Below, one piece after another: positions 1 to 64,000 of a stretch of 64,000 nt of DNA. This stretch comes from Henriciella marina DSM 19595 (GTDB lineage Bacteria; Pseudomonadota; Alphaproteobacteria; Caulobacterales; Hyphomonadaceae): positions 1,302,001-1,366,000 of the forward strand of contig NZ_AQXT01000002.1 of NCBI RefSeq assembly GCF_000376805.1. The letters are read 5' to 3'. The first letter of the stretch is position 1. Each line of letters begins with the position of its first letter. A program made the translations under genes and the position numbers. The notes under the pieces were generated by a model. That model searched no databases. It had not been told where the DNA came from and was given only the letters and a program-made list of their open reading frames with translations.

Positions 1-7
1 ACCAGTA

Positions 8-1642
8 TTGAAGGCCATTGCCGCCGCATCGGCGCTCGCACTTACACTGCCGCTCAGTGCGGTCGCCCATGATGACGCCCCGGCAAAAACCACGATCCCT
101 GAGGTGACGCCCGTGGTCGAGACCGCGCAGGGCAAGGTGCAGGGTTTCAAGGATAATGGCATCCAGGAATATCTCGGCCTGCGCTACGCCGCCCCGCCCA
201 TCGGCGAGCTGCGGTTCCAGCCGCCAGAGCCGCCTGAAAGCTGGGACGGTATCTATGACGCCACCCGCATGGGCGCCCCGGCCATGCAGATGTACACGCC
301 CAGCGGCACGCGCGTCACCGAGTTTACCCGCCAGATCCAGACCATCTTCCCGACCGATGGCGAAACCAAGATCGACAATGAGGACGCCCTCTTCCTGAAT
401 GTCTGGACGCCCGGCGCAGACGAGGAAAAACGCCCTGTCATGGTCTGGTTTCATGGCGGCGGTTACGCCTATGGCTCCGGCAACTGGCCTGCCTATGACG
501 GGCGCAACCTGGCTGAGAAAGGCGATGTTGTCGTCGTCACGGTGAACCACCGCCTCAACGCCTTTGGCTATATGTATCTGGCTGACCGGTTCGGCGACGA
601 TTTCGCCAAGTCCGGCAACCTCGGCAACCTCGACCTCATCGCCTCGCTTGAATGGGTTGAAGAGAACATCGAGGCGTTTGGCGGCGATCCGGACAATGTC
701 ACCATCATGGGCGAGAGCGGCGGCGGCTCGAAAGTATCCCACCTGATGGCGACCCCGGCGGCCGACGGCCTCTTCGACAAGGCCATCGTGCAATCGGGGC
801 CCGGTGTCACGGCCGTCAGCATCGAAGATGCGATCAAGACCGCCGACGCCGTGCTCGATCAGGCCGGGATCGAGACGGCCGAGGACCTGATGACCATACC
901 GGCAGATGATCTGCTACAGGCCGCCTTCCGCGCGCAGGAAGAAATGGGCGGCATTTTTGCTGGCCGGCTGGAACTTCGCCCCGTCGCTGACGGTGTCGTC
1001 CTGCCCGGCGACCCGTTCCTGCCGAGCGCCCCTGAACAGTCGAGCGATGTGCCGCTCATGATTGGCTGGAACAAGGATGAGATGACGCTCTTCGTGGCCT
1101 CGCAGCCATGGTTCGGCATGCTGACCGACGGCATGCTGGACGCCATGGCGAGCAGTTTCGGAGAAGCGGGCCCTGCCCTGGTTGAGAACTATCGGGGCCT
1201 CCTCGGCGAAGATGCGACACCAACAGATGTGGCCGTGCGCGCCATGGGCACGCGCTTCATTCAGGGCTCCTATATCATCGCCGACCAGAAAGCCCGCCAG
1301 GAAGATGCACCGGTCTACATGTACCGCCTCACCTATGAGACGCCGGTCAGCGGCGGCATCCTGAAAACCCCGCACACGCTCGAAATCCCCTTCATGTTCG
1401 ACAATGTCGAGGAGTCCCGCGTCCTCGTCGGCCCGGGCGCCGCGCCGGTCCAGCTCGGCGAGATGATGTCCGACGCCTGGATCAGCTTCGCCCGAACCGG
1501 CACCCCCACCTCAGACCTCTTGCCCGACTGGCAGCCCTACTCGCTAGAGGACCGCATGGTCATGGAATTCAACGTGGAGCCTGAAATGGTCAGCGACCCG
1601 GAAAAAGGCGCGCGTGAGATTCTGTCAGTTAGCGGGGAGTAG
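8..1642 (+). CDS. Secreted type-B carboxylesterase (left edge of window)
   Basis: This is a carboxylesterase/cholinesterase-family serine hydrolase of about 544 residues, close to full length. The catalytic machinery is visible: oxyanion-hole HGGGY at residue 149, nucleophile Ser237 in GESGGG, acid Glu358 in NKDE, and His456 in KTPHTLEIPF. The N-terminus (MKAIAAASALALTLPL then SAVAHDD) is a plausible Sec signal peptide, so the enzyme probably acts in the periplasm or outside on carboxylic esters; the substrate cannot be read from sequence. The TTG at position 8 gives a normal signal peptide, but only seven bases lie upstream, so the true start could be outside the window. It converges on the next operon across a palindromic repeat. 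Confidence 0.88.
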   Translation: MKAIAAASALALTLPLSAVAHDDAPAKTTIPEVTPVVETAQGKVQGFKDNGIQEYLGLRYAAPPIGELRFQPPEPPESWDGIYDATRMGAPAMQMYTPSGTRVTEFTRQIQTIFPTDGETKIDNEDALFLNVWTPGADEEKRPVMVWFHGGGYAYGSGNWPAYDGRNLAEKGDVVVVTVNHRLNAFGYMYLADRFGDDFAKSGNLGNLDLIASLEWVEENIEAFGGDPDNVTIMGESGGGSKVSHLMATPAADGLFDKAIVQSGPGVTAVSIEDAIKTADAVLDQAGIETAEDLMTIPADDLLQAAFRAQEEMGGIFAGRLELRPVADGVVLPGDPFLPSAPEQSSDVPLMIGWNKDEMTLFVASQPWFGMLTDGMLDAMASSFGEAGPALVENYRGLLGEDATPTDVAVRAMGTRFIQGSYIIADQKARQEDAPVYMYRLTYETPVSGGILKTPHTLEIPFMFDNVEESRVLVGPGAAPVQLGEMMSDAWISFARTGTPTSDLLPDWQPYSLEDRMVMEFNVEPEMVSDPEKGAREILSVSGE

Positions 1643-1646
1643 CGCG

Positions 1647-1718
1647 TCATCCTTTGCCAGGCTCAGGATGAGGTTGCGAAGGTACACGGCGCTCATCCTG
1701 AGCGAAGTCGAAGGACGA
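1647..1718. repeat. REP-like imperfect inverted repeat between convergent genes
   Basis: Two arms of about 27 nt (1647-1672 and 1692-1718) are near-complementary. Both contain the exact core CTCAGGATGAG or its complement, and the outer parts match imperfectly with a one-base indel. The sequence style (CATCCT...CTCAGGATGAG) resembles small dispersed palindromes common between genes in alphaproteobacteria. It fills the gap between two convergent genes and may also act as a terminator, though there is no T-run. I saw no second copy in this window. Confidence 0.6.
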
Positions 1719-1753
1719 GCGCCGACACACCTTTCGGAGCTCCTGAATTGTGC

Positions 1754-2935
1754 TTAAGCCGATGCCTTGAAAACCGGCCAGGTCTCTGTGATCTGGCCGT
1801 TTTCGTAGACGGCGATATCGCCAAATTGCAGGAAGACCGCTTCTGACTGGGTGGGCCGGAAGAAGACGAAATCGTCGGGCTGGAGCGTCATATCGGCCGG
1901 GCCGGTCAGCATCTGCTGGTTGCTGGAGCGGCCGTACTTCTCGTTCACTTCGATGGCCTCGGGCCAGACCGGTTTTGCCATCCAGTTGCCACCAAAAGTG
2001 TAGACCGTCTTTGTGTGGCCTTCTGGCACCTCAGGCTCGCGGCCCGGCAGGAAATCGAAGCCGGCCACATTGATCCCGTCGATCACTTTGAGGGCCGGCG
2101 CGGCGATGAAGCTTGCCGGCACATGTTCGCTCAAGAGGTCGGTGTCGAAATCGGTGGGTTTGACCAGGACCGATCCGGCCGACACCTCATTCGCCATCTC
2201 CGTGTCTGTGTAGAGCCGGTAGGTCGGGCTGCCAGCCGTATTCAGGGTCAGATCGTGTACCGCCGAGACACCGCCCAGACACCCTGTGAGCACCTTCGCG
2301 GACTCGAAACTTTCCCGGGCAAAGTCCTGGGCTTTCCGCCGCAAATCATTCTTTTCGGGCATCTTCGCGATGTGCGGTTCATACCCCATCAGACCTCCGA
2401 ACCGCGCCCTGTTGGACGCTTTCAGTTTGTCCGCTGCATGTTTGAGGGTCTCGTCAGCTGAAAAGCCGCCCCTGTGAAGCCCGACATCCAGCTCGAAGAC
2501 GATATCGAGCTCAGTGGAAATTTCTTCGGCGAGATCCAGATATTGCGCCAGCCGCAGGGGCGTATCGACCAGCCATTGCACCTTTGCGTCGCTCGGCGCT
2601 TTTGCGTAAAAGGCGCGCGCCGCCGCGACGGGCATCGGCTTTCCAAGCAGCTGGCCCACATTCGGCATGGCGCGCGCAATCTCGATCAGCATTTCGAGGT
2701 TGAACGTCATCAGGCGGTCTGTGCCGGTCTTCTCGCGGATATGCTGAAGCAGCGGCAGGCTCGGCAGGGATTTGGCGACGATGCGGTAGCCCATCCCGTC
2801 TGGCAGATGGCCTTTGAATGTCTCTATGTTGGCATCGAGACGCGCCCGGTCGATGACCAGCGTCGGTTGCGCAATGCCAGCGGCGTTGAGCGCGCTTTGG
2901 AGCTTCTCGAAATAGGCCGCGTCAGAGGGGGTCAT
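1754..2935 (-). CDS. DSD1/D-threonine aldolase-like PLP enzyme (alanine racemase fold)
   Basis: The 393-residue protein has the N-terminal pattern of fold-III PLP enzymes: a TLVIDRARLDANI strand-helix followed by YRIVAKSLPS, where Lys55 is the expected Schiff-base lysine. The TIM-barrel part (FELDVGLHRGG) and the C-terminal half (FGGNWMAKP, DFVFFRPTQSEAVFLQFGD) fit the D-threonine aldolase/D-serine dehydratase-like group. Likely chemistry is cleavage or dehydration of a D-beta-hydroxy amino acid, but the substrate is not settled by sequence. Its ATG overlaps the stop of the upstream oxidase gene by four bases (ATGA), so the two are translationally coupled. It is probably cytoplasmic, as no signal peptide is seen. 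Confidence 0.82.
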   Translation of the reverse strand: MTPSDAAYFEKLQSALNAAGIAQPTLVIDRARLDANIETFKGHLPDGMGYRIVAKSLPSLPLLQHIREKTGTDRLMTFNLEMLIEIARAMPNVGQLLGKPMPVAAARAFYAKAPSDAKVQWLVDTPLRLAQYLDLAEEISTELDIVFELDVGLHRGGFSADETLKHAADKLKASNRARFGGLMGYEPHIAKMPEKNDLRRKAQDFARESFESAKVLTGCLGGVSAVHDLTLNTAGSPTYRLYTDTEMANEVSAGSVLVKPTDFDTDLLSEHVPASFIAAPALKVIDGINVAGFDFLPGREPEVPEGHTKTVYTFGGNWMAKPVWPEAIEVNEKYGRSSNQQMLTGPADMTLQPDDFVFFRPTQSEAVFLQFGDIAVYENGQITETWPVFKASA

Positions 2936-4233
2936 TCTGCCTCCGGCGCGAAGAGCGATTTGATGTACGGCGTCATGAAACGGCCTTTCGGGTCGACGCG
3001 GCGGCGGACCTCGCAGAAGCGGGCAAAATCCGGATAGAGGGCTTGCAACTCATCATGACCGAGGCTGTGCAGCTTACCCCAGTGTGGCCGCCCCCCTGCC
3101 CGCCTGAAAATCGGCTCAATGTCTGAAAAGAAGAAGTCATAGGCATCTTCAGCAAACGCATGGACGGCGATGGAAATCCGGCCCTCGCCATTGAACGGGC
3201 TGAGCCAGATATCGTCGCCTGCGGACTTGCGCACTTCGATGGGGAAGAAAACGTCCGGACGTTCGCGTTCGATGTAATCGATGACCTCTTTCAGGACGCC
3301 CAGCGCGGCATCGGCTGGCAGGTGATATTCCATTTCGTTGAAGGGGACATTCCGCTCGCTGGCGAGCAATTGCCAGCTATTGCCGATGACATCCTCACCC
3401 TCGAAATTCGAGAACGCCCGCTCAAGGAACTGGCGCCTGGAGGCAATGTCGTCCGGGGCATAGTCGCGGGCGCGTTTCAGGCCGAGGACGGCGTCATCAT
3501 CGTCGGCGTCCGCGCGCTCAGTTGCGCGGGCATCGGTCTCTTCATGTGCGATCGAGATGCCGTAGCCAGAGAACGGCACGTAGAAAAACTCATAATTTCT
3601 AAGGGTCTGCCAGCGCTTCATCGCCTTGGACAGAAGCTCATCCAGCGGTTCGGCCCATGTCGTGCGGTGGAGCCTGTAGGCGTCGACCAGCTGAATTTCC
3701 GCCTCCACCAGCACGCCAATTGCGCCAAGCGAGACGCGGCAAGCTTCGAAAATATCCCGGTCCTGATCACGCGAAACCGTCAGGAGATCGCCATTGGCCG
3801 TCATCACTTTGAAGGCCGTCGTCTCAGCTGAGAGGCAGGCGAGGGTTTCGCCCGTGCCATGGGTCGCTGTGGAAATGGCGCCCGCCAGCGATTGAACATT
3901 GATATCGCCGAGGTTTCTGAAAGCGAGCCCGTGTTTCTCAAGCTCGGGCGACAGGTCCTTCAAACGGGCCCCGGCATTCACCCAGGCGCGCTTGGTCGTG
4001 GGATCAACCGAATGAACCAGCCCCATCCTGTCCAGCTTCAGCAACGTCCCGTCCGTCGCCGCGACAGGGGTAAACGAATGGCCAGCCCCAACGACCCGTA
4101 TCGGGCCGGGAGCTGTTTTCACGATATCTTTCAAAGCGTCAGGCGTTGAAGGCTCATGGATGACGGCTGGCTTTGCCGTCTGATTGCCAGACCAGTTGGT
4201 CCAGCGTTCCCCTGTCTTCACTGTGTCCGGCAT
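2932..4233 (-). CDS. FAD-linked oxidase, D-arabinono-1,4-lactone oxidase type
   Basis: This 433-residue protein has a FAD-binding PCMH domain at the N-terminus (RVVGAGHSFTPVAATDG, with His52 at the position often carrying covalent FAD, then ATHGTG) and a C-terminal ALO-type domain ending in the HWGKLH signature. Family members oxidise sugar lactones or polyols such as arabinono-lactone, gulono-lactone or alditols using O2 or another acceptor. The start is placed at 4233 because a strong GGAGG lies nine bases upstream in the transcript; an in-frame upstream extension lacks family similarity. It is first in a two-gene operon with the PLP enzyme, suggesting an oxidise-then-cleave pathway for a hydroxylated small molecule (inference). 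Confidence 0.85.
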   Translation of the reverse strand: MPDTVKTGERWTNWSGNQTAKPAVIHEPSTPDALKDIVKTAPGPIRVVGAGHSFTPVAATDGTLLKLDRMGLVHSVDPTTKRAWVNAGARLKDLSPELEKHGLAFRNLGDINVQSLAGAISTATHGTGETLACLSAETTAFKVMTANGDLLTVSRDQDRDIFEACRVSLGAIGVLVEAEIQLVDAYRLHRTTWAEPLDELLSKAMKRWQTLRNYEFFYVPFSGYGISIAHEETDARATERADADDDDAVLGLKRARDYAPDDIASRRQFLERAFSNFEGEDVIGNSWQLLASERNVPFNEMEYHLPADAALGVLKEVIDYIERERPDVFFPIEVRKSAGDDIWLSPFNGEGRISIAVHAFAEDAYDFFFSDIEPIFRRAGGRPHWGKLHSLGHDELQALYPDFARFCEVRRRVDPKGRFMTPYIKSLFAPEAE

Positions 4234-4357
4234 GCCGTTCGTCCTCCACCTCCAAACAGACCATAGTTTCGCAAGCGCTGGCAACGGTCAGATGGATTTC
4301 GGGCTTTCCGGTTTTCTGGAATTCCACCGAAGGATGCGCGCAGAAGGCGCCTCTCGC

Positions 4358-4389
4358 TTGACTCTTTGGCCTGAGAACAAAATAAGAAC
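4358..4389 (+). promoter_or_regulatory. SOS promoter with LexA box for the mutasome operon
   Basis: TTGACT (4358-4363), a 17-nt spacer and AATAAG (4381-4386) form a fair sigma-70 promoter. The alphaproteobacterial LexA site GAAC-N7-GAAC occupies 4375-4389 and covers the -10 element. The box ends two bases before the imuA ATG, so transcription would start at or next to the start codon. Family knowledge: imuA-imuB-dnaE2 operons are LexA-controlled in alphaproteobacteria. Confidence 0.85.
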
Positions 4390-4391
4390 AT

Positions 4392-5135
4392 ATGGAGTCC
4401 ACAGCCCTAGATATCCCCGGCGTCTTCCGGCTTGGCGAGACGCGTAGAAAGCCCGACCCCGGCTTTCCGCTGAACCTTGGCCGCGAAGGCGTGCATGAGA
4501 TCTGCGAGGCGTCTCATGGCGACATGGCGGCGATGACAGGCTTTGCCTTGGCTGCCGCGCGCCCGCCAGCCGGGGCTGTGTTCTGGGTTCGCCAGTTCGG
4601 TTTGTCACGCGAACACGGGCAGCTGCTGCATGCCGGGCTGGAGACGGTCGCCCGCCCTCCTGCGGGCCTTCTCTCGGTGGAAACCCGCAAGACAAGCGAT
4701 GCGCTCTGGGCGAGCGAGGAAGCCATCTGTTCAGGCGCTGTCGGCCTGGTCATCGCCGAGATTGAGAGCCTGGACTTTACCGCATCGCGGCGGCTGACCC
4801 TTGCGGCCAGTCGTCATGGCATCCCGCTCATCCTGCTTCTGCCATGGCGCCGGGATGGCAGCAGCGCCGCCACAGCCCGCTGGCGTGTGACCTCCCGCCC
4901 ATCCGCCCCAAATGCCTTCGACGCCCGCGCGCCGGGCGCCAGCCGCTGGCAGGCCGTCCTGGAGAAGTCCCGGCAGGCACCGCAGATGGCGGGGCACGTC
5001 TTCAACATCGAGCTCGACCATGAAACGCTATCTCTCCGTGTGGTTTCCGGGCTGGCCGCTCACGCGCCTTCGCCGCGCGCGGCGCCAGCCGACATCGACA
5101 TCCGTGACGCCCCGCCCCGGCAGCAAACAGGTTGA
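4392..5135 (+). CDS. imuA: ImuA, mutasome accessory protein
   Basis: The 247-residue protein matches ImuA (RecA/SulA-like) in length, in the core LGREGVHEICEASHGD, FWVRQFGLSREHGQLLHAG and GLVIAEIESLDFTASRRLTLAA segments, and in being followed by imuB and dnaE2. ImuA is needed with ImuB and ImuC for damage-induced mutagenesis and is thought to work at stalled forks through RecA contacts. The ATG at 4392 sits two bases after the LexA box with no Shine-Dalgarno, implying a leaderless or nearly leaderless message. The last ~39 codons overlap imuB in another frame. Confidence 0.9.
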   Translation: MESTALDIPGVFRLGETRRKPDPGFPLNLGREGVHEICEASHGDMAAMTGFALAAARPPAGAVFWVRQFGLSREHGQLLHAGLETVARPPAGLLSVETRKTSDALWASEEAICSGAVGLVIAEIESLDFTASRRLTLAASRHGIPLILLLPWRRDGSSAATARWRVTSRPSAPNAFDARAPGASRWQAVLEKSRQAPQMAGHVFNIELDHETLSLRVVSGLAAHAPSPRAAPADIDIRDAPPRQQTG

Positions 5136-6744
5136 GCCCGCCCGCAAGCCCTTCGTCCTGGTCGAGGATGGCCCGCATGGGCTGCGCGTCGCTGCGGCGA
5201 ATGCCTCGGCGCGCACGCTTGGCATATCGGCTGGCCTTGGCTTTACCGATGCGCGCGCCCGCTGCCCGGACCTCCTGCACGAGGATATCGACCGGCAGGC
5301 CGACCAGACCGCCCTGCAGCGGATCGGCGACTGGATGGTGCGCCTCTCTCCTGTCGTCGCGCTTGACGGCTATGACGGGCTGATGGTCGAGACCACAGGG
5401 TGCGATCACCTGCATGGCGGCGAAGCGAAGATGATGAAGGCCGTAGCCGGCCTGCTTGAGCGCAATGCCATTCCGCATACGCTTGGCCTTGCGAGCACGC
5501 CGGGCGCTGCCAGTGCCCTCGCGCGGGCACGGCCCGGTCATATCCTTGCCGACGGCGAGGAAGCGGCCGACCTTGCCGACCTTCCGATCAGCGCCCTTCG
5601 CCTGTCGGCAGAGGCGGAAACCCTGCTCAAACGCTTCGGCCTTCGCAGGATCGGCCAGCTTTACGGCATAGACCGCAGGGCGCTGGGGCGGCGGTTTCAG
5701 TCGCGCGCGGCCGGTGATGCGGTCCTCCTCCGTCTCGATCAGGCGCTGGGCCTTCGCCGGGAACCGCTCACCCCGCTCACAGAGCCACCGTCACACATCA
5801 CCCGCCTGCCCTGCCCTGAACCGCTTCTTGCCATCGAGGGCGTCGAAGCCGGGCTGCAGCAGCTGGCAGACGCGCTTTGCGTCAAGCTAACCGATCAGGG
5901 ACAGGGCGCGCGTGCCTTTGCCTTTCATGCCTTTCGCGCAGATGGAGAGGTCAGCTCTATCTCGGTCACGCTCGCAAGACCGGTGCGGACCCCGAAACAC
6001 ATCCTGCGCCTGTTTTCAGAGAAGCTGGACAAGATCGACCCCGGCTTCGGCATCGACCTCATGATGCTGGAAGCCCGGCGTACCGGGGCGATGGATATCA
6101 GCGCGCCAGCCCTTTCCGGCGACCTTGCCGCCAGCGATACAGACCCCGTCCTTCTCTCGGCCCTTGCCGACCGGATCACCGCCAAGCTCGGTGAAGGCGC
6201 GGTAAGGATTACAGAGGCGCATGAAAGCCATTTGCCTGAACAGGCTGAACGCAAAGCGGCGTTTGATGGGGCGCTGCCAGCCCCTGCTGTCCCTCAGATC
6301 TCTCATGGGCCGCGCCCGATCCGTCTGATCGACCCACCTGAAGAGATAAAAGTCCTCGCCGAAGTGCCGGATGGTCCGCCCTTGCGCTTTATCTGGCGGC
6401 GGGTCCCGCATGCCGTGACGCGGGCGGATGGGCCAGAACGCCTTGCGCCTGAATGGTGGACATGGACAGCGCCCCCGCCGCCATCCGGCAGCCCTGAAGG
6501 GGTGGACCGCAAATGGCTCAACCCAAAGCTCGACCCGCGCGCGGACGCGGCCCTTATAAGTCGCATCCGCGCCGAACTTGAAATGGAGGACATTGGTGCG
6601 CCTGTCTCGAACCTGCCGCGGGCCCGCGACTATTACCGCATAGAAGACAGCGATGGGCGCCGCTTCTGGCTGTTCCGGCAGGGGCTCTATGAGGATGGAC
6701 GGGGCGGCGCGCCGCTCTGGTTCATGCATGGGCTGTTTGCATGA
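5020..6744 (+). CDS. imuB: ImuB, Y-family polymerase-like mutasome adaptor
   Basis: The 574-residue product begins MKRYLSVWFPGWPLTR, the conserved ImuB N-terminus. At the place where active Y-family polymerases carry the metal-binding DxD, it has FPGW, consistent with ImuB being a non-catalytic hub that links the beta clamp, ImuA and DnaE2. Palm, thumb (LLKRFGLRRIGQLYGI) and little-finger-like regions follow, and the C-terminus ends in YYRIEDSDGRRFWLFRQGLY, typical of the family. The start at 5020 lies inside imuA, giving a 116-nt overlap; a longer in-frame version would add 36 basic, unconserved residues. The stop overlaps the dnaE2 start as ATGA, indicating coupled translation. Confidence 0.92.
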   Translation: MKRYLSVWFPGWPLTRLRRARRQPTSTSVTPRPGSKQVEPARKPFVLVEDGPHGLRVAAANASARTLGISAGLGFTDARARCPDLLHEDIDRQADQTALQRIGDWMVRLSPVVALDGYDGLMVETTGCDHLHGGEAKMMKAVAGLLERNAIPHTLGLASTPGAASALARARPGHILADGEEAADLADLPISALRLSAEAETLLKRFGLRRIGQLYGIDRRALGRRFQSRAAGDAVLLRLDQALGLRREPLTPLTEPPSHITRLPCPEPLLAIEGVEAGLQQLADALCVKLTDQGQGARAFAFHAFRADGEVSSISVTLARPVRTPKHILRLFSEKLDKIDPGFGIDLMMLEARRTGAMDISAPALSGDLAASDTDPVLLSALADRITAKLGEGAVRITEAHESHLPEQAERKAAFDGALPAPAVPQISHGPRPIRLIDPPEEIKVLAEVPDGPPLRFIWRRVPHAVTRADGPERLAPEWWTWTAPPPPSGSPEGVDRKWLNPKLDPRADAALISRIRAELEMEDIGAPVSNLPRARDYYRIEDSDGRRFWLFRQGLYEDGRGGAPLWFMHGLFA

Positions 6745-9700
6745 CCGGTTACGCAGAACTCGCCGTTACGACGAACTTCTCTTTCCTGCGGGGCGCCAGC
6801 CATCCAGAAGAACTGGTCGCGCAGGCAAAGGGATTGGGGCTCACCGCGATTGGCATTGCAGACCGCAATACGCTGGCCGGCGTGGTCCGCGCCCATCTTG
6901 CGGCCCGGGACTATGAGATGCGCCTGCTTGTCGGGGCGCGCCTGATCACGACAGACGGGTTCGACCTCATCGCCTACCCGCAGGACCGGGACGCCTATGG
7001 GCGGCTTTCGCGGCTTCTTTCGGAAGGCAAGCTGCGGGCCGAAAAGGGCGCATGCCATATCACGCTTGAGGATGTGCTTGCCCATGCCGAGGGCATGGTT
7101 TTCATCGCCATGCCGCCGCTCTCTCCGGATGAGACCTACCGGCTGCGCCTTGAATGGCTGCGCACGCAATGGGGCGACCGGCTTTATCTTGGCGCGCGCT
7201 ATGGGTTTCAGGGCCAGAACCGTGAGCGGATTGCCCGGCTGGCAGACCTCGGTTTCAAGGCAGGCGGTGTGCCCATCGTGGCCGTCAATGATGTGCTTTA
7301 CCATGCCGCTGAGCGCCGCCCGCTACAGGATGTCGTGACCTGTATCCGCGAGCACTGCACCGTTGATGAGGCGGGCTTCCGGCTGGAAGCCAATGCCGAA
7401 CGCCACCTCAAGCCGGCTGAAGAAATGGTGCGGCTTTTCAAGGGGTTCGAGCCTGCTCTTCGCAGGACACAGGAGATTGCCGATCGCTGTCCATTTTCAC
7501 TGGATGAGCTTGCTTACGAGTATCCTGACGAACCCGTCCCGCCCGGAACGACGCCTCAGGAGCATATCGAGAAACTGGCCTGGGAGGGGGCCGCCTGGCG
7601 GTATCCTGGCGGTGTTCCAGACAAGGTATCGGCGGCCATCAGGAAAGAGCTGACCCTGATCGGTGAGCTTAATTACGCACCCTACTTCCTGACGGTCCAT
7701 GACATCGTCGCCTGGGCAAAAGACAAGGGCATTCTCTGTCAGGGGCGCGGCTCGGCGGCCAATTCGGCAGTCTGTTACTGTCTTGGCATCACCAGCGTCG
7801 ATCCGTCGGTGACCAGCCTTCTTTTCGAGCGCTTCCTGACCAAGGAAAGGAAAGAGCCGCCGGACATCGATGTCGATTTCGAGCATGAGCGGCGCGAGGA
7901 AGTCATCCAGTATGTCTATCGCCGCTATGGCCGCCACAAGGCCGCGCTGACGGCGACCGTGATCTCCTATCGTCCGCGCTCTGCCGTGCGCGAAGTGTGC
8001 AAGGCGCTTGGCCTGTCGCAGGATATCGCCTCGGCGCTGGCGGGGACTGTCTGGGGCAGTTTCGGATCGGACGTGAAGGAAAAGCAGATCCGGCAGGCGG
8101 GCCTAGACCCCACCAATCCGGTGGTGCGCCGCGCGGTCCAGCTGACCCGCCAGCTGATCGGGTTTCCGCGTCACCTCTCACAGCATGTCGGCGGCTTTGT
8201 CCTGACGCGCGGGCCGCTGGTCGAGACCGTGCCCATCGGCAATGCGGCCATGGATGAGCGCACCTTCATCGAGTGGGACAAGGACGACATCAGCGCCTTG
8301 GGCATCATGAAGGTGGATGTTCTGGCGCTTGGCATGCTGACCTGTATCCGCAAGGCGTTCGACCTGCTGCGCCTTCACAAGGGGCTCGACTATTCGCTGG
8401 CGACCGTCCCGCAGGAGGATGAGGCGACCTATGACATGCTCTGCAAGGGCGACAGCCTTGGGGTCTTCCAGGTGGAGAGCCGGGCGCAGATGAACATGCT
8501 GCCGCGCCTTCGCCCGCGGGTCTTCTATGACCTTGTCATCGAGGTCGCCATTGTCCGGCCGGGGCCGATACAGGGCGATATGGTCCACCCTTATCTGCGC
8601 CGCCGCAACGGACAGGAGACGGTGACCTATCCATCGCCCTCCCCGAGGCATGGCCCGGCCAATGAGCTGGAAACCATCCTGAAGCGAACCAATGGGGTGC
8701 CACTCTTTCAGGAACAGGCCATGCAGATCGCCATGGATGCGGCGAAATTCTCTGCCGACGAAGCCAATGGCCTGCGCCGGGCGATGGCGACGTTCAGGAA
8801 GGTCGGGACGATCCAGAACTATGAAGAACTGATGGTCGAACGCATGGTCGCGCGCGGCTATGAGAGAACCTTTGCCCAGCGCTGTTTCGATCAGGTGAAG
8901 GGGTTTGGCGAGTATGGCTTTCCTGAAAGCCATGCAGCCTCATTCGCGCTTCTGGTCTATGTCTCGTCCTGGCTGAAATGCCATCACCCGGATATCTTCT
9001 GCGCGGCCCTTCTGAACAGTCAGCCAATGGGCTTCTATGCCCCTGCGCAAATCGTTCGGTGCGCGCGTGAGCATGGTGTTGAGGTGCGCGAAGCGGATGT
9101 GAACCTGTCGGACTGGGATAATACGCTGGAGCCTGCGGAAGATGCCTCCCTCGCGGTGCGCCTTGGTTTTCGTCAGATCGACGGGCTTCGCGAGGATGAG
9201 ATGGAAGCCATGATGGAAGTGCGCGGCGGCGGCTTCGAGCAACCTGAAGATATCCGCCGCCGCACAGGCATCACGCGCCGCGCAATGGAGGTGCTGGCGG
9301 CGGCGGATGCTTTCCGCTCCATGGGCCTCGACAGACGCGAAGCGCTCTGGGCCACGCGCGGGGAAGCGGCTGGCAAGACCCTGCCGCTCTTTGCAGCGGC
9401 CGACACCGCCGAACAGGGCGGCGAGGCGGCAACGCGCCTGCCCGAGATGCCCGCTTCGGAGCATGTGCTTCAGGATTATCAGACCACCCGGCTGTCGCTC
9501 AAAGCCCACCCCATGTCTTTCCTGCGCGAGCATTATGCGTCCATGCGGACGCTCAGCACGCGTGAGGCCTTGAACCTCCCGAACGGGGCGCGCGCACAGA
9601 CGGCCGGGATTGTCCTTGTGCGACAACGCCCCGGGTCTGCGAGCGGTGTCTGCTTCATCACGATCGAGGATGAGACAGGCGTTGCAAACCTCGTCGTCTG

Positions 9701-9998
9701 GCCGAATGTCTTTGAGCGGTTTCGCGCCATCGTCATGGGCGCGCGGATCATTCTGGTGAAAGGGCGGATCCAGCGGGCCGAAGGCGTGACACACCTTGTC
9801 GCAGAGCAGCTTGTGGACCGCACAGACGATCTTGGGCTGCTTTCCGAAACCCGCTTCAACGATCCGATGAAGGGCGTGCTGTCGAATGCAGATGAAGTCG
9901 TCAAACCCGTTCCGGACAGACGTGGGCCGCCGCCAAGACCCATGCATGCGCACCCACGCAATGTCCGGGTGATCCCCAATAGCCGCGACTTCCATTGA
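6741..9998 (+). CDS. dnaE2: Error-prone DNA polymerase III alpha subunit DnaE2 (ImuC)
   Basis: This 1085-residue C-family polymerase has an N-terminal PHP domain (TTNFSFLRGASHPEEL), a polymerase core with catalytic aspartates Asp375 and Asp377 in PDIDVDFEHERRE and Asp526 in MKVDVLALGML, a helix-hairpin-helix region, and a C-terminal OB fold (GIVLVRQRPGSASGVCF). The PHP start motif, the length and the operon identify it as DnaE2 rather than replicative DnaE1. It carries out SOS-induced translesion synthesis with ImuA and ImuB. The gene is complete and the three catalytic residues are intact. Confidence 0.96.
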   Translation: MTGYAELAVTTNFSFLRGASHPEELVAQAKGLGLTAIGIADRNTLAGVVRAHLAARDYEMRLLVGARLITTDGFDLIAYPQDRDAYGRLSRLLSEGKLRAEKGACHITLEDVLAHAEGMVFIAMPPLSPDETYRLRLEWLRTQWGDRLYLGARYGFQGQNRERIARLADLGFKAGGVPIVAVNDVLYHAAERRPLQDVVTCIREHCTVDEAGFRLEANAERHLKPAEEMVRLFKGFEPALRRTQEIADRCPFSLDELAYEYPDEPVPPGTTPQEHIEKLAWEGAAWRYPGGVPDKVSAAIRKELTLIGELNYAPYFLTVHDIVAWAKDKGILCQGRGSAANSAVCYCLGITSVDPSVTSLLFERFLTKERKEPPDIDVDFEHERREEVIQYVYRRYGRHKAALTATVISYRPRSAVREVCKALGLSQDIASALAGTVWGSFGSDVKEKQIRQAGLDPTNPVVRRAVQLTRQLIGFPRHLSQHVGGFVLTRGPLVETVPIGNAAMDERTFIEWDKDDISALGIMKVDVLALGMLTCIRKAFDLLRLHKGLDYSLATVPQEDEATYDMLCKGDSLGVFQVESRAQMNMLPRLRPRVFYDLVIEVAIVRPGPIQGDMVHPYLRRRNGQETVTYPSPSPRHGPANELETILKRTNGVPLFQEQAMQIAMDAAKFSADEANGLRRAMATFRKVGTIQNYEELMVERMVARGYERTFAQRCFDQVKGFGEYGFPESHAASFALLVYVSSWLKCHHPDIFCAALLNSQPMGFYAPAQIVRCAREHGVEVREADVNLSDWDNTLEPAEDASLAVRLGFRQIDGLREDEMEAMMEVRGGGFEQPEDIRRRTGITRRAMEVLAAADAFRSMGLDRREALWATRGEAAGKTLPLFAAADTAEQGGEAATRLPEMPASEHVLQDYQTTRLSLKAHPMSFLREHYASMRTLSTREALNLPNGARAQTAGIVLVRQRPGSASGVCFITIEDETGVANLVVWPNVFERFRAIVMGARIILVKGRIQRAEGVTHLVAEQLVDRTDDLGLLSETRFNDPMKGVLSNADEVVKPVPDRRGPPPRPMHAHPRNVRVIPNSRDFH

Positions 9999-10162
9999 GC
10001 CTACTGCAGCTTGCGAGCCGTCTGCCCTCGCCTTCGGCAAGACTCGCCCTAACTTCCACGAAGGCAAAAACTGCAGGTTTCAGACCCGCAATCATGCCGT
10101 GTAATCAAGTCTCTTCGCACAACGCCAAGACATGGTATTGTGCGATCTGTTCAGGGTTTATC

Positions 10163-11272
10163 GTGATCGATTATTCGCTCCAGATACTGGCTGTAACAGC
10201 CGTGATTTTGCTTGCCGCATGCGGGGGCGGCGAAAGCGAAGGCGCGCCGCAGTCTCGGGCACCGCAGGCTGTGAATATAGTCCCGCATGAGATCGCCTAT
10301 GAGACCGACACGGTGCGCGTTGAAGCCGTCGGCACAGCCCGCGCCCGCGCCTCGGCAACCATCCAGGCCGAGGTTGCCGGCGAAGTGACCGCGATCACTT
10401 TCACCGCCGGCGAACGCGTTGAAGAAGGCGAAGTTCTGGTCAGGCTTGAATCGCGTGCCGAACGGCTAGCGGTCGATCAGGCCGAAGTCGCCCGGGCCGA
10501 CGCCCAACGCCTCATCGACAGATACAATTCCGTTTCCACCCCCGGCGTCATTGCCGGCAATGAACTCGACCGCGCCGAGGCCGCCTATGACGCGGCCGAA
10601 ATTGATCTCAGCATTGCGCGGGACGCCCTCAATGACCGGACCATACGCGCGCCTTTCTCTGGATATGTCGGTCTGACAGATATCGACCCCGGCGCGCGCA
10701 TTACCCCCGATACGGTCATTACGCGGCTTGACGACCGCGAGGTCCTTTATGTGGATTTCCCGGTCCCGGAGCAGACCTTCGGCCGCATTACAGAAGGCGA
10801 CATATTTGACGTTGAGCCCTTCTCGAACCCGGACGCAAACTATGAGGCAGAAGTGCTCACGGTCGATAGCGCCATCGACACACAGACGCGCGCCTATGTC
10901 GTCCGCACTGCGATCGACAATTCCGAAGACAGCCTGCGCCCAGGCATGAGTTTCCGCATCGGGTTTGAGCTGCCCGGGCAAAGATATCCAGCTGTGCCTG
11001 AGGCCTCAATCGTCTGGGGCGGGGACGGCGCCTTCGTCTGGGCTGTGCGTGACGGCGAAGCAACGCGTGTCCCGGTCACGATTGTGAGCCGACAGGAAGG
11101 TTATGTGCTCGTGCGCAGCGATCGTCTGACCGAGGGCAGCTGGATTATTGAGGAAGGCGTTCAGAAAGTGCGTCAGGGCACGAAGGTGGAGATGCCGGCC
11201 ACCCGCCGTGATCCACGCCCGGTTGCAGGTGACGGCGTGTCGTCTGGCGGCCGCGCCGCTGCACAGCCATGA
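10163..11272 (+). CDS. RND efflux periplasmic adaptor lipoprotein (HlyD/MFP family)
   Basis: The protein is a membrane-fusion adaptor of about 369 residues. It begins with a lipoprotein signal peptide (IDYSLQILAVTAVILLAAC) with the lipid-attachment Cys at residue 20, then a barrel-sandwich half (ATIQAEVAGEVTAITF), a short hairpin, the second half-lipoyl motif (TIRAPFSGYVGLTDIDPG) and a beta-barrel domain. GTG at 10163 is chosen because it puts the signal peptide at the N-terminus; there is only a weak Shine-Dalgarno, and in-frame codons back to 9995 (TTG) are open but unlike the family. The stop overlaps the pump gene as ATGA. It should bridge the inner-membrane pump to an outer-membrane channel; no channel gene lies beside it. 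Confidence 0.87.
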   Translation: MIDYSLQILAVTAVILLAACGGGESEGAPQSRAPQAVNIVPHEIAYETDTVRVEAVGTARARASATIQAEVAGEVTAITFTAGERVEEGEVLVRLESRAERLAVDQAEVARADAQRLIDRYNSVSTPGVIAGNELDRAEAAYDAAEIDLSIARDALNDRTIRAPFSGYVGLTDIDPGARITPDTVITRLDDREVLYVDFPVPEQTFGRITEGDIFDVEPFSNPDANYEAEVLTVDSAIDTQTRAYVVRTAIDNSEDSLRPGMSFRIGFELPGQRYPAVPEASIVWGGDGAFVWAVRDGEATRVPVTIVSRQEGYVLVRSDRLTEGSWIIEEGVQKVRQGTKVEMPATRRDPRPVAGDGVSSGGRAAAQP

Positions 11273-14200
11273 CGCCGCCCGGCGAGGGTCTACCGGGACT
11301 AGCGGTCCGACGCCCCATGATGGCGGCGGTCCTCAACCTGCTGATCGTGATCGCAGGTCTTGCCGCCATTCTCGGCGTCGAAGTGCGCGAACTTCCAGAC
11401 GTTGATCGCCCGATCGTCTCGGTCCGTGCAACGCTTCCGGGCGCTGCGCCCGAAACGATCGACGCAGAAGTCACGAGCATCCTCGAAGGTGCGGTCGCAA
11501 CGGTGTCCGGCGTCAAGGAAATCCAGTCATCGAGCGAGGAAAACAGCTCGCGGATGCGGATCGAGTTCAATCCGGGTATCGACCTCGATACCGCCGCCTC
11601 CGATGTCCGCGAGGCTGTCAGCCGCGTGACGCGCGAACTGCCCGACCGGGTGGAAAATCTGTTCGTCACAAAGGCCGATGATCGGGGCCAGTCCGTGCTG
11701 ACCATAGCGGTCATCAGCGATGCCTATAGCGAGGAAGAGCTTTCCCGGATTGTCGAGAACGACATCATGCCGGAATTCCTGGCCATCGACGGTGTCGCAA
11801 CGGTGCAGCAGTTTGGCACTCGCGAACGACAGATGAGGGTTCTGGTCGATCCGCTCCGGCTGAACCGGTTCGGGCTGACCATCGCCGATGTGGCCGACGC
11901 GTTGCGACAGGCGCCGTTCGATGTGCCAGTTGGCAGCTTCCGGTCAGAAAGCCAGGAATTGATCGTCCGCGCCGAGGCAACCGCAGCGACGCCGGCACTC
12001 ATCAAGGACATCTATATCGAGGGCAACACCAAGATCGGCGATGTTGCAGAGGCGGTTCTAGGCCCGGCCGATGCGGAGAACTTCCTGCGCCTCAATGGTG
12101 AGCCGATCATTGGCCTCGGGATTATCCGGCAGGCGTCGTCGAACACGATCCAGATTTCGGAGGCCGCCAAGGAGAAGCTCCGACAGCTCAACCGGCGTCT
12201 CGATGATGTGGAGCTGCGCGTCACCTCCGACGAGGCTGTCTTTATCGAAAAGTCCGTTGAAGAAGTGCTGACCAGCCTCGCGATCACAGTGCTCATCGTG
12301 GTGATCACGATCTGGATATTCCTCGGGTCATTGAAAGCGACCATCATTCCAGCCGTGGCCATTCCGGTGTCGCTGATCGGTACGATTGCCGGTATCTGGA
12401 TGCTCGGCTTTTCCATCAATCTCCTGACCCTGCTGGCGCTTGTGCTTGCGACGGGTCTGATTGTCGATGACGCGATCGTGGTTCTGGAGAATATACAGCG
12501 CCGCCAGTCCGAAGGTATTCGCAGGCGCGCGGCCGCCGTGCTGGGCACCCAACAGGTCTTTTTTGCAGTCATCGCGACGACCGCTGTTCTCGTGGCCGTC
12601 TTCGTGCCGATCTCCTTCCTGCCGTCGACGACGGGCCGCCTCTTCCGGGAGTTCGGGTTCGTTCTGTCTGTCGCCGTGCTGACGCTGGCACCCGCCATCG
12701 CCTCGAGGTTCCGCTTCATTCCGAGAGACCCCGCAGACCGCAAGGATAGCTGGCTGGAGAAACGCGGGCGCACCCTCTCCAATGCCTATGGCAGTGCGCT
12801 CGGTGTCTGTCTCAGCCACCCTATCATTGTGGGACTGGTCTGCCTTGGTGCAGCGGGGGCATCCGGCCTTCTCTATACGTCGATCGCCAAGGAGCTCGTG
12901 CCGTCTGAGGATCGCGGTGTGGTGGAAGTGTTTGCCACCGGCCCGGATGGCGTCGGTCTGGCGTTTATGGATCAGGAAGCCGACGAGATTGAACAGATCC
13001 TTCAGCCCTATGTGGAGAATGGCACGATCGAGTCGCTCTTCACCATTGTCGGTCGCTATGACCCGAACAGGGTCGGCATTACGGCCTGGCTCGCGCCGTG
13101 GGAGGAACGGACCAAGGGCCAGGAAGATATCATCACCGAGCTTCAGGGCCCGATGTCCGAAATCCCCGGATCACGCGTCTCGGTCTTTGGCAGGTCCAGC
13201 CTGTCCAGCCGGGGTGGTGGCCGCGGCGGCGGGCTACAGGTGGCACTCACTGGAAGCGACTATTCGGATATCTATGTTGCCGCAAGAGAGCTCTCGAACG
13301 CGATCGAGGACAGCGAAATCCTCTCCAATCCCGAGATTTCCTATCAGCCGACCCAGCCGCAGCTGTCGGTTCAGGTCGACCGTCGGCGCGCCGCAGACCT
13401 CAACATCCCGCTCGATGAGTTGTCAGTAACGCTTCGCGCCATGGTGGACGGCGAAGACCTCATCGATCTCAACGTCGACGATCAGTCCATTCCGATTATC
13501 CTGGAGTCCGAAACCGGAACGATCCGTGACCCGGGCGACCTTCGCAATCTCTATGTGAGGTCGCGCACCGGCGACCTCGTCCCGATCTCCACGCTGACCA
13601 CGATCCGCGAGGAAGGGGTTGCCGCAGAGCTTGACCGAACCGAGCAGCGCCGCGCCATCGAAGTGGAGATGGATACCGCGCCAGACCTGCCGCTGGCAGA
13701 CGCGATCGCGGAAATCGAGCGCCTGACCGATGACATCCTGCCATCTGGCATCAGTATGGTCCTGCAGGGCGAAGCGGCAACGCTCGAAGAAAGCAATCAG
13801 GACCTTCTCCTGACCTATGGCTTTGCGTTCGTCATCGTCTTCCTTGTCCTGGTCGCGCAGTTCGAAAGCATCACCAGCCCGATTGTCGTGCTGCTCAGCG
13901 TCCCGTTCGCGCTGGCTGCAGCCGTTTTCGCCCTCTTCCTGACGGGCACATCGCTGAATATCTATTCGCAGATCGGCCTCATCATGTTGATCGGCCTCAT
14001 GGCCAAGAACGGTATTCTTCTGGTCGAGTTTGCCGACCAGCTTCGCGGAATGGGCCGCAGCGTCCGTGATGCGGTTTATGAGGCGGCGACCATTCGCCTT
14101 CGCCCGATTGCCATGACGCTGATCTCTACGGTGCTCGGGTCAGTGCCGCTGATCATCTCAAGCGGCGCGGGCGCGGAATCGCGCAATTCCATCGGTTGGG

Positions 14201-14367
14201 TCGTCTTTGGCGGCCTTGGCCTTGCGGCCCTTTTCACGCTTTTCCTGACGCCGGTCATCTATCTCGGCGTTGCGCAATTCTCGAAAGCAAGAACGGTGGA
14301 AACACGTGCGCTTGAAGAAGAGCTGGACGAGGCCAGAGAAAATCAGAGCAATCAGCCCGCTGAATGA
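11269..14367 (+). CDS. RND-family efflux pump permease
   Basis: This 1032-residue inner-membrane pump has the AcrB/MexB layout: N-terminal TM1, a large periplasmic porter domain, TM2-6, a second TM7, a second periplasmic loop and TM8-12. The proton-relay Asp pair is present in GLIVDDAIVVLENI, and the C-terminal half has GLMAKNGILLVEFADQLR. It would export hydrophobic or amphiphilic compounds using the proton gradient. The predicted TM6 is unusually short: FREFGFVLSVAV runs straight into LTLAPAIASRF, about seven residues fewer than in usual relatives. It is coupled to the adaptor gene upstream and ends four bases before a convergent gene. Confidence 0.92.
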   Translation: MTPPGEGLPGLAVRRPMMAAVLNLLIVIAGLAAILGVEVRELPDVDRPIVSVRATLPGAAPETIDAEVTSILEGAVATVSGVKEIQSSSEENSSRMRIEFNPGIDLDTAASDVREAVSRVTRELPDRVENLFVTKADDRGQSVLTIAVISDAYSEEELSRIVENDIMPEFLAIDGVATVQQFGTRERQMRVLVDPLRLNRFGLTIADVADALRQAPFDVPVGSFRSESQELIVRAEATAATPALIKDIYIEGNTKIGDVAEAVLGPADAENFLRLNGEPIIGLGIIRQASSNTIQISEAAKEKLRQLNRRLDDVELRVTSDEAVFIEKSVEEVLTSLAITVLIVVITIWIFLGSLKATIIPAVAIPVSLIGTIAGIWMLGFSINLLTLLALVLATGLIVDDAIVVLENIQRRQSEGIRRRAAAVLGTQQVFFAVIATTAVLVAVFVPISFLPSTTGRLFREFGFVLSVAVLTLAPAIASRFRFIPRDPADRKDSWLEKRGRTLSNAYGSALGVCLSHPIIVGLVCLGAAGASGLLYTSIAKELVPSEDRGVVEVFATGPDGVGLAFMDQEADEIEQILQPYVENGTIESLFTIVGRYDPNRVGITAWLAPWEERTKGQEDIITELQGPMSEIPGSRVSVFGRSSLSSRGGGRGGGLQVALTGSDYSDIYVAARELSNAIEDSEILSNPEISYQPTQPQLSVQVDRRRAADLNIPLDELSVTLRAMVDGEDLIDLNVDDQSIPIILESETGTIRDPGDLRNLYVRSRTGDLVPISTLTTIREEGVAAELDRTEQRRAIEVEMDTAPDLPLADAIAEIERLTDDILPSGISMVLQGEAATLEESNQDLLLTYGFAFVIVFLVLVAQFESITSPIVVLLSVPFALAAAVFALFLTGTSLNIYSQIGLIMLIGLMAKNGILLVEFADQLRGMGRSVRDAVYEAATIRLRPIAMTLISTVLGSVPLIISSGAGAESRNSIGWVVFGGLGLAALFTLFLTPVIYLGVAQFSKARTVETRALEEELDEARENQSNQPAE

Positions 14368-14371
14368 TCAA

Positions 14372-15982
14372 TCATGTGCGGGCCCAGAAGCCGCTCCACG
14401 GTCCGAGTGTATCCGAGACACTGTAAGCGTCTTCAGAAAGACCGGCTTCAGTCGCGAATACAGGGCCTGTCGGCTTCAACGCGGCAGGGAGCTGAACATC
14501 CTCCTCCGTCAGATTGAAAACACATAGGATCTGGTCTCCACCGTGTTTGCGGTGAAAGGCGAGGATCTCCCTTGGTGCCTCCAGGAATTCGATATCTCCA
14601 ACCCGCAAGGCAGGCGAGGTCTGCCGGAATTTCACAAGCGCCCGCGTCAGATTGAGCGTCGACGCGGCATCTTTCTGGCTGTTGACCGCCAGCGCCTGCT
14701 GGGCCCGATCAACCGGTAGCCATGGGTCGCTTTCGGAGAATCCAGCCTGGGCACTGTGACGCTCCCACGGCATCGGTGTGCGCGCGCCATCCCGCCCCAA
14801 TGTGCGCGGCCAGTTTGCGATCGCTTCGGGGTCCTGAAGATGCTCGAAGGCGACGTGGCCCTGCGGTAGTCCAAGCTCCTCGCCCTGATAGATGAAGGCG
14901 TTGCCGCGTAAGGAGAGAAGCAGAAGGATGAGAAGGTCCGCCGCCTGTTTGCGAAAGTCAGCGCTCGCCCAGCGAGACACCGCGCGCGGGGCGTCGTGAT
15001 TGGAAAAGGCCCAGCTTGGCCAGCCCTCTCCTGCCTCTCCGCTCCACTGCTCAAGTGACCGGCGCACGCGCGCTGGCGTCAGCGTTCTGGCGTAGAGAAA
15101 GTCAAAATTATAGGCCGAATGGAGCCGTCGCCCGCCCTCGGTAAAGGCTTTCATTTCAGGCACGGGATCGGGGCCGACAACTTCGGCGACAGAGAAACTC
15201 CCCTCATATTCATCCAGCAGGTTTCGGACCCGCTCGAGAAAGTCCGGGATTTCGGGCTGTGACATGTTGTGAATGTGGTGCTGCATATCGAAGGGTCTGG
15301 TGACCCTGGACATGTCGAGGCCCGACGGCGGATTGTCCGTCAGGTCTGCATCATGGATCGCAAAGTTGATGGCATCGAGACGAAACCCGTCAACGCCCCG
15401 CTCCAGCCAGAAACGGGCCGCATCAAGGAGCGCGTCCTGAACCTCCTTGTTGCGAACGTTCAGGTCAGGCTGTGAGGCCAGAAAATTGTGCATGTAGTAT
15501 TGCTGGCGGCGTCCGTCCCATTCCCATGAGGGGCCGCCAAAGACAGCTTGCCAGTTATTCGGCGGCGACCCGTCCGGTTTCGGGTCGGCCCATACGTACC
15601 AGTCGGCCTTTGGCTCAATCTTGCTCTCTCGGCTTTGCCTGAACCAGTCATGGGCATCGGAGGTATGGGAATAGACCTGATCGATGATGAGTTTGAGGCC
15701 GCGCGCATGGGCAACGGCGACCAGCCGGTCGAAGTCGTCGATTGTGCCGAACAGGGGATCCACGCCGCAATAATCAGCCACATCGTAGCCGAAATCCTTC
15801 ATCGGCGAGGTGAAGAAGGGCGATAGCCAGATTGCGTCGACATTGAGGGACGCGACATGATCCAGCCGATCAATAATACCTTGGAGGTCGCCCACGCCGT
15901 CGCCATTGCTGTCAGCAAAGCTACGCGGATAGATCTGGTAGATTGTTGCGCCCTTCCACCAGGGCTGATCATTTTCGGACAT
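14372..15982 (-). CDS. GH13 alpha-glucosidase / oligo-1,6-glucosidase type
   Basis: The 536-residue cytoplasmic enzyme is a complete glycoside hydrolase family 13 protein. It starts WWKGATIYQIYPRSFADSNG and carries the conserved regions: the DQVYSHTSD region I, GVDGFRLDAINF with nucleophile Asp203, VAEVVG with acid/base Glu268, and FSNHD with Asp330. Subfamily features fit exo-acting alpha-glucosidases that release glucose from maltose, isomaltose or sucrose-like oligosaccharides. No signal peptide is seen. It stands alone, with no sugar transporter or regulator next to it, and converges tightly on the RND pump gene. Confidence 0.92.
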   Translation of the reverse strand: MSENDQPWWKGATIYQIYPRSFADSNGDGVGDLQGIIDRLDHVASLNVDAIWLSPFFTSPMKDFGYDVADYCGVDPLFGTIDDFDRLVAVAHARGLKLIIDQVYSHTSDAHDWFRQSRESKIEPKADWYVWADPKPDGSPPNNWQAVFGGPSWEWDGRRQQYYMHNFLASQPDLNVRNKEVQDALLDAARFWLERGVDGFRLDAINFAIHDADLTDNPPSGLDMSRVTRPFDMQHHIHNMSQPEIPDFLERVRNLLDEYEGSFSVAEVVGPDPVPEMKAFTEGGRRLHSAYNFDFLYARTLTPARVRRSLEQWSGEAGEGWPSWAFSNHDAPRAVSRWASADFRKQAADLLILLLLSLRGNAFIYQGEELGLPQGHVAFEHLQDPEAIANWPRTLGRDGARTPMPWERHSAQAGFSESDPWLPVDRAQQALAVNSQKDAASTLNLTRALVKFRQTSPALRVGDIEFLEAPREILAFHRKHGGDQILCVFNLTEEDVQLPAALKPTGPVFATEAGLSEDAYSVSDTLGPWSGFWART

Positions 15983-16161
15983 GGGGCAGCGATGGCTTTC
16001 TTGAAAAAGAGCGGATCATCCCTCCTCTCATGCGATGGCCCGTTTCGTAAAGTTGAAGACGCGGCGACGGCTTTGGATATGCCGCACGCCACGTCACCGC
16101 TTCACCTTCGGCAGAATTTCTGAAAGCATTTAGAAAACGGGAAAATCCGGGAGGAAATGAA

Positions 16162-17496
16162 ATGCTAGCCAATGTGAGCGAGACCGCACAGGAAGAAGTC
16201 AACGCGCCCCAGGGCCACAAATATGAGCGGGCCTATCCAGCGTCGCCTGCGGCAGACCTCACAGACCTCGATCTTTTCGCCAAGGGCCAGCCCTTCGACG
16301 CATTTGCGCGTATGCGCGAAGCCGCCCCCGTCTGCTGGCACGAGGAAGCCGAAGGCGCCGGGTTCTGGGCGCTGACCGGCTATCACGATGTCCGCGCGAC
16401 CGAACTCGACACCAAGTCCTTCTCTTCGCAGAAGGGCGGCATATTGATGAATTACGGTCACGCCGATGCCCGCCACCCCCTGCTCCACCGTGCGTCGCTG
16501 GATGCCATGATCAACCTCGATCAGCCCTATCATTTCCCGCTGCGGCGCGAGCATATGCCCTTCTTCACGCCGGCTTATGTTTCCGATCTGCGAAAGCGCG
16601 TCGATACCAAGGTGACGTCGCTGCTCGATGCGATGGAAGCCAGAGCGCGCGAGACCGGCAAGCCCCTTGATATGGTGGAGATGTTCTCTGCCGAGCTGCC
16701 GCTTTTCACGCTCTGCGAAATTCTCGGCGTTGAGGAAGCGGACCGGCCGAAGCTGATCAAATGGATGCACTATCTAGAAGTCTCGGCAGACACGATGCGC
16801 AAGGGCGAGGCGCTTGATCCGCAATTCTTCGGTGATTTCGTCCAGAACGTGCTGGAAATGTTCGAGTTCGGCAAACGCGTCCTCTACGACCGCCGCTCGA
16901 ACCCCAAGCCGGACCTTCTCTCTGCCATTGCGAATGCGAAAGTGGACGGCGAGCTTCTCTCGGATGAAATGCTGGATGGCTCCTGGCTGCTGATCGTGTT
17001 CGCAGGCAATGACACCACCCGCAATTCGCTGTCCGGTACAATGAAACTCCTGACCGAGTTTCCCGAGCAGAAGCAGAAGCTTATCGAAGACCCTTCGCGT
17101 ATTACGAATATGGTCCATGAGGCGATCCGCATGGTTTCGCCGGTTATCTACATGCGCCGGACCGCAGCAGAAGATGCTGAGATCAATGGTCAGAAGATCG
17201 CTGAGGGCGAAAAAGTCGTGATGTATTACGGCGCCGCCAATCGGGACCCGTCTGTCTTTGCCGATCCGGACCGATTCGACGTCGAGCGCGCAAACGCGAA
17301 GGATCATCTGGCCTTCGGTATGGGCCCCCATGTCTGCCTCGGGCAGCGCGTTGCGAACATGCAGCTGGAATCCGCCTACAGGCAAATCCTGGCACGTTTT
17401 CCCGATGTGGAATGGACGGGAGACATCGATATTGCACCGAACAATTTCGTACATGCCATATCTCGTCTCGGCATTGACCTCGGGGTCAAAAGCTAA
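16162..17496 (+). CDS. Cytochrome P450
   Basis: This 444-residue soluble bacterial P450 has an I-helix oxygen-activation motif AGNDTT (281-286), a K-helix ExxR (Glu320, Arg323), and a heme-binding loop FGMGPHVCLGQ with proximal Cys392. The AGNDTTRNSLSG sequence is of the type seen in bacterial alkane, branched-lipid and steroid-side-chain hydroxylases, so a hydrophobic aliphatic substrate is likely, but the CYP family cannot be fixed by eye. A good Shine-Dalgarno (GGGAGGAAAT) precedes the ATG. No ferredoxin or reductase gene is adjacent, so it must borrow electrons from partners encoded elsewhere. Confidence 0.93.
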   Translation: MLANVSETAQEEVNAPQGHKYERAYPASPAADLTDLDLFAKGQPFDAFARMREAAPVCWHEEAEGAGFWALTGYHDVRATELDTKSFSSQKGGILMNYGHADARHPLLHRASLDAMINLDQPYHFPLRREHMPFFTPAYVSDLRKRVDTKVTSLLDAMEARARETGKPLDMVEMFSAELPLFTLCEILGVEEADRPKLIKWMHYLEVSADTMRKGEALDPQFFGDFVQNVLEMFEFGKRVLYDRRSNPKPDLLSAIANAKVDGELLSDEMLDGSWLLIVFAGNDTTRNSLSGTMKLLTEFPEQKQKLIEDPSRITNMVHEAIRMVSPVIYMRRTAAEDAEINGQKIAEGEKVVMYYGAANRDPSVFADPDRFDVERANAKDHLAFGMGPHVCLGQRVANMQLESAYRQILARFPDVEWTGDIDIAPNNFVHAISRLGIDLGVKS

Positions 17497-17603
17497 ACTG
17501 GAAGAATGGGTCGGAAGCCGGAAATTTACGGTCGGCATTAATCATTGCTTTTGCTCGCATTGCTAGTATCGAAGCCGATCGGAAGGGTGAGGGACCTCGA
17601 ATA

Positions 17604-18833
17604 TTGGACCAGGCCGCTGCTATCGGACTGACTGTTCCCGCAATTGCCATGGGCATGTGCGCGATCTTTCTGTGTTTCTGGTATTACAACCGTGAAGACA
17701 GGGCTGCGCTCATCTTTGCGGGCGCTTTCACCATGTGCGCCGTCGGCTTCACGCTGAACCATTTCGTCCTTCCGAAGGAATCCATCGCCAACGCAATGGT
17801 TCACAATGCCTGCTATGCCCTGGGGCTTTTCCTGCTCTCTGAAGGCATTCACCGGGCATTCGACAGGAACCCGCCCCGCATCGCGCTGGCCACACTGGGC
17901 GTGATAAGCGTTATTGCCGCGGGCATCATCCAGACGTCTTTTGTCGGTCTCAGTGTCCGCATCGTGACGATCAATTTCATTCACGGATCGATGCTGATCG
18001 TCAGTGCCATTACGCTCCGCGGCGTGTGGGACCGTTCGTGGACCGGGACTGCGGTGCTGGCCGCGCTCGCGCTCTGCATTATCAACTTCGTTCTGGTCTC
18101 ACCGATAACGGTATACGGAAACACGATCAGGGACGCGACATTCTTCCAGTCAGCTTACTGGCAGATCATCAATCTGATCAGCATACTCTCTGTGCTTTCA
18201 ATGGGCGGCGCGCTCGTCTCCGTCTGCGTCATGCAACGGCTCGAGGCGCTTCGCGACGATGCGGAGAACGACTTCCTGACAGGCCTGAGAAGCCGGCGCG
18301 CATTCGATCAGTCGGCCAGGCAGTACTGTCAGGCCCGTTCGGGCGACTATGCCGCCAGCGTCATCATTATTGATCTCGACCACTTCAAAGCTGTCAACGA
18401 CCAGTTCGGGCATGCCGCAGGTGATGCGGTGATCCGCGCGGTCGGCTCTCTCCTCTCGCGACAGACACGCACAAGCGACATGTGCGGCCGCATGGGCGGC
18501 GAGGAGTTCTGTCTTCTGTTGCCGGGCACCGACCTTAAAGGCGCCACCACCCTTGCCGAGCGGCTTCGTCTCCGCATCAGCGAGCTGGCAGAGGACGCAT
18601 TCCCCGAGGGTCTGTCGGTGACGGCAAGTTTCGGCGTCGCCGAACTTGGCCGCGACATGCTTTTCGAGGACGCCTATCCGGTGGCGGACGCTGCGCTCTA
18701 TTCGGCGAAATCCAACGGACGCAATCGTGTCGACTGTGCAGAGGCGCCTCTAGACACCGGCAAGCCTGTGCGCCGCCAGAAGCTTGAAAAGCGCCTGATA
18801 CAGGATGAAGCCCCCCGCCGGGTTGCTTCCTGA
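17604..18833 (+). CDS. Membrane-anchored diguanylate cyclase (GGDEF)
   Basis: About 200 N-terminal residues form six or seven hydrophobic helices (first VPAIAMGMCAIFLCFWYY), followed by a full GGDEF domain. The active-site loop reads GGEEF (residues 298-302), and an RxxD product-inhibition site (RTSD, 289-292) lies five residues upstream, so an active, feedback-controlled enzyme making c-di-GMP from two GTP is expected. Further GGDEF marks are DHFKAVNDQFGHAAGD and the C-terminal ALYSAKSNGRNRV. The start is TTG, with a purine-rich GGGTGAGGGA upstream. No receiver or PAS domain is visible; the membrane part is presumably the sensor. Confidence 0.9.
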   Translation: MDQAAAIGLTVPAIAMGMCAIFLCFWYYNREDRAALIFAGAFTMCAVGFTLNHFVLPKESIANAMVHNACYALGLFLLSEGIHRAFDRNPPRIALATLGVISVIAAGIIQTSFVGLSVRIVTINFIHGSMLIVSAITLRGVWDRSWTGTAVLAALALCIINFVLVSPITVYGNTIRDATFFQSAYWQIINLISILSVLSMGGALVSVCVMQRLEALRDDAENDFLTGLRSRRAFDQSARQYCQARSGDYAASVIIIDLDHFKAVNDQFGHAAGDAVIRAVGSLLSRQTRTSDMCGRMGGEEFCLLLPGTDLKGATTLAERLRLRISELAEDAFPEGLSVTASFGVAELGRDMLFEDAYPVADAALYSAKSNGRNRVDCAEAPLDTGKPVRRQKLEKRLIQDEAPRRVAS

Positions 18834-18942
18834 CAGGACATGGATGGTCACAGGCACGCGCCTCCAGCTGCCCCAACGTGAGACTTGTTCAGCCCCGCCC
18901 TGCATGCTCTTTCAGCCAATATCGGAAATGTTGGAGGATCCC

Positions 18943-19737
18943 ATGACAGACAAGCCAGACAGCGTCGGAAACGAAGTTACTTATGAAGTCAGCGACCACG
19001 TTGCTGTGGTAACGCTTAACCGTCCGGACAAGCGCAATGCCGTCAACGGCGCGGTCGCAAGTGCGCTGGGATGGATCTGCGAAGAAACAGAGCGTGACGA
19101 TGATGTGCGCGCATGTATCCTGACCTCGTCGCTGGAATCGACGTTCTGCGCGGGCGCAGACCTTTCAGAAATCTCCAAGGGCAACGGCGCTGCGCTTTCC
19201 ACCAAGCAGGGCGGATTTGCAGGGTTCGTGAAGTATCCGCGGACCAAGCCATGGATCGCTGCTGTGCGCGGCAACGCGCTGGCCGGTGGCTGCGAACTTC
19301 CGCTGGCCTGCGACATGATTGTGGCGGCGGACAATTCGCGCTTCGGCCTGCCCGAGGTAAAACGCGGTATTTTTGCCGGTGCAGGCGGGGTGTTCCGCCT
19401 GCCACGTGCCCTGCCCCGCAACATCGCGCTTGAGATTGTGGCAACGGGTGATCCGCTGCCTGCCGAGCGGCTCTACCAGCTTGGCCTGATCAACCGGATG
19501 GTGCCATCCGAAGAGGTCATGGGTGAGGCGCAATCCCTTGCCAAGCAGATCGGCGTCAACGCGCCGCTTGCCGTGCGCAAGAGCCTTGAAGTGGCCCGTC
19601 AGGCGTATGACGGCACCGAAACGGATCTCTGGAAGGCGTCGAATGAAGCCTCCGCAGTCGTGTTTTCCAGCGAAGATGCCCGGGAAGGTCCTCGCGCCTT
19701 CCTTGAAAAGCGGGCCCCTGTCTGGAAGGGCAAGTAG
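18943..19737 (+). CDS. Enoyl-CoA hydratase/isomerase (crotonase family)
   Basis: This 264-residue crotonase has the CoA-binding VVTLNRPDKRNAVN and GADLSEIS loops and the oxyanion-hole segment GNALAGGCELPLACD. Both glutamates used by hydratases are present, one in GGCEL and one in LPEVKRGIFAGAGG, so hydration of an enoyl-CoA is plausible. The ATG at 18943 is chosen for its GGAGG five bases upstream; the longer in-frame reading adds 46 residues without family similarity. It is followed by a strong terminator and belongs to fatty-acid or related acyl-CoA breakdown. Confidence 0.9.
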   Translation: MTDKPDSVGNEVTYEVSDHVAVVTLNRPDKRNAVNGAVASALGWICEETERDDDVRACILTSSLESTFCAGADLSEISKGNGAALSTKQGGFAGFVKYPRTKPWIAAVRGNALAGGCELPLACDMIVAADNSRFGLPEVKRGIFAGAGGVFRLPRALPRNIALEIVATGDPLPAERLYQLGLINRMVPSEEVMGEAQSLAKQIGVNAPLAVRKSLEVARQAYDGTETDLWKASNEASAVVFSSEDAREGPRAFLEKRAPVWKGK

Positions 19738-19771
19738 CGCTTCGTCGCTCAAACCTTGCTAGCATATAAGA

Positions 19772-19806
19772 AAACCCCCGCATCGGCTGATGCGGGGGTT
19801 TGTTTT
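19772..19806. terminator. Strong bidirectional intrinsic terminator
   Basis: A perfect 13-bp stem (19772-19784 with 19789-19801) closes a GGCT tetraloop. It is followed by GTTTTT on the + strand and TTTTCTT on the - strand, so it can end both the crotonase gene and the convergent adhesin gene. Confidence 0.92.
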
Positions 19807-19842
19807 TAAGTCTGACCGACATGGGTCAGATCAGGCAAGTTC

Positions 19843-21303
19843 TTACCAGGCGGCCTGGAAACCGACACGGGCACCCGTGCCTCCACTGTCGATGCCGGAA
19901 GCGACACCGGCATTCAGCTGCCATGTCGTATTGAGCCGGTAGGCGGCCGCCATTGCCAAGGCACCTTCGTCCTCATAGTGGCCATAGCCACCGCTGAGCG
20001 CGAACTGCTTGTTGGACGGGACATAAGGCGTATCGAGCGCCATCGCCGCAGCGATACCGCCCCGGTTTTCCCGGATATCCTCTCTGGCACGGCCAATCAG
20101 GCCTGTGTTCTGCGCCAGACCTGAAGACAGGCTGTAATCTGCGGCAAGATTGCCGCTGCGGTCGGTCGTGACGACGCCGACCTCGCCTGACTGCGCAGCC
20201 GTGCTTGCTGCCGAGTTGACGCCGCCGAGATTGTAGGTTGCATCCGCGCCGCCAATGGCAACCTGATTGTCGCCAGTCGCGGTCGCACCATTCCCGATCG
20301 CGATGGAATTGGCACCGGCCGCAGACGCCTGGTTGCCGATGGCGACGGCGCCAAGTCCGCTGGCATTGGCCGCTTCACCAACTGCCGTCGAGCGGACGCC
20401 CGATGCGCTGGCCAGGTGGCCGAAGGCATGCGCGCGTTCTGCAGTGGCAGAGGAGCGCCAGCCATAGGCGGTCGCAGCCGTTGCATTGGCGACGGACTCG
20501 CCGCCGACAGCCGTGGAGGACGTGCCCGAGGCAATTGCTTCTGTGCCCATGGCAACAGCGTCCTGACCGGATGCGACAGCGAGATTGCCCTGCGCAATAC
20601 TTTCAAGACCTGAGGCGCTGGCGGCTTCACCAACCGCGAGCGAGCGTACGCCCGAAGCCTTGGCGAGGTGGCCAAAAGCCTGGGCCCGCTCAGCCGTGGC
20701 TTCAGCACGCCAGCCATAGGCGCTCGCGCCTGGGCCCATGGCGACGGCCTGACCGCCGACAGCAGTGGTCGAAGGACCGCTGGCGGTCGTTGCGCGGCCC
20801 TCCGTGCCGTCGCGATTGCCGCCGATTGCGATGGCATCGCCGCCCGTAGCCGAGGCGGTGCTGCCGATGGCGATGGAATTGGTATCAGCGGCTGAAGCCT
20901 GATTGCCGAGTGCGACAGATTGCTGGCCGGTCGCGTTTGCCGCTTCACCGACAGCAGTGGCTCTCACACCGGATGCATTCGCAAGGTGACCAATGGCGTG
21001 GGCGCGTTCAGCCGTCGCTGACGACTGCCATCCGAAGGCCGTGGCCGCCGTGCCGGTTGCGTTCGACTCGCCGCCGACGGCGGTCGTCGATGTGCCATCT
21101 GCATTGGCATCTGTGCCAACCGCGAGCGCGTCGGATCCATCAGCGTCGGCATTGACGCCGCACTCGAGAGAGGTCGCATCAACAGCGCCCGCATTACAGT
21201 CCGGGGTCGCATCAGCGGATGCCGTTGTCATTGGCAGAACGGTCCATGCCGCGCTGGCGAGCGTGAGCGCGCTGACCGTCTTTTTCAAATTGTAGAGTTT
21301 CAT
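19843..21303 (-). CDS. YadA-type trimeric autotransporter adhesin
   Basis: This 486-residue protein has a signal peptide (MKLYNLKKTVSALTLASAAW, then cleavage near TASA-DA). A head follows, made of SLAIG-like 14-residue repeats of the Hep/Hag type (S.AIG..A.A.G). A short connector leads to a C-terminal YadA anchor from about residue 415: a short helix RAREDIRENRGGIAAAMAL, then four beta strands ending FQAAW. The family trimerises to build one 12-stranded barrel that displays the head for adhesion. The stalk is very short, so the head sits close to the surface. ATG at 21303 is chosen because the signal peptide starts there. It is divergent from an ECF sigma gene. Confidence 0.88.
   Translation of the reverse strand: MKLYNLKKTVSALTLASAAWTVLPMTTASADATPDCNAGAVDATSLECGVNADADGSDALAVGTDANADGTSTTAVGGESNATGTAATAFGWQSSATAERAHAIGHLANASGVRATAVGEAANATGQQSVALGNQASAADTNSIAIGSTASATGGDAIAIGGNRDGTEGRATTASGPSTTAVGGQAVAMGPGASAYGWRAEATAERAQAFGHLAKASGVRSLAVGEAASASGLESIAQGNLAVASGQDAVAMGTEAIASGTSSTAVGGESVANATAATAYGWRSSATAERAHAFGHLASASGVRSTAVGEAANASGLGAVAIGNQASAAGANSIAIGNGATATGDNQVAIGGADATYNLGGVNSAASTAAQSGEVGVVTTDRSGNLAADYSLSSGLAQNTGLIGRAREDIRENRGGIAAAMALDTPYVPSNKQFALSGGYGHYEDEGALAMAAAYRLNTTWQLNAGVASGIDSGGTGARVGFQAAW
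20320..21093 (-). repeat. Three 68-residue super-repeats in the YadA head
   Basis: Above the 14-residue head motif there is a longer period. Residues 71-138, 177-244 and 261-328 (DNA 20890-21093, 20572-20775 and 20320-20523) are three colinear, diverged copies, each starting with a (T/P)S(S/T)TAVGG motif and containing GW, ATAERA(H/Q)A, FGHLA or IGHLA, SGVR and AVGEAA. Spacers are 38 and 16 residues. This points to growth of the head by segmental duplication. Confidence 0.8.
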
Positions 21304-21548
21304 GAGTGCCTTCCCTGTTTCCCTGACCTGGCTCGGCACGTCTGAATGCGCGCACCGAGAATGGACACACGCCCATCGCCAACAGCTACGTTGCGGCCAT
21401 TGCCAGAGGTGCGCTTTCACGAAAATTTTCTGGAAGGTGTGTCGGAAATTTCTGGCCAGGCATCGCGACAGCCCGGTGAAAAACACCATACGGAACTTTA
21501 CTTTTCTGAACCAGAGCTAGTTTTCTGTGAAACGACGCGAGGAAATCC

Positions 21549-22130
21549 ATGAGCAGACCGGACTATGTTCAGCTTAATCTGAACCTGAAGGCAGCCCTCG
21601 CCGCATGCGCCGAGGGCGATGCCAATGCCTTCAAGGAAGTCTATAGCCTCACCGCTCCGAAGTTTTTCGCCATTCTGAAGAACCAGCTGAAAGACGCTGA
21701 GGCGGCGCAGGACGTTTTGCAGGAAGCCTATGTGTCCATCTGGAAAAATGCCGGGCGTTTCGATGCTGAAAAGGGTAACCCGTTTACCTGGATGCTTGTC
21801 ATCATGCGCAATCGGGGTCTCGACAGGCTGCGCGCCCAGGCAAGGGCGCCGGTAACCGAAGAGATCGCGGAAACCGTTCCAGATGAGGCGGCCCGCCCGG
21901 AACAGTGCACGCGTAACGCCCATCTGGGGACGCTCCTCGACAAACATCTCTCAAAGCTTCCGGACCATGTGTCGATGTCGATTTCGTTGAACGTCGTCCA
22001 GGGCATGACGTGCCGGGAAATTGGACGCATTCTCGAGGTATCGCCAAACACGGTGAAAGCATGGGTCAGGCGCGGCCTCAGCCGCTTGCGCGCCGAGCTC
22101 CCAATTGAAAATGTTGGCGCGGCCCTCTGA
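21549..22130 (+). CDS. ECF-type sigma-70 factor
   Basis: The 193-residue protein has region 2 (NAFKEVYSLTAPKFFAIL, then AAQDVLQEAYVSIWKNAGRF and PFTWMLVIMRNRGLDRLR) and region 4 with a helix-turn-helix (GMTCREIGRILEVSPNTVKA, followed by WVRRGLSRLR). It resembles SigK-like ECF factors whose activity is held by a membrane RskA-type anti-sigma. A GAGGAAAT Shine-Dalgarno precedes the ATG. It is divergent from the YadA-type adhesin and convergent with an anti-sigma gene, so both are candidate partners: the anti-sigma as controller and the adhesin as target. The target is inference. Confidence 0.9.
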   Translation: MSRPDYVQLNLNLKAALAACAEGDANAFKEVYSLTAPKFFAILKNQLKDAEAAQDVLQEAYVSIWKNAGRFDAEKGNPFTWMLVIMRNRGLDRLRAQARAPVTEEIAETVPDEAARPEQCTRNAHLGTLLDKHLSKLPDHVSMSISLNVVQGMTCREIGRILEVSPNTVKAWVRRGLSRLRAELPIENVGAAL

Positions 22131-22156
22131 AGCAGCCTTCTGAAAAGCAGAAAATC

Positions 22157-22951
22157 CTAGATTGGCGACACTTGGCCCGTGAAGACGATGGGCCCCGTTG
22201 GTCCCGCCTCAGGAGACCCGCCATCAGGCTCAACACTGATCGCCAGTGTATCAGACCCGGCGGCGAGCTCTGTTGCAATCGACAGGTTGATCACGCCGTC
22301 CTCTGACAGTTCCGTCAGCAGTCCAAGCGATTGCGGCGCATCGATCCCCTCACGGAGCAGCCATAGCTGCCAGACGCCATCAGCTGGTGGTGCTGTATTG
22401 GTAAGGCGACCCGTAATCTGGTTTCTGTCCTTGTCATAGAGCAGTACCACGACCGTCGGCGCTTGATCGCCTGATGTCATGAGGGTGAGCAGCTCTTCTT
22501 GAACGCTCGCCACCTCAGTCGCTGGCGGGGCTTCGCTGTCTGGGGTCGGCTGCAGAAACAGTGTCCCGGCCGCAAGGAGAAGCGAGGCTGCCGTTGCGAA
22601 CTGCCAGGGCCGTTCTGGATGGCGCGACCTACGTTCGCCGCGACCGGCAGATGGCGCGTCCTGGCGCGCTGCCGGACGAACGGGTGGTACAGGCGCAGGC
22701 GTGGTCGCCGCTGCCTGGTCTGCGCCGCCGGTAATTTCCGCCATGATGTCGTCGAGCACACCTTCAGGCGGCTCGGCATCCGGGCTGAGCGTGCTTAGCG
22801 GCGCGAGAAACTGTTCCATCTCTTCGACGAGATTGCGGAAGTCGCGATCATTGGCATGAAGGGCCTCGAACTCGCGGAGCTGCGCCTCATCGGCCTGGCC
22901 GAGAAGAACGGCGCTTGCAAGCTGCTGGTGATGGCTGGAAGGATTGCTCAT
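22157..22951 (-). CDS. RskA-like membrane anti-sigma factor
   Basis: This 264-residue protein has an N-terminal sigma-binding helical part (LREFEALHANDRDFRNLVEE), a Pro/Ala-rich linker, one membrane helix (FATAASLLLAAGTLFLQ) and a C-terminal periplasmic RskA domain (GVWQLWLLREGIDAPQSLGL, then LAISVEPDGGSPEAGPTGP). Such proteins hold an ECF sigma factor at the membrane and release it on regulated proteolysis. Its ATG overlaps the stop of the upstream sigma-like gene by four bases (ATGA). The 3' end faces the 3' end of the complete ECF sigma gene, 26 bp away. It could bind either sigma or both. Confidence 0.85.
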   Translation of the reverse strand: MSNPSSHHQQLASAVLLGQADEAQLREFEALHANDRDFRNLVEEMEQFLAPLSTLSPDAEPPEGVLDDIMAEITGGADQAAATTPAPVPPVRPAARQDAPSAGRGERRSRHPERPWQFATAASLLLAAGTLFLQPTPDSEAPPATEVASVQEELLTLMTSGDQAPTVVVLLYDKDRNQITGRLTNTAPPADGVWQLWLLREGIDAPQSLGLLTELSEDGVINLSIATELAAGSDTLAISVEPDGGSPEAGPTGPIVFTGQVSPI

Positions 22952-23463
22952 GTCGCCCCTCCAGATTTTGGAAATGCTAGCTCGGAGAGACGACGTTGCG
23001 TCTCCTCAATCGACAGGCCAGCGCGGTTCGCGATCTGCTCGACACTTTCAAATTGCAGATACGCTGCGGTCAGCATGTCGCGATCGGCCTCACTCAAACC
23101 CTCAAAGACAGAAGCGTCCGAATGTGTCGCTCCATAACCTGATGCACGCGAGGTATGATTAAATATTTCACCGCCGCTTGCACCACTGAAACGAATATCA
23201 ACTGCGGTTCGATGCGCTAATGCTGCAATAAAATGCATGTAATCGCATCCATCAGCAGGTATCGAAGCATGGTTCTGCCATAGACGAAGATAGGTGGTGG
23301 TCAGGGCGCTGCGCGCAAGTTCCGGTGTCTTCAGAAGTGCAATCAGTTTGCCGAAAATCTTTGGTGACGTCAGCTCAAAGACCTGTCTCAGAGCCTCATG
23401 ATGCCCAAGCCGAAGCCCGCTCATGGCGTCATCAAGTTTGTCTAGAGAAGCTGGGCTCATCAT
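22948..23463 (-). CDS. Degenerate ECF sigma-like protein paired with the anti-sigma
   Basis: The 171-residue product is recognisably ECF-like: EALRQVFELTSPKIFGKLIA resembles region 2 of the neighbouring sigma, and the C-terminal VEQIANRAGLSIEETQRRLS resembles a region-4 helix-turn-helix. The conserved core-binding stretch (DVLQEAYVSIW in the neighbour) is replaced by SALTTTYLRLW, and the region 2.3-2.4 motif with its RN..LD.LR pattern by FIAALAHRTAVDIRF. It may be a weak or alternative sigma, or a non-transcribing partner of the anti-sigma. Codon use looks like that of its neighbours and the frame is intact, so it does not look like a pseudogene. Start choice between two adjacent ATGs is open. 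Confidence 0.72.
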   Translation of the reverse strand: MMSPASLDKLDDAMSGLRLGHHEALRQVFELTSPKIFGKLIALLKTPELARSALTTTYLRLWQNHASIPADGCDYMHFIAALAHRTAVDIRFSGASGGEIFNHTSRASGYGATHSDASVFEGLSEADRDMLTAAYLQFESVEQIANRAGLSIEETQRRLSELAFPKSGGAT

Positions 23464-23523
23464 CCTACGGCTTTGTAGCAGCCGCGACCGTGACTTACTA
23501 CCGGTCTCGTGGGCTGTATTAAC

Positions 23524-23549
23524 GGATAAAAGCGCAGAAGCCTCTTCTG
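23524..23549 (-). terminator. Possible weak terminator downstream of the symporter operon
   Basis: CAGAAG (23535-23540) and CTTCTG (23544-23549) pair perfectly around a 3-nt loop, and the - strand continues CGCTTTTATCC. The stem is short, so efficiency is doubtful. Confidence 0.35.
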
Positions 23550-23646
23550 GGTTCCTAGTCTATCGATGATTGTTTCCATTCTGGTCTGAGCACCCGAAAA
23601 CAGAGCAAGTCATACAGAGCTCCTCGCACCTGCATTGCAGCCGATA

Positions 23647-25380
23647 TTACGTCGAAGGCATACGTATTTTTTGAACAAGTTCCAATATTTCACGCGGCGG
23701 CGCCTTGGTCGCTAACGTCGTCACGACCCCGACGGCGGCGGCCACCCACATGAAAACGAAGCCGATCCCTTCGGGAGAAACGCCGAACCACCAGTTGGCC
23801 GGATTAGTATCGACGAATTTGAACCAGTAGATGTAGCCAAACGTGGTAATGAGACCTGTGAGCATCGAGGCAATCGCCCCTTCCTTGTTCATCCGCGTCC
23901 AGAAAATACCAAGGAAGATCACAGGGAAGAGTGAGGCGGCCGCGAGCCCGAAGGCGAAGGCGACGACCTGTGCCACGAAGCCAAGACTGTTAGAGAAGAT
24001 GCCGAGGACGCCAGCGGCGAAAACGGCCCCTGCCGCTGCACCGCGGGCTACGCGAAGCTCTGTCTTGTCGTCCATGGACTTGAAGAGTGTTCGCTTGCAA
24101 AGGTCATGGCTGACAGCAGACGAGATGACCATGAGCAGACCTGCAGCTGTCGACAGCGCGGCTGCCAGACCGCCGGCCACGACGAGCCCGATTACCCACC
24201 CTGGCAGATTGGCGATCTGAGGATTCGCCAGGACGAAGATGTCATTGTTTGGCGTCACCTCGTTCTGGAGCCCATCCGGCGCATCCGGTCCGCGGTATTG
24301 CATGACGCCGTCGCCATTCTGGTCCTCGAATGCAACGAGCCCGGTCGGCTCCCAGTCCTTGTACCAGCGCGGCACAGGCTGGCCGCCAGCTGCCTCAATC
24401 TCTGCGGCGCGGGCGTCGTAGTCTTCGTCGTCTGCGATGTATGTGCTCTCATTGACCGTATCGATGAAGTTGATGCGGGCGAAGGCGCCGACGGCGGGGG
24501 CGGTCGTATAGAGGATCGCAATAAAAATGAGCGCCCAACCCGCCGAGACACGCGCCGCATCAGCGCTTTTCACGGTGAAGAAGCGGATGATGACGTGCGG
24601 CAGGCCCGCCGTCCCGAACATCAGCGCCGCCGTGATGCAGAAGACGTCGATCATGGACTTGTTTGTCTGGGTGTACTCGCCAAAGCCAAGGTCTGTGACG
24701 ACCCCGTTCAGCTTTGCGAGCATGGAAATGCCCTCACCCTTCGCCTCGCCGATAAAGCCAAGCTGGGGCACCGGATTGCCGGTAATGATCAGCGACATGA
24801 AAATAGCGGGAACAGTAAACGCGAAGATCAGGACGCAATACTGGGCAACCTGCGTATAGGTGACGCCCTTCATCCCGCCGAGCACGGCGTAGAAGAAGAC
24901 GATGACCATGCCGATCACAATGCCCCACTCGAACGGGACACCGAGGAAGCCGGAGAAGGCGACGCCAACGCCCTTCATCTGTCCGGCGATGTAAGTGAAT
25001 GAGACAAACAGCGCGCAGACAACGGCGATCACCCTGGCGGCCGTCGAATAGTAACGGTCGCCGACAAAGTCAGGAACAGTGAACTTGCCAAACTCTCTCA
25101 GGAAGGGGGCAAGCAGGAGCGCGAGCAGGACATAGCCGCCCGTCCAGCCCATGAGGTAGACAGAGCCGCCATACCCCATGAAGGCGATAAGCCCTGCCAT
25201 CGACAGGAAGGACGCCGCCGACATCCAGTCCGCCGCTGTCGCCATGCCGTTGACCGTCGGGTGAACGTCATGACCGGCGACATAGAAATCGTTAGTCGAA
25301 CCGGCCCTCGCCCAGATGGCGATGCCGATATAAAGCGAGAAGGTCGTGATAACGAAAAAGAGTGTCCAGGCGTCCAGCAT
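23647..25380 (-). CDS. Sodium:solute symporter (SSS family, VC_2705/ActP-like large subunit)
   Basis: This 577-residue protein has about 13 hydrophobic helices and SSS-family marks: NDFYVAGHDVHPTVNGMATA and WMSAASFLSMAGLIAFMGYG near the N-terminus, then FTYIAGQMKGVGVAFSGFLG. It has the large extracytoplasmic loop typical of the VC_2705 subgroup, with an acidic DQNGDGVMQY segment like a calcium loop. Relatives take up acetate or other short carboxylates with sodium. It starts one base after the stop of the small DUF4212 gene, the usual two-component arrangement. The substrate is inferred from relatives only. Confidence 0.9.
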   Translation of the reverse strand: MLDAWTLFFVITTFSLYIGIAIWARAGSTNDFYVAGHDVHPTVNGMATAADWMSAASFLSMAGLIAFMGYGGSVYLMGWTGGYVLLALLLAPFLREFGKFTVPDFVGDRYYSTAARVIAVVCALFVSFTYIAGQMKGVGVAFSGFLGVPFEWGIVIGMVIVFFYAVLGGMKGVTYTQVAQYCVLIFAFTVPAIFMSLIITGNPVPQLGFIGEAKGEGISMLAKLNGVVTDLGFGEYTQTNKSMIDVFCITAALMFGTAGLPHVIIRFFTVKSADAARVSAGWALIFIAILYTTAPAVGAFARINFIDTVNESTYIADDEDYDARAAEIEAAGGQPVPRWYKDWEPTGLVAFEDQNGDGVMQYRGPDAPDGLQNEVTPNNDIFVLANPQIANLPGWVIGLVVAGGLAAALSTAAGLLMVISSAVSHDLCKRTLFKSMDDKTELRVARGAAAGAVFAAGVLGIFSNSLGFVAQVVAFAFGLAAASLFPVIFLGIFWTRMNKEGAIASMLTGLITTFGYIYWFKFVDTNPANWWFGVSPEGIGFVFMWVAAAVGVVTTLATKAPPREILELVQKIRMPST

Positions 25381-25381
25381 G

Positions 25382-25648
25382 TCAGACCCTCACGCCAAAT
25401 CTGCGCTCGATGCGGCGCATCGCCCAGCAATAGACGAATATGAGAACAACGAAGACGTAGATGGCGCCCTGCTGAGCGAACCAGAAGCCGAGCGGCGCGC
25501 CGCCGACAGACCATTGGTCCAGGAAGTCTCGAAGCAGGATCCCGGCACCAAATGACACGGCGAACCAGATGATCAGCAGTCCGATCGTCAGGCGTATCGT
25601 AGCCTGCCAATAGGCACGCCCCACGCTGGCACGTTCTTCCTCGTTCAA
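25382..25648 (-). CDS. DUF4212 small subunit of sodium/solute symporter
   Basis: This 88-residue protein has two hydrophobic helices (LTIGLLIIWFAVSFGAGILL and AIYVFVVLIFVYCWAMRRIE) and a helix-breaking link containing GAPLGFWFAQQGA, the DUF4212 pattern. DUF4212 proteins are encoded directly before VC_2705-type symporters and are thought to be their small subunit. The start is set at the TTG at 25648, because GGGAGGG lies seven bases upstream in the transcript and the protein then begins NEEERA; a longer form reaching 25696 would add a basic tail unlike the family. Confidence 0.87.
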   Translation of the reverse strand: MNEEERASVGRAYWQATIRLTIGLLIIWFAVSFGAGILLRDFLDQWSVGGAPLGFWFAQQGAIYVFVVLIFVYCWAMRRIERRFGVRV

Positions 25649-25747
25649 GATTCGCCCTCCCTTTTTTGGGTGAGCCTGCCGTTTCGGAGGCCTCAATGCA
25701 ATCTTTATGAAGTGGGCCTCCGCGCGGGTCGTATTTCGCCAGCTCGA

Positions 25748-25779
25748 AATGAAAACGGCGAAGCCGAAGCTTCGCCGTT
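25748..25779 (-). terminator. Intrinsic terminator of the DUF4331-lipoprotein operon
   Basis: A perfect 11-bp stem (25754-25764 with 25769-25779) reads, on the - strand, around a TTCG tetraloop and is followed by TTTCATTTC. It lies just after the stop of the lipoprotein gene and before the DUF4212 gene, separating the two operons. Confidence 0.82.
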
Positions 25780-25807
25780 CTCTCTCTCAAGCTTGCAGCC
25801 TGGCCGC

Positions 25808-26134
25808 TTAGTTATTGGGGACGTCGAGAGGGTCGCTCGATGGATCCACCGGTGTGATCGTGATGGTATCCGGATCGACCGGTGCGCCGAAACGGGCCGT
25901 GTTGAACGCCGTCCCAAAGCCTGCCCCGAAGCTGGTGCCCGGGTCCACGTTTCCGCCGGGCGGCGGGGGCGGTGGCGGCGGAGGTGGGGGTGGTGGAGGC
26001 GGCGGAGGTGGTGCTGGGGGGGGCACTATCTGGCCGCCACCTCCGTTGTCGCCCCCACCACACGCACTGATGCCCATGGCGGCGACGCCGGCCAGCAGTG
26101 CGAGCTTCAGATAGGAGTGTCTTGCTTGTCTCAT
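25808..26134 (-). CDS. Small polyproline lipoprotein, unknown function
   Basis: This 108-residue protein has a lipoprotein signal (LALLAGVAAMGISAC, lipid Cys25), a Gly/Asp-rich spacer, then PPPA followed by 18 consecutive prolines, and an acidic C-terminal ~50 residues (GTSFGAGFGTAFNTARFGAP, then a D/P-rich end). I do not recognise the C-terminal part. The polyproline stretch would form a stiff rod of some 5-6 nm, suggesting a spacer from the membrane. A strong AAGGAG precedes the ATG, and the gene starts 12 bases after the DUF4331 gene, so they are co-transcribed and probably act together. Confidence 0.75.
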   Translation of the reverse strand: MRQARHSYLKLALLAGVAAMGISACGGGDNGGGGQIVPPPAPPPPPPPPPPPPPPPPPPGGNVDPGTSFGAGFGTAFNTARFGAPVDPDTITITPVDPSSDPLDVPNN

Positions 26135-26146
26135 GATCGGTTCTCC

Positions 26147-27703
26147 TTAGTTGTTCGGCGAACCGGGGATCGGCGAATTGAGGTATGGGAAGCGGTCCTG
26201 CAGCTCGAGCGCAGTAATCGGCGCACCGTCGGTAAAGGCGGCGTTGCCAACATTAGCGTCGCTCTCATCGCAGAGACCGAGGTCGGTCGGCGTCCCATTG
26301 ATAGGCACATCATAGCAAAGACGGCCCATCACAACGCGAAGCGCGATGTCGACTGTATCGTCGCCCGGCCGGCGGCCATTCGGGAAACCTGCAAGGTCAT
26401 CGCCGATAACACCGAGATTGCTCTGCGCATTTCGGGGGGTTGCAGGCACGCCCATGTTGAGACGCATCATTTCGGATGCCGTCACACCGGCTGGCTGGTT
26501 AAGCCCCTCGATACCGGTCAGGAAGGCGGCGACCAGGTCCTGTCGCGGCAGATTGGTTGGCGCGATCGTCTCGAAGTTGGTGCCGAGCGTGCCGTTGACG
26601 GCGTCACGGAACAGAATGTCCAGAAGCACCGGCAAAGTCGGGTTCGTGACGTAGTCTGCAAGGGCAGAATCCTGAGTCGGTTCTGCTGCATTAAAGAGGT
26701 CCTTGTCCGGCAGACCGATCACGACCTCATTGACGAGAGGCGCAGACAGGCGCGACTGCTGCACGAAGGCACCGCCATAGAGCGAGGTCTGCTCATAGGA
26801 TGGTGACGGATCTTCGATTTCGGCTTGCGGCAGGCTGGCCGTCGTCCATGCGCCGATAATGCCGTCTCCATCATTGTCGAGACAGCTGATCGGAACTTCC
26901 AGTGCAAGCGACGTCACATTGGCCTTGCCGACAAGATCATCATTGGCGCGATCCTGCGTAATACCGCCTGGAAAGCCGTTGCCGTCGCCATTACCTGCAG
27001 AGCTATCGCCGTCGATTGGCACCAGGTTCACAAGGTCGAAGATTTCACCCAGATTGACGGCAAACGCTTCGGCACGCTGGCCGGCAAAGACCCGGCCGGT
27101 TCCGCAGCCCGGAATGTCGACGGTCGAGATGTAGCTATTCGCATAGCCTGCATAGTCTGGCAGCGTTTTATTGCCGATATTGTCGACAGGCTTTGTAAAG
27201 CTACCGAGCTTCGTGCTCGACCCGCTCCGGCGATCACCTGTGACAAGCGAGAGCTCATAGGTTTCAAGCTCGCCAAGAGCGTCCTGGCTACCAGCCGTGA
27301 TCTGCCCCGCCTGGCGAAGCGCAATCGGTAGGTTCAGATCGCCAACCGGCACGGTGATGCCGGTGCCGTCGCGCAGATTATTGTCGAAGTTGAACTGGAA
27401 GGTCAGGTCCTCGACGGCATCGCCGTCAACATCGACATGAATTTCGTAGAGCGCGTCCGGGTCCATCGTGAAATAGTTCGGGCCGCCATAAGGAGCCTGA
27501 ATTGGCTGGTAGTTCGCGATGAAGGTTACATAGTCAGCGCGGCCACTCTCATAGCTGCGAAACATGTAGAAGTCGGTACCGTCGACCTTCGGCTGTTCAG
27601 TTATTCCGGGCGCTTCGCGGTGACTTGATGCCAGTGCGGGCATCAGAACCGCCCCTGCGGCAGCGATGCTAAGCGCCGCGATTGAGACATGCGATAATTT
27701 CAT
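26147..27703 (-). CDS. Secreted DUF4331 protein
   Basis: The 518-residue product starts with a signal peptide (MKLSHVSIAALSIAAAGAVL then MPALA) and the DUF4331 hallmark SSHREAPGI...DGTDFYMFRS. Acidic calcium-loop-like stretches occur (DVDGDAVED, DNDGDGIIG and a Gly/Asp/Asn-rich loop). DUF4331 proteins are extracytoplasmic and of unknown biochemical role. ATG at 27703 is chosen because GGAAGGG precedes it and the signal peptide begins there. It leads an operon with the polyproline lipoprotein. The gap to the divergent DUF4198 gene carries a tandem repeat that may be an operator. Confidence 0.86.
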   Translation of the reverse strand: MKLSHVSIAALSIAAAGAVLMPALASSHREAPGITEQPKVDGTDFYMFRSYESGRADYVTFIANYQPIQAPYGGPNYFTMDPDALYEIHVDVDGDAVEDLTFQFNFDNNLRDGTGITVPVGDLNLPIALRQAGQITAGSQDALGELETYELSLVTGDRRSGSSTKLGSFTKPVDNIGNKTLPDYAGYANSYISTVDIPGCGTGRVFAGQRAEAFAVNLGEIFDLVNLVPIDGDSSAGNGDGNGFPGGITQDRANDDLVGKANVTSLALEVPISCLDNDGDGIIGAWTTASLPQAEIEDPSPSYEQTSLYGGAFVQQSRLSAPLVNEVVIGLPDKDLFNAAEPTQDSALADYVTNPTLPVLLDILFRDAVNGTLGTNFETIAPTNLPRQDLVAAFLTGIEGLNQPAGVTASEMMRLNMGVPATPRNAQSNLGVIGDDLAGFPNGRRPGDDTVDIALRVVMGRLCYDVPINGTPTDLGLCDESDANVGNAAFTDGAPITALELQDRFPYLNSPIPGSPNN

Positions 27704-27762
27704 TTGACGTTCCCTTCCAGACTTGTCGGCGCTCATTCGATCGAACGCGGGGACAGTTACGA

Positions 27763-27812
27763 ACCGGAAAGGTTTGCGGGTGCGCACACCGGAAAGTTTT
27801 TTGTGTGCGCGA
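27763..27812. repeat. Tandem 25-nt direct repeat in a divergent promoter region
   Basis: Two adjacent 25-nt units (27763-27787 and 27788-27812) each begin ACCGGAAAG and contain a GTGCGC-type end; 19 of 25 positions agree. A perfect 10-bp palindrome TTCGATCGAA lies at 27736-27745. The whole sits between the DUF4331 gene (-) and the DUF4198 gene (+), so a shared regulator binding site is plausible. No known consensus is recognised. Confidence 0.5.
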
Positions 27813-27894
27813 TTTCTTGTTTGATCGTCGCCATGTCCTTGCATCCGGACGGCTAGTCAGCGCGTAACTTGATGAAACAGGAAAGGTCGATCTC

Positions 27895-28719
27895 ATGTGG
27901 CGAACCCTCACACTCTCACTGATGGCAGCATCTGGCGCAGCAGGCATCGCGTCAGCGCACGACTTCTGGGTCGAGCCGGAGACCTTCACGCCTGAAGCAG
28001 GCCAGTCTGTGGCCCTCAATCTGTTTGTCGGACACGGCGCGGAAAAATCCGGCTGGCCTGTCAAATCGCACCGGGTCATCGGCCTGCGCAGCGTCGGCCC
28101 GGACGGCCTGGTCAATCAGGCAAGCGGCGCTGCTTCGCTTCGACCGCCCCTCTCAGCCAAGCTTGATGACGTCGGAACGCATGTGGTCTTTGTGGAAACG
28201 ACCAATAGCTTTAGCGAGCTGGAAGCAGAGAAATTCAACGACTACGTCGCCAATGAAGGCATTCGTCCGATTGCACTGGAACGCGTACGTCAGCGCATGG
28301 AAGACGCGCCAGGGCGCGAACTCTATTCAAGGCGCGGCAAGGCGGTGGTTCAGGTCGGGTGTCCGTCCTCAGATAATGGTGCATGGAAGCAGGAAATCGG
28401 TCTGACGCTGGAGATCATTCCCGGCAAAAACCCGGTAGAGTGGGACACCGAAGACCCGATGCCCCTGAAAGTGATGTTTCATGGCGAGCCGGTGGCCGGC
28501 GCGACCTTGCACATCACCAACCTCGATGATGACACCCTCACCTTCAGCGCGGAAACAGGTAGTGACGGCAGGACGGATATCGCCGCCTCACTGACCGAAG
28601 GCCGCTGGCTGGTTCATACCGTCTGGGCTGAACCAGCAGAAGGGCTTCTGGAAAACGCCGACTTTCAGACGGTGTTTTCGAGCATTACCTTCGACACTGA
28701 AGACCCCTGCCCCAATTGA
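27895..28719 (+). CDS. Periplasmic DUF4198 protein
   Basis: This 274-residue protein begins with a signal peptide (WRTLTLSLMAASGAAGIASA) followed at once by AHDFWVEPETFTP, the recognisable DUF4198 N-terminus (mature His-Asp-Phe-Trp). Family members are two-domain beta-rich periplasmic proteins, often found near metal or TonB uptake genes, and are suspected of metal or ligand binding. The C-terminal half (VPLKV-like MPLKVMFHGEPVAGATLHI) is an Ig-like carboxypeptidase-regulatory type fold. A GGAAAGG Shine-Dalgarno is present. It is divergent from the DUF4331 operon across the 25-nt tandem repeat. Confidence 0.83.
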   Translation: MWRTLTLSLMAASGAAGIASAHDFWVEPETFTPEAGQSVALNLFVGHGAEKSGWPVKSHRVIGLRSVGPDGLVNQASGAASLRPPLSAKLDDVGTHVVFVETTNSFSELEAEKFNDYVANEGIRPIALERVRQRMEDAPGRELYSRRGKAVVQVGCPSSDNGAWKQEIGLTLEIIPGKNPVEWDTEDPMPLKVMFHGEPVAGATLHITNLDDDTLTFSAETGSDGRTDIAASLTEGRWLVHTVWAEPAEGLLENADFQTVFSSITFDTEDPCPN

Positions 28720-28738
28720 AGCGATCCCACATGAGCGC

Positions 28739-30346
28739 CTAGACAGCAGGCGTTTTTGCAGCGGCCTCAATCTCCTTCATGAGGCGGTGTTCGTGCCGCA
28801 TGCCGAGGAAGAGGCTGATACAACTTGCAAGCAGGATCGATGTGAACGGCAGCGCCGCCGTGATCGTCCCGGCCTGGAGGGAATTGAGCGTGTCGCGTCC
28901 ACCGCCATAAAGCAGCATGGATGCCGTGACGCCCAGCATACACGCCCAGAACACACGCTGAGGCACCGGGGCGTCGGTCTTGCCGCCTGATGTGATGCTG
29001 TCGATCACCAATGCACCAGAGTCCGCTGACGTCACGATGAAGACGATTAGCAGCAGGATCGCCGTGCAGGAGGTGATGATGGAAAATGGCAGGCTATCCA
29101 GCATTTGGAAAAGCGTCAGGGCGGCCGTTGTCATGCCGTCCGCCAGCTCCCCATCGCCATTCTCGAACTGCTGGATCGCGGTTTCGCCAAAGGTCGTGAA
29201 CCAGATAACGCAGATCGCGACAGGCGCGAGCAGGACCACGCTGAAATATTCGCGAACGGTCCGGCCCTTTGAAATGCGGGCGATAAACATGCCGACGAAG
29301 GGTGACCAGGAAATCCACCACGCCCAGTAGAAGATTGTCCAGTCGTGGAACCAGGCCTCATCCGTTCGCCCGAACCAGTTTGTCAGGGCCGGCGTATCGA
29401 CCAGGTAGGCAAGGAAGTTTTCCCCTAACCCCGTGACGATCGCCAGGGTCGGGCCCATGATGAAGACGAAGAGCATCAGCAGGACGGCGATACTCATATT
29501 GATGTCTGACAGGAGCTTCACCCCTCCATCGAGACCACGAAGAACCGAAATGACGGCAAGCCCGGTAATGGCGGCGATGAGCGCTGTCTGCATTCCGACA
29601 CTGACTTTTATGCCTGTCAGGAACCCGATGCCACTACTGGCCTGCGCGGCCCCGATGCCGATCGTTGTTGCCAGGCCGAAGACCGTCGAGATGACGGCGA
29701 ACGTATCGATCACATGGCCCCAGAAACCCCAGACGCGATCACCGAGGATTGGGTAGAATGCGGACCGGATCGTAAGGGGGAGGCCTTTATTGTAAGCGAA
29801 GAAGCCGAGCGCCAGACCAACGACGGCATAGACGCCCCATGGCGCAATGCCCCAATGGAAAAGTGTCGCACTGAAAGCCAGTCTGCGCGCCTCCTCTGAT
29901 CCGGCTTCAGAGTTCAGCGGTGTCCCGAACCAGTTCGAATAATAAGCCAACGGTTCTGCCGAGCCGTAGAACATGAAACCGATACCGACGCCGGCTGCAA
30001 AGAGCATGGCAATCCACGATGGTATGCTGAATTCAGGCCTGGCGTCCGGCCCCCCAAGCCGGATGCGGCCAAGCGGCGAAAAGGCAAGTGCCAGACAAAA
30101 GAGAAGGACGAGCGGCGGCGTAAGCGCAAACAGCCAGTCAAACGTTTCCAGCGTCCATGTGCGAGAGGCCTGCAAGGCAAATCCGCTGGCTTGCGGAAAG
30201 ATGAGCGAAGTAACCGCAAACAGCAGGACCAGACCTGCGCTGAGGAAGAAGACCGGATTGTGAATGTCCAGTCCAAACCACTCAACATTGTCCTGTCCGA
30301 CCTCGTAGTCGGTACTGTACTCAGACTCTGAGTCTGGCTCGCTCAT
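28739..30346 (-). CDS. BCCT-family betaine/choline/carnitine transporter
   Basis: The 535-residue protein has about 12 membrane helices and the BCCT signature in the middle: FYWAWWISWSPFVGMFIARI, then SKGRTVREYF. An N-terminal acidic, cytoplasmic tail (SEPDSESEYSTDYEVGQDN) precedes TM1. It should import a quaternary ammonium compound such as glycine betaine or choline with sodium or protons, for osmoprotection or as a nutrient. The start at 30346 has GGGAG upstream; an in-frame codon 11 residues earlier is less likely. It converges with the DUF4198 gene and has no osmosensing C-terminal extension. Confidence 0.92.
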   Translation of the reverse strand: MSEPDSESEYSTDYEVGQDNVEWFGLDIHNPVFFLSAGLVLLFAVTSLIFPQASGFALQASRTWTLETFDWLFALTPPLVLLFCLALAFSPLGRIRLGGPDARPEFSIPSWIAMLFAAGVGIGFMFYGSAEPLAYYSNWFGTPLNSEAGSEEARRLAFSATLFHWGIAPWGVYAVVGLALGFFAYNKGLPLTIRSAFYPILGDRVWGFWGHVIDTFAVISTVFGLATTIGIGAAQASSGIGFLTGIKVSVGMQTALIAAITGLAVISVLRGLDGGVKLLSDINMSIAVLLMLFVFIMGPTLAIVTGLGENFLAYLVDTPALTNWFGRTDEAWFHDWTIFYWAWWISWSPFVGMFIARISKGRTVREYFSVVLLAPVAICVIWFTTFGETAIQQFENGDGELADGMTTAALTLFQMLDSLPFSIITSCTAILLLIVFIVTSADSGALVIDSITSGGKTDAPVPQRVFWACMLGVTASMLLYGGGRDTLNSLQAGTITAALPFTSILLASCISLFLGMRHEHRLMKEIEAAAKTPAV

Positions 30347-30690
30347 ACTAGAAATCTCCCTTTCAGCGGATACCGCCAATATATTGAAGGCCGAACGATT
30401 CGGTCCTCATGAAGTTAACATTCGGCAGATACTTTCAACCCGCGAACAAATTCGCAGACCTGTTGCAAACCTGCAACCATGCCTAAACACACTGTTTTAT
30501 ATATTTATTTTGCGCTTTCTGGGGTAAACAGTGGTCAAAAAGCGACAGAATGTTGGCAAGTTTATTTTCTTTGCGGAACTATGACACTATGTGAAGCCGG
30601 TGCTCAGGCGCGGAGGGTTTCGGACAAGAAACGCGCGCGAGGGGCCATGCGCTAATACTAGCGCGAACCGCACACTTGATGGGGAAAATC
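30347..30690. other. 344-bp AT-rich divergent intergenic region
   Basis: The gap between the BCCT gene (-) and a TonB receptor gene (+) is clearly more AT-rich than its surroundings. It holds two small perfect hairpins (CCGAA/TTCGG at 30391-30403; GTTGCA/TGCAAC at 30462-30477) and an A/T tract near 30500-30575. It must contain both promoters, but no convincing -35/-10 pair or known operator could be assigned. No small gene is supported. Confidence 0.5.
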
Positions 30691-33270
30691 ATGAAAAAGC
30701 TTTTCGGCGGAGCATCTCTGCTGACTATCGGCGCAATCGTATCGGCAAGTCCGGTCATGGCGCAGACACAGGAAACAGCCGCACAGGATAACCGCCGCCT
30801 GAACACTGTAACGGTGACGGCGACCAAGCGTTCCGAAAGCGCGCAGGACATTCCTGTTACCGTAACGGCGCTTGGCGAGCAGGAGCTTGAACAGCTCGGC
30901 GTGAAAAATTTCACGGACTATCTCGTTCAGCTTCCAGGTGTGACCGCTGGCGGCTCCGGCCCTGGCCAGAACACGATCTATATCCGGGGCCTGGCTTCCA
31001 CGACGCCTAACCTCACGGTCGCCGGCGTTGCCGGTCTGGCGCCGAACGTCTCCTTCTATCTCGACGAGCAGCCGTTGGCACAACCTGGCCGTAACCTCGA
31101 TGTTTATGCCGCTGACCTTGAGCGGGTTGAGGTCCTGTCCGGTCCACAAGGCACGCTCTTTGGCGCCAGCTCGCAGGCCGGTACCGTTCGCCTTATCACC
31201 AACAAGCCGTCGCTTGCCGGGTTCGATGCCAACTTCAAGGCGTCGACCTCGTTCACCGAAGGCGGCGAGATGAGCAATAGCGTCGAAGCTATGCTCAACA
31301 TCCCCGTCACCGACAATTTCGCGCTGCGCGGCGTTGTCTACAATGACACCCAGGGCGGCTATATCGACAATGTCGGCGGCACGCTGGACGTGCGCCAGTC
31401 GGCTCGCTTCCGTGCGGAAGGTACCGTCCGCGCCAACGGCGTGCCGGTCAATTCAGACCGCGCAGGCTTCCAGGCCGGCGATGATCTGTCGGGCGTCAAC
31501 TTCATCGCGGCCAACAATGGCACGATCGTTGAAGATGATATCAACGATACGAACTATCAGGGCTTCCGCCTAAGCGGGCTTTATGAGTTCAATCAGGACT
31601 GGGATCTTCTGATCCAGCATTCACAGCAGTCGATCGAGTCCGACGGCGTCTTCTTCGCCGATCCCGAGCTCGACGATTATGACATCGTCCGCTTCACGCC
31701 AGAAGAAATCGAAGACGAGTTCCATTCGACCGCCTGGACGCTTGAAGGCCGGATCGGCTTTCTGGAAGCGCTGTACACCGGCGCCTACACGGAGCGGACG
31801 ACCGACCAGATCGTCGACTATTCCGACTATCTCTTTGTTGGCCAGTACCTGCCTTATTACATCTGCGACTATGATGTGACCTATCCAACGGGGGCGGCGC
31901 CCGCAGGTACCTGCTATGCACCAAATCTTTCGGTGAACTCACATTCCGAAACCGAGGTGCAGACGCATGAGCTGCGCTTCAACACACCGTCAGAGAACCG
32001 CTGGCGCGCCACTTTCGGCGCTTTCTACAGCGATCTTGAGCTCGCTGAGCGCAATGACTTCGTCTATCCAGGGTCGACGCAGGTCGTTTACACAGATGGC
32101 TCGGTCGGTTTCGCACCGAACTTCCCGCTGACAAACGCCCAGGCAACGCCAGGCGATGTCGGCAATGAAACCCAGGGCTATTTCAGTGAGCCTGGCCCAT
32201 TCCCGGCTGGCGTTATCTTCCGCAATGACGTGCTTCGCACGGACAAGCAGCTTGGCTTCTTCGGTGAGACGACATTCGACGTCAGCGACACGTTCGCCCT
32301 GACTTTCGGTGCCCGTTACTACGACATCGAAGTTGATCTGGAAGGCAGCGCCAACTCGTCCTTCTTCAACCTCTTTGCCGACACCGACCAGCAGGTCTTT
32401 GGGACGAACATCTCGGCCCAGTATGCGCCCAACAATCCGTTCGGTGCACCTGACAAGGCTGAGACCGACGGCTTCATCTACAAGCTAACCGGTGAATGGA
32501 CGCCAACAGAAGATCTCCTGTTCTACGCGACCTATTCGGAAGGTTTCCGGGCCGGTCTGCTGAACCGTCCAGGCGGCGCAAACGGTCCTGGCAGCTACAC
32601 GGTGCCGTTTGAAGTCGATACCGACGAAGTGAAGAATTACGAAGCCGGTTGGAAGACCGAACTCTTCGACAATTCGCTTCGCCTCAACGGTGCAGCCTTC
32701 TTCATCGATATCGAAGGTCTTCAGACGACCATCTTCGATCCGTCCATCGTGAACCTGTTCTTCTCGGATAATGCCGCGGATGCAGAGCTGATGGGTATCG
32801 AAGGCGACTTCACCTGGGCACCCGCCAGCGTGGACGGCCTGACGGTCGCCGGCGCGTTCTCGATCCTCGATTCCGAGATCACGGACGTTCTGGTACCGAC
32901 CAATGACGTTGTCGAAGGCTCCGAGCTCGCATTCGCGCCGTCTTTCCAGGGCAATCTGCGCGTGCGCTATGAGTGGGATCTCGAGCGCGAGATCGCCGGT
33001 CAGCGTATGACGGCTCACGTCATGCCGCAGCTCGTCTTCTCTGACGACTCGGTCAGCGACATCGTCGAGATCAACAAGACCGATCTCGAAGGCTATGTGA
33101 CGCTTGGCGCCACGGCCGGTGTCACGGGCGACAATTGGGGCGCTGAACTCTTCGCGACGAACATCACGAACGAGTATGCGGAAATCTCGAGCGACTTCGT
33201 CTTCGACCGCGAGCGCGTCACCCCGCTGCGTCCGCGCACAATCGGCGTCCGCCTGAGCTACAGCTACTAG
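30691..33270 (+). CDS. TonB-dependent outer-membrane receptor
   Basis: This 859-residue receptor has a signal peptide (MKKLFGGASLLTIGAIVSAS then PVMAQ), a plug domain (TVTVTATKRSESAQDIPVTV, then RVEVLSGPQGTLFGASSQAG), and a 22-strand barrel ending in the outer-membrane pattern GVRLSYSY. It imports a large or scarce ligand across the outer membrane using TonB energy; the ligand is unknown. ATG at 30691 is chosen because GGGGA lies upstream and the signal peptide starts there. It is followed by an intrinsic terminator and then a TPR-sulfotransferase gene. Confidence 0.93.
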   Translation: MKKLFGGASLLTIGAIVSASPVMAQTQETAAQDNRRLNTVTVTATKRSESAQDIPVTVTALGEQELEQLGVKNFTDYLVQLPGVTAGGSGPGQNTIYIRGLASTTPNLTVAGVAGLAPNVSFYLDEQPLAQPGRNLDVYAADLERVEVLSGPQGTLFGASSQAGTVRLITNKPSLAGFDANFKASTSFTEGGEMSNSVEAMLNIPVTDNFALRGVVYNDTQGGYIDNVGGTLDVRQSARFRAEGTVRANGVPVNSDRAGFQAGDDLSGVNFIAANNGTIVEDDINDTNYQGFRLSGLYEFNQDWDLLIQHSQQSIESDGVFFADPELDDYDIVRFTPEEIEDEFHSTAWTLEGRIGFLEALYTGAYTERTTDQIVDYSDYLFVGQYLPYYICDYDVTYPTGAAPAGTCYAPNLSVNSHSETEVQTHELRFNTPSENRWRATFGAFYSDLELAERNDFVYPGSTQVVYTDGSVGFAPNFPLTNAQATPGDVGNETQGYFSEPGPFPAGVIFRNDVLRTDKQLGFFGETTFDVSDTFALTFGARYYDIEVDLEGSANSSFFNLFADTDQQVFGTNISAQYAPNNPFGAPDKAETDGFIYKLTGEWTPTEDLLFYATYSEGFRAGLLNRPGGANGPGSYTVPFEVDTDEVKNYEAGWKTELFDNSLRLNGAAFFIDIEGLQTTIFDPSIVNLFFSDNAADAELMGIEGDFTWAPASVDGLTVAGAFSILDSEITDVLVPTNDVVEGSELAFAPSFQGNLRVRYEWDLEREIAGQRMTAHVMPQLVFSDDSVSDIVEINKTDLEGYVTLGATAGVTGDNWGAELFATNITNEYAEISSDFVFDRERVTPLRPRTIGVRLSYSY

Positions 33271-33296
33271 CCACGGCTCACCCCGTTTGGGAAACC

Positions 33297-33330
33297 GGCA
33301 GCGCCCTGCTATGCGGGGCGCTGCCTTTTT
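33297..33330 (+). terminator. Intrinsic terminator between TonB receptor and sulfotransferase genes
   Basis: A perfect 10-bp stem (33297-33306 with 33316-33325) with a 9-nt loop is followed by TTTTTAT. It ends only 19 bases before the next start codon, so downstream expression needs read-through or a promoter within this short stretch. Confidence 0.88.
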
Positions 33331-33349
33331 ATCTGATGTTGGGATCCGC

Positions 33350-35344
33350 ATGACAGAGCCAGAGACATCAATCAGCAAAACCTTGAAGTCCGTTCAGGTG
33401 GATATTCAGGGCGGCAGATTTGAACAGGCGGCACGCGCGCTATCGACCTTGCTGGAGGATCATCCGGACTCGCGCGACGCGCTTTATATGGCGGCGGTTT
33501 GCGCGCGTTATCTTGATCGCCATGATAAAGCACTGGACCTGCTGACGCGGCTTAAACGGGTCACGCCCGACTTTGGCCGGGCCTTTCAGGAAGAAGGCCA
33601 TCTGCACCGCAAGATGGGCGACATGGCTGGCGCCCTCCGCGCCTTCCAGCTTGCCACAAGATACAACCCCGCCCTCTCAGCAAGCTGGGTCGCGCAGGCT
33701 GAGATATTGAGGGCGAGCGGGAACGCGACCGCCGCAGACGAGGCACTCGCGCAGGCAGAGCGCCTGAAAACGCTGCCACGCGAGCTCTTTGCAGTGACCA
33801 ACTATATTCACGAAGGCCAGATCCTTCGGGCCGAACAGCTCGCCCGCGCCTTCATGCAGAAGAATCCGCGCCATATCGAAGGCATGCGCCTGCTCGCCGA
33901 TATCGGGACACGGCTTGGCGTTCATGAGGATGCGGATTTACTTCTGGAAACAGCGATCGAACTGGAGCCCGATAACCTCCAGCTGCGGATTGACCACATA
34001 CAGGTCCTGCGCAAGCGCCAGAAATACGCGGCAGCTCTTGAGCAGGCGCAGGCCTTGCTGGCACGCGCGCCCGACAACCCGATGTTCAAATCGCTCTATG
34101 CGATCGAAAGTATGCAGGCCGGCAATTACGACGAAGCGCTGGAAATTTTCGACGCCGTCCTCGAAACCCTGCCAAACGATTTGGCCACTCTGACCTCACG
34201 AGGACATGCCCTGAAGACGGCTGGCCGTAGCGAAGATGCGATCGCGTCCTACCGCCACGCGGTCGACGTTTACCCGCTTCACGGAGACGCCTGGTACGCC
34301 CTCGCCAATCTGAAGACGTATCGCTTCGACGAGAGTGAAGTCGAAGCCATGCAGGCAGCCGTTCACGATCCAAACATCTCCCATATGGGCCGCATCCATA
34401 TTTCCTTTGCACTCGGCAAGGCGCACGAGGACCGAAAGGCGTTCGACGAAGCGTTCGCCAATTACGCAGAGGGCAACAGGCTCAAGAAACAGCAGGTCCG
34501 TTACACCACTGAGCAGATGCGAGAGGAATTTGCCGGCCAGAAGCGACACTGCACCGCCGATCTCTTTGAAAAGCGTCTCGGTACCGGCTTTGAAGACCCT
34601 GCCCCTATCTTTATCGTCGGCCTGCCGCGCGCCGGCTCTACCCTGATCGAGCAGATCCTTGCCTCCCATAGCCAGGTAGACGGGACGCTGGAGCTGCCGA
34701 ACATCTTGTCGCTCGCTCATCGGCTGAGGGGCCGCAAGCAGGTCAGCGACAGACACCGCTATCCACGCATCCTGCATGATCTACCGGATGAAGAGCTCAA
34801 GGGGCTTGGCGAGGACTACATAACCAATACGGCGATCCATCGCCGCGGCGCGCCCTTCTTTACCGACAAGATGCCGAACAATTTCAGGCATATCGGGCTG
34901 ATCAGCCTGATCCTGCCGAACGCCAAGATCATCGACGCTCGCCGCGAGCCGATGGCGTGTTGCTTTTCAGGCTACAAACAGCTTTTCGCCGAAGGTCAGG
35001 AGTTCAGCTACAGTTTGGAGGATATCGGGCAATATTATCGCAGCTATATCGACCTCATTGCGCACTGGGACGAAGTGCTGCCAGGGCGTATTTTACGGGT
35101 CCAGCATGAAGACGTCATCGACGATCTGGAAGGCGAAGTTCGCCGTCTGCTGGACTATTGCGGCCTGCCGTTTGAGCAAGCCTGCGTCGATTTCCACAAG
35201 ACCGACCGGGCGGTACGAACCGCGAGCTCCGAACAGGTGCGTCAGCCAATCAGCCGGTCTGGTCTGGATCAGTGGCGCAATTTCGAGCCGCATCTTGGTC
35301 CGCTGAAAGACGCGCTCGGCCCGGTTCTGGAAAACTACCGCTAG
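33350..35344 (+). CDS. TPR-repeat sulfotransferase-family protein
   Basis: This 664-residue protein combines about 400 residues of tetratricopeptide repeats (for example ALYMAAVCARYLDRHDKALD, and later AGNYDEALEIFDAVLETLPN) with a C-terminal sulfotransferase domain. That domain contains the PAPS phosphosulfate loop FIVGLPRAGSTLIEQ (Gly424-Thr431) and a second site IIDARREPMACCFSGY. No signal peptide or membrane segment is seen. It may sulfate a protein or polysaccharide, with the TPR part choosing the acceptor. The pairing with a TonB receptor gene recurs in related alphaproteobacteria as far as I recall. The start at 33350 has only a weak GGGA upstream. Confidence 0.88.
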   Translation: MTEPETSISKTLKSVQVDIQGGRFEQAARALSTLLEDHPDSRDALYMAAVCARYLDRHDKALDLLTRLKRVTPDFGRAFQEEGHLHRKMGDMAGALRAFQLATRYNPALSASWVAQAEILRASGNATAADEALAQAERLKTLPRELFAVTNYIHEGQILRAEQLARAFMQKNPRHIEGMRLLADIGTRLGVHEDADLLLETAIELEPDNLQLRIDHIQVLRKRQKYAAALEQAQALLARAPDNPMFKSLYAIESMQAGNYDEALEIFDAVLETLPNDLATLTSRGHALKTAGRSEDAIASYRHAVDVYPLHGDAWYALANLKTYRFDESEVEAMQAAVHDPNISHMGRIHISFALGKAHEDRKAFDEAFANYAEGNRLKKQQVRYTTEQMREEFAGQKRHCTADLFEKRLGTGFEDPAPIFIVGLPRAGSTLIEQILASHSQVDGTLELPNILSLAHRLRGRKQVSDRHRYPRILHDLPDEELKGLGEDYITNTAIHRRGAPFFTDKMPNNFRHIGLISLILPNAKIIDARREPMACCFSGYKQLFAEGQEFSYSLEDIGQYYRSYIDLIAHWDEVLPGRILRVQHEDVIDDLEGEVRRLLDYCGLPFEQACVDFHKTDRAVRTASSEQVRQPISRSGLDQWRNFEPHLGPLKDALGPVLENYR

Positions 35345-35347
35345 GCC

Positions 35348-36565
35348 TCACGCAAAGTGCAGGCGCCGATACTTGCCTTTAAAATAGAGGAGCGGGTCGC
35401 GGCGGGGTTCGTACTTGGCGCGCTCCACCTTGCCGACGAGGATGATGTGATCCCCGCCATCATGCATGTCGGAACGCGCGCATTCGAAATTGGCAAGCGC
35501 CCCAGATAGAAGCGGCGAGCCATGCTGGCCCGGCTCCCAGGGTGTTTCGGCAAACCTGTCCTCGCCCGGCTTTGCGAAAAGGTTGGAGACCGGCTGTTGG
35601 CCGATATGGAGCACATTGACCGCAAACCGTTCCGCGCTTTCCAGCGTTTTGAGGCTCGACGAACTCTTCGCGATACAGACGAGCAGCAGCGGCGGATCCA
35701 GCGAGACCGACGTGAACGAGTTCGCCGTGAGGCCAACGGGCGCTCCTTCTGGCGTCATCGTCGTAACGACCGTCACACCTGTCGCAAAGCAACCGAGCGC
35801 ATCGCGCAAGGTGCGGGCATCCGAGCCCTGCTTATAGTCCGGCAGCATGCGAGGGACGCGCCGCTCAAGGAAGTCCAGAAGGACGGCGCTGAACGCATCG
35901 GCGCGGTCAAAGACGGCAAGGTGGCCTGCGTCCTCAATCTCTGCGAACTCGGCTGAGGCGACCTTCCTGACGAAGCGGCTGGCAGCGTCACGGTCACCGA
36001 GGCCGCTGAGGGCGCCCCGGACAAACAGGACCGGAACTTTCAGCTCCGTCGCGGCGGCAGAAATACGCTCGCTTGCTGCCTCAAGATCAATCGCCGCCGG
36101 AAAGGCGGGATCAAAGTCCTCAGGCCGGCAAGGCGTATCTCGCAGGGTCTTTGCGAGGATGCGGGCGGTCTGGATATCGATTTCCGGAGGGGCGTCTGCA
36201 AGCACCAGCCCGGACGCCAGATGCGCGCCGTCTTCGCCGACCGCGGCGACGGCAACCCACCCGCCAAGACCCGCGCCGATGACGACCGGCCGCGAGGCAA
36301 GCTGCGCCAGAACCGCCCTGAGATCTTCGACGCAAGCATCGAATTCATAACGGGAATTTTCAGACCGGTCGCTCCGGCCATGACCGCGAAGATCCAGATT
36401 GATGACGTGTCGGCCGGCCTTGACGAGAGCGTCTGCGATGTCGGTCCAGACAGCGCGTGTCTGACCGCCGCCATGCAGCAGAAGCACGGATGGATCGTCG
36501 GATTTGCCGCGCACATCGGCGCGAAGCGTCAGTCCTCCAAATCCCTTGAATTCGCGTTCCGCCAT
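35348..36565 (-). CDS. Fusion: nucleophile-less alpha/beta-hydrolase domain + flavin reductase
   Basis: The 405-residue protein joins two folds. Residues 1-235 are an alpha/beta hydrolase (SVLLLHGGGQTRAVW, NLDLRGHGRSDRS, His215 in EDAGHLAVF), but the nucleophile elbow reads GAGLGG (97-102), with Gly99 where the catalytic Ser belongs. Residues about 250-405 are a flavin-reductase-like FMN-binding domain (LRDALGCFATGVTVVTT, LTANSFTSVSLDPPLLLVCI, and GGDHIILVGKVE near the end), as in the small reductase partners of two-component monooxygenases. It may reduce flavin for an oxygenase while the first domain binds substrate or a cofactor. No oxygenase gene is adjacent. One uninterrupted frame spans both domains, so this is a true fusion in this sequence. 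Confidence 0.85.
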   Translation of the reverse strand: MAEREFKGFGGLTLRADVRGKSDDPSVLLLHGGGQTRAVWTDIADALVKAGRHVINLDLRGHGRSDRSENSRYEFDACVEDLRAVLAQLASRPVVIGAGLGGWVAVAAVGEDGAHLASGLVLADAPPEIDIQTARILAKTLRDTPCRPEDFDPAFPAAIDLEAASERISAAATELKVPVLFVRGALSGLGDRDAASRFVRKVASAEFAEIEDAGHLAVFDRADAFSAVLLDFLERRVPRMLPDYKQGSDARTLRDALGCFATGVTVVTTMTPEGAPVGLTANSFTSVSLDPPLLLVCIAKSSSSLKTLESAERFAVNVLHIGQQPVSNLFAKPGEDRFAETPWEPGQHGSPLLSGALANFECARSDMHDGGDHIILVGKVERAKYEPRRDPLLYFKGKYRRLHFA

Positions 36566-36784
36566 GAAACTGCCCCAACTTTCGCATTCTGCTTCAGCGT
36601 CTCACTTAGTTCGCTTTGGCCTCCAGCGAAGACCATAATTCCAGCCAGGTGCAAACCAGGATGGTCAGGTCTCACCTGCGAGAACCGCGCCACCGAAAAA
36701 CCATGAATCGACGGTTTCATGAAGTTTGACTAGAGTAGAGCCAAGACTGCGCAGGGGACGCCGTCGCATAAAAAGGAATACACG

Positions 36785-37282
36785 ATGAGCGATCAATCTG
36801 GAACACGGCGCGGGTCGCGCAAGCAGATGGGCCTTTTCCGGCGTATCGAGACAATCACACCGCTGCTTGTCTTCCCTCTCATCATCTATGTCGTCATCGC
36901 TGTCCTGTCTGGCGGAAACCATCTTGGCGATGCGGCCGCGATTACCGGCAGCCTGAACACGATCCTCTTTTCTGTGCCCATGGTTTCAGACGTCAGCTGG
37001 CGAATGAGCGTCGGCGACTCGATCCTGTTGCTGTCGCTAATATTGCTATCGATTGAGATCATGAAGTCGACCAGCTCCCGCTCCAGCGCGATGGTCAATC
37101 ACATGGCCTCGATGGGCGTCCTACTCGCTTGCCTCATCTGCTTCATTCTGTTCGCCAACTTCGCGACCGCCACCTTCTTTCTACTCACCATCATGACGCT
37201 GATGGATGTCATGGTCGGCGTGATCGTGAGCATCGTTTCGGCGCGGCGTGATTTCGGTGTCGGCGACGGCTTCGGAAACTAG
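36785..37282 (+). CDS. Unknown four-helix membrane protein
   Basis: This 165-residue protein has a basic N-terminus (RRGSRKQMGLFRR) and about four hydrophobic helices (PLLVFPLIIYVVIAVLSG, SILLLSLILLSIEIM, MGVLLACLICFILFANFA, FLLTIMTLMDVMVGVIVSI). I do not recognise the family. Start is supported by AAGGA upstream. It converges with an RND pump gene ten bases away and is divergent from the hydrolase-reductase fusion. No catalytic motif is visible; it could be a small regulatory or structural membrane protein. Confidence 0.7.
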   Translation: MSDQSGTRRGSRKQMGLFRRIETITPLLVFPLIIYVVIAVLSGGNHLGDAAAITGSLNTILFSVPMVSDVSWRMSVGDSILLLSLILLSIEIMKSTSSRSSAMVNHMASMGVLLACLICFILFANFATATFFLLTIMTLMDVMVGVIVSIVSARRDFGVGDGFGN

Positions 37283-37291
37283 CACGAAGCC

Positions 37292-40200
37292 CTATGAAGA
37301 CGCTGGCGGCGACGAGTTCCGCGTGTCCGGCTTTTTCACCGCTGGTGGCCCGAAGATGCGCAGATGTATGGTGAGCAGCGCAGGCAGCATGAACACCAGC
37401 AGGAAGGTGCCGATCAGAATGCCGAAACCGAGCGAAATGGCGGTCGGAATAAGGAACTGCGCCTGAATGCTGGTTTCCAGAATGATCGGCGTCACGCCCA
37501 GGAATGTGGTCAGCGTCGTCAGAAGGATGGCACGGAACCGGTCCAGCATGGCGGCGATAACCGCATCGACCGGCTTCTCTCCGTTCTCCAGCCTTTCATT
37601 GAGAAAGTCGGTGACCATCAGCGATGCATTGATGATCACGCCTGAGAGGCCAATGATCCCGAAGAAGGATAGCAGGGTAAGGTCAGCGCCGAGCAGGCCA
37701 TGGCCGATCAATGCGCCGACATATCCAAACGGTATGGCCAGCATGATGACGAGCGGCTGGCTGTAGGAACGGAAGTTCAGCGCCAGCAGGCTGTAGATCA
37801 CGATCAGCGCAAGCATGAAGTTGCGTGCGAGGACCGGCTGGGCCTCTGCCTGGTCTTCCTGATCGCCAGAGACCTGCATGGTCAGACCGTCATATTCACC
37901 CTGTAGCTCTGGCAGGACATCGTCGAACATGTAGCTCGAGACAACATCGGCCGTCGTCACATCCTCATCAACGAAGGCATTGAGCGAGTAGATGCGGCGT
38001 CCATTCACACGGTTGATCGCGGCAGGCGCCGGGGCGATGGTGAGATCGGCCAGATTGCGCATTGGCACATACCCATCGCCAACACGCACCCGCAGCCGCT
38101 TCAGCGTTTCGAGCGAAGAGCGCTCGCCCTCCGGCAGTCGCACACGAACCGGAATTTCCTCGCGGTCGCGTTGAATTCGGACAGCCTCAGCCCCGAAAAA
38201 CGCCGCACGGACCTCGCGGGCGAGATCGCCCTGGGTGAGGCCATAATTGCGCGCCAGCGGCTTTAGCTTGATCTGGACTTCTTCGGTAGTGCGGAACCGG
38301 TCATCGCGCACATCATAGACACCCGGCCTGCTCTCCAGGGCACGGCGCAATTCAAGCACGGCTTCGCGGGTTCGCTCGTCAGTCTGCGCTGAAATCTGAA
38401 GCTGGATCGGCGCGCCGGGGCTTACGAGATCAGATGTGAAGGTCAGCTTCTCGGCGCCGGGTATACGGCCAACCCGTTCACGCCAGGCCCGTTCAAACTG
38501 TCGGGCCGAGAAGTCACGTGCGCTGGAGTCCTGCATTCTCGCAACGATGAAGGCCTTGTTGCCGGAGGACGCGCCTGCGGCGCCCCCTGTGGCATTGGCT
38601 TCATTTCCGCCAAGCGGCTCCGCGATCTGCCAGAGCACGCCTTGCAGGCCACTTTCGCGGTTCGTCACATCCTCGATGGCGCTTGCTGCTGCATTCTCAA
38701 TCTGCTGGGCAAAGCGGCGCGTCTGTTCTTCGGAGGTGCCCTCCGCCAGCTCCAGTTCGGCCGTGACATAATCGCCCTCAACCGCCGGAAAGAAGATGAA
38801 CTTCACATATCCGCTGGCGGTCAGGGACTGCGCGGCGAAAAGGATGCCGAAGCCAATAAGCAGCACCATGACCGGCCGGAGCACGACAAATTGCATCGCC
38901 TTCTTGAGAGGGCCGGTTGAAAAACGTCGCAGGCTTGCGGCAACGCGGTCACGCACCGGGTCGGCGAGACGCCTTGGTGAGAAACGCCCCGGCGGATCAT
39001 CGCTCAGATGAGAGAGATGTCTTGGCAGGACGAAGAGGCTTTCCACCAGCGACAGGAAGAGAAGCACGATGACGACGGCAGAGACCTGTCCAAGGAATTG
39101 TCCGAAAAGCCCCGGCACAAGAAGGATCGGCACGAAGGCCGTCATTGTGGTCGATACGGAAAAGAGGACAGGCCGCGCAACACGCGTCACGCCGAGACGG
39201 GCGGACTCCAGCGGTCCGGCCCCCTTCCGCCAGTTGGCGTGTATGTTCTCACCCACGACGATGGCGTCATCGACGATTATGCCAATGGCAAGGATGAACC
39301 CGAAAAGCGACAACTGGTTTATCGTGATGCCAAAAATGAGCATCGGGAAAAAAGCGCCAACAAAGCTCACGCCCACACCGAGCGCGACCCAGAAGGCGAT
39401 CCTGAGATCAAGGAAGAGCAGAAGCAAAAGCGTTACAAGAACAAGGCCGAGGATCGCATTCCTGACAAGCAGGTCGATGCGCGAACGAAGATTAACGGCC
39501 TCATCGCGCCAGAGGACGTATTCGACATTTCCAGGCAAGGCATTTTCGATTTCGGTGTCGAGGTATTCCCTTACGATTTCGGCGTTATCGAGGGTTTTCT
39601 CGCGGCCCACACGAAACACCGATACCGTGACCGCAGGCTCCCCTTTGAAGTTCGCCTCGACCGGAGCATCAGAGAGACCGTCGCGGATTTCGGCGATATC
39701 GCCGAGATAGACCGGCGATCCATTCGCCCCTGCCCCGACAACGATGTTTTCGAACTCGGCGCCTGAACGGCGTTCACCGACGGCGCGTACCCTGAGAAGC
39801 TGCCGGTTGTTCTCGATTTCACCCGCCGAAAGATCGAGGCTTTGCTGGGAAATGGTCTGCGCGATTGATGTGAGGGTAAGGTTTCTCGCGCGCAGTTCCT
39901 CTTCAGGGATCGCAATCTCGATGAGGTAGTCGGCAACACCGCCAATCTCGACCAGCGACAGCCCCTCCTTGGCGGCGAGCTCTCGTCGGACACGGTCTGC
40001 GGTCTGCTTCAGCGTGCGGCGCTCGACATCGCCGTGCAGGACGATCTGGGTGACGAGTTCATCCGTCTCCACTTCGGCGATTTGCGGCGCTTCGGACGCC
40101 TGGGGGAAAACGGTGATCCGCCCGATCTCGTTTTTTACCTCGTCCAGCATCTCCGACATATCCTCGCTTTCGGGGATGTCGACGATGACGTTTCCGACGC

Positions 40201-40462
40201 CGGAGGCGGCAAGGCTTGTGATCTTCTCAACGCCCTCAAGCCCTTCCAGACGTTCCTCAATTGGGCGAACGATCGATGTTTCAACATCCTCAGGTGTCGC
40301 GCCCGGATAAGGCACGGTGACGGAAATCTTGTAGGTGTCGATCGGTGGAAAGACGCGGATATTGAGAGCCGACAACGATGCGATTCCAGAGATGACAAGA
40401 AAGATCATCAGCAGGTTCGCTGCGACCCGGTTGCCTAGAACGCCTTCGATCATCCGGATCAA
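37292..40462 (-). CDS. RND-family efflux pump permease (complete tripartite set)
   Basis: This 1056-residue pump has the full AcrB-like layout with two periplasmic domains and 12 helices. The proton-relay pair is in IGIIVDDAIVVGENIHANW, and the C-terminal half has FFGIIGLSGVIINASLMVTD. The N-terminus (NRVAANLLMIFLVISGIASL) and PPIDTYKISVTVPYPGATPE are typical. The start is taken as TTG at 40462, overlapping the adaptor stop (TTGA), with GAGGGG eight bases upstream; the ATG at 40453 is the alternative. Together with its adaptor and the divergent outer-membrane factor it forms a complete envelope-spanning exporter. The substrate is unknown. Confidence 0.93.
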   Translation of the reverse strand: MIRMIEGVLGNRVAANLLMIFLVISGIASLSALNIRVFPPIDTYKISVTVPYPGATPEDVETSIVRPIEERLEGLEGVEKITSLAASGVGNVIVDIPESEDMSEMLDEVKNEIGRITVFPQASEAPQIAEVETDELVTQIVLHGDVERRTLKQTADRVRRELAAKEGLSLVEIGGVADYLIEIAIPEEELRARNLTLTSIAQTISQQSLDLSAGEIENNRQLLRVRAVGERRSGAEFENIVVGAGANGSPVYLGDIAEIRDGLSDAPVEANFKGEPAVTVSVFRVGREKTLDNAEIVREYLDTEIENALPGNVEYVLWRDEAVNLRSRIDLLVRNAILGLVLVTLLLLLFLDLRIAFWVALGVGVSFVGAFFPMLIFGITINQLSLFGFILAIGIIVDDAIVVGENIHANWRKGAGPLESARLGVTRVARPVLFSVSTTMTAFVPILLVPGLFGQFLGQVSAVVIVLLFLSLVESLFVLPRHLSHLSDDPPGRFSPRRLADPVRDRVAASLRRFSTGPLKKAMQFVVLRPVMVLLIGFGILFAAQSLTASGYVKFIFFPAVEGDYVTAELELAEGTSEEQTRRFAQQIENAAASAIEDVTNRESGLQGVLWQIAEPLGGNEANATGGAAGASSGNKAFIVARMQDSSARDFSARQFERAWRERVGRIPGAEKLTFTSDLVSPGAPIQLQISAQTDERTREAVLELRRALESRPGVYDVRDDRFRTTEEVQIKLKPLARNYGLTQGDLAREVRAAFFGAEAVRIQRDREEIPVRVRLPEGERSSLETLKRLRVRVGDGYVPMRNLADLTIAPAPAAINRVNGRRIYSLNAFVDEDVTTADVVSSYMFDDVLPELQGEYDGLTMQVSGDQEDQAEAQPVLARNFMLALIVIYSLLALNFRSYSQPLVIMLAIPFGYVGALIGHGLLGADLTLLSFFGIIGLSGVIINASLMVTDFLNERLENGEKPVDAVIAAMLDRFRAILLTTLTTFLGVTPIILETSIQAQFLIPTAISLGFGILIGTFLLVFMLPALLTIHLRIFGPPAVKKPDTRNSSPPASS

Positions 40463-41652
40463 GGCGATTTCCCCTCTACATGGACACGCATGCCGTCGAT
40501 TTCTTCGGCCAGCACCGTCAACATGATGGTGTCGCCCTCGGAAAGTCCCGGTGCACGGACCAGCACGCCATCTTCGGTCCGGTCGACCGTGTCTATTTCC
40601 ACTTTCCGGATCTGCTCATCAGAGCCGACGACCCAGACATAGTCATCCTGGCGGACCGCGCCGTCCGGGATACGCCACATCGGGATATCGGAGCGCCCCT
40701 CAATGAGGATATCCATATAGTCGCCAGCAAAGACGTTGCCCTGGTTCTCGGCAAGAAACGCACGCGGGAAGACAGAAATGATGGTGGCTGTGCGGGACTG
40801 CTGGTCGATCTCAGGCGAAAGCTCAGCCAGATAGCCTTCAAGCTCGACATTGCCGAGCGAGCTGGAGTTCGGCACGGCGCGCACAGGAAGCCGCTCATCC
40901 CCGCGTGCGGCGAGCGCATTTCTTACGGCCGCAATATCCTTCAACGGCAGCCCTGCCTGGATCTCGCCCTCGCCTGCACTGATCAGGCGGGCAAGCGGCT
41001 GGCCAGGTGACACGAATGTGCCCGGCGCGACATTCTCCGATACCACGATGGCGTCAAACGGCGCGACGACCGAAGCCTTCTGCAGGTTTCGCCGGGCGAT
41101 CGTCACCTGCGAGCGCGCTTGACGGACACCGGCTTCTGCGTCCTCGAAATTAGCGACAGCCTGCTCAGCGGCTTTCTCCGGTGCCGCGCCGATCTCGGAC
41201 AGATTGATCTGGCGGTCGCGTTCGGCTTCGGCCTGACTTAGCCGCGCCTCGGCGGTGGCAAGCTGGGCCTCTGCCCGTTCAAGATCGGCACGAAGGTCGC
41301 CATCATCGATCTGCAGGATGGTTTCGCCGCGCCCGATCCGTCCACCTGGTTGCAGGTCCGGATTGACCCCCGTCACCTTGCCGGACACCTCGCCGACAAG
41401 ATCGAGACGTTCGCGCGGCTGTATCCGGCCGGGCGCCCGCACGGGAAACGTTGCCCCGGCCTGCTGCGGCTGGATCGTCTCTACGTATGGGACACTGTCT
41501 TCCTGTGCCTCAGCGCCCTCTTCCGGGCCGCCTCCAGCGCCAGCGATCATCATGATGGCGACACCGATACCGAGGGCCGCGATGCCGGCCAGTATCCATA
41601 TCCAGCTCGGGCGGCTATCTGAATCCTGCTTGTGGGCGTAATCTTCAGGCAT
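40459..41652 (-). CDS. RND efflux periplasmic adaptor (MFP/HlyD family)
   Basis: The 397-residue adaptor is anchored by an N-terminal helix (SWIWILAGIAALGIGVAIMM) rather than by lipid. It has the two half-lipoyl motifs (VGEVSGKVTGVNPDLQPGG and ASVVAPFDAIVVSENVAPG) around a long coiled-coil hairpin (DLERAEAQLATAEARLSQAE), then the barrel and membrane-proximal domains. It overlaps the pump gene and is transcribed away from the outer-membrane factor gene, with a 96-bp shared promoter region. Confidence 0.92.
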   Translation of the reverse strand: MPEDYAHKQDSDSRPSWIWILAGIAALGIGVAIMMIAGAGGGPEEGAEAQEDSVPYVETIQPQQAGATFPVRAPGRIQPRERLDLVGEVSGKVTGVNPDLQPGGRIGRGETILQIDDGDLRADLERAEAQLATAEARLSQAEAERDRQINLSEIGAAPEKAAEQAVANFEDAEAGVRQARSQVTIARRNLQKASVVAPFDAIVVSENVAPGTFVSPGQPLARLISAGEGEIQAGLPLKDIAAVRNALAARGDERLPVRAVPNSSSLGNVELEGYLAELSPEIDQQSRTATIISVFPRAFLAENQGNVFAGDYMDILIEGRSDIPMWRIPDGAVRQDDYVWVVGSDEQIRKVEIDTVDRTEDGVLVRAPGLSEGDTIMLTVLAEEIDGMRVHVEGKSP

Positions 41653-41748
41653 GATGTATGGAATCCCTAGCAGGAATGTCTTGTTCCCTGTGGTTAAAGG
41701 TCAACATGGTACAATCAAGACCGCTATCGAGCCGCCGGGACTGATAAA

Positions 41749-43179
41749 ATGAATTTAATGCTTCGAATGCACATCGCCGCGGCGGCCAGTCTGTCCCTTG
41801 CGGCCTGTATGACCGTTGGCCCGGACTATGAAACTCCTGAGATCGACATATATCAGGATAGCTGGGTCGCCGGTGATGTTTCTGTGCTTGGCCCTGGCGA
41901 GTTGCCCCGCTCTGACTGGTGGACCGCCTTCGATGACCCGCTCCTGAACAGTCTTGTCAGTGATGCTTTGATACGCAATCCGAGCCTTGAGGAAGCCGCG
42001 GCAAACGTCGCCAATGCCCAGGCGAGCGTGAATGCGGCCCGCGCGGCAGGCTTTCCAATGGGCGCGCTAAATGCCGCAGTGGTTCGGCAGAAACAATCCG
42101 CCGCGAGCCTCGGCGCTGACGTGCCTTTCGAGTTTGAAGCCCAGACACAATATTCGGCAGGCGCCGAAATAAGCTGGCAGGCTGATCTCTTCGGGCGCAC
42201 CGCAAACAGCCTTGCCCAAGCCGAAGCGGCGCTCGGCGGACGCGCGGCTGTTGCCGCAGATACCGCGCGAGCGATCCTCGCTGAAACCGCCCGGACCTAT
42301 CTGACCGTTCGCGAACTCGATGCCCGGATCGCCGTGAATGAAGAGAATGTCGAGCGCCAGAGCGACGTGCTTGATCTCACCCGGCAGCTGCGTGAAGCAG
42401 GAGAGGTCGCCGACATAGACGTCGAGCGCCAGACCAATCTTGTGCAGACAACCAGGGCCGGCATTAGCGCGCTGAAGGCCGCGCGCAGTGAGGCGGCTTC
42501 TGGCCTCGCGCAGCTCACCGGCCACACCCTGCCCGCCCTCTATGACGCCTACCCGTCGCTGGAGCCCTTCGCGTCGGACCGTCTCGACCCTGTTGAGGCG
42601 TTTGGCCCGGTAGAGATCGGGTCACCGAAAGATCTCTTGCGTCGGCGCCCTGATATTCGCGCCGCAGAGCGCCAGCTGGCCGCGGCGACTTACAGGGTGG
42701 GCGTGGAAACCGCAGACCTTTATCCCAGCCTGACACTTTCAGGTCAGGGGACTTTTACGGCGAATGAACCGGGCGAGCTCTTCAGCGCAGATGCGCTCGG
42801 ATACAATTTCGGGCCGCGTCTTAGCTGGGGCATTTTCAACCTTCCGCTTACACGGGCTCAGATCGATCAGGCCGAGGCCGATGTCGAGGCAGCGCGGGCC
42901 GGATTTGAGAGCGCCGTCCTTTCTGCGCTCACTGAAACAGACGCGGCGCTTCTTTCCTATAATTATGCGGTGGAGGAGACGGCATTTCGCGCGTCGGCCC
43001 TTGCCTCAGCGACAAGGTCCCGCGACCTCATCGAAATCCGCTATCGCGAAGGCGCTGAAAGCCTGCTCAGCCTGATCGACGCCCAACGCCAGACCCTTTC
43101 GTCCCAGGATGGTGAGATACAGTCACGCTATGAAGCTCTTCGCAGACGGGTTCAGGTGTACAATGCATTTGGTGGCTGA
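41749..43179 (+). CDS. Outer-membrane efflux channel lipoprotein (NodT/OprM family)
   Basis: This 476-residue outer-membrane factor has a lipoprotein signal (HIAAAASLSLAAC, lipid Cys20) and the NodT-type mature start MTVGPDYETPEI, then SDWWTAFDDPLLN. Two internally similar halves each have long helices and short beta strands (LRRRPDIRAAERQLAAAT is the usual mid-protein signature). It forms the trimeric tunnel through the outer membrane for the divergently encoded adaptor and pump. Confidence 0.92.
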   Translation: MNLMLRMHIAAAASLSLAACMTVGPDYETPEIDIYQDSWVAGDVSVLGPGELPRSDWWTAFDDPLLNSLVSDALIRNPSLEEAAANVANAQASVNAARAAGFPMGALNAAVVRQKQSAASLGADVPFEFEAQTQYSAGAEISWQADLFGRTANSLAQAEAALGGRAAVAADTARAILAETARTYLTVRELDARIAVNEENVERQSDVLDLTRQLREAGEVADIDVERQTNLVQTTRAGISALKAARSEAASGLAQLTGHTLPALYDAYPSLEPFASDRLDPVEAFGPVEIGSPKDLLRRRPDIRAAERQLAAATYRVGVETADLYPSLTLSGQGTFTANEPGELFSADALGYNFGPRLSWGIFNLPLTRAQIDQAEADVEAARAGFESAVLSALTETDAALLSYNYAVEETAFRASALASATRSRDLIEIRYREGAESLLSLIDAQRQTLSSQDGEIQSRYEALRRRVQVYNAFGG

Positions 43180-43251
43180 CGCCGCGTCCACTGTTTTCTG
43201 ACGAAAAAGTCGGTGTAAGGATGCGCCCAACGAGAAACGACAGGGCGGAAC

Positions 43252-44943
43252 ATGTATTACGCAGAACTTGCGCAGGCCAAAAAGCAACTCACCGGACCGG
43301 GCGGCGATTTTGAAATCGTTGTTGGGGACGTCCTCGGAAACAAGATCCGGACGTGGAAGAACGCACCGCCAAGCGTTCGCGAGGTATGGCTGGCGACACG
43401 TGAATTCGCGGATCGCGATTACCTCATCTATCACGACGAAAAGCTCACCTATGAAGAAACCCATGAGCTGACCGGTGCCGTCGCCAACTGGCTTTTCGCT
43501 CAGGGCGTCAAGACGGGCGACCGCGTCGCCATCGCCATGCGCAACTATCCCGAATGGATGATCATCTACTGGGCCTGCTGCTCGGTCGGTATCACTGTCG
43601 TCGGCATGAATGCCTGGTGGACCGCCGAAGAGATGGCCTACGCCCTCAAGGACTCTGAACCCGCCGTTCTCTTCCTCGACTCAGAGCGCCTCGCACGCGT
43701 TCGCCAGAATCCTGAAATGGCCAAGGGCGCGAAACTGGTTGGCGTCCGGTTTGAGGAAGATGCCGAAGGCGTAACGCCGTGGAGCGATGTGATCGCGGGC
43801 GGCGGAGCCATGCCGGAGGTCGCCATCGACCCCGACAGTGACGCCTGCATCTTCTACACCTCAGGCACGACAGGCTTTCCAAAAGGCGCACAGCTCACCC
43901 ATCGCGGCTGCGTCTCCAACCTCATGAACATGCTGTACGCGCGCGCCTCGTCTGCCCTGGCCGTGCACGCAGCGACCGGGGAAGCGCCGCCAGACCCCCC
44001 ACCGGTACCGGTTACGCTAATCAACACGCCACTGTTTCACGTCACAGCCAATAATTGCGCGGCCTATGCCGTTACTGCGGCCGGTGGCGCAATGGTGCTG
44101 ATGTACAAATGGGACGCTGGCGAAGCCCTGCGCCTTATTGAGAAGCACAAGATCATGACGGTGAGCGGCGTGCCGGTCATGGCCCGTGAAATCATCAACC
44201 ACCCAGACTTCGAGAAAACCGACACGTCCAGCCTGCTCGCCCTTGGCGGCGGCGGCGCGCAGGTGCCGCCTGACCTCGTCCTTGCGATCGAGAAGAAAGT
44301 CTCCACCGCACGTCCAAACACCGGCTATGGCATGACCGAAACATGCGGGATCATCACGTCCGTCGCCGCCGATTTCTATGTCGACCGGCCTGACAGCGTC
44401 GGCCCGGCAATGCCGGTTTACGAAGCCAAATGTGTCGACCCTGATGGCAATGAAGTTCCAACCGGCGAACGCGGCGAACTTTGGGTCCGCGGGGCCTCCG
44501 TCATCAAGGGATACATCAACCGCCCCGACGCGACGGCTGAAAGCATCACCGATGGCGGCTGGCTCCATACAGGTGACATCGCCCGCATGGATGAGGACGA
44601 CTTCATCTATATTGTGGACCGCAAGAAGGACATGGTGCTGCGCGGCGGTGAGAACATCTACTGCGCGGAAGTCGAAGCGGCGCTCTACCGCCACGATGAC
44701 GTCGCTGAATGCTCAGTGTTTGGCCTGCCTGATGAGCGCCTCGGCGAGGAAGTGGCTGCCGCCATCGTTGCCAAGCCCGGACGCACGCTGACCGAAGACG
44801 ACATTCGCGCGCATTGCTCTGAGATCATGGCGAAGCACAAAGTGCCCCGCTACATCTGGATCCTCGATGAACCCCTGCCCCGCAATGCGAGCGGCAAGTT
44901 CCTCAAGCGGGAACTGCGCGACCGGCTAAGCGAGAAAGTGTGA
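43252..44943 (+). CDS. AMP-forming acyl-CoA ligase/synthetase
   Basis: The 563-residue adenylate-forming enzyme has the P-loop FYTSGTTGFPKG (201-212), the adenine motif GYGMTETCG, the hinge region GWLHTGDIARMDEDDFIYIV, then DRKKDMVLRGGENI, and the C-terminal catalytic Lys in NASGKFLKREL. It activates a carboxylic acid as acyl-AMP and transfers it to CoA; a fatty or other hydrophobic acid is likely given the neighbouring dehydrogenase and TonB receptor. The gene starts 72 bp after the efflux channel gene, with a modest Shine-Dalgarno (GGGCGGA), and probably has its own promoter. Confidence 0.92.
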   Translation: MYYAELAQAKKQLTGPGGDFEIVVGDVLGNKIRTWKNAPPSVREVWLATREFADRDYLIYHDEKLTYEETHELTGAVANWLFAQGVKTGDRVAIAMRNYPEWMIIYWACCSVGITVVGMNAWWTAEEMAYALKDSEPAVLFLDSERLARVRQNPEMAKGAKLVGVRFEEDAEGVTPWSDVIAGGGAMPEVAIDPDSDACIFYTSGTTGFPKGAQLTHRGCVSNLMNMLYARASSALAVHAATGEAPPDPPPVPVTLINTPLFHVTANNCAAYAVTAAGGAMVLMYKWDAGEALRLIEKHKIMTVSGVPVMAREIINHPDFEKTDTSSLLALGGGGAQVPPDLVLAIEKKVSTARPNTGYGMTETCGIITSVAADFYVDRPDSVGPAMPVYEAKCVDPDGNEVPTGERGELWVRGASVIKGYINRPDATAESITDGGWLHTGDIARMDEDDFIYIVDRKKDMVLRGGENIYCAEVEAALYRHDDVAECSVFGLPDERLGEEVAAAIVAKPGRTLTEDDIRAHCSEIMAKHKVPRYIWILDEPLPRNASGKFLKRELRDRLSEKV

Positions 44944-44976
44944 TCGTCTGACTTCGCAGGCTTCCGCGCCGCGCCG

Positions 44977-45723
44977 TCAGTCGTGACCGATGTAACCAAG
45001 TGTTGAGGCACGCTGGATGGCTCTCGCCTTGCCCGCAACGCCAAGCTTGGTCGCGCTATTGGTGATGTGAAAGCGCACGGTCGGCACCGAGATGTGCATG
45101 ATTGTCGCAATCTCCGCGTCGGTCTTGCCAGCCGACGCCCATTTCAGACACTGGATTTCGCGGCGAGTGAGATAGACTGCAGGCCCCTGAGGCCCAAGCG
45201 CGCGCGCATCCTGATAGGTCGCAATGAATTTCAGCGCCAGCGCATGAAGGTGTTCCGCCTCGGCCGCGAAAGCGCTTCTGAGATTGATCGCTTCGGCTGA
45301 AGCCCACACGACTGCACCAATTGCACCCCCGGGCAAGTGAACCGGAGATATAATCGCTGCGCCAATGTTTGCCTGTTCATACTGCTTCGGGTCGGTCGCT
45401 GCCACGAGCGCATCGTTGCGCCGCCAGCTCAAAACCTCTCCCCCGGAATAGTAAAAAGGCTCGGCGCATGTGCGCGTCGCATGCACCAGTGTGGAGCGAA
45501 GCGCGAACATCCTGTCCTTCCAGTATTCAAGCTCGGGATCGATCCATCGGAAAATTGTCTCTGCAAAAGGACGGCCTTCGGCATCGCACATGGGCTGCGG
45601 GCTGCTGATATCTGCGCTCACCGCAACATAAGGCAAGCCTATCCGCTTGCCGGCTTCGGCGACGGTATCGGCAAGGTCGAGCAGGTTCTGCTCAAGCGGC
45701 TGGGAGGATAATGTATCGGGCAT
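44977..45723 (-). CDS. LuxR-type transcription regulator
   Basis: The 248-residue regulator has an N-terminal alpha/beta sensor-like domain (about 170 residues with SWRRNDALVAATDPKQYEQA and a GAIGAVVWASAE strand pair) and a C-terminal LuxR/GerE helix-turn-helix (LTRREIQCLKWASAGKTDAE, then IATIMHISVPTVRFHI). The domain order is as in LuxR receptors, but I cannot identify the ligand; an acyl-homoserine lactone or an acyl-CoA-related signal are both possible. The start at 45723 has AGG eight bases upstream; a 17-residue longer form is possible. It is divergent from the acyl-CoA dehydrogenase gene over about 100 bp, so it likely controls that gene. Confidence 0.85.
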   Translation of the reverse strand: MPDTLSSQPLEQNLLDLADTVAEAGKRIGLPYVAVSADISSPQPMCDAEGRPFAETIFRWIDPELEYWKDRMFALRSTLVHATRTCAEPFYYSGGEVLSWRRNDALVAATDPKQYEQANIGAAIISPVHLPGGAIGAVVWASAEAINLRSAFAAEAEHLHALALKFIATYQDARALGPQGPAVYLTRREIQCLKWASAGKTDAEIATIMHISVPTVRFHITNSATKLGVAGKARAIQRASTLGYIGHD

Positions 45724-45826
45724 TTTCTGACCTATTATTACTATCAGCTTGTCCCCCCGCATTGTTTTCTGCAAGCTTACCGCAGAGACAAGCCGTCACC
45801 GGTCATAAAAAAAGAGGGCATAAGGG

Positions 45827-47029
45827 ATGAAGCTGGCACTGGAAAAGAAACACGAGCTCTTCCGTGAGGAAGTGCGCACATTCCTGAAAGAGAACCTGCC
45901 GCCGGAGCTCGCCGAGGCAGGCCGCCTGACGACCAGCTCCTTCAGCGAGCCGCAGCATAATCTTCCCTGGCTCAAGATTCTCAATGAGAAAGGCTGGGCC
46001 GCGCCGCATTGGCCGAAGGAATACGGCGGCACCGGTTGGGATGAGATGCAGAAATACATCTTCGCGTCCGAATGCGCCAAGGCTGGCACGCCGCCGCTCT
46101 CACCGATGGGCCTTCAGATGGTTGGTCCCTGCATCATGGGTTACGGCACCGAGGAGCAGAAAGCCTATTACCTGCCGCGCATCCTTCGCGGCGAAGACTA
46201 CTGGTGCCAAGGCTATTCAGAACCGGGGTCAGGCTCTGACCTTGCAAGCCTTCAGATGCGTGCTGTTTCTGATGGCGACGATTACGTTCTGAACGGATCG
46301 AAAATCTGGACGACGCAGGCCCATCACGCCAACAAGATGTTCTGCCTTGTCCGCACCTCCACCGACGGCAAGCTGCAACAGGGGATCACCTTCCTTCTGC
46401 TCGACATGAAAACGCCCGGCATCCGCGTTGAGCCGATCATCACCATGGCTGGCGAGCATGAAGTGAACCAGGTTTTCTTTGACGATGTCCGCGTGCCGAA
46501 ATCGGGCCGACTCGGGGACGAAAATGATGGCTGGACGGTCGCCAAATACCTGCTCGAATTCGAGCGGGGCGGTGGATCTTCGGCGGGTATCGAGGCGGCA
46601 CTCGAACGCATCCGGGTCATGGCCCATGCCGAAGCCGGCTCAGACGGCAAATCGCTCGCAAGCGATCCGGCCTTCATGCGCCGTTTCTCGGACACGAAGA
46701 TTGCCCTCGAAGCCATCACCGTGACCGAACAGCGCGTAGCCTCGGCCCTCGCTGGCGGCCAGAACCCCGGCGCCGCTTCCTCAATGTTGAAAACCGCGCG
46801 CACCGAAATGCTGCAACGTATTGATACGCTCGGCATTGAGACGGCCGGTCTTTATGGCAATGTCGATCAGATGGGCGCACGCCAGCCCGGCTCCAACGTA
46901 GAGCCAGTTGGTCCGGCCCACAGCCTCACCGCCATGCCGCGTTATCTCAACAACCGGGCCGCCTCGATCTATGGCGGGTCGAATGAGGTGCAAAGAAACG
47001 TGATGGCAAAGCTGCTTCTGAGCCTGTAG
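45827..47029 (+). CDS. Acyl-CoA dehydrogenase
   Basis: This 400-residue flavoprotein shows the family pattern: FAD/substrate loop CQGYSEPGSGSDLASLQ, the middle beta domain with NGSKIWTTQAHHANKMF, and the C-terminal four-helix bundle ending ASIYGGSNEVQRNVMAKLLL. It introduces a 2,3-double bond into an acyl-CoA, passing electrons to ETF. The position next to an acyl-CoA ligase, a LuxR regulator and a TonB receptor suggests one uptake-and-degradation unit for an acid that is scavenged from outside (inference). Subfamily (straight-chain, branched or steroid side chain) is not fixed by sequence reading. Confidence 0.93.
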   Translation: MKLALEKKHELFREEVRTFLKENLPPELAEAGRLTTSSFSEPQHNLPWLKILNEKGWAAPHWPKEYGGTGWDEMQKYIFASECAKAGTPPLSPMGLQMVGPCIMGYGTEEQKAYYLPRILRGEDYWCQGYSEPGSGSDLASLQMRAVSDGDDYVLNGSKIWTTQAHHANKMFCLVRTSTDGKLQQGITFLLLDMKTPGIRVEPIITMAGEHEVNQVFFDDVRVPKSGRLGDENDGWTVAKYLLEFERGGGSSAGIEAALERIRVMAHAEAGSDGKSLASDPAFMRRFSDTKIALEAITVTEQRVASALAGGQNPGAASSMLKTARTEMLQRIDTLGIETAGLYGNVDQMGARQPGSNVEPVGPAHSLTAMPRYLNNRAASIYGGSNEVQRNVMAKLLLSL

Positions 47030-47095
47030 CGACTGTTGCGGATCTGCATCCCCTGTCACTTTCGATAGCTTGTTTTGGCATGCCGGTTTGGCGAC

Positions 47096-47149
47096 CCTCC
47101 CTGGACAAAACAACTGGCAAAAAGCCGGTACCCCAGGGAGGAAAATTTG
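47096..47149 (+). promoter_or_regulatory. Nested hairpin covering the Shine-Dalgarno of a TonB receptor gene
   Basis: CCTCCCTGG (47096-47104) is perfectly complementary to CCAGGGAGG (47133-47141), which contains the GGGAGG ribosome-binding site of the gene starting at TTG 47147. Inside the 28-nt loop a second hairpin, ACTGGC/GCCGGT (47113-47118 with 47124-47129, one G-U pair) around five A, stacks close to it. The structure would hide the ribosome-binding site, so translation is likely controlled at this point. Confidence 0.6.
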
Positions 47150-49765
47150 ATCCATCGCGCCACACTACGTCACACCCTCATCTCGACGACAGCCATCGCA
47201 CTCGGTGCCGGACTGTCGCCTGCTTTCGCGCAGGAGGCTCCAGCAAATGAGCCCGCAGCGTCCACTCCGGCTCCAGCAGCCGAAGAAGGCCAGCGCCGCC
47301 TGACCTCGATCCAGGTCACAGCCCAGCGCCGCGAGGAGTCCGTTCTCGACGTTCCAATGTCCATTCAGGCGTTCGGTGAGGACCAGCTGGCTGACCTCCG
47401 CGTCAACAGCGTTGACGACCTTCAGTCCGTAATCCCGAGCTTCACGGTCTCACAATCCTATCAGGGGGTGCCGACTTACACGCTGCGCGGCATCGGCTTC
47501 AACACGATCAACGTTTCGGCCACATCTACCGTCGGCACCTATGTCGATGAAGTCGCCTATCCCTTCCCGTTCATGAATTCGGGACCCGTCTTCGACGTGA
47601 ACCGTGTTGAGGTCCTCAAAGGTCCGCAAGGCACATTGTTCGGCCGGAATACGACCGCGGGCCTGATCAACGTTGTGACGAACAAGCCAGGTGACGAGTT
47701 TGAAGGCCGCGTCGCGCTCGATGTCGGCAACTATGACACCGTCAATTATGAGGGGATGATCAACATCCCGATCTCCGACACACTGCAGGCCCGCTTCGCT
47801 GCGCGCCACGAAGGCAGTGACGAAGGCTGGCAAAAATCTGACCTCACCGGCCAGGACCGTGGGACGATCGACAAGACAGGATACCGCGCCGCCCTCGCCT
47901 GGCAGCCAACGAGCAATCTCGACGTGGACCTCTCCTGGAATGGCTGGACAAATAAGTCGGACTCGATTGGCGGGCAGGCCATCGGACTTACCCCGGCGAC
48001 CAACCCCTTCAGCCCGTTTGCCGGCGGCGCTGCCGGGGCCAACGCGCCGGGCGTCGTCGACTATGTCGTCAACAACAACCCCAATAGCGCCGAAACCGCT
48101 GAGTGGGCCCCGACCTCTGCACGCGCGAGCACCCAGTTTGGCATCACAGGTTTTGATGGCCCACTGGAAGAAGACTCGACCTTCAACGCTTACAAGCTCG
48201 GCATCGACTGGGGCCTCGACAATGGTCTGCGGATCGTCTCGCTGACGGGCTACAACCAGCTCGAACGCGAAGCACTTCTCGACTGGTCCGGTGCCCCGGC
48301 AGCAATCCTGCTTCAGGACATCGATGCGGAAATCGATTCGTTCAGCCAGGAACTTCGCCTCGAAGGCTCAAACGAGCAGTTCGACTGGATGGTCGGCGCT
48401 TATTACAGCAAAGATGAGATTACCGACTCCAACCAGACGCTGCTGCGCGACAACGCCAACAGCAACTTCATCAGCGGTGTGGCGACCGGTCTTGCCTATG
48501 ATACCGCCAATACGCTTGCGCTTCTGAACGGCGTGCCGGTTAGCGCCCTGCCGCCTGCCCTGATCGCGCAGACCCAGGCCTTTATTGCCGGACTCAACGT
48601 CGATCCTGAGACGGGCCGTCCCTACTCTCCGGCAGAGCTCATCGGTTCGTTCCAGAAGTACCGCGACATTGGCGAATTTGAATCAACCAGCGCGAGCATC
48701 TTTGCAAATGCGAACTGGCGCCTGACCCCGGAGTGGGAACTCATCACGGGCGTCCGCTACACTGAAGACAATCAGGAGTATGTGGGGTGTTCAGCAGACA
48801 TCGACGGATCGATGCAGCCGAACGTCAACGTCTTCAACCGGTTCTTCTTCGTGAACTTCTATCCGAACGTCACGCAGCCTCCGGCGCCGCTTCTTGAAAA
48901 TGGCTGCAACACTTACAGCAATATCACGAACGAATTCGGTCCCGTCGTGAGCGATCTTACGGAAGACAATGTCTCCTGGCGGGTCGTGGCCAACTATACA
49001 CCGGACCGGTTCCAGGACCTCCTCCTCTTCGCCTCGGTCTCCAAGGGCTACAAATCGGCCGCAACGCCGGTCAACGCAGCTTCCAAGGCGGAACAGAACT
49101 TCCCGGCCACGCAGGAAAGCCTGCTGGCCTATGAAGTCGGCATGAAGGCTGGTCTGCTTGACGGACGGATGCAGGCGAACGCCGCGCTCTTCTACTATGA
49201 CTACACCGACAAGCAGGGTGCGCAGTTCTTCCCGGACCCGATCTATACGGCGCTCTCACAGCTCCAGAACGCGCCTGAGGCAGAGGCCTACGGTCTCGAT
49301 GCCGAGGTGACCTGGCTCCTGACCGATGAGCTCACCGCGATTGGTGGCCTCACCCTGCTCAATACCGAGTATGCCAGCTTCGAGACGTTCGACTTTGCTG
49401 GTCTTCCAACGAATGTTGAGGGCGATCCTTTCCTCTACAGCCCGGAAACCGCTGCAAGCCTGACCTTCCTTTATGATCGTCCGCTGAATAATGGCCTCGG
49501 CTTCCAGGCTGCCCTCAATGGACGCTGGCAGAGCGACTCGACCGCTGGCGACCCGGACAATGAGCTCTACGACATTGATGGCTATGGTCTGCTCAATGGC
49601 TCGATCGGGCTCTACTCGATGGACAATGGCTGGGAGTTCTCGATCTGGGGCAAGAACCTCACGGACGAGTATTACTGGCAGCAGATCACATCGAATGCGA
49701 ACGTGATCATGCGCTTTGCCGGTCGTCCGCGGACTTATGGTGCGACAATTTCCTACCGCTACTAA
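47147..49765 (+). CDS. TonB-dependent outer-membrane receptor
   Basis: The 872-residue receptor has a signal peptide (RHTLISTTAIALGAGLSPAF, cleaved near AQ-EA), an Ala/Pro-rich spacer, a plug (TSIQVTAQRREESVLDVPMS, then RVEVLKGPQGTLFGRNTTAG) and a beta-barrel ending GATISYRY. TTG at 47147 is chosen because GGAGG lies exactly five bases upstream; a longer in-frame reading begins at 47075 but lacks any signal-peptide logic. The ribosome-binding site is part of a hairpin. It follows the acyl-CoA dehydrogenase gene by 117 bp and may bring in the substrate of that pathway. A terminator lies after the stop. Confidence 0.92.
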   Translation: MIHRATLRHTLISTTAIALGAGLSPAFAQEAPANEPAASTPAPAAEEGQRRLTSIQVTAQRREESVLDVPMSIQAFGEDQLADLRVNSVDDLQSVIPSFTVSQSYQGVPTYTLRGIGFNTINVSATSTVGTYVDEVAYPFPFMNSGPVFDVNRVEVLKGPQGTLFGRNTTAGLINVVTNKPGDEFEGRVALDVGNYDTVNYEGMINIPISDTLQARFAARHEGSDEGWQKSDLTGQDRGTIDKTGYRAALAWQPTSNLDVDLSWNGWTNKSDSIGGQAIGLTPATNPFSPFAGGAAGANAPGVVDYVVNNNPNSAETAEWAPTSARASTQFGITGFDGPLEEDSTFNAYKLGIDWGLDNGLRIVSLTGYNQLEREALLDWSGAPAAILLQDIDAEIDSFSQELRLEGSNEQFDWMVGAYYSKDEITDSNQTLLRDNANSNFISGVATGLAYDTANTLALLNGVPVSALPPALIAQTQAFIAGLNVDPETGRPYSPAELIGSFQKYRDIGEFESTSASIFANANWRLTPEWELITGVRYTEDNQEYVGCSADIDGSMQPNVNVFNRFFFVNFYPNVTQPPAPLLENGCNTYSNITNEFGPVVSDLTEDNVSWRVVANYTPDRFQDLLLFASVSKGYKSAATPVNAASKAEQNFPATQESLLAYEVGMKAGLLDGRMQANAALFYYDYTDKQGAQFFPDPIYTALSQLQNAPEAEAYGLDAEVTWLLTDELTAIGGLTLLNTEYASFETFDFAGLPTNVEGDPFLYSPETAASLTFLYDRPLNNGLGFQAALNGRWQSDSTAGDPDNELYDIDGYGLLNGSIGLYSMDNGWEFSIWGKNLTDEYYWQQITSNANVIMRFAGRPRTYGATISYRY

Positions 49766-49787
49766 GCGCGTTTAGTCTGAAAATGAG

Positions 49788-49820
49788 AACGGGACCGGCC
49801 TCAAACCGGTCCCGTTTTGT
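49788..49820 (+). terminator. Intrinsic terminator after the TonB receptor gene
   Basis: A perfect 11-bp stem (49788-49798 with 49806-49816) with a 7-nt loop is followed by a T-rich tract (TTTTGTCTTG counting from the stem end). It lies 23 bases after the stop codon. Confidence 0.85.
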
Positions 49821-49885
49821 CTTGTGTGAAGGAAGACGATGCCTGCACTGCAGAGCAGTGCGGTCATCACAGTTCACGAAGTTGG

Positions 49886-50134
49886 CTAGTGCTGCACTTC
49901 GGCGCGCGACCGCGCCGAAAGCATGCGCTTGGTCATGCTGGCGCGTATTGAATCGCTCATTTCGGACGCGGCATCTTCAATCGCATCCGCCTCGCAAGCA
50001 TTCGCAAGCAGGACGAGTGCCTCGCTTAAAAGCAGCATCGACGTCGCGCGGTCGCTCTCACTATCGGGTAAATCGACCCGGTGATCCTCGATGTTCAGAA
50101 GGACAGCTTCGCCATCCGATATTACAAGTTTCAA
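49886..50134 (-). CDS. Small unknown protein (82 aa)
   Basis: This is a short acidic, helical protein without signal peptide or cysteine-rich motif: a beta-like start (KLVISDGEAVLLNIEDHRVD) followed by a predicted helix (SMLLLSEALVLLANACEADA) and a Ser/Arg-rich tail. I do not recognise a family. GGGAGG lies eight bases before a TTG at 50134, which I take as the start; a GTG at 50143 sits too close to that site. It is the only gene in the stretch between a TonB receptor and an MFS gene. A real but uncharacterised small gene is likely, not certain. Confidence 0.5.
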   Translation of the reverse strand: MKLVISDGEAVLLNIEDHRVDLPDSESDRATSMLLLSEALVLLANACEADAIEDAASEMSDSIRASMTKRMLSARSRAEVQH

Positions 50135-50220
50135 GGTCCCCACCTCCCTTTAAGCGATCAGACTAACCTCTGATTTTCATCGGAGTCCAGACCCCTCCCC
50201 TACAAGGCGACCAACCACCT

Positions 50221-51522
50221 CTAGGCCGGCCGGCTCGCCTTCGTTGCCCGCGCTGCATCACGGCGATAATTACGCGCCGACATCAGGAGGCAGCCGATAC
50301 TCGCTGCGTTAAACAGAAGTATCACCTGAAGCGCGCTTGCGAGCGGCCGTTCGGTCCCGGATGAGGCGAACCAGTCACTCAGCAGACCTGCAATCCACGG
50401 GCCACAGCCAATGCCGATCAGCGTCAGGCAGAACAGCATGAAGGCGGAGGCAAAGCTACGCATGCGGAGCATCACCAGCTCCTGAGAGGCCGTATAGGCA
50501 ATCGAAGCATAGATGAGACCCACGAAGCTCGGCACGACATTCCAGGCATAGGCCCCCCAGACCGTATCCGCGCGCAGGAACATCCAGGCAAACGGCAGCG
50601 CGATCGCTGCGCAGGCTGCGATGATAAGCGGGCGCCAGCGAAGATCATGCTTCGACAGCCGGTCGCAGACCGCGCCGATAACAACAGCCCCAATGCTGCC
50701 TATACCGCCAATCAGCAGGCCGAGCGGCAGGGCGACATCGCCTGGCGACAGGTCATAGGTCCGCTGCAGGAGGCTTGAGGTGAAAACAAGGAAGGCGTTC
50801 GCCGATATGCAGATCAAGAGGCACCCGGCGAGCAGCCAGAGATAGGATGTCTGACCGAAGATGAAACGCAGCGTCTCGCCAAGGCTGGGTGCGTCGCCAT
50901 CATCGATCGTCGCATCAGACCCGCCCCGGACTGGCTCTTTGAGGGTGAACCTGACAATGAGCGCCAGTAAGAGGCCCGGTACACCCGCCGCGAAGAACGC
51001 GACCCGCCAGCCATAAAGCTCATAGATGAACCCGCCCAGCGCAAAACCAGCGAGAATCCCAAGACCGATGCCGGTGGTATAGATGCCTAGCGCCGTCGCG
51101 CGCTGTTGCGGCGGATAGAGGTCTGCGATCATTGAGGTCGCGGGCGGCGTGCCGCCAGCTTCGCCAACACCGACGCCCATCCGCGCAAAGAGAAGATGCC
51201 AGTATGTCTGGGCAATCCCCGATAGCGCGGTCATGCCGGACCAGATGGTGAGCGCCAGCGCGATGATGTTTCTCCGGTTGCCTCGGTCAGCCCACATCGC
51301 CACAGGAATGCCGAGCGTCGCATAGAAAGCGGCAAATGCGATCCCGGTCAGCATGCCAAGCTGGCTATCGCGAAGCCCAAGCTCAAGCTTGATCGGCTCC
51401 AGCAGGATGACGAGGATCTGCCGATCCACATGGTTGAATGTATAGACAAGCGTCAGGACAGCGAGGACCCAAGCGCGGCCCGGCACGGTAGGAATGGTCG
51501 AGGTCTGGGTCTGCTGGGTCAT
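50221..51522 (-). CDS. MFS transporter (spinster-like)
   Basis: The 433-residue protein has 12 hydrophobic helices, the MFS motif A in the first half (AMWADRGNRRNII) and the FARMGVGVGEAGGTPPATSM segment typical of spinster-like transporters of alphaproteobacterial catabolic clusters. TM1 contains TFNHVDRQILVILLEPIK. It probably imports an organic acid or lipid-like compound. It starts two bases after the stop of an alpha/beta hydrolase gene, within a presumed operon. Confidence 0.9.
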   Translation of the reverse strand: MTQQTQTSTIPTVPGRAWVLAVLTLVYTFNHVDRQILVILLEPIKLELGLRDSQLGMLTGIAFAAFYATLGIPVAMWADRGNRRNIIALALTIWSGMTALSGIAQTYWHLLFARMGVGVGEAGGTPPATSMIADLYPPQQRATALGIYTTGIGLGILAGFALGGFIYELYGWRVAFFAAGVPGLLLALIVRFTLKEPVRGGSDATIDDGDAPSLGETLRFIFGQTSYLWLLAGCLLICISANAFLVFTSSLLQRTYDLSPGDVALPLGLLIGGIGSIGAVVIGAVCDRLSKHDLRWRPLIIAACAAIALPFAWMFLRADTVWGAYAWNVVPSFVGLIYASIAYTASQELVMLRMRSFASAFMLFCLTLIGIGCGPWIAGLLSDWFASSGTERPLASALQVILLFNAASIGCLLMSARNYRRDAARATKASRPA

Positions 51523-51524
51523 GA

Positions 51525-52382
51525 CTATGTCTCCAGTCGTTCGAGAAAGTCGGAAATTGCATCGATCGCGATCGGCTCATCGAGCAGAGGCGCGTGGCCG
51601 CGCTGAGGCACTGTGAAGAGACGCGCATCAGGATGGCGCCGGACCATGCGCTTTGCTGTGCCTTTTGAAAGAATATCGGACGTCTCGCCCCGGACGATCA
51701 GCATGGGGTGAGACTTCAGGGCGCCGAAGACCCGCCACATCGCGAATTTGGTCATCAGACCGGCTTTCGCTTCACCGAGCGACCTTGTGATCTCGGGGTC
51801 ATAGTCGGCGACGACTTTCCCGTCGTCGGTCTCTCGCCAGGTGCGCCTGGCAAATTCCATCCAGTCGTCAGCCTCGAAGTCCGGAAATGCTTCAGACTGG
51901 GCCGCCTTTACCTTTTCCGCCGCGGCCTGCCAGCTGTCCACGGGCTGCGGGTCCTGGGAGTAAGACGCGATCCGGCGAAGGCCTGCCGGGTTCACCACAG
52001 GCCCGACATCGTTGAGCACCAGTCCACCGATACGCTCAGGCGACATGCGCGCCATGATCATGGCCATCAGCCCGCCCATCGACGTGCCGATCAGAGCCAT
52101 CTTTGAGAGCTCAAGCTTGTCGGCGAGCGCGAACATGTCCTGCGCGTAGATCTGCGGCGAATACGTTTCTGGTTTGTCTGCGCGCTGCGACCGCCCCCGC
52201 CCGCGCACATCGACCGCAATAAACCGGTAGCGGTCGCCCAGTCTCGAAATCATAGGCTCGAAGTCCTTATGATTTCGCGTCAGCCCATGCATGCAGAGCA
52301 CAGTTAGCTCAGCAGTTTCAGGCCCATAGGATCTGGCGAACAGATCAAGTCCGTCAGCGGATGTATAATGAATGTCGGTCAA
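51525..52382 (-). CDS. Alpha/beta-fold hydrolase
   Basis: This 285-residue enzyme has the oxyanion segment CMHGLTRNHKDFEP, the DVRGRGRSQRADKPETY loop, the nucleophile elbow GTSMGG (complete here, unlike the fusion protein at 35.3-36.6 kb), and a C-terminal His in PQRGHAPLLDEP. It likely cleaves an ester or a C-C bond of a small molecule. The start is uncertain: TTG at 52382 follows the receptor terminator directly and gives the normal family N-terminus (TDIHYTSADGLDLFARSYG), whereas the ATG at 52445 would lie within the terminator stem. Only a weak Shine-Dalgarno is visible. It is followed by the MFS gene. Confidence 0.88.
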   Translation of the reverse strand: MTDIHYTSADGLDLFARSYGPETAELTVLCMHGLTRNHKDFEPMISRLGDRYRFIAVDVRGRGRSQRADKPETYSPQIYAQDMFALADKLELSKMALIGTSMGGLMAMIMARMSPERIGGLVLNDVGPVVNPAGLRRIASYSQDPQPVDSWQAAAEKVKAAQSEAFPDFEADDWMEFARRTWRETDDGKVVADYDPEITRSLGEAKAGLMTKFAMWRVFGALKSHPMLIVRGETSDILSKGTAKRMVRRHPDARLFTVPQRGHAPLLDEPIAIDAISDFLERLET

Positions 52383-52398
52383 TGTTCTGCCCGGCCTC

Positions 52399-52443
52399 AA
52401 AAAACGGGGTGCGGCAACGTCTCGAAGACGCGGGCCGCACCCC
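52399..52443 (-). terminator. Intrinsic terminator of the TonB receptor gene at 52.5-54.8 kb
   Basis: GGGGTGCGGC (52406-52415) pairs perfectly with GCCGCACCCC (52434-52443); within the loop CGTCT (52418-52422) pairs with AGACG (52426-52430). On the - strand the stem is followed by GTTTTTTG. It lies just after the receptor stop and before the hydrolase gene. Confidence 0.9.
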
Positions 52444-52463
52444 ATGGGAGGAATGATGACAAG

Positions 52464-54806
52464 CTAGAACTTGTAGTCGATACCGGCCGTCACTGTGCGC
52501 GGGTCACCGTAGAACCCCGTCAGGGTCCCTTCCAGGCCAAGCGTCGGCGTGAACGTACCGTTCGGATTGACGGTCACGAAGTTATACCCAGCGACGATGT
52601 ATTCTTCATCGGTGAGGTTCTTGCCGGTCAGGCTGAAGCCCCAACGCCCGTCTGCTGTTTCCCAGCGGACGCTCGCATCCCAGAGAGTATACGCTTCCTG
52701 ATCCAGGAACGGATTAGGCACCTCGAACTGGCTGGACTCACCACGATAGGAAAGCTGCGTATTGAGAAGCAGATTACCGCCTGCAAATGGCGTGTCGTAG
52801 GAGATCCGGCCATTGGCCGTCCAGTCTGGCGTGTTCTGGATGACGCGCTGGTCAGAGACATCATTGCCGAAAGCATCGATGAACTCATCGTACTCTGCGT
52901 CGAGATAACCGAGCGACCAGCCAATATTGAGGAGGTCTCCGGCATTCGCCATGTCCTCGGCAACCGTGGCCGTACCTTCGAACTCCACACCGCGGATTGT
53001 GGCGGCACCGGCATTGGTGGTCACACCCGAGAAGGAGTCGTTGACCCCGTCGCCATCGGTATCGACACCAATAGAGCCTGGAACCTGCACATCCTTGTAG
53101 TCGGAATAGAAGGCAGCGAGGCTGTAATTGATCCGGCCGTTGAACTGGCTGGCCTTGTAACCAACCTCGTAGGAATCCACCTCTTCAGGATCGAACTGCA
53201 TGAAGGTGAAGACTTCATCATTCGAAACCGTGCCGTCCTGATTGAGGTCAGGCGCCGCAGTGGTCTGGCCACGCGGGTCGAAGGAGCCGCCCTTGAAGCC
53301 CTGCGAATAGGTTGCGTAGACATTCGAGTCCGGCGTCACCTTGTAGCCTACAGAGAGGCGCGGGCTGAAATCGTCGAAATCGGCCTCGCCATTGAAGTCT
53401 GACGTCGTCGCGATCAGGGTCGGATTGCCACCGAAGAACTCAGAGAACCCGCCAATATAGGTCCGGCGGAGGACCTGCGATGTTCTGGTGTCTTCGGTGT
53501 AACGCGCCCCGACAGAGACAGAGAGTTGATCGGTGAGGTCGTAGGTGAAATCACCGAACAGGGACCAGGTCTCCGTGCCGACATCGCCAAAGGTCTGTGC
53601 GTTGAGCCCTGGAAGCCCAAGAACGGCACCCGTCGTTGCAAGCAGAACGTCAAAAACGGTCGAGGCATTGGCATCGAGATAGTAGAGGCCAACGAGCCCA
53701 TTCAGATTATCGCTCGAATAAAGAAACTGGAGCTCTTCAGAGAACTGGTCGTTCTCATAGATCGCCGGTACGTCGAGGTCGGCTTCAGGCAGGGAATCGA
53801 AGTCGATTGGCGAGGTGCTTTCATCTTCGCGATAGGCAAGGATGTTCTTGATGGTCCAATTGTCATTGAGGTCCCATTCAGCGACAAGAGAGCCGCCAAA
53901 AGCCTCAACGCGCTGTTCAACCGCTTCCAGGCCAGCCCGCGTGTCGAAGACATCGCCAAGCACAGGATAGGTAAATGGCGGGAACTGGTCCGGGATGAGC
54001 CGGTGTCCCTGGCGGGCGTTGGATTTGTCGAGCGAATAATCAGCGGCGGCACGAAGCTGGAAGTTATCCGCAGCGTCCCACTCTGCTGACAGACGTGCGC
54101 CGAAGAGCTTCTTGTTGTAATTTTCGTCGCCGGTGACGATGTTCTCACCGAAACCGTCGCGGTTGAAGCTCGCGGCGGCGGCGCCAACCCGGAACGTGTC
54201 AGTCACCGGAAGCGATGTCGTCACGACACCATCAAGCTGGTTATAGGTGCCCGCCTTCAGGTTGATCTCATAGGTCGGCTCATCGGAGAGGCCGCGCGTT
54301 ACATATTTGATCGCGCCGCCGATTGTATTGCGACCGTAAAGCGTGCCTTGCGGGCCACGCAGAACTTCAACGCGCTCGACATCATAAACATCCAGAACAG
54401 CGCCTTGCGGGCGGTTGAGATAGACGTCGTCGACGTAGATGCCGACGCCGGCTTCAAAGCCAGCCACAGGGTCTTGCTGACCGACACCGCGAATAAACGC
54501 GGACAGCGTCGTATTCGTGCCGCGGGAAACCTCCAGCGTGACGTTTGGCGTAATCTTCGCAATCTCGGTGAGATCGGCAACGCCGAGGTCAGCCAGAAGC
54601 TCACCATCAAAGGCTGACACCGACAGCGGCACATCGACCAGGCTCTGCTCGCGGCGCTGGGCCGTCACGGTGACGGTATTGAAGCGGCGCTGATCCTGGG
54701 CCTCCTCGGCCTCGGTGGTCTCCTGAGCATAGGCAGTCGTGCCAGCTGTGAGAGCTATGGCCGAAACAAGGGCCAGGCGAACGGAATGCGGGGTATAGAG
54801 TTTCAT
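52464..54806 (-). CDS. TonB-dependent outer-membrane receptor
   Basis: The 780-residue receptor has a signal peptide (LVSAIALTAGTTAYAQ), a plug (TVTVTAQRREQSLVDVPLSV, then RVEVLRGPQGTLYGRNTIGG) and a barrel whose last strand is TAGIDYKF. The barrel loop with DTDGDGVNDSFSG is a calcium-type acidic turn. A strong GGGAGG precedes the ATG. An AraC-type regulator gene lies directly upstream in the same direction and a hydrolase and MFS carrier downstream, suggesting a ligand-uptake and processing set. The ligand is not known. Confidence 0.93.
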   Translation of the reverse strand: MKLYTPHSVRLALVSAIALTAGTTAYAQETTEAEEAQDQRRFNTVTVTAQRREQSLVDVPLSVSAFDGELLADLGVADLTEIAKITPNVTLEVSRGTNTTLSAFIRGVGQQDPVAGFEAGVGIYVDDVYLNRPQGAVLDVYDVERVEVLRGPQGTLYGRNTIGGAIKYVTRGLSDEPTYEINLKAGTYNQLDGVVTTSLPVTDTFRVGAAAASFNRDGFGENIVTGDENYNKKLFGARLSAEWDAADNFQLRAAADYSLDKSNARQGHRLIPDQFPPFTYPVLGDVFDTRAGLEAVEQRVEAFGGSLVAEWDLNDNWTIKNILAYREDESTSPIDFDSLPEADLDVPAIYENDQFSEELQFLYSSDNLNGLVGLYYLDANASTVFDVLLATTGAVLGLPGLNAQTFGDVGTETWSLFGDFTYDLTDQLSVSVGARYTEDTRTSQVLRRTYIGGFSEFFGGNPTLIATTSDFNGEADFDDFSPRLSVGYKVTPDSNVYATYSQGFKGGSFDPRGQTTAAPDLNQDGTVSNDEVFTFMQFDPEEVDSYEVGYKASQFNGRINYSLAAFYSDYKDVQVPGSIGVDTDGDGVNDSFSGVTTNAGAATIRGVEFEGTATVAEDMANAGDLLNIGWSLGYLDAEYDEFIDAFGNDVSDQRVIQNTPDWTANGRISYDTPFAGGNLLLNTQLSYRGESSQFEVPNPFLDQEAYTLWDASVRWETADGRWGFSLTGKNLTDEEYIVAGYNFVTVNPNGTFTPTLGLEGTLTGFYGDPRTVTAGIDYKF

Positions 54807-54921
54807 GAGTTCCTCCCTTCATGCATCTTTGCGCATTGCAGGCAGGTGTCTCATTTCATTCAGGTGCCGCCATGACACTTATCGTCAGGCAGAGTGAACA
54901 CTTTCGCTCAAGCCTAGGATC

Positions 54922-55947
54922 TCATGACTGAAATTCCTGCGCAAACGCGGCAGGGGTCTTGCCCTTCCAGCGCTTGAACGCGCGATTGAAGGCGCGCACA
55001 TCAGAGTAATCGAGCGCTTCGGTTGCCTGCGCGACAGAGCAACCACGTTTCAGCATCGCCTCAGCCCGCCTGAGCTTTGCATTCAGCAGAAGGTCCCGGA
55101 AATGGCTGCCTTCCTCGCAGAGCCGCCGACGGAGTGTCGCGACGCTCATATCCAGCCTCTGGGCAATATCCATCTGACGAGTCAGACCGTCATCGATCAG
55201 GTCGAGCGTCCGCGCGGTGACACTTTGCCCGGCCGTCGATGGCTCACGTGCCTCAAGGTAGGACAATAAACGCGAGAACAGCCCATCGGCGCTGAGATCG
55301 ATCTCGTCGCCTATCTTCGTCGGCTGGCACGCCCGGTCGAAATCATAGACGAGTTCATAGGCGGACGCGCCATATTCCAGCGGCACCGACCAGAAGCTGT
55401 TCTGCGGCCGCCTGCTTTCGCCGCGCTTGCGCGTCAGCTTGATCCGCTTCAGCGCGGTTTCCGCAACGCCATGGGTCAGGCTGTCCAGCAGGCAGTGGAT
55501 CTTGATGATGAGACAGTCGCCGACCAGCTCTACGAACTCAGCATTCTCGCGCGATCTGTAGGGAAAATGGCTGTCGTCGACGATCAGCGACAGGCGGTCA
55601 TCGCCATAGCGAACCGTATTGTACACATCGCCGTGCATCATGTTCATGTGCTCGGCCAGCGTCTCGATCGTCGCCAGAAGAGAGTTGGCATTCTGCATTT
55701 GCGACATCAGGAACTGGCCCGTCTTGAAGGTCAGTTTGCGGCTGGACAGAACCGCCGTCAGATCATCGGACGCCAGCGCAATGGTTCGCTGCACCCTGAA
55801 ATAGTCGGCAATTGAGATCATGGCGCGGCCATCGGTGGCCGTGTCGGTTGCAGCGCCCTGCAAAAGCGACTCCGGATCAAGCCCATACTCGCCGGCTGCG
55901 TCGAGCAGCGGCTTTATGTCTTCAATCAGTACAGAGGCATGCGACAT
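54922..55947 (-). CDS. AraC-family transcription regulator
   Basis: This 341-residue regulator has an N-terminal ligand domain of the OruR/VirS type (about 200 residues, ending in a QNSFWSVPLEYGASAYELVY segment) and a C-terminal double helix-turn-helix (MDIAQRLDMSVATLRRRLCE, then TEALDYSDVRAFNRAFKRWK, followed by GKTPAAF). The group often senses lipids, amino acids or aromatic-type effectors. The start at 55947 is the second in-frame ATG and gives the usual N-terminus; upstream signals are weak. It lies between the receptor gene and a divergent crotonase gene and may control both. Confidence 0.88.
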   Translation of the reverse strand: MSHASVLIEDIKPLLDAAGEYGLDPESLLQGAATDTATDGRAMISIADYFRVQRTIALASDDLTAVLSSRKLTFKTGQFLMSQMQNANSLLATIETLAEHMNMMHGDVYNTVRYGDDRLSLIVDDSHFPYRSRENAEFVELVGDCLIIKIHCLLDSLTHGVAETALKRIKLTRKRGESRRPQNSFWSVPLEYGASAYELVYDFDRACQPTKIGDEIDLSADGLFSRLLSYLEAREPSTAGQSVTARTLDLIDDGLTRQMDIAQRLDMSVATLRRRLCEEGSHFRDLLLNAKLRRAEAMLKRGCSVAQATEALDYSDVRAFNRAFKRWKGKTPAAFAQEFQS

Positions 55948-56193
55948 TGAGGATCCGGACTTCAAAAGCAATCAGGGGCCGGCAAGGAGCAGAAGCGTGA
56001 TCGTCCTGATAGATAACAGCATTTGCGGGTTATGTCAGCGACGCGGCTTTCTTCCGCGACAGCTAGGTGCTGCCAGAGCCCCAGCGATATCCCTTCAGTC
56101 AGTTCCGGCTTGACCCGTCCTAGCGTCACCCGGTTAGCGATTGATGTCAGATGCGCCGAAAGAGTGCACACCGACACAAGGGAAGGAAATCCA

Positions 56194-57000
56194 ATGTCCG
56201 ATGCCGAAGCCACGCCCAGCGTCCTCTATGAGGTCGAAGACCATATCGCGACGATCACCTTAAACCGGCCCGATCGGCGCAATGCGTTGAACTTCGAAGC
56301 CTATGACCGGCTGGAAAAGGCGCTGAGGCGCGCTGTGACGGACGCGGATGTGCGATGCGTCATCGTGACGGGCGCAGATCCAGCCTTCTGTTCGGGCGAC
56401 GATGTAAGAGAAATCATGGCGGCGCCGACGCCCGCCAATGCAGAACCTCGCTCGCCTACGGTGCGCCACCATCCGACCCCGGCCGCCATGGCGGCGCTGG
56501 AATGCGACAAGCCAGTGATCGCCGCGATCAATGGCGCAGCGATTGGCTGGGGAATGGAGCTGGCGCTCTATGCCGATATCCGTCTCGCCTCCGACAAGGC
56601 GAAATTCTCCGAGATGTTCATCAAGCGGGGCCTGGTCTGCGATGTCGGCGGCTTCTATCGCCTGCCCTCAATCGTCGGCCCCGCAAAGGCGGCCGAGCTG
56701 CTTTTTACCGGCGATGTCATCGACGCCGCAGAAGCTGAGCGCATTGGACTGGTCAGCCGGACCGTGCCGCATGACGAGCTGATGGCAGAGGCCCGCGCCC
56801 TCGCCGGCCGCATCGCCGAAAACCCGCCGCTCGCCCTTCGCTATATGAAGGAAGGCATCCGAAAAGGCACCTATGGAGATCCGCGCGAGCTTGGCGCCTG
56901 GGCCATCGAGACGATCCGCGCCCTGATGCAGACCGACGACCACAAGGAAGGCGTCGCAAGTTTCCTCGAAAAGCGCCCACCCAACTTTAAGGGGCGGTAG
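56194..57000 (+). CDS. Enoyl-CoA hydratase/isomerase-family protein, isomerase-like
   Basis: The 268-residue crotonase has ITLNRPDRRNALNFEAYD, the CSGDDVREI loop and the oxyanion-hole segment IGWGMELALYADI, where the first catalytic Glu is kept. The second hydratase Glu position, usually in a PE(I/V)..G motif, is occupied by SEMFIKRGLVCDVGG, with Phe four residues before the Gly. This favours an isomerase or another crotonase reaction rather than simple hydration. ATG at 56194 has AAGGAAAT upstream. It is divergent from the AraC-type regulator, its likely controller. Confidence 0.9.
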   Translation: MSDAEATPSVLYEVEDHIATITLNRPDRRNALNFEAYDRLEKALRRAVTDADVRCVIVTGADPAFCSGDDVREIMAAPTPANAEPRSPTVRHHPTPAAMAALECDKPVIAAINGAAIGWGMELALYADIRLASDKAKFSEMFIKRGLVCDVGGFYRLPSIVGPAKAAELLFTGDVIDAAEAERIGLVSRTVPHDELMAEARALAGRIAENPPLALRYMKEGIRKGTYGDPRELGAWAIETIRALMQTDDHKEGVASFLEKRPPNFKGR

Positions 57001-57045
57001 GGCGGTCGTCGCGAGCAACGAGCATTGCTGCCTTTCTGTTTCAGA

Positions 57046-59709
57046 TCATTCAGGCGGATGACCAATGAGCGTCTCGTCACGGAGTGTAAGCGTGTCCCGT
57101 TTGTCCGCAGGAACCAGATCCTCCCACGAATAGCGCACAGGCACCTCTGCGACCGATTGAGGCGTGCGTAGTAGCAACTCGAAGGCATCCCGCGGGGCGA
57201 GTTTGAACGAATATTTGCTGGCGCCGTTGACTTCAGCAGGCGCGAGCGTCCCATCAGCCTGACGTTCAGACCCGACTATCCGCGCTCCTTCGTGCGTCCA
57301 AGGCACAGTGATTTCCGCAGAAACCTCTTCGTCAGCCATATTCTGCGCAAGGATGCGGGCGGTGTCGCCTTGCCGGGAAAACGCTTCGATCGTCAACGTC
57401 TCGGAAACCGCGAAGCCACCTTCAACCTGCCCAGCCTCAAAAGGCCAGTAATTGAACGACTTGGCGGCGCGTGCTGAGCGCGCAGGTGTTTCGGCATCGG
57501 ATGGCAGAATCGCATAACTGAATCGACGGACAGGCATCCCCGAATAGAGGGGATTGGGTTTGCCTCGATAATTAGGTTGGGCGTTCATCAGGAAATGATC
57601 GATGTGCCCATCAACCCACTCCCGTCCGGGCATTCCCTGGTCGATGAGGACAATTCCTGAGCCATCTTCAGTATGGTGGCTTGACCAGAGCGATGCCGGC
57701 GCGATTTCGTTATTCAGACCCAGCATTTTGTGATCATGCGAGGCGCGCACGTCTTCGAGCTTTCGCGGCGGGCGAGGCAAGTCGCGGTCAAAGCCAAATG
57801 GCGTTCCCCTCAACGATTGAGCCAGTTCGCCGCCAAGGTCATGGCGTGCGACGAGAAGCAAGCCATCTGGTATACCTCGCGTGAGCGTTTGAAAGATGAT
57901 CCGCTCGCCCTGTTTGGGGATCTGGACCCACCGCTCAATCTCAATTCCTTCAGCGGTCGACGTCACGGCTTTCACCGTCGTGAAGACCGGGCCATCAAAC
58001 TGGGTCAACTCAGCTTCGTATTCCGATGTCCGACCAATAATCTCTCTGCGATTAGGCGGCGAGAGAATGTCGGTCAGACTTAAGTTCGCTGCTGGAACGC
58101 CGTGGTCGACCATCCAAACCAGCTCGTTGAGCCGACCCTCGACTGCGCTGGTATGATTGGCAAAGCCAATAGAGAGGATGTCGCCTGTGCGTTCATCGAA
58201 CTCAACAATGAGGTCGTCTGCTTCAACGCGTCCAGTAAACGGTTCGACTTCAGCCTGTATCGCCTTGCTAGTAGAAAGCGGCTCTGTTGCAAAAGGAGTA
58301 AGCCCGCCAACACACCATAATGCGGCTTCGGTCATCGCTGGTTCGCACACCGCGGTGTCCGGCTGGGTTGAGACATCCAGCCAGAAATACGCTTCGCCGC
58401 GTTGCCAAGCGACCGGGTCGAAAGCGTTGTCTTCGCCCTGCGCAAGCTGAATTTCTTCTGTTTTCTCTCGGGTGAGAATATCCCGGTCGATGTAATTCCA
58501 GTCTTTCGTGCCTGTGAACACGTCCCCGGCGCCAGCACCCCACTGAAGTGCCCTATCTGCATTCAGAAGAACAAGCCACCAGGCATCATCGATTGTCTGT
58601 GATGGGTAGTCCATCCGGCCTGATAGAGACTGGACTGAAGCCCCTAATTCAGTAGCGATGAGACCGGACTCGGTGGATCTGAAAGATTGCTTGAGCTGCG
58701 GCAGGTTTCCCCAGAACGCATTGTAAGCGAATAGACTCGGGGTCGTGATCGTCTCGATATCATGATTAGCGAGGTCAACCGATCGAACGCTTTCCCAGTA
58801 ATCGTCAAGTGTACCAAGGCAAGCTATCCTGCCCGTTCTGGCAGTCGTTTCCTGCGCTATCTCCAAAAGCCGGCCCGGGTCGTCAGGCTTTCGTGCATAG
58901 TCATGGCCGCCGACGCCCCAGAGAAACGGGAGGTCAGGCTGATACACAAGCTCGGGCACGATCTCCAGAAAAAGGTGGTCTACCCAGTGCTCCGGAAGTG
59001 GGCCCGTCTCACGAAACGCGATGCGCCACTTGGAATAATTCGCGATCGACGCGACCAGTGTTTCGGCACCGCTTGCCGCTTTCAATATATAGAGCTGATC
59101 CAAAGTCTCGGCGTTGCGAATATGAACCATGCTGTCGATACCAACCAGATCGAACAACTCTGCCATATTGGGCGTGATACCAAGCACGTCGATGAACCAG
59201 GCGTTGCTCGGCTGCTCGTCGAGTGCCGCGCCATACCATCCGCGCGCAGTACGCCCCATGTTTAGAGCGGTCGCCGCTTGAACAAGAGCAGGCTCAAACT
59301 CCACTGTAAATGCGTTGGCGATTGATGCCTTCTCCGCAGCCAATGCGGACCTGAATCTCTCGAAATCATTTGGCGCCAGGCTTTCAAGGGCAATTGCCGT
59401 TGGGACCTCTGAGAAAGAGAATGGGAAGCCGGACTCATCACCGGAATCCAGGAAAGAGATATAGTTGTTGATCATGTAGTTTCGCTCGGACGCAAAACCG
59501 GTGAGCCAGCCCGTCGCCGTGCCATGCGTATTCGGAACAACCCAGATCGGGTCCGACGCAGCCTGACATTCCGACTTGTCGAATATGTCGACCGAGCTGG
59601 CTTGATCGCCAGTTTGGCTCTGCGCGCTCGAAGGCATGGCTGTAACCGAAACCACTGCAGCCAGAGCTGTCAGACCAGCCCAAAGTCTCACCGAACTTGG
59701 ATTAAACAA
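57046..59709 (-). CDS. Secreted GH38-like (alpha-mannosidase fold) protein with degenerate metal site
   Basis: This 887-residue protein has a signal peptide (LWAGLTALAAVVSVTAMPSS) and the architecture of glycoside hydrolase family 38: a first-strand motif WVVPNTHGTATGWLTG, the nucleophile region WFIDVLGITPNMAELFDLVG with Asp174, the LPQLKQSFRSTESGLIATE helix, and the WGAGAGDVFTGT loop that corresponds to the usual HHD..TGT. C-terminal beta-sandwich domains follow. Two of the usual zinc ligands are missing: the Asp of the first H-x-D motif is replaced (His62-Gly-Thr) and the HHD is AGD. Catalysis may be changed or lost. The start is TTG with GGGGGAA upstream. Base composition seems less GC-rich than its neighbours, hinting at transfer. 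It could instead belong to an uncharacterised GH38-related family. Confidence 0.7.
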   Translation of the reverse strand: MFNPSSVRLWAGLTALAAVVSVTAMPSSAQSQTGDQASSVDIFDKSECQAASDPIWVVPNTHGTATGWLTGFASERNYMINNYISFLDSGDESGFPFSFSEVPTAIALESLAPNDFERFRSALAAEKASIANAFTVEFEPALVQAATALNMGRTARGWYGAALDEQPSNAWFIDVLGITPNMAELFDLVGIDSMVHIRNAETLDQLYILKAASGAETLVASIANYSKWRIAFRETGPLPEHWVDHLFLEIVPELVYQPDLPFLWGVGGHDYARKPDDPGRLLEIAQETTARTGRIACLGTLDDYWESVRSVDLANHDIETITTPSLFAYNAFWGNLPQLKQSFRSTESGLIATELGASVQSLSGRMDYPSQTIDDAWWLVLLNADRALQWGAGAGDVFTGTKDWNYIDRDILTREKTEEIQLAQGEDNAFDPVAWQRGEAYFWLDVSTQPDTAVCEPAMTEAALWCVGGLTPFATEPLSTSKAIQAEVEPFTGRVEADDLIVEFDERTGDILSIGFANHTSAVEGRLNELVWMVDHGVPAANLSLTDILSPPNRREIIGRTSEYEAELTQFDGPVFTTVKAVTSTAEGIEIERWVQIPKQGERIIFQTLTRGIPDGLLLVARHDLGGELAQSLRGTPFGFDRDLPRPPRKLEDVRASHDHKMLGLNNEIAPASLWSSHHTEDGSGIVLIDQGMPGREWVDGHIDHFLMNAQPNYRGKPNPLYSGMPVRRFSYAILPSDAETPARSARAAKSFNYWPFEAGQVEGGFAVSETLTIEAFSRQGDTARILAQNMADEEVSAEITVPWTHEGARIVGSERQADGTLAPAEVNGASKYSFKLAPRDAFELLLRTPQSVAEVPVRYSWEDLVPADKRDTLTLRDETLIGHPPE

Positions 59710-60076
59710 CCCGATTCCCCCAATCTCAACGCAACTAATTCTTTACCTTACAAGGTCGTGTCAAACAGGAAAGAGGCGCCGTTGCCAAATGTTAGTGGGC
59801 AGGCGGCCGAGTAGGTGTCTTGCGGGTCAGGGATGTCGAGAACGAGACCTCTCCCTGACCGTCCGTATACGGCCACGAGCTGACGGAACGCAGGACGAAC
59901 AGACAGGGCAGACCTACACCAATATATAAAGTAAGACCCGGATATGCCTGTAATTTAAACAAAATTTTCATTCCGATCTTCACCCTTTCGGGTGACGCCA
60001 GCGCCGGAATTTCTTTCTAGCCTCCCCTCCATCGACGGCAGCATTGGTTGCCAGAGCAACCGGGGGGCCTACAGGC
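59710..60076. other. 367-bp divergent intergenic region with inverted repeat
   Basis: The region between the GH38-like gene (-) and the collagen-like gene (+) is comparatively AT-rich. It contains a perfect 9-bp inverted repeat GGTCAGGGA/TCCCTGACC (59825-59833 with 59852-59860) whose loop carries a further small GTC/GAC pairing. This could be an operator or RNA hairpin. Promoters for both genes should lie here; I could not assign a confident -35/-10 pair, and no small gene is supported. Confidence 0.5.
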
Positions 60077-61756
60077 GTGGCAGACAAAGTTAAGAAAACT
60101 CACATCAGGGGCAGCGAACGCAAGGGCGGGTTTGTCCTTCGGACCCTGCTTGCCTCTTCGGCCATCGCCGTCGTCCCCTTCTTTCTGCCTTGTGACTTCA
60201 TGAAGGGCTATGCACAGGAAGTCGGCCCCCCAGGGCCTCCAGGACCTCCAGGGCCACCCGGACCGCAAGGACCATCTGGACCACCAGGTCCAAAAGGCGA
60301 CCCCGGCGAAGAGGGTGCGCCCGGCAGACCTGGCCCAACAGGACCGCAAGGCGAAGCAGGTAATGATGGGGCGACCGGCCCTTCGGGACCACCAGGCCCA
60401 AAAGGCGACCCCGGCGAAGAGGGCGCGCCTGGCAGGCCTGGCCCAACTGGACCGCAAGGCGAAGCGGGTAATGATGGGGCGACCGGCCCTTCGGGACCAC
60501 CAGGCCCAAAAGGCGACCCCGGTGAAGAGGGTGCGCCCGGCAGGCCTGGCCCAACAGGACCGCAAGGCGAAGCAGGTAATGATGGGGCAACCGGCCCTTC
60601 GGGACCACCAGGCCCAAAAGGCGACCCCGGTGACGATGGCTTACCCGGCCCGCAAGGGCCTCAAGGGCCCGCCGGACCACGAGGCAACGACGGTGCACGC
60701 GGGCCGGCTGGACCGCGTGGCCCCGTTGGAAGCGCCGGACCAGCAGGACCGGCAGGCCCAGTTGGCCCTGCAGGGACAACGGGCGCGTCAGGTGCTCAAG
60801 GACCAGCAGGTCCGGTCGGCTCTCCCGGGCCCGCGGGTCCGCAAGGAGCGACCGGATCGGCGGGCGCGCAAGGACCAGCCGGCCCGGCTGGCGCTGACGG
60901 TTCGCCAGGCACGCAAGGTCCCGCCGGACCCGCTGGCGCGGATGGCGCCAAGGGAGCTGACGGCAAGGATGGCGAAGATGGTGACGACGGGAAGGACGGC
61001 GAAGATGGCGCGCAGGGGCCAGCCGGCCCTGCCGGGACCGACGGTAAGGATGGCGAAGCAGGCCCGGCGGGTCCAGCAGGTCCGGCCGGCCCCGCCGGGC
61101 CGCCGGGACCACCCGGTGACAATGCCGAAATCGTGGAGACCGTCACCACTATCGTGAATGAAATCACATTGATCCAGGGGACAATGGGCGACGTTGGAGA
61201 CCTCGACGTGTTCGACGATCCTGAAGACACTGAAACAGCGGTCGCGCCTCGCGACCTGCCTCAGGTCAGTGCGCCGGTGCAGGTCGGCGGAAACGGCCAG
61301 CAAGCCAGGGCGGAAATGGGTCATTCAGCCCCCAGCTCTGAGACGGCCTCCAATGCGTCCCAACGAACAATCGTCGGCGCAATCAATATGAACACGTCTT
61401 CCATCCGTCAGAATGAAGACGCCATTCGTCTGAATTCGGTTGGAATCGAGGGGAATTCATTGCGCATCAGCTCGCTGGAAAGCCAGTACGTCATGCTTAA
61501 TGACTCGGTTCGCGCGACAACGCGCAGAATAAGCGACGTGGAAGGCGGGCTTGCGGCTGTTTCCTCTATGCCGGACCTCTATCTTGAAAAAGGGGAAAAA
61601 ATGTCGGCGGCGGCAAGTATAGGCGGATATGATGACAATATCGGCTTCGGTACGGCGATAGCGGTCCGTGCCAACCAGAACTGGACCTTCGGCCTGACTG
61701 CGGCCCACGCCAATGGCCATTCGGCCGGCAAGCTCCAGGCCCGCATCGGCTGGTAG
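60077..61756 (+). CDS. Collagen-like trimeric autotransporter with YadA-type anchor
   Basis: This ~559-residue surface protein starts with a long signal peptide (basic RGSERKGG, then [15 protein letters not shown], cleavage near GYAQ-EV). A collagen rod of exactly 100 uninterrupted Gly-X-Y triplets follows (DNA 60224-61123), then a linker with short helices, a coiled-coil stalk ([20 protein letters not shown] and later [14 protein letters not shown]) and a four-strand YadA-like anchor ([41 protein letters not shown]) with terminal aromatic Trp. The trimeric anchor would hold a collagen triple helix upright on the outer membrane. GTG at 60077 is chosen for the G-run upstream; TTG at 60044 is an alternative. 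It likely mediates adhesion or forms a surface spacer. Confidence 0.86.
60269..60631 (+). repeat. 108-bp tandem repeats in the collagen domain
   Basis: Three near-identical 108-bp units (60269-60376, 60377-60484, 60485-60592) each encode 12 Gly-X-Y triplets beginning [16 protein letters not shown]; a fourth, partial copy of 39 bp follows. The encoded peptide units are identical and the DNA differs at only a few bases, so duplication is recent and copy number is probably variable between strains. Confidence 0.92.
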
Positions 61757-61786
61757 CGCGCTGATGATAGTGCGTCAAAAGGGGGG

Positions 61787-61815
61787 CGTGGCGAGCATTA
61801 TTGAGAAACGCCCCC
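61787..61815 (-). terminator. Terminator of the sulfur-transport operon
   Basis: GGGGGCGT (61792-61799) pairs with ACGCCCCC (61808-61815). On the - strand the stem is followed by CTTTTG, fitting termination of the two YeeE-type genes. On the + strand there is no T-run, so the collagen gene may not end here. Confidence 0.6.
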
Positions 61816-61830
61816 TCACTTTGAGCGCCG

Positions 61831-62259
61831 TTAGGCGGCTCGGGCAAAGCGCCGATCAAAAAGCTCGAACGCCAGCATCCCGATTGCCATGGCGGCGAGA
61901 AACAACAGGGCCGGCATGCCGCCAACCGTTAGCGCCGCGATGGCTGGCCCCGGACAGAGGCCAACAAGCCCCCACCCGAGCCCGAAGAGAACCGCGCCGA
62001 CCGCGAGCCGGGCATCCACTTTCTTGTTGCCCGGCACCTGAAACCGGTCTGCGAGAACGGGCCGTGCGCGTGTCCAGACGAGGCGGTAGCCGATTGCGGT
62101 AACAATCAATGCCGCGCCCATGACAAAGGCGAGCGACGGATCCCAGTTTCCAAACAGGTCGAGGAAAGCGATGACTTTTTCTGGATTTATCATCTGCGAG
62201 ATGACGAGGCCCAGTCCAAAGACAAGACCAGCCACAAGCGCAATCAGGTTTCGTGCCAT
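61831..62259 (-). CDS. YeeE/YedE-family half-transporter, PmpB-like
   Basis: The 142-residue membrane protein has about four helices and the half-site motif [20 protein letters not shown], with the conserved Cys inside the membrane. It pairs with the other half encoded four bases upstream; together they form a YeeE/YedE-like channel thought to move thiosulfate or reduced sulfur species. The start at 62259 has GGAGGAT upstream; an in-frame ATG five codons earlier is less likely. Confidence 0.85.
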
Positions 62260-62263
62260 GGGC

Positions 62264-62689
62264 CTATCCTCCAATCATGGGTTTGATGAGGGCAACAGTC
62301 GCCATTCCGGCTGCCATGAAGAGGGCAACTGACACCATTGAGCGCGGCGAGAGGCGAGATAAACCGCAAACGCCGTGGCCGCTGGTGCAGCCTGATCCGA
62401 GACGGGTTCCAAACCCCACGAACAGCCCGCCTGCAATGATCAGCGGCACGCCTGCCTGCATGTCGAAAGCCGGGCGTTCACCCGCAACGAGCCAGTAAAC
62501 GAGCGGCGCGGCAAGAAGTCCCGCGACAAAGAAGACGCGCCAGAGGCGGTCGCCGCGATCTGCGAACACCGTGCCTGAGAAAAGGCCACTGATTCCGGCG
62601 ATCCGACCATGAAACGCCATGAGCAGGACAGCGGAGAGGCCGATAAGGGCCCCGCCGACACTCGCACTGACAGGTGTGAAGTTTTCCAT
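62264..62689 (-). CDS. YeeE/YedE-family half-transporter, PmpA-like
   Basis: This 141-residue protein has four helices and the signature [20 protein letters not shown], with two Cys typical of YeeE/YedE sulfur transporters. It is the first gene of a two-gene operon with the PmpB-like half and is divergent from the peroxiredoxin-repressor operon, sharing an 83-bp control region. In related bacteria such pairs are controlled by BigR/SqrR and are part of sulfide and persulfide handling. Confidence 0.87.
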
Positions 62690-62707
62690 ACGCCATATTC
62701 CCGATCA

Positions 62708-62744
62708 TTTACAATTGACGTTTCTGTAAAACGTATAATATAAA
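62708..62744. promoter_or_regulatory. Candidate BigR/SqrR operator and promoter between divergent sulfur genes
   Basis: Two overlapping perfect inverted repeats are present: TTTACA-N11-TGTAAA (62708-62730) and ACGTTT-N5-AAACGT (62718-62734). They overlap a TTGACG (62715-62720) N18 TATAAA (62739-62744) promoter for the peroxiredoxin operon. The repeats are good candidates for the binding site of the ArsR-type repressor encoded next door; which of the two is bound is not known. Confidence 0.6.
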
Positions 62745-62772
62745 AGAGCAAGTGAATTTGGGAGGACTGATC

Positions 62773-63420
62773 ATGCCGGACATTCCGTCAAACAATCAGG
62801 TCGCACAGATCGGCTCAGCCGCGCCGGATTTCGATGCCCGCACAACTGAGGGCCATGTCCGCCTTTCGGACTATCGGGGCCGGTGGTTGGTGTTCTTTTC
62901 CCATCCGGCAGACTTCACGCCGGTCTGCACATCGGAATTCATCGCCTTCGAGAAACAGATCGACGCCTTCAGCAATCTTGAGTGCGACCTGCTCGGCTTA
63001 TCCGTCGACAGCCTCTATTCCCATCTCGCCTGGGTGAAGGACATCGAAACCAGATTTGGCGTCCGGATTTCCTTTCCGATCGTCGAAGACATCTCCATGG
63101 CGATTGCCCGCGCCTACGGCATGATCCACTCAGCGTCTGGTTCGACCGCGTCTGTGCGGTCTGTCTTCTTCATCGACCCGGACGGCATTATCCGCGCACT
63201 TATACATTATCCGCTTGCTGTGGGCCGGTCGGTCGAGGAGATCTTTCGGGTTCTCGCCGCCTTGCAAACATCTGAGGCCGATGGTGTCTCGACGCCTGAA
63301 GGCTGGCGCCCGGGCGACGATGCCGTGCTTCCGGCACCGACGGATATGCGCCAAGTCGACGAGCGCGCCGCAATGGACGGGCAGGCCTGGTATCTGACGC
63401 CGAAAGGCAGCCCGCAATGA
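62773..63420 (+). CDS. Peroxiredoxin, 1-Cys (Prx6-like)
   Basis: The 215-residue protein has the peroxiredoxin active site PADFTPVCTSEF with peroxidatic Cys52, the Thr of PxxxTxxC, and a Prx6-type long C-terminal extension (YPLAVGRSVEEIFRVLAALQ, then GWRPGDDAV). The only other Cys (in ECDLLGL) is not at a usual resolving position, so a 1-Cys mechanism is likely. It would reduce peroxides, or possibly oxidised persulfides, with an unknown thiol. ATG at 62773 has GGGAGG upstream. Its stop overlaps the repressor start by four bases (ATGA), so it belongs to the sulfide-responsive operon. Confidence 0.9.
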   Translation: MPDIPSNNQVAQIGSAAPDFDARTTEGHVRLSDYRGRWLVFFSHPADFTPVCTSEFIAFEKQIDAFSNLECDLLGLSVDSLYSHLAWVKDIETRFGVRISFPIVEDISMAIARAYGMIHSASGSTASVRSVFFIDPDGIIRALIHYPLAVGRSVEEIFRVLAALQTSEADGVSTPEGWRPGDDAVLPAPTDMRQVDERAAMDGQAWYLTPKGSPQ

Positions 63421-63821
63421 CCCAGACCCTAGAGACGATGGAGCCGCTGGCCGACGAGGCCGCAGGGCTGCTGAAAGCGCTCTCGCACCCAGCGCGGCTG
63501 ATGATTTGCTGCCAGTTGCGTGACCGCGAAATGTCCGTCAGCGAAATCGAAAGCGCGCTGGACATACGCCAGCCGAGATTGTCGCGCGAACTGGCAAAGC
63601 TTCGCGAAGAAGGCCTCGTCGAAACCCGCCGTGAAGCGAAGTCCATCTTTTACAGCCTCGCTGACAATTCACGCGTGGGCGCAATGATTGATGCGCTCTG
63701 TGTCGTCATGCTCGACAAGGTGGTGCCCGGCTCACGTCCGCTATCACGCGTCGCCCGCAATGCTTTTCTACAGAAGAACCTGACTGAGGGTGCTGGGCAA
63801 TTTGCCCGCATTCTCGATTGA
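63417..63821 (+). CDS. bigR: ArsR-family dithiol repressor, BigR/SqrR type
   Basis: This 134-residue winged-helix protein has the ArsR pattern ALSHPARLMICCQLRDREMS, the recognition helix RQPRLSRELAKLREEGLVET and a wing with REAKSIFYSLAD. Cys31/Cys32 and Cys95 (IDALCVVML) match the two positions that form a di- or tetrasulfide in BigR/SqrR, and arsenic-type or zinc sites of other ArsR proteins are not evident. It is expected to leave DNA when reactive sulfur links the cysteines. The neighbouring genes (sulfur transporter halves, persulfide-dioxygenase-like enzyme) support this. Confidence 0.87.
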   Translation: MTQTLETMEPLADEAAGLLKALSHPARLMICCQLRDREMSVSEIESALDIRQPRLSRELAKLREEGLVETRREAKSIFYSLADNSRVGAMIDALCVVMLDKVVPGSRPLSRVARNAFLQKNLTEGAGQFARILD

Positions 63822-63839
63822 TTAATTGGAGACCAAGCC

Positions 63840-64000
63840 ATGCAAAAACCAGAAGTGAAAGCCTTCTTTGACGAAGCCACCAATACGATCAGCTATGTGG
63901 TCTGGGACAGCACCACCAACCAGGCAGCAATCGTCGACTCGTTGCTAGACTTCGATCAGGCATCGGGACGCACGATGACGAAGTCAGCGGACCTCATGAT
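63840..64000 (+). CDS. Metallo-beta-lactamase-fold hydrolase, Blh/persulfide dioxygenase-like (right-edge partial)
   Basis: Only the first 53 codons are in the window. The translation begins MQKPEVKAFFDEATNTISYV and continues VWDSTTNQAAIVDSLLDFDQ, then ASGRTMT, which is the N-terminal strand pair of the Blh/ETHE1-like family (D..TNT.SY.V.D...IDS.LD.D..SGR). The HxHxDH metal site lies beyond the window. With BigR-type regulator directly upstream, a role in oxidising persulfide (glutathione persulfide to sulfite) is expected. A GGAG precedes the ATG by ten bases. Confidence 0.85.
   Translation, partial: MQKPEVKAFFDEATNTISYVVWDSTTNQAAIVDSLLDFDQASGRTMTKSADLM

What the first reader, a model, noticed from the sequence alone, without database searches (positions are those of the whole stretch)
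60077..61756. Collagen rod fused to a YadA-type trimeric anchor, exactly 100 Gly-X-Y triplets
Sequence shows a signal peptide, 300 residues of perfect Gly-X-Y without one interruption, a coiled-coil stalk and a four-strand YadA-like barrel ending in Trp. Established knowledge: YadA anchors trimerise, and collagen needs three chains, so the anchor could supply the trimer registration that bacterial collagens otherwise get from separate foldon domains. Collagen-like autotransporters in this bacterial group are, to my knowledge, little described. The rod would be about 85 nm if fully extended (300 residues x 0.29 nm).
Basis: partly seen in the sequence, partly recalled or inferred. Interest (0 to 1): 0.72.

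Follow-up and report, generated by a model that had tools for sequence, protein, structure and literature searches.

The report
Collagen fibre on a trimeric autotransporter
A bacterium, likely of the genus Henriciella, encodes a protein that consists of a likely export signal, 100 unbroken collagen triplets and a tail predicted to form a trimeric autotransporter anchor, so that a head-less collagen fibre would likely stand on the cell surface and may fold itself as it is exported.

Summary
Window 60077-61756 (+) encodes a signal-peptide-like start, exactly 100 uninterrupted Gly-X-Y triplets (60224-61123) and a 210-residue tail ending in Trp. Pfam calls only collagen on the whole protein; the YadA anchor appears only when the tail is scanned apart, at best 20.2 bits against a cut-off of 22.7. 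The predicted tail still has a long helix and four strands whose five best structural matches are all solved trimeric-autotransporter membrane domains: Hia (three entries), AtaA and YadA. Two Henriciella orthologues have 73 and 7+94 triplets, so "100" is incidental. The pairing is not new: VtaA proteins of Glaesserella parasuis carry collagen between YadA heads and the anchor (PMC6211672, PMC6755704). Apparently new is the reduction: no head detected, collagen as the whole passenger, and a conserved Ile/Val helix right after it that likely starts C-to-N zipping. The gene is a lone cassette with an empty site. It shares a rare leader element with a secreted-protein family; the one member read in full is a classical autotransporter. 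No phage context was found. Trimerisation and surface display are untested.

The parts
59981..60021 (+). shared leader element: CACCC-N4-GGGTG palindrome (59981-59994) followed by AYGC, 18 nt, then CTAGC (60017-60021); promoter or operator by inference
   Evidence: same element 96-99 bp before the start in all three orthologues; palindrome part at only 2 places in this genome; full element at 8 places in 29 genus genomes, 0 with the pattern reversed; about 0.10 expected from base composition
60077..61756 (+). complete CDS, 559 residues, GTG start
   Evidence: start supported
60077..60214 (+). likely Sec signal peptide with long N-region, cut expected after GYA (residue 46); the mature chain would begin QEV-GPP
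   Evidence: read from the sequence and from the A|Q..VGPP junction shared with the orthologues; no predictor run
60224..61123 (+). collagen rod, 100 Gly-X-Y triplets, (GPP)4 at its N end and GPPGPPGDN at its C end
   Evidence: GPP triplets at both ends also in both orthologues
60278..60630 (+). 108-bp tandem repeat, 3.3 copies, 95% matches, inside the rod
   Evidence: not listed in the orthologues, which have other, weaker arrays
61124..61219 (+). conserved block directly after the collagen; helix at tail residues 2-21 (61127-61186) with Ile/Val/Met at 6 of 6 a/d positions; likely nucleation coil
   Evidence: 75-81% identity to the orthologues, dN far below dS; helix in the model but at pLDDT about 42; such a register reached by 2236 of 100000 shuffles
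61220..61357 (+). fast-evolving linker, modelled as disordered
   Evidence: 30-32% identity to the orthologues; pLDDT under 50
61349..61564 (+). stalk helix; four in-register IxxN heptads at 61382-61465
   Evidence: helix 76-147; 1 of 100000 shuffles of the window's stalk; same run of four in both orthologues
61568..61753 (+). membrane anchor: strands at tail residues 160-169, 172-182, 187-196, 199-208 (61601-61747), last residue Trp

Best explanation
This gene encodes a protein predicted, from fold and profile kinship, to be a type Vc (trimeric) autotransporter whose passenger is a 100-triplet collagen sequence with no head detected, and it likely works as a surface fibre of about 87 nm that is tethered by its C-terminus and folds from that end. 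Shown from sequence: the triplets, the tail, its conservation and its kinship to YadA-head autotransporters. Predicted by the monomer model: the stalk helix and the four anchor strands. Inferred from the class: a 12-strand barrel made by three chains, export by the Sec pathway, and passage of the passenger with its C-terminal end first (PMC8151025, passage read). Inferred here: the Ile/Val coil that directly follows the last triplet would emerge first, hold the three chains in register, and let the collagen zip from C to N, so that folding outside would help pull the rest out. The fibre tip would be the GPP-capped collagen N-terminus; its likely job is attachment or spacing in biofilm. The gene stands alone behind a leader element that it shares with a family of large secreted proteins, so surface autotransporters would likely be switched together.
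Against: PF03895 is missed on the whole protein, lies 2.5 bits under the curated cut-off on the last 65 residues, gives 17.0 and 15.0 bits on the orthologue tails and nothing on the related L012 tail. Only a monomer could be modelled; mean pLDDT is 66, pTM 0.40, and residues 1-77, including the nucleation coil, are under 50. Only three of the Foldseek matches reach E 0.001. The heptad pattern of the coil is only modestly better than chance (2236 of 100000 shuffles). The linker separates collagen and anchor, so the anchor itself may not set the register. PHROGs gives the tail two weak matches, one to a phage 'adhesin' family (E 2.4e-4) and one of unknown function (3.7e-4). Presence in 3 of 29 genus genomes shows that it is dispensable. 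C-to-N folding and export coupling are inference; the review that supplies the model says that stable cores are absent from alpha-helical passengers (PMC8151025).
Confidence: 0.8

Rival explanations
1. It is a VtaA-like adhesin: the collagen is only a spacer and adhesion resides in other passenger domains, as in Glaesserella VtaA.
For: VtaA has 2-8 collagen domains before a C-terminal YadA anchor (PMC6211672, passage); 4 of the 120 listed hits carry PF03895 and all four are Glaesserella; rod lengths are alike (84-111 triplets in those four). [quoted passage not shown]
Against: No YadA head (PF05658), ESPR (PF13018) or other domain is found besides collagen; the mature chain would begin three residues before the first triplet.
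Confidence: 0.07
2. The disordered linker is a cleavage site and the collagen, with its nucleation coil, is released as a soluble secreted trimer; the anchor is only the exporter.
For: The linker evolves fast (30-32% identity) while both flanking blocks are conserved, and it is modelled as disordered.
Against: I looked for no protease or cleavage motif, so this is untested; that trimeric autotransporters usually stay attached is recalled.
Confidence: 0.1
3. The Gly-X-Y part stays an unfolded or polyproline-like brush, not a triple helix, because hydroxyproline would be missing.
For: Hydroxylation was not examined; stretches rich in GPA and acidic triplets may be only moderately stable (inference).
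Against: Collagen-like proteins of E. coli prophages form a triple helix of high thermal stability (PMC3368898, abstract and passages read); Pro in X of 50 and Y of 23 of 100 triplets, GPP at both ends and 4 KGD/KGE pairs.
Confidence: 0.06
4. It is a phage tail fibre or a prophage remnant.
For: Collagen repeats occur in tail fibres; PHROGs tail families match the collagen part and a phage 'adhesin' family matches the tail weakly (E 2.4e-4).
Against: Signal-peptide-like start, autotransporter anchor fold, no tail match in 50,697 phage records, none confirmed in IMG/VR, 0 of 103 collagen ORFs from the 80 viral loci kept with an anchor, chromosomal-looking neighbours.
Confidence: 0.02

Closest known systems
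VtaA trimeric autotransporters of Glaesserella (Haemophilus) parasuis
   Same: Collagen triplets and a C-terminal YadA anchor in one chain; rods of 84-111 triplets in the four database entries with anchor (PMC6211672 and PMC6755704, passages read).
   Different: VtaA as described has an ESPR and YadA heads before the collagen, and an anchor that Pfam calls; here no head is found, collagen is the whole passenger, and the anchor is a divergent form. (Of the four entries, the partial record P0093 has stalk but no head domain listed.)
YadA, Hia and AtaA membrane anchors
   Same: Predicted helix plus four strands; these are the five best structural matches.
   Different: 9-17% identity to the five solved anchors; PF03895 score below the curated cut-off.
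YadA-head autotransporters of Hellea and other relatives (P0122-P0138, L012-L014)
   Same: Same stalk and anchor family; 18 invariant columns over 17 sequences.
   Different: 15 of the 20 proteins carry YadA heads and 2 more the stalk domain; no collagen is listed for any of them.
Bucl8 of Burkholderia
   Same: A collagen-like region on an outer-membrane protein modelled as a trimer (PMC4565658, passages read).
   Different: An efflux-pump outer-membrane factor, not an autotransporter.
Scl1/Scl2 of streptococci and Lcl of Legionella
   Same: Bacterial collagen adhesins; their NCBIfam models match mainly the collagen part.
   Different: All below their cut-offs (260.4 against 325, 215.8 against 400, 116.7 against 500 bits); the Scl models are LPXTG-anchored proteins.
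EPclA-type prophage collagens of E. coli
   Same: Collagen beside a trimeric coiled coil and a trimerisation domain (PMC3368898, abstract and passages read).
   Different: Phage fibre domains PfN and PfC instead of a signal peptide and an outer-membrane anchor.

Membership tests
Trimeric (type Vc) autotransporters | C-terminal anchor of helix plus four beta strands per chain | tested here: met
   Predicted model, and five solved anchors as the top matches
Trimeric (type Vc) autotransporters | profile kinship of stalk and anchor with accepted members | tested here: met
   Relatives in YadA-head proteins, two of which pass PF03895
Trimeric (type Vc) autotransporters | coiled-coil stalk of the kind seen in the class | tested here: met
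   Four IxxN heptads in three orthologues, 1 of 100000 shuffles; weak sequence match to solved stalk fragments (2wpr, E 0.045)
Trimeric (type Vc) autotransporters | Sec signal peptide | tested here: inconclusive
   Read by eye from the sequence and the orthologue alignment; no predictor; no ESPR hit
Trimeric (type Vc) autotransporters | homotrimer in the outer membrane with the passenger outside | not testable with these tools
   Only a monomer could be modelled
Pfam PF03895 (YadA_anchor), as a curated call | score over the gathering cut-off of 22.7 bits | tested here: not met
   None on the whole protein; 17.2 bits on 210 residues and 20.2 on 65. This is a detection threshold, not a structural feature of the class
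Collagen-like proteins (PF01391) | long uninterrupted Gly-X-Y run over the Pfam cut-off | tested here: met
   164.1 bits against 27.2, 100 triplets
Collagen-like proteins (PF01391) | folded triple helix | not testable with these tools
   No structure or melting data
VtaA | YadA head and ESPR before the collagen | tested here: not met
   No PF05658 or PF13018
Phage tail fibres | phage fibre domains or a tail-module setting | tested here: not met
   No phage Pfam domain; no tail relatives in the phage records or confirmed in IMG/VR; PHROGs matches lie on the collagen, with two weak ones on the tail

The most novel reading that the evidence does not exclude
A minimal self-assembling collagen secretion device: the Ile/Val coil right behind the last triplet is the stable core that emerges first, the three collagen chains zip from C to N outside the cell, and this zipping is the energy source that draws the fibre through its own pore. 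The whole unit is one 1.7-kb transplantable gene with its own regulated leader, part of a surface-fibre regulon that spans two autotransporter classes.
Probability: 0.3. Interest if true: 0.75.

Novelty: new variant of a known kind. Interest (0 to 1): 0.5.

Why it matters
What powers passenger export in autotransporters without ATP is still debated (recalled); a passenger made only of collagen would be a clean test, because its folding direction, speed (proline isomerisation) and stability can be measured. It would also show collagen used as the entire reach of a surface fibre in marine bacteria, and offer a one-gene way to display long collagen on a cell. Practically, it warns that Pfam-based surveys can miss such anchors: here the whole-protein scan reports collagen alone although the last 65 residues score just under the anchor's cut-off. 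The shared leader element gives a first handle on coordinated control of type Va and type Vc surface proteins in Henriciella.

Tried and rejected
Phage origin: rejected. Plasmid records: no tail match. Meaning of exactly 100 triplets: rejected, the orthologues differ. Protein-database search with the tail alone: none at E 1e-3 among 2210 candidates; it did not return the two orthologues either, so it says little. Whole-protein search: 4772 hits, best 120 listed, driven by collagen; four of the 120 carry PF03895, all Glaesserella; P0101 has collagen with a YadA head but no anchor listed. Looking for other collagen-plus-anchor proteins: a first narrow anchor profile missed the Glaesserella anchors, so a broader one was built; one of its seeds (L204) was in a wrong frame. 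With it, of 289 collagen ORFs 17 redundant copies of the three Henriciella proteins, 4 of 120 database proteins (the same four), 0 of 103 viral and 0 of 49 genome ORFs had an anchor. Of the seven relatives in its control list that were not seeds six were found and L152 was missed. The 103 viral ORFs come from the 80 loci kept out of 359. The 49 genome ORFs come from the loci then held, mainly, and do not cover all of the 105 genomes of 398 with collagen. Of the 46 other anchor rows (some repeat a place) none had a collagen run, but most loci reach only 1.5 kb upstream. Other collagen ORFs of the order seen look by eye like short-run lipoprotein-like proteins, a fibre-like protein (L117) or composition artefacts. 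In one search folds not listed are not excluded. No trimer model, signal-peptide predictor or collagen stability calculator was available. Literature: the searches showed no collagen-only-passenger trimeric autotransporter; of their hits I read passages or the abstract of nine papers (searches cover ten), and the library is open-access only.

Full report
Observation. The frame 60077-61756 (+) reads through 559 residues from GTG to stop. Residues 50-349 are 100 consecutive Gly-X-Y triplets with no Gly in X or Y. Pfam gives Collagen at E 6e-49 and nothing else on the whole protein with the limit at E 10. Both ends of the rod are GPP-rich: (GPP)4 at the start, GPPGPPGDN at the end, and the orthologues keep GPP triplets at both ends while the middle varies. 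A 108-bp unit is repeated 3.3 times at 60278-60630 and is not listed in the orthologues, so the rod length probably still changes by in-frame repeats.

Where it is. The tails are 71% identical to the window's. A full-length tail match occurs in 3 of the 29 genus genomes, this one included. The orthologues carry 73 triplets, and 7+94 triplets with one interruption.

Anatomy of the tail. Conservation splits it in three. The first 32 residues directly after the collagen are 75-81% identical to the orthologues; residues 33-78 are 30-32% identical; the stalk and anchor are 80-85% identical. Between the two orthologues dN and dS over the tail are 0.067 and 0.942; in comparisons with the window dS is near or beyond saturation. 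In the first block every a/d position of one heptad register is I, V or M (6 of 6), reached by 2236 of 100000 shuffles, and the model makes it a helix but at low confidence. In the stalk four consecutive heptads read IxxN, in all three proteins, reached by 1 of 100000 shuffles of the window's stalk. An eLife paper describes asparagine at core position d, binding anions, as a recurrent coiled-coil motif met in work on this protein class (PMC4786415, passages).

How it likely works. In type Vc secretion the region nearest the barrel, the passenger C-terminus, comes out first as a hairpin; in some classical autotransporters a stable core at that end has been proposed to start C-to-N folding that drives export, though such cores are said to be absent from alpha-helical passengers (PMC8151025, passages). 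Here the Ile/Val helix occupies that place, and collagen needs three chains in register and folds as a zipper (established knowledge, recalled). I infer that the coil holds the three chains after export and the collagen zips outward from it. The flexible linker would then act as a hinge between rod and anchor. Adhesion or spacing in biofilm is the likely use; [quoted passage not shown] None of these steps was tested.

Genomic setting. The gene stands between a GH38-like protein on the other strand and a DUF6691/sulphur-transport pair. In both orthologues the neighbours are different and include the same large peptidase-like gene upstream (name by eye); L110 has one more gene, of 398 residues, between that gene and the collagen gene, L109 has not. 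In the window's genome the flanks of the H. marina site are present about 0.9 Mb away (the 398-residue protein is 92% identical); BLAST matches 2678 bp at 91% and 1473 bp at 83% with only 31 bp between them, where H. marina has 1691 bp carrying the collagen gene. This is an empty site: the gene was gained, lost or moved as a single unit. I did not search for mobile elements beside it.

Leader element. Upstream of all three orthologues lies CACCC-N4-GGGTGAYGC, then 18-19 bp, then CTAGC; the palindrome starts 96-99 bp before the start codon. The palindrome part has two sites in the own genome and none with the pattern reversed. The full element has 8 sites in 29 genus genomes and none with the pattern reversed, against about 0.10 expected from base composition. 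The pattern was derived from the three collagen sites (and the tail motif CTAGC was checked on one further site), so at most the other five are independent. They fall into two sequence groups, and all five are followed, about 76-80 bp on, by long ORFs with a signal-peptide-like start and related sequence, four of them seen only in part. The one read in full, 1425 residues in the own genome, has DUF7933, a bacterial Ig-like domain and a C-terminal Autotransporter beta-domain (PF03797, 72.9 bits). The YadA-head protein at 19843-21489 has no such site. The simplest reading is a small regulon of surface autotransporters; whether the element is a promoter, an operator or an RNA hairpin is open.

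What is known. VtaA proteins of Glaesserella parasuis Nagasaki have ESPR, YadA heads, 2-8 collagen domains and a C-terminal YadA anchor (PMC6211672, passages). Bucl8 puts collagen on an efflux factor modelled as a trimer (PMC4565658, passages). So the pairing of collagen with a trimeric outer-membrane anchor is known. A head-less form with collagen as the whole passenger did not come up in my literature searches. Among the 272 other collagen ORFs examined only four have an anchor, all Glaesserella; one of them, the partial record P0093, has stalk but no head listed. I class the Henriciella protein as a new variant of a known kind.

Noticed in passing
59981-60021 here; G000:C2:2944313-2944352 (L271, L273): Rare leader element shared by the collagen autotransporter and a secreted DUF7933 protein family, whose own-genome member is a 1425-residue protein with an Autotransporter beta-domain; 8 sites in 29 genus genomes.
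   Followed up: partly
L110:7007-8697 against L257: Empty site: the window's genome has the H. marina flanks with only 31 bp between them and lacks the collagen gene there.
   Followed up: partly
19843-21489 (-): A second, ordinary trimeric autotransporter in the same window: 12 YadA-head stretches and an anchor over the PF03895 cut-off.
   Followed up: no
57046-59709 (-): 887-residue protein with a GH38 N-terminal match (34.3 bits), neighbour of the collagen gene; found in 3 of 5 genus relatives checked, at 56-57% identity.
   Followed up: partly
61831-63821: DUF6691 and sulphur-transport proteins, a 1-Cys peroxiredoxin-like protein and an ArsR-type regulator, perhaps a sulphur-response cluster.
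   Followed up: no
L117 (G126): A same-family relative's ORF of 606 residues with 63 collagen triplets in long runs and a fibre-like remainder by eye, an unrelated collagen.
   Followed up: no
L012, P0122-P0138: Tails of Hellea-type YadA-head proteins carry no PF03895 call (L012: no hit; P0122-P0138: none precomputed) although they align with the anchor; Pfam seems to under-report these anchors.
   Followed up: partly
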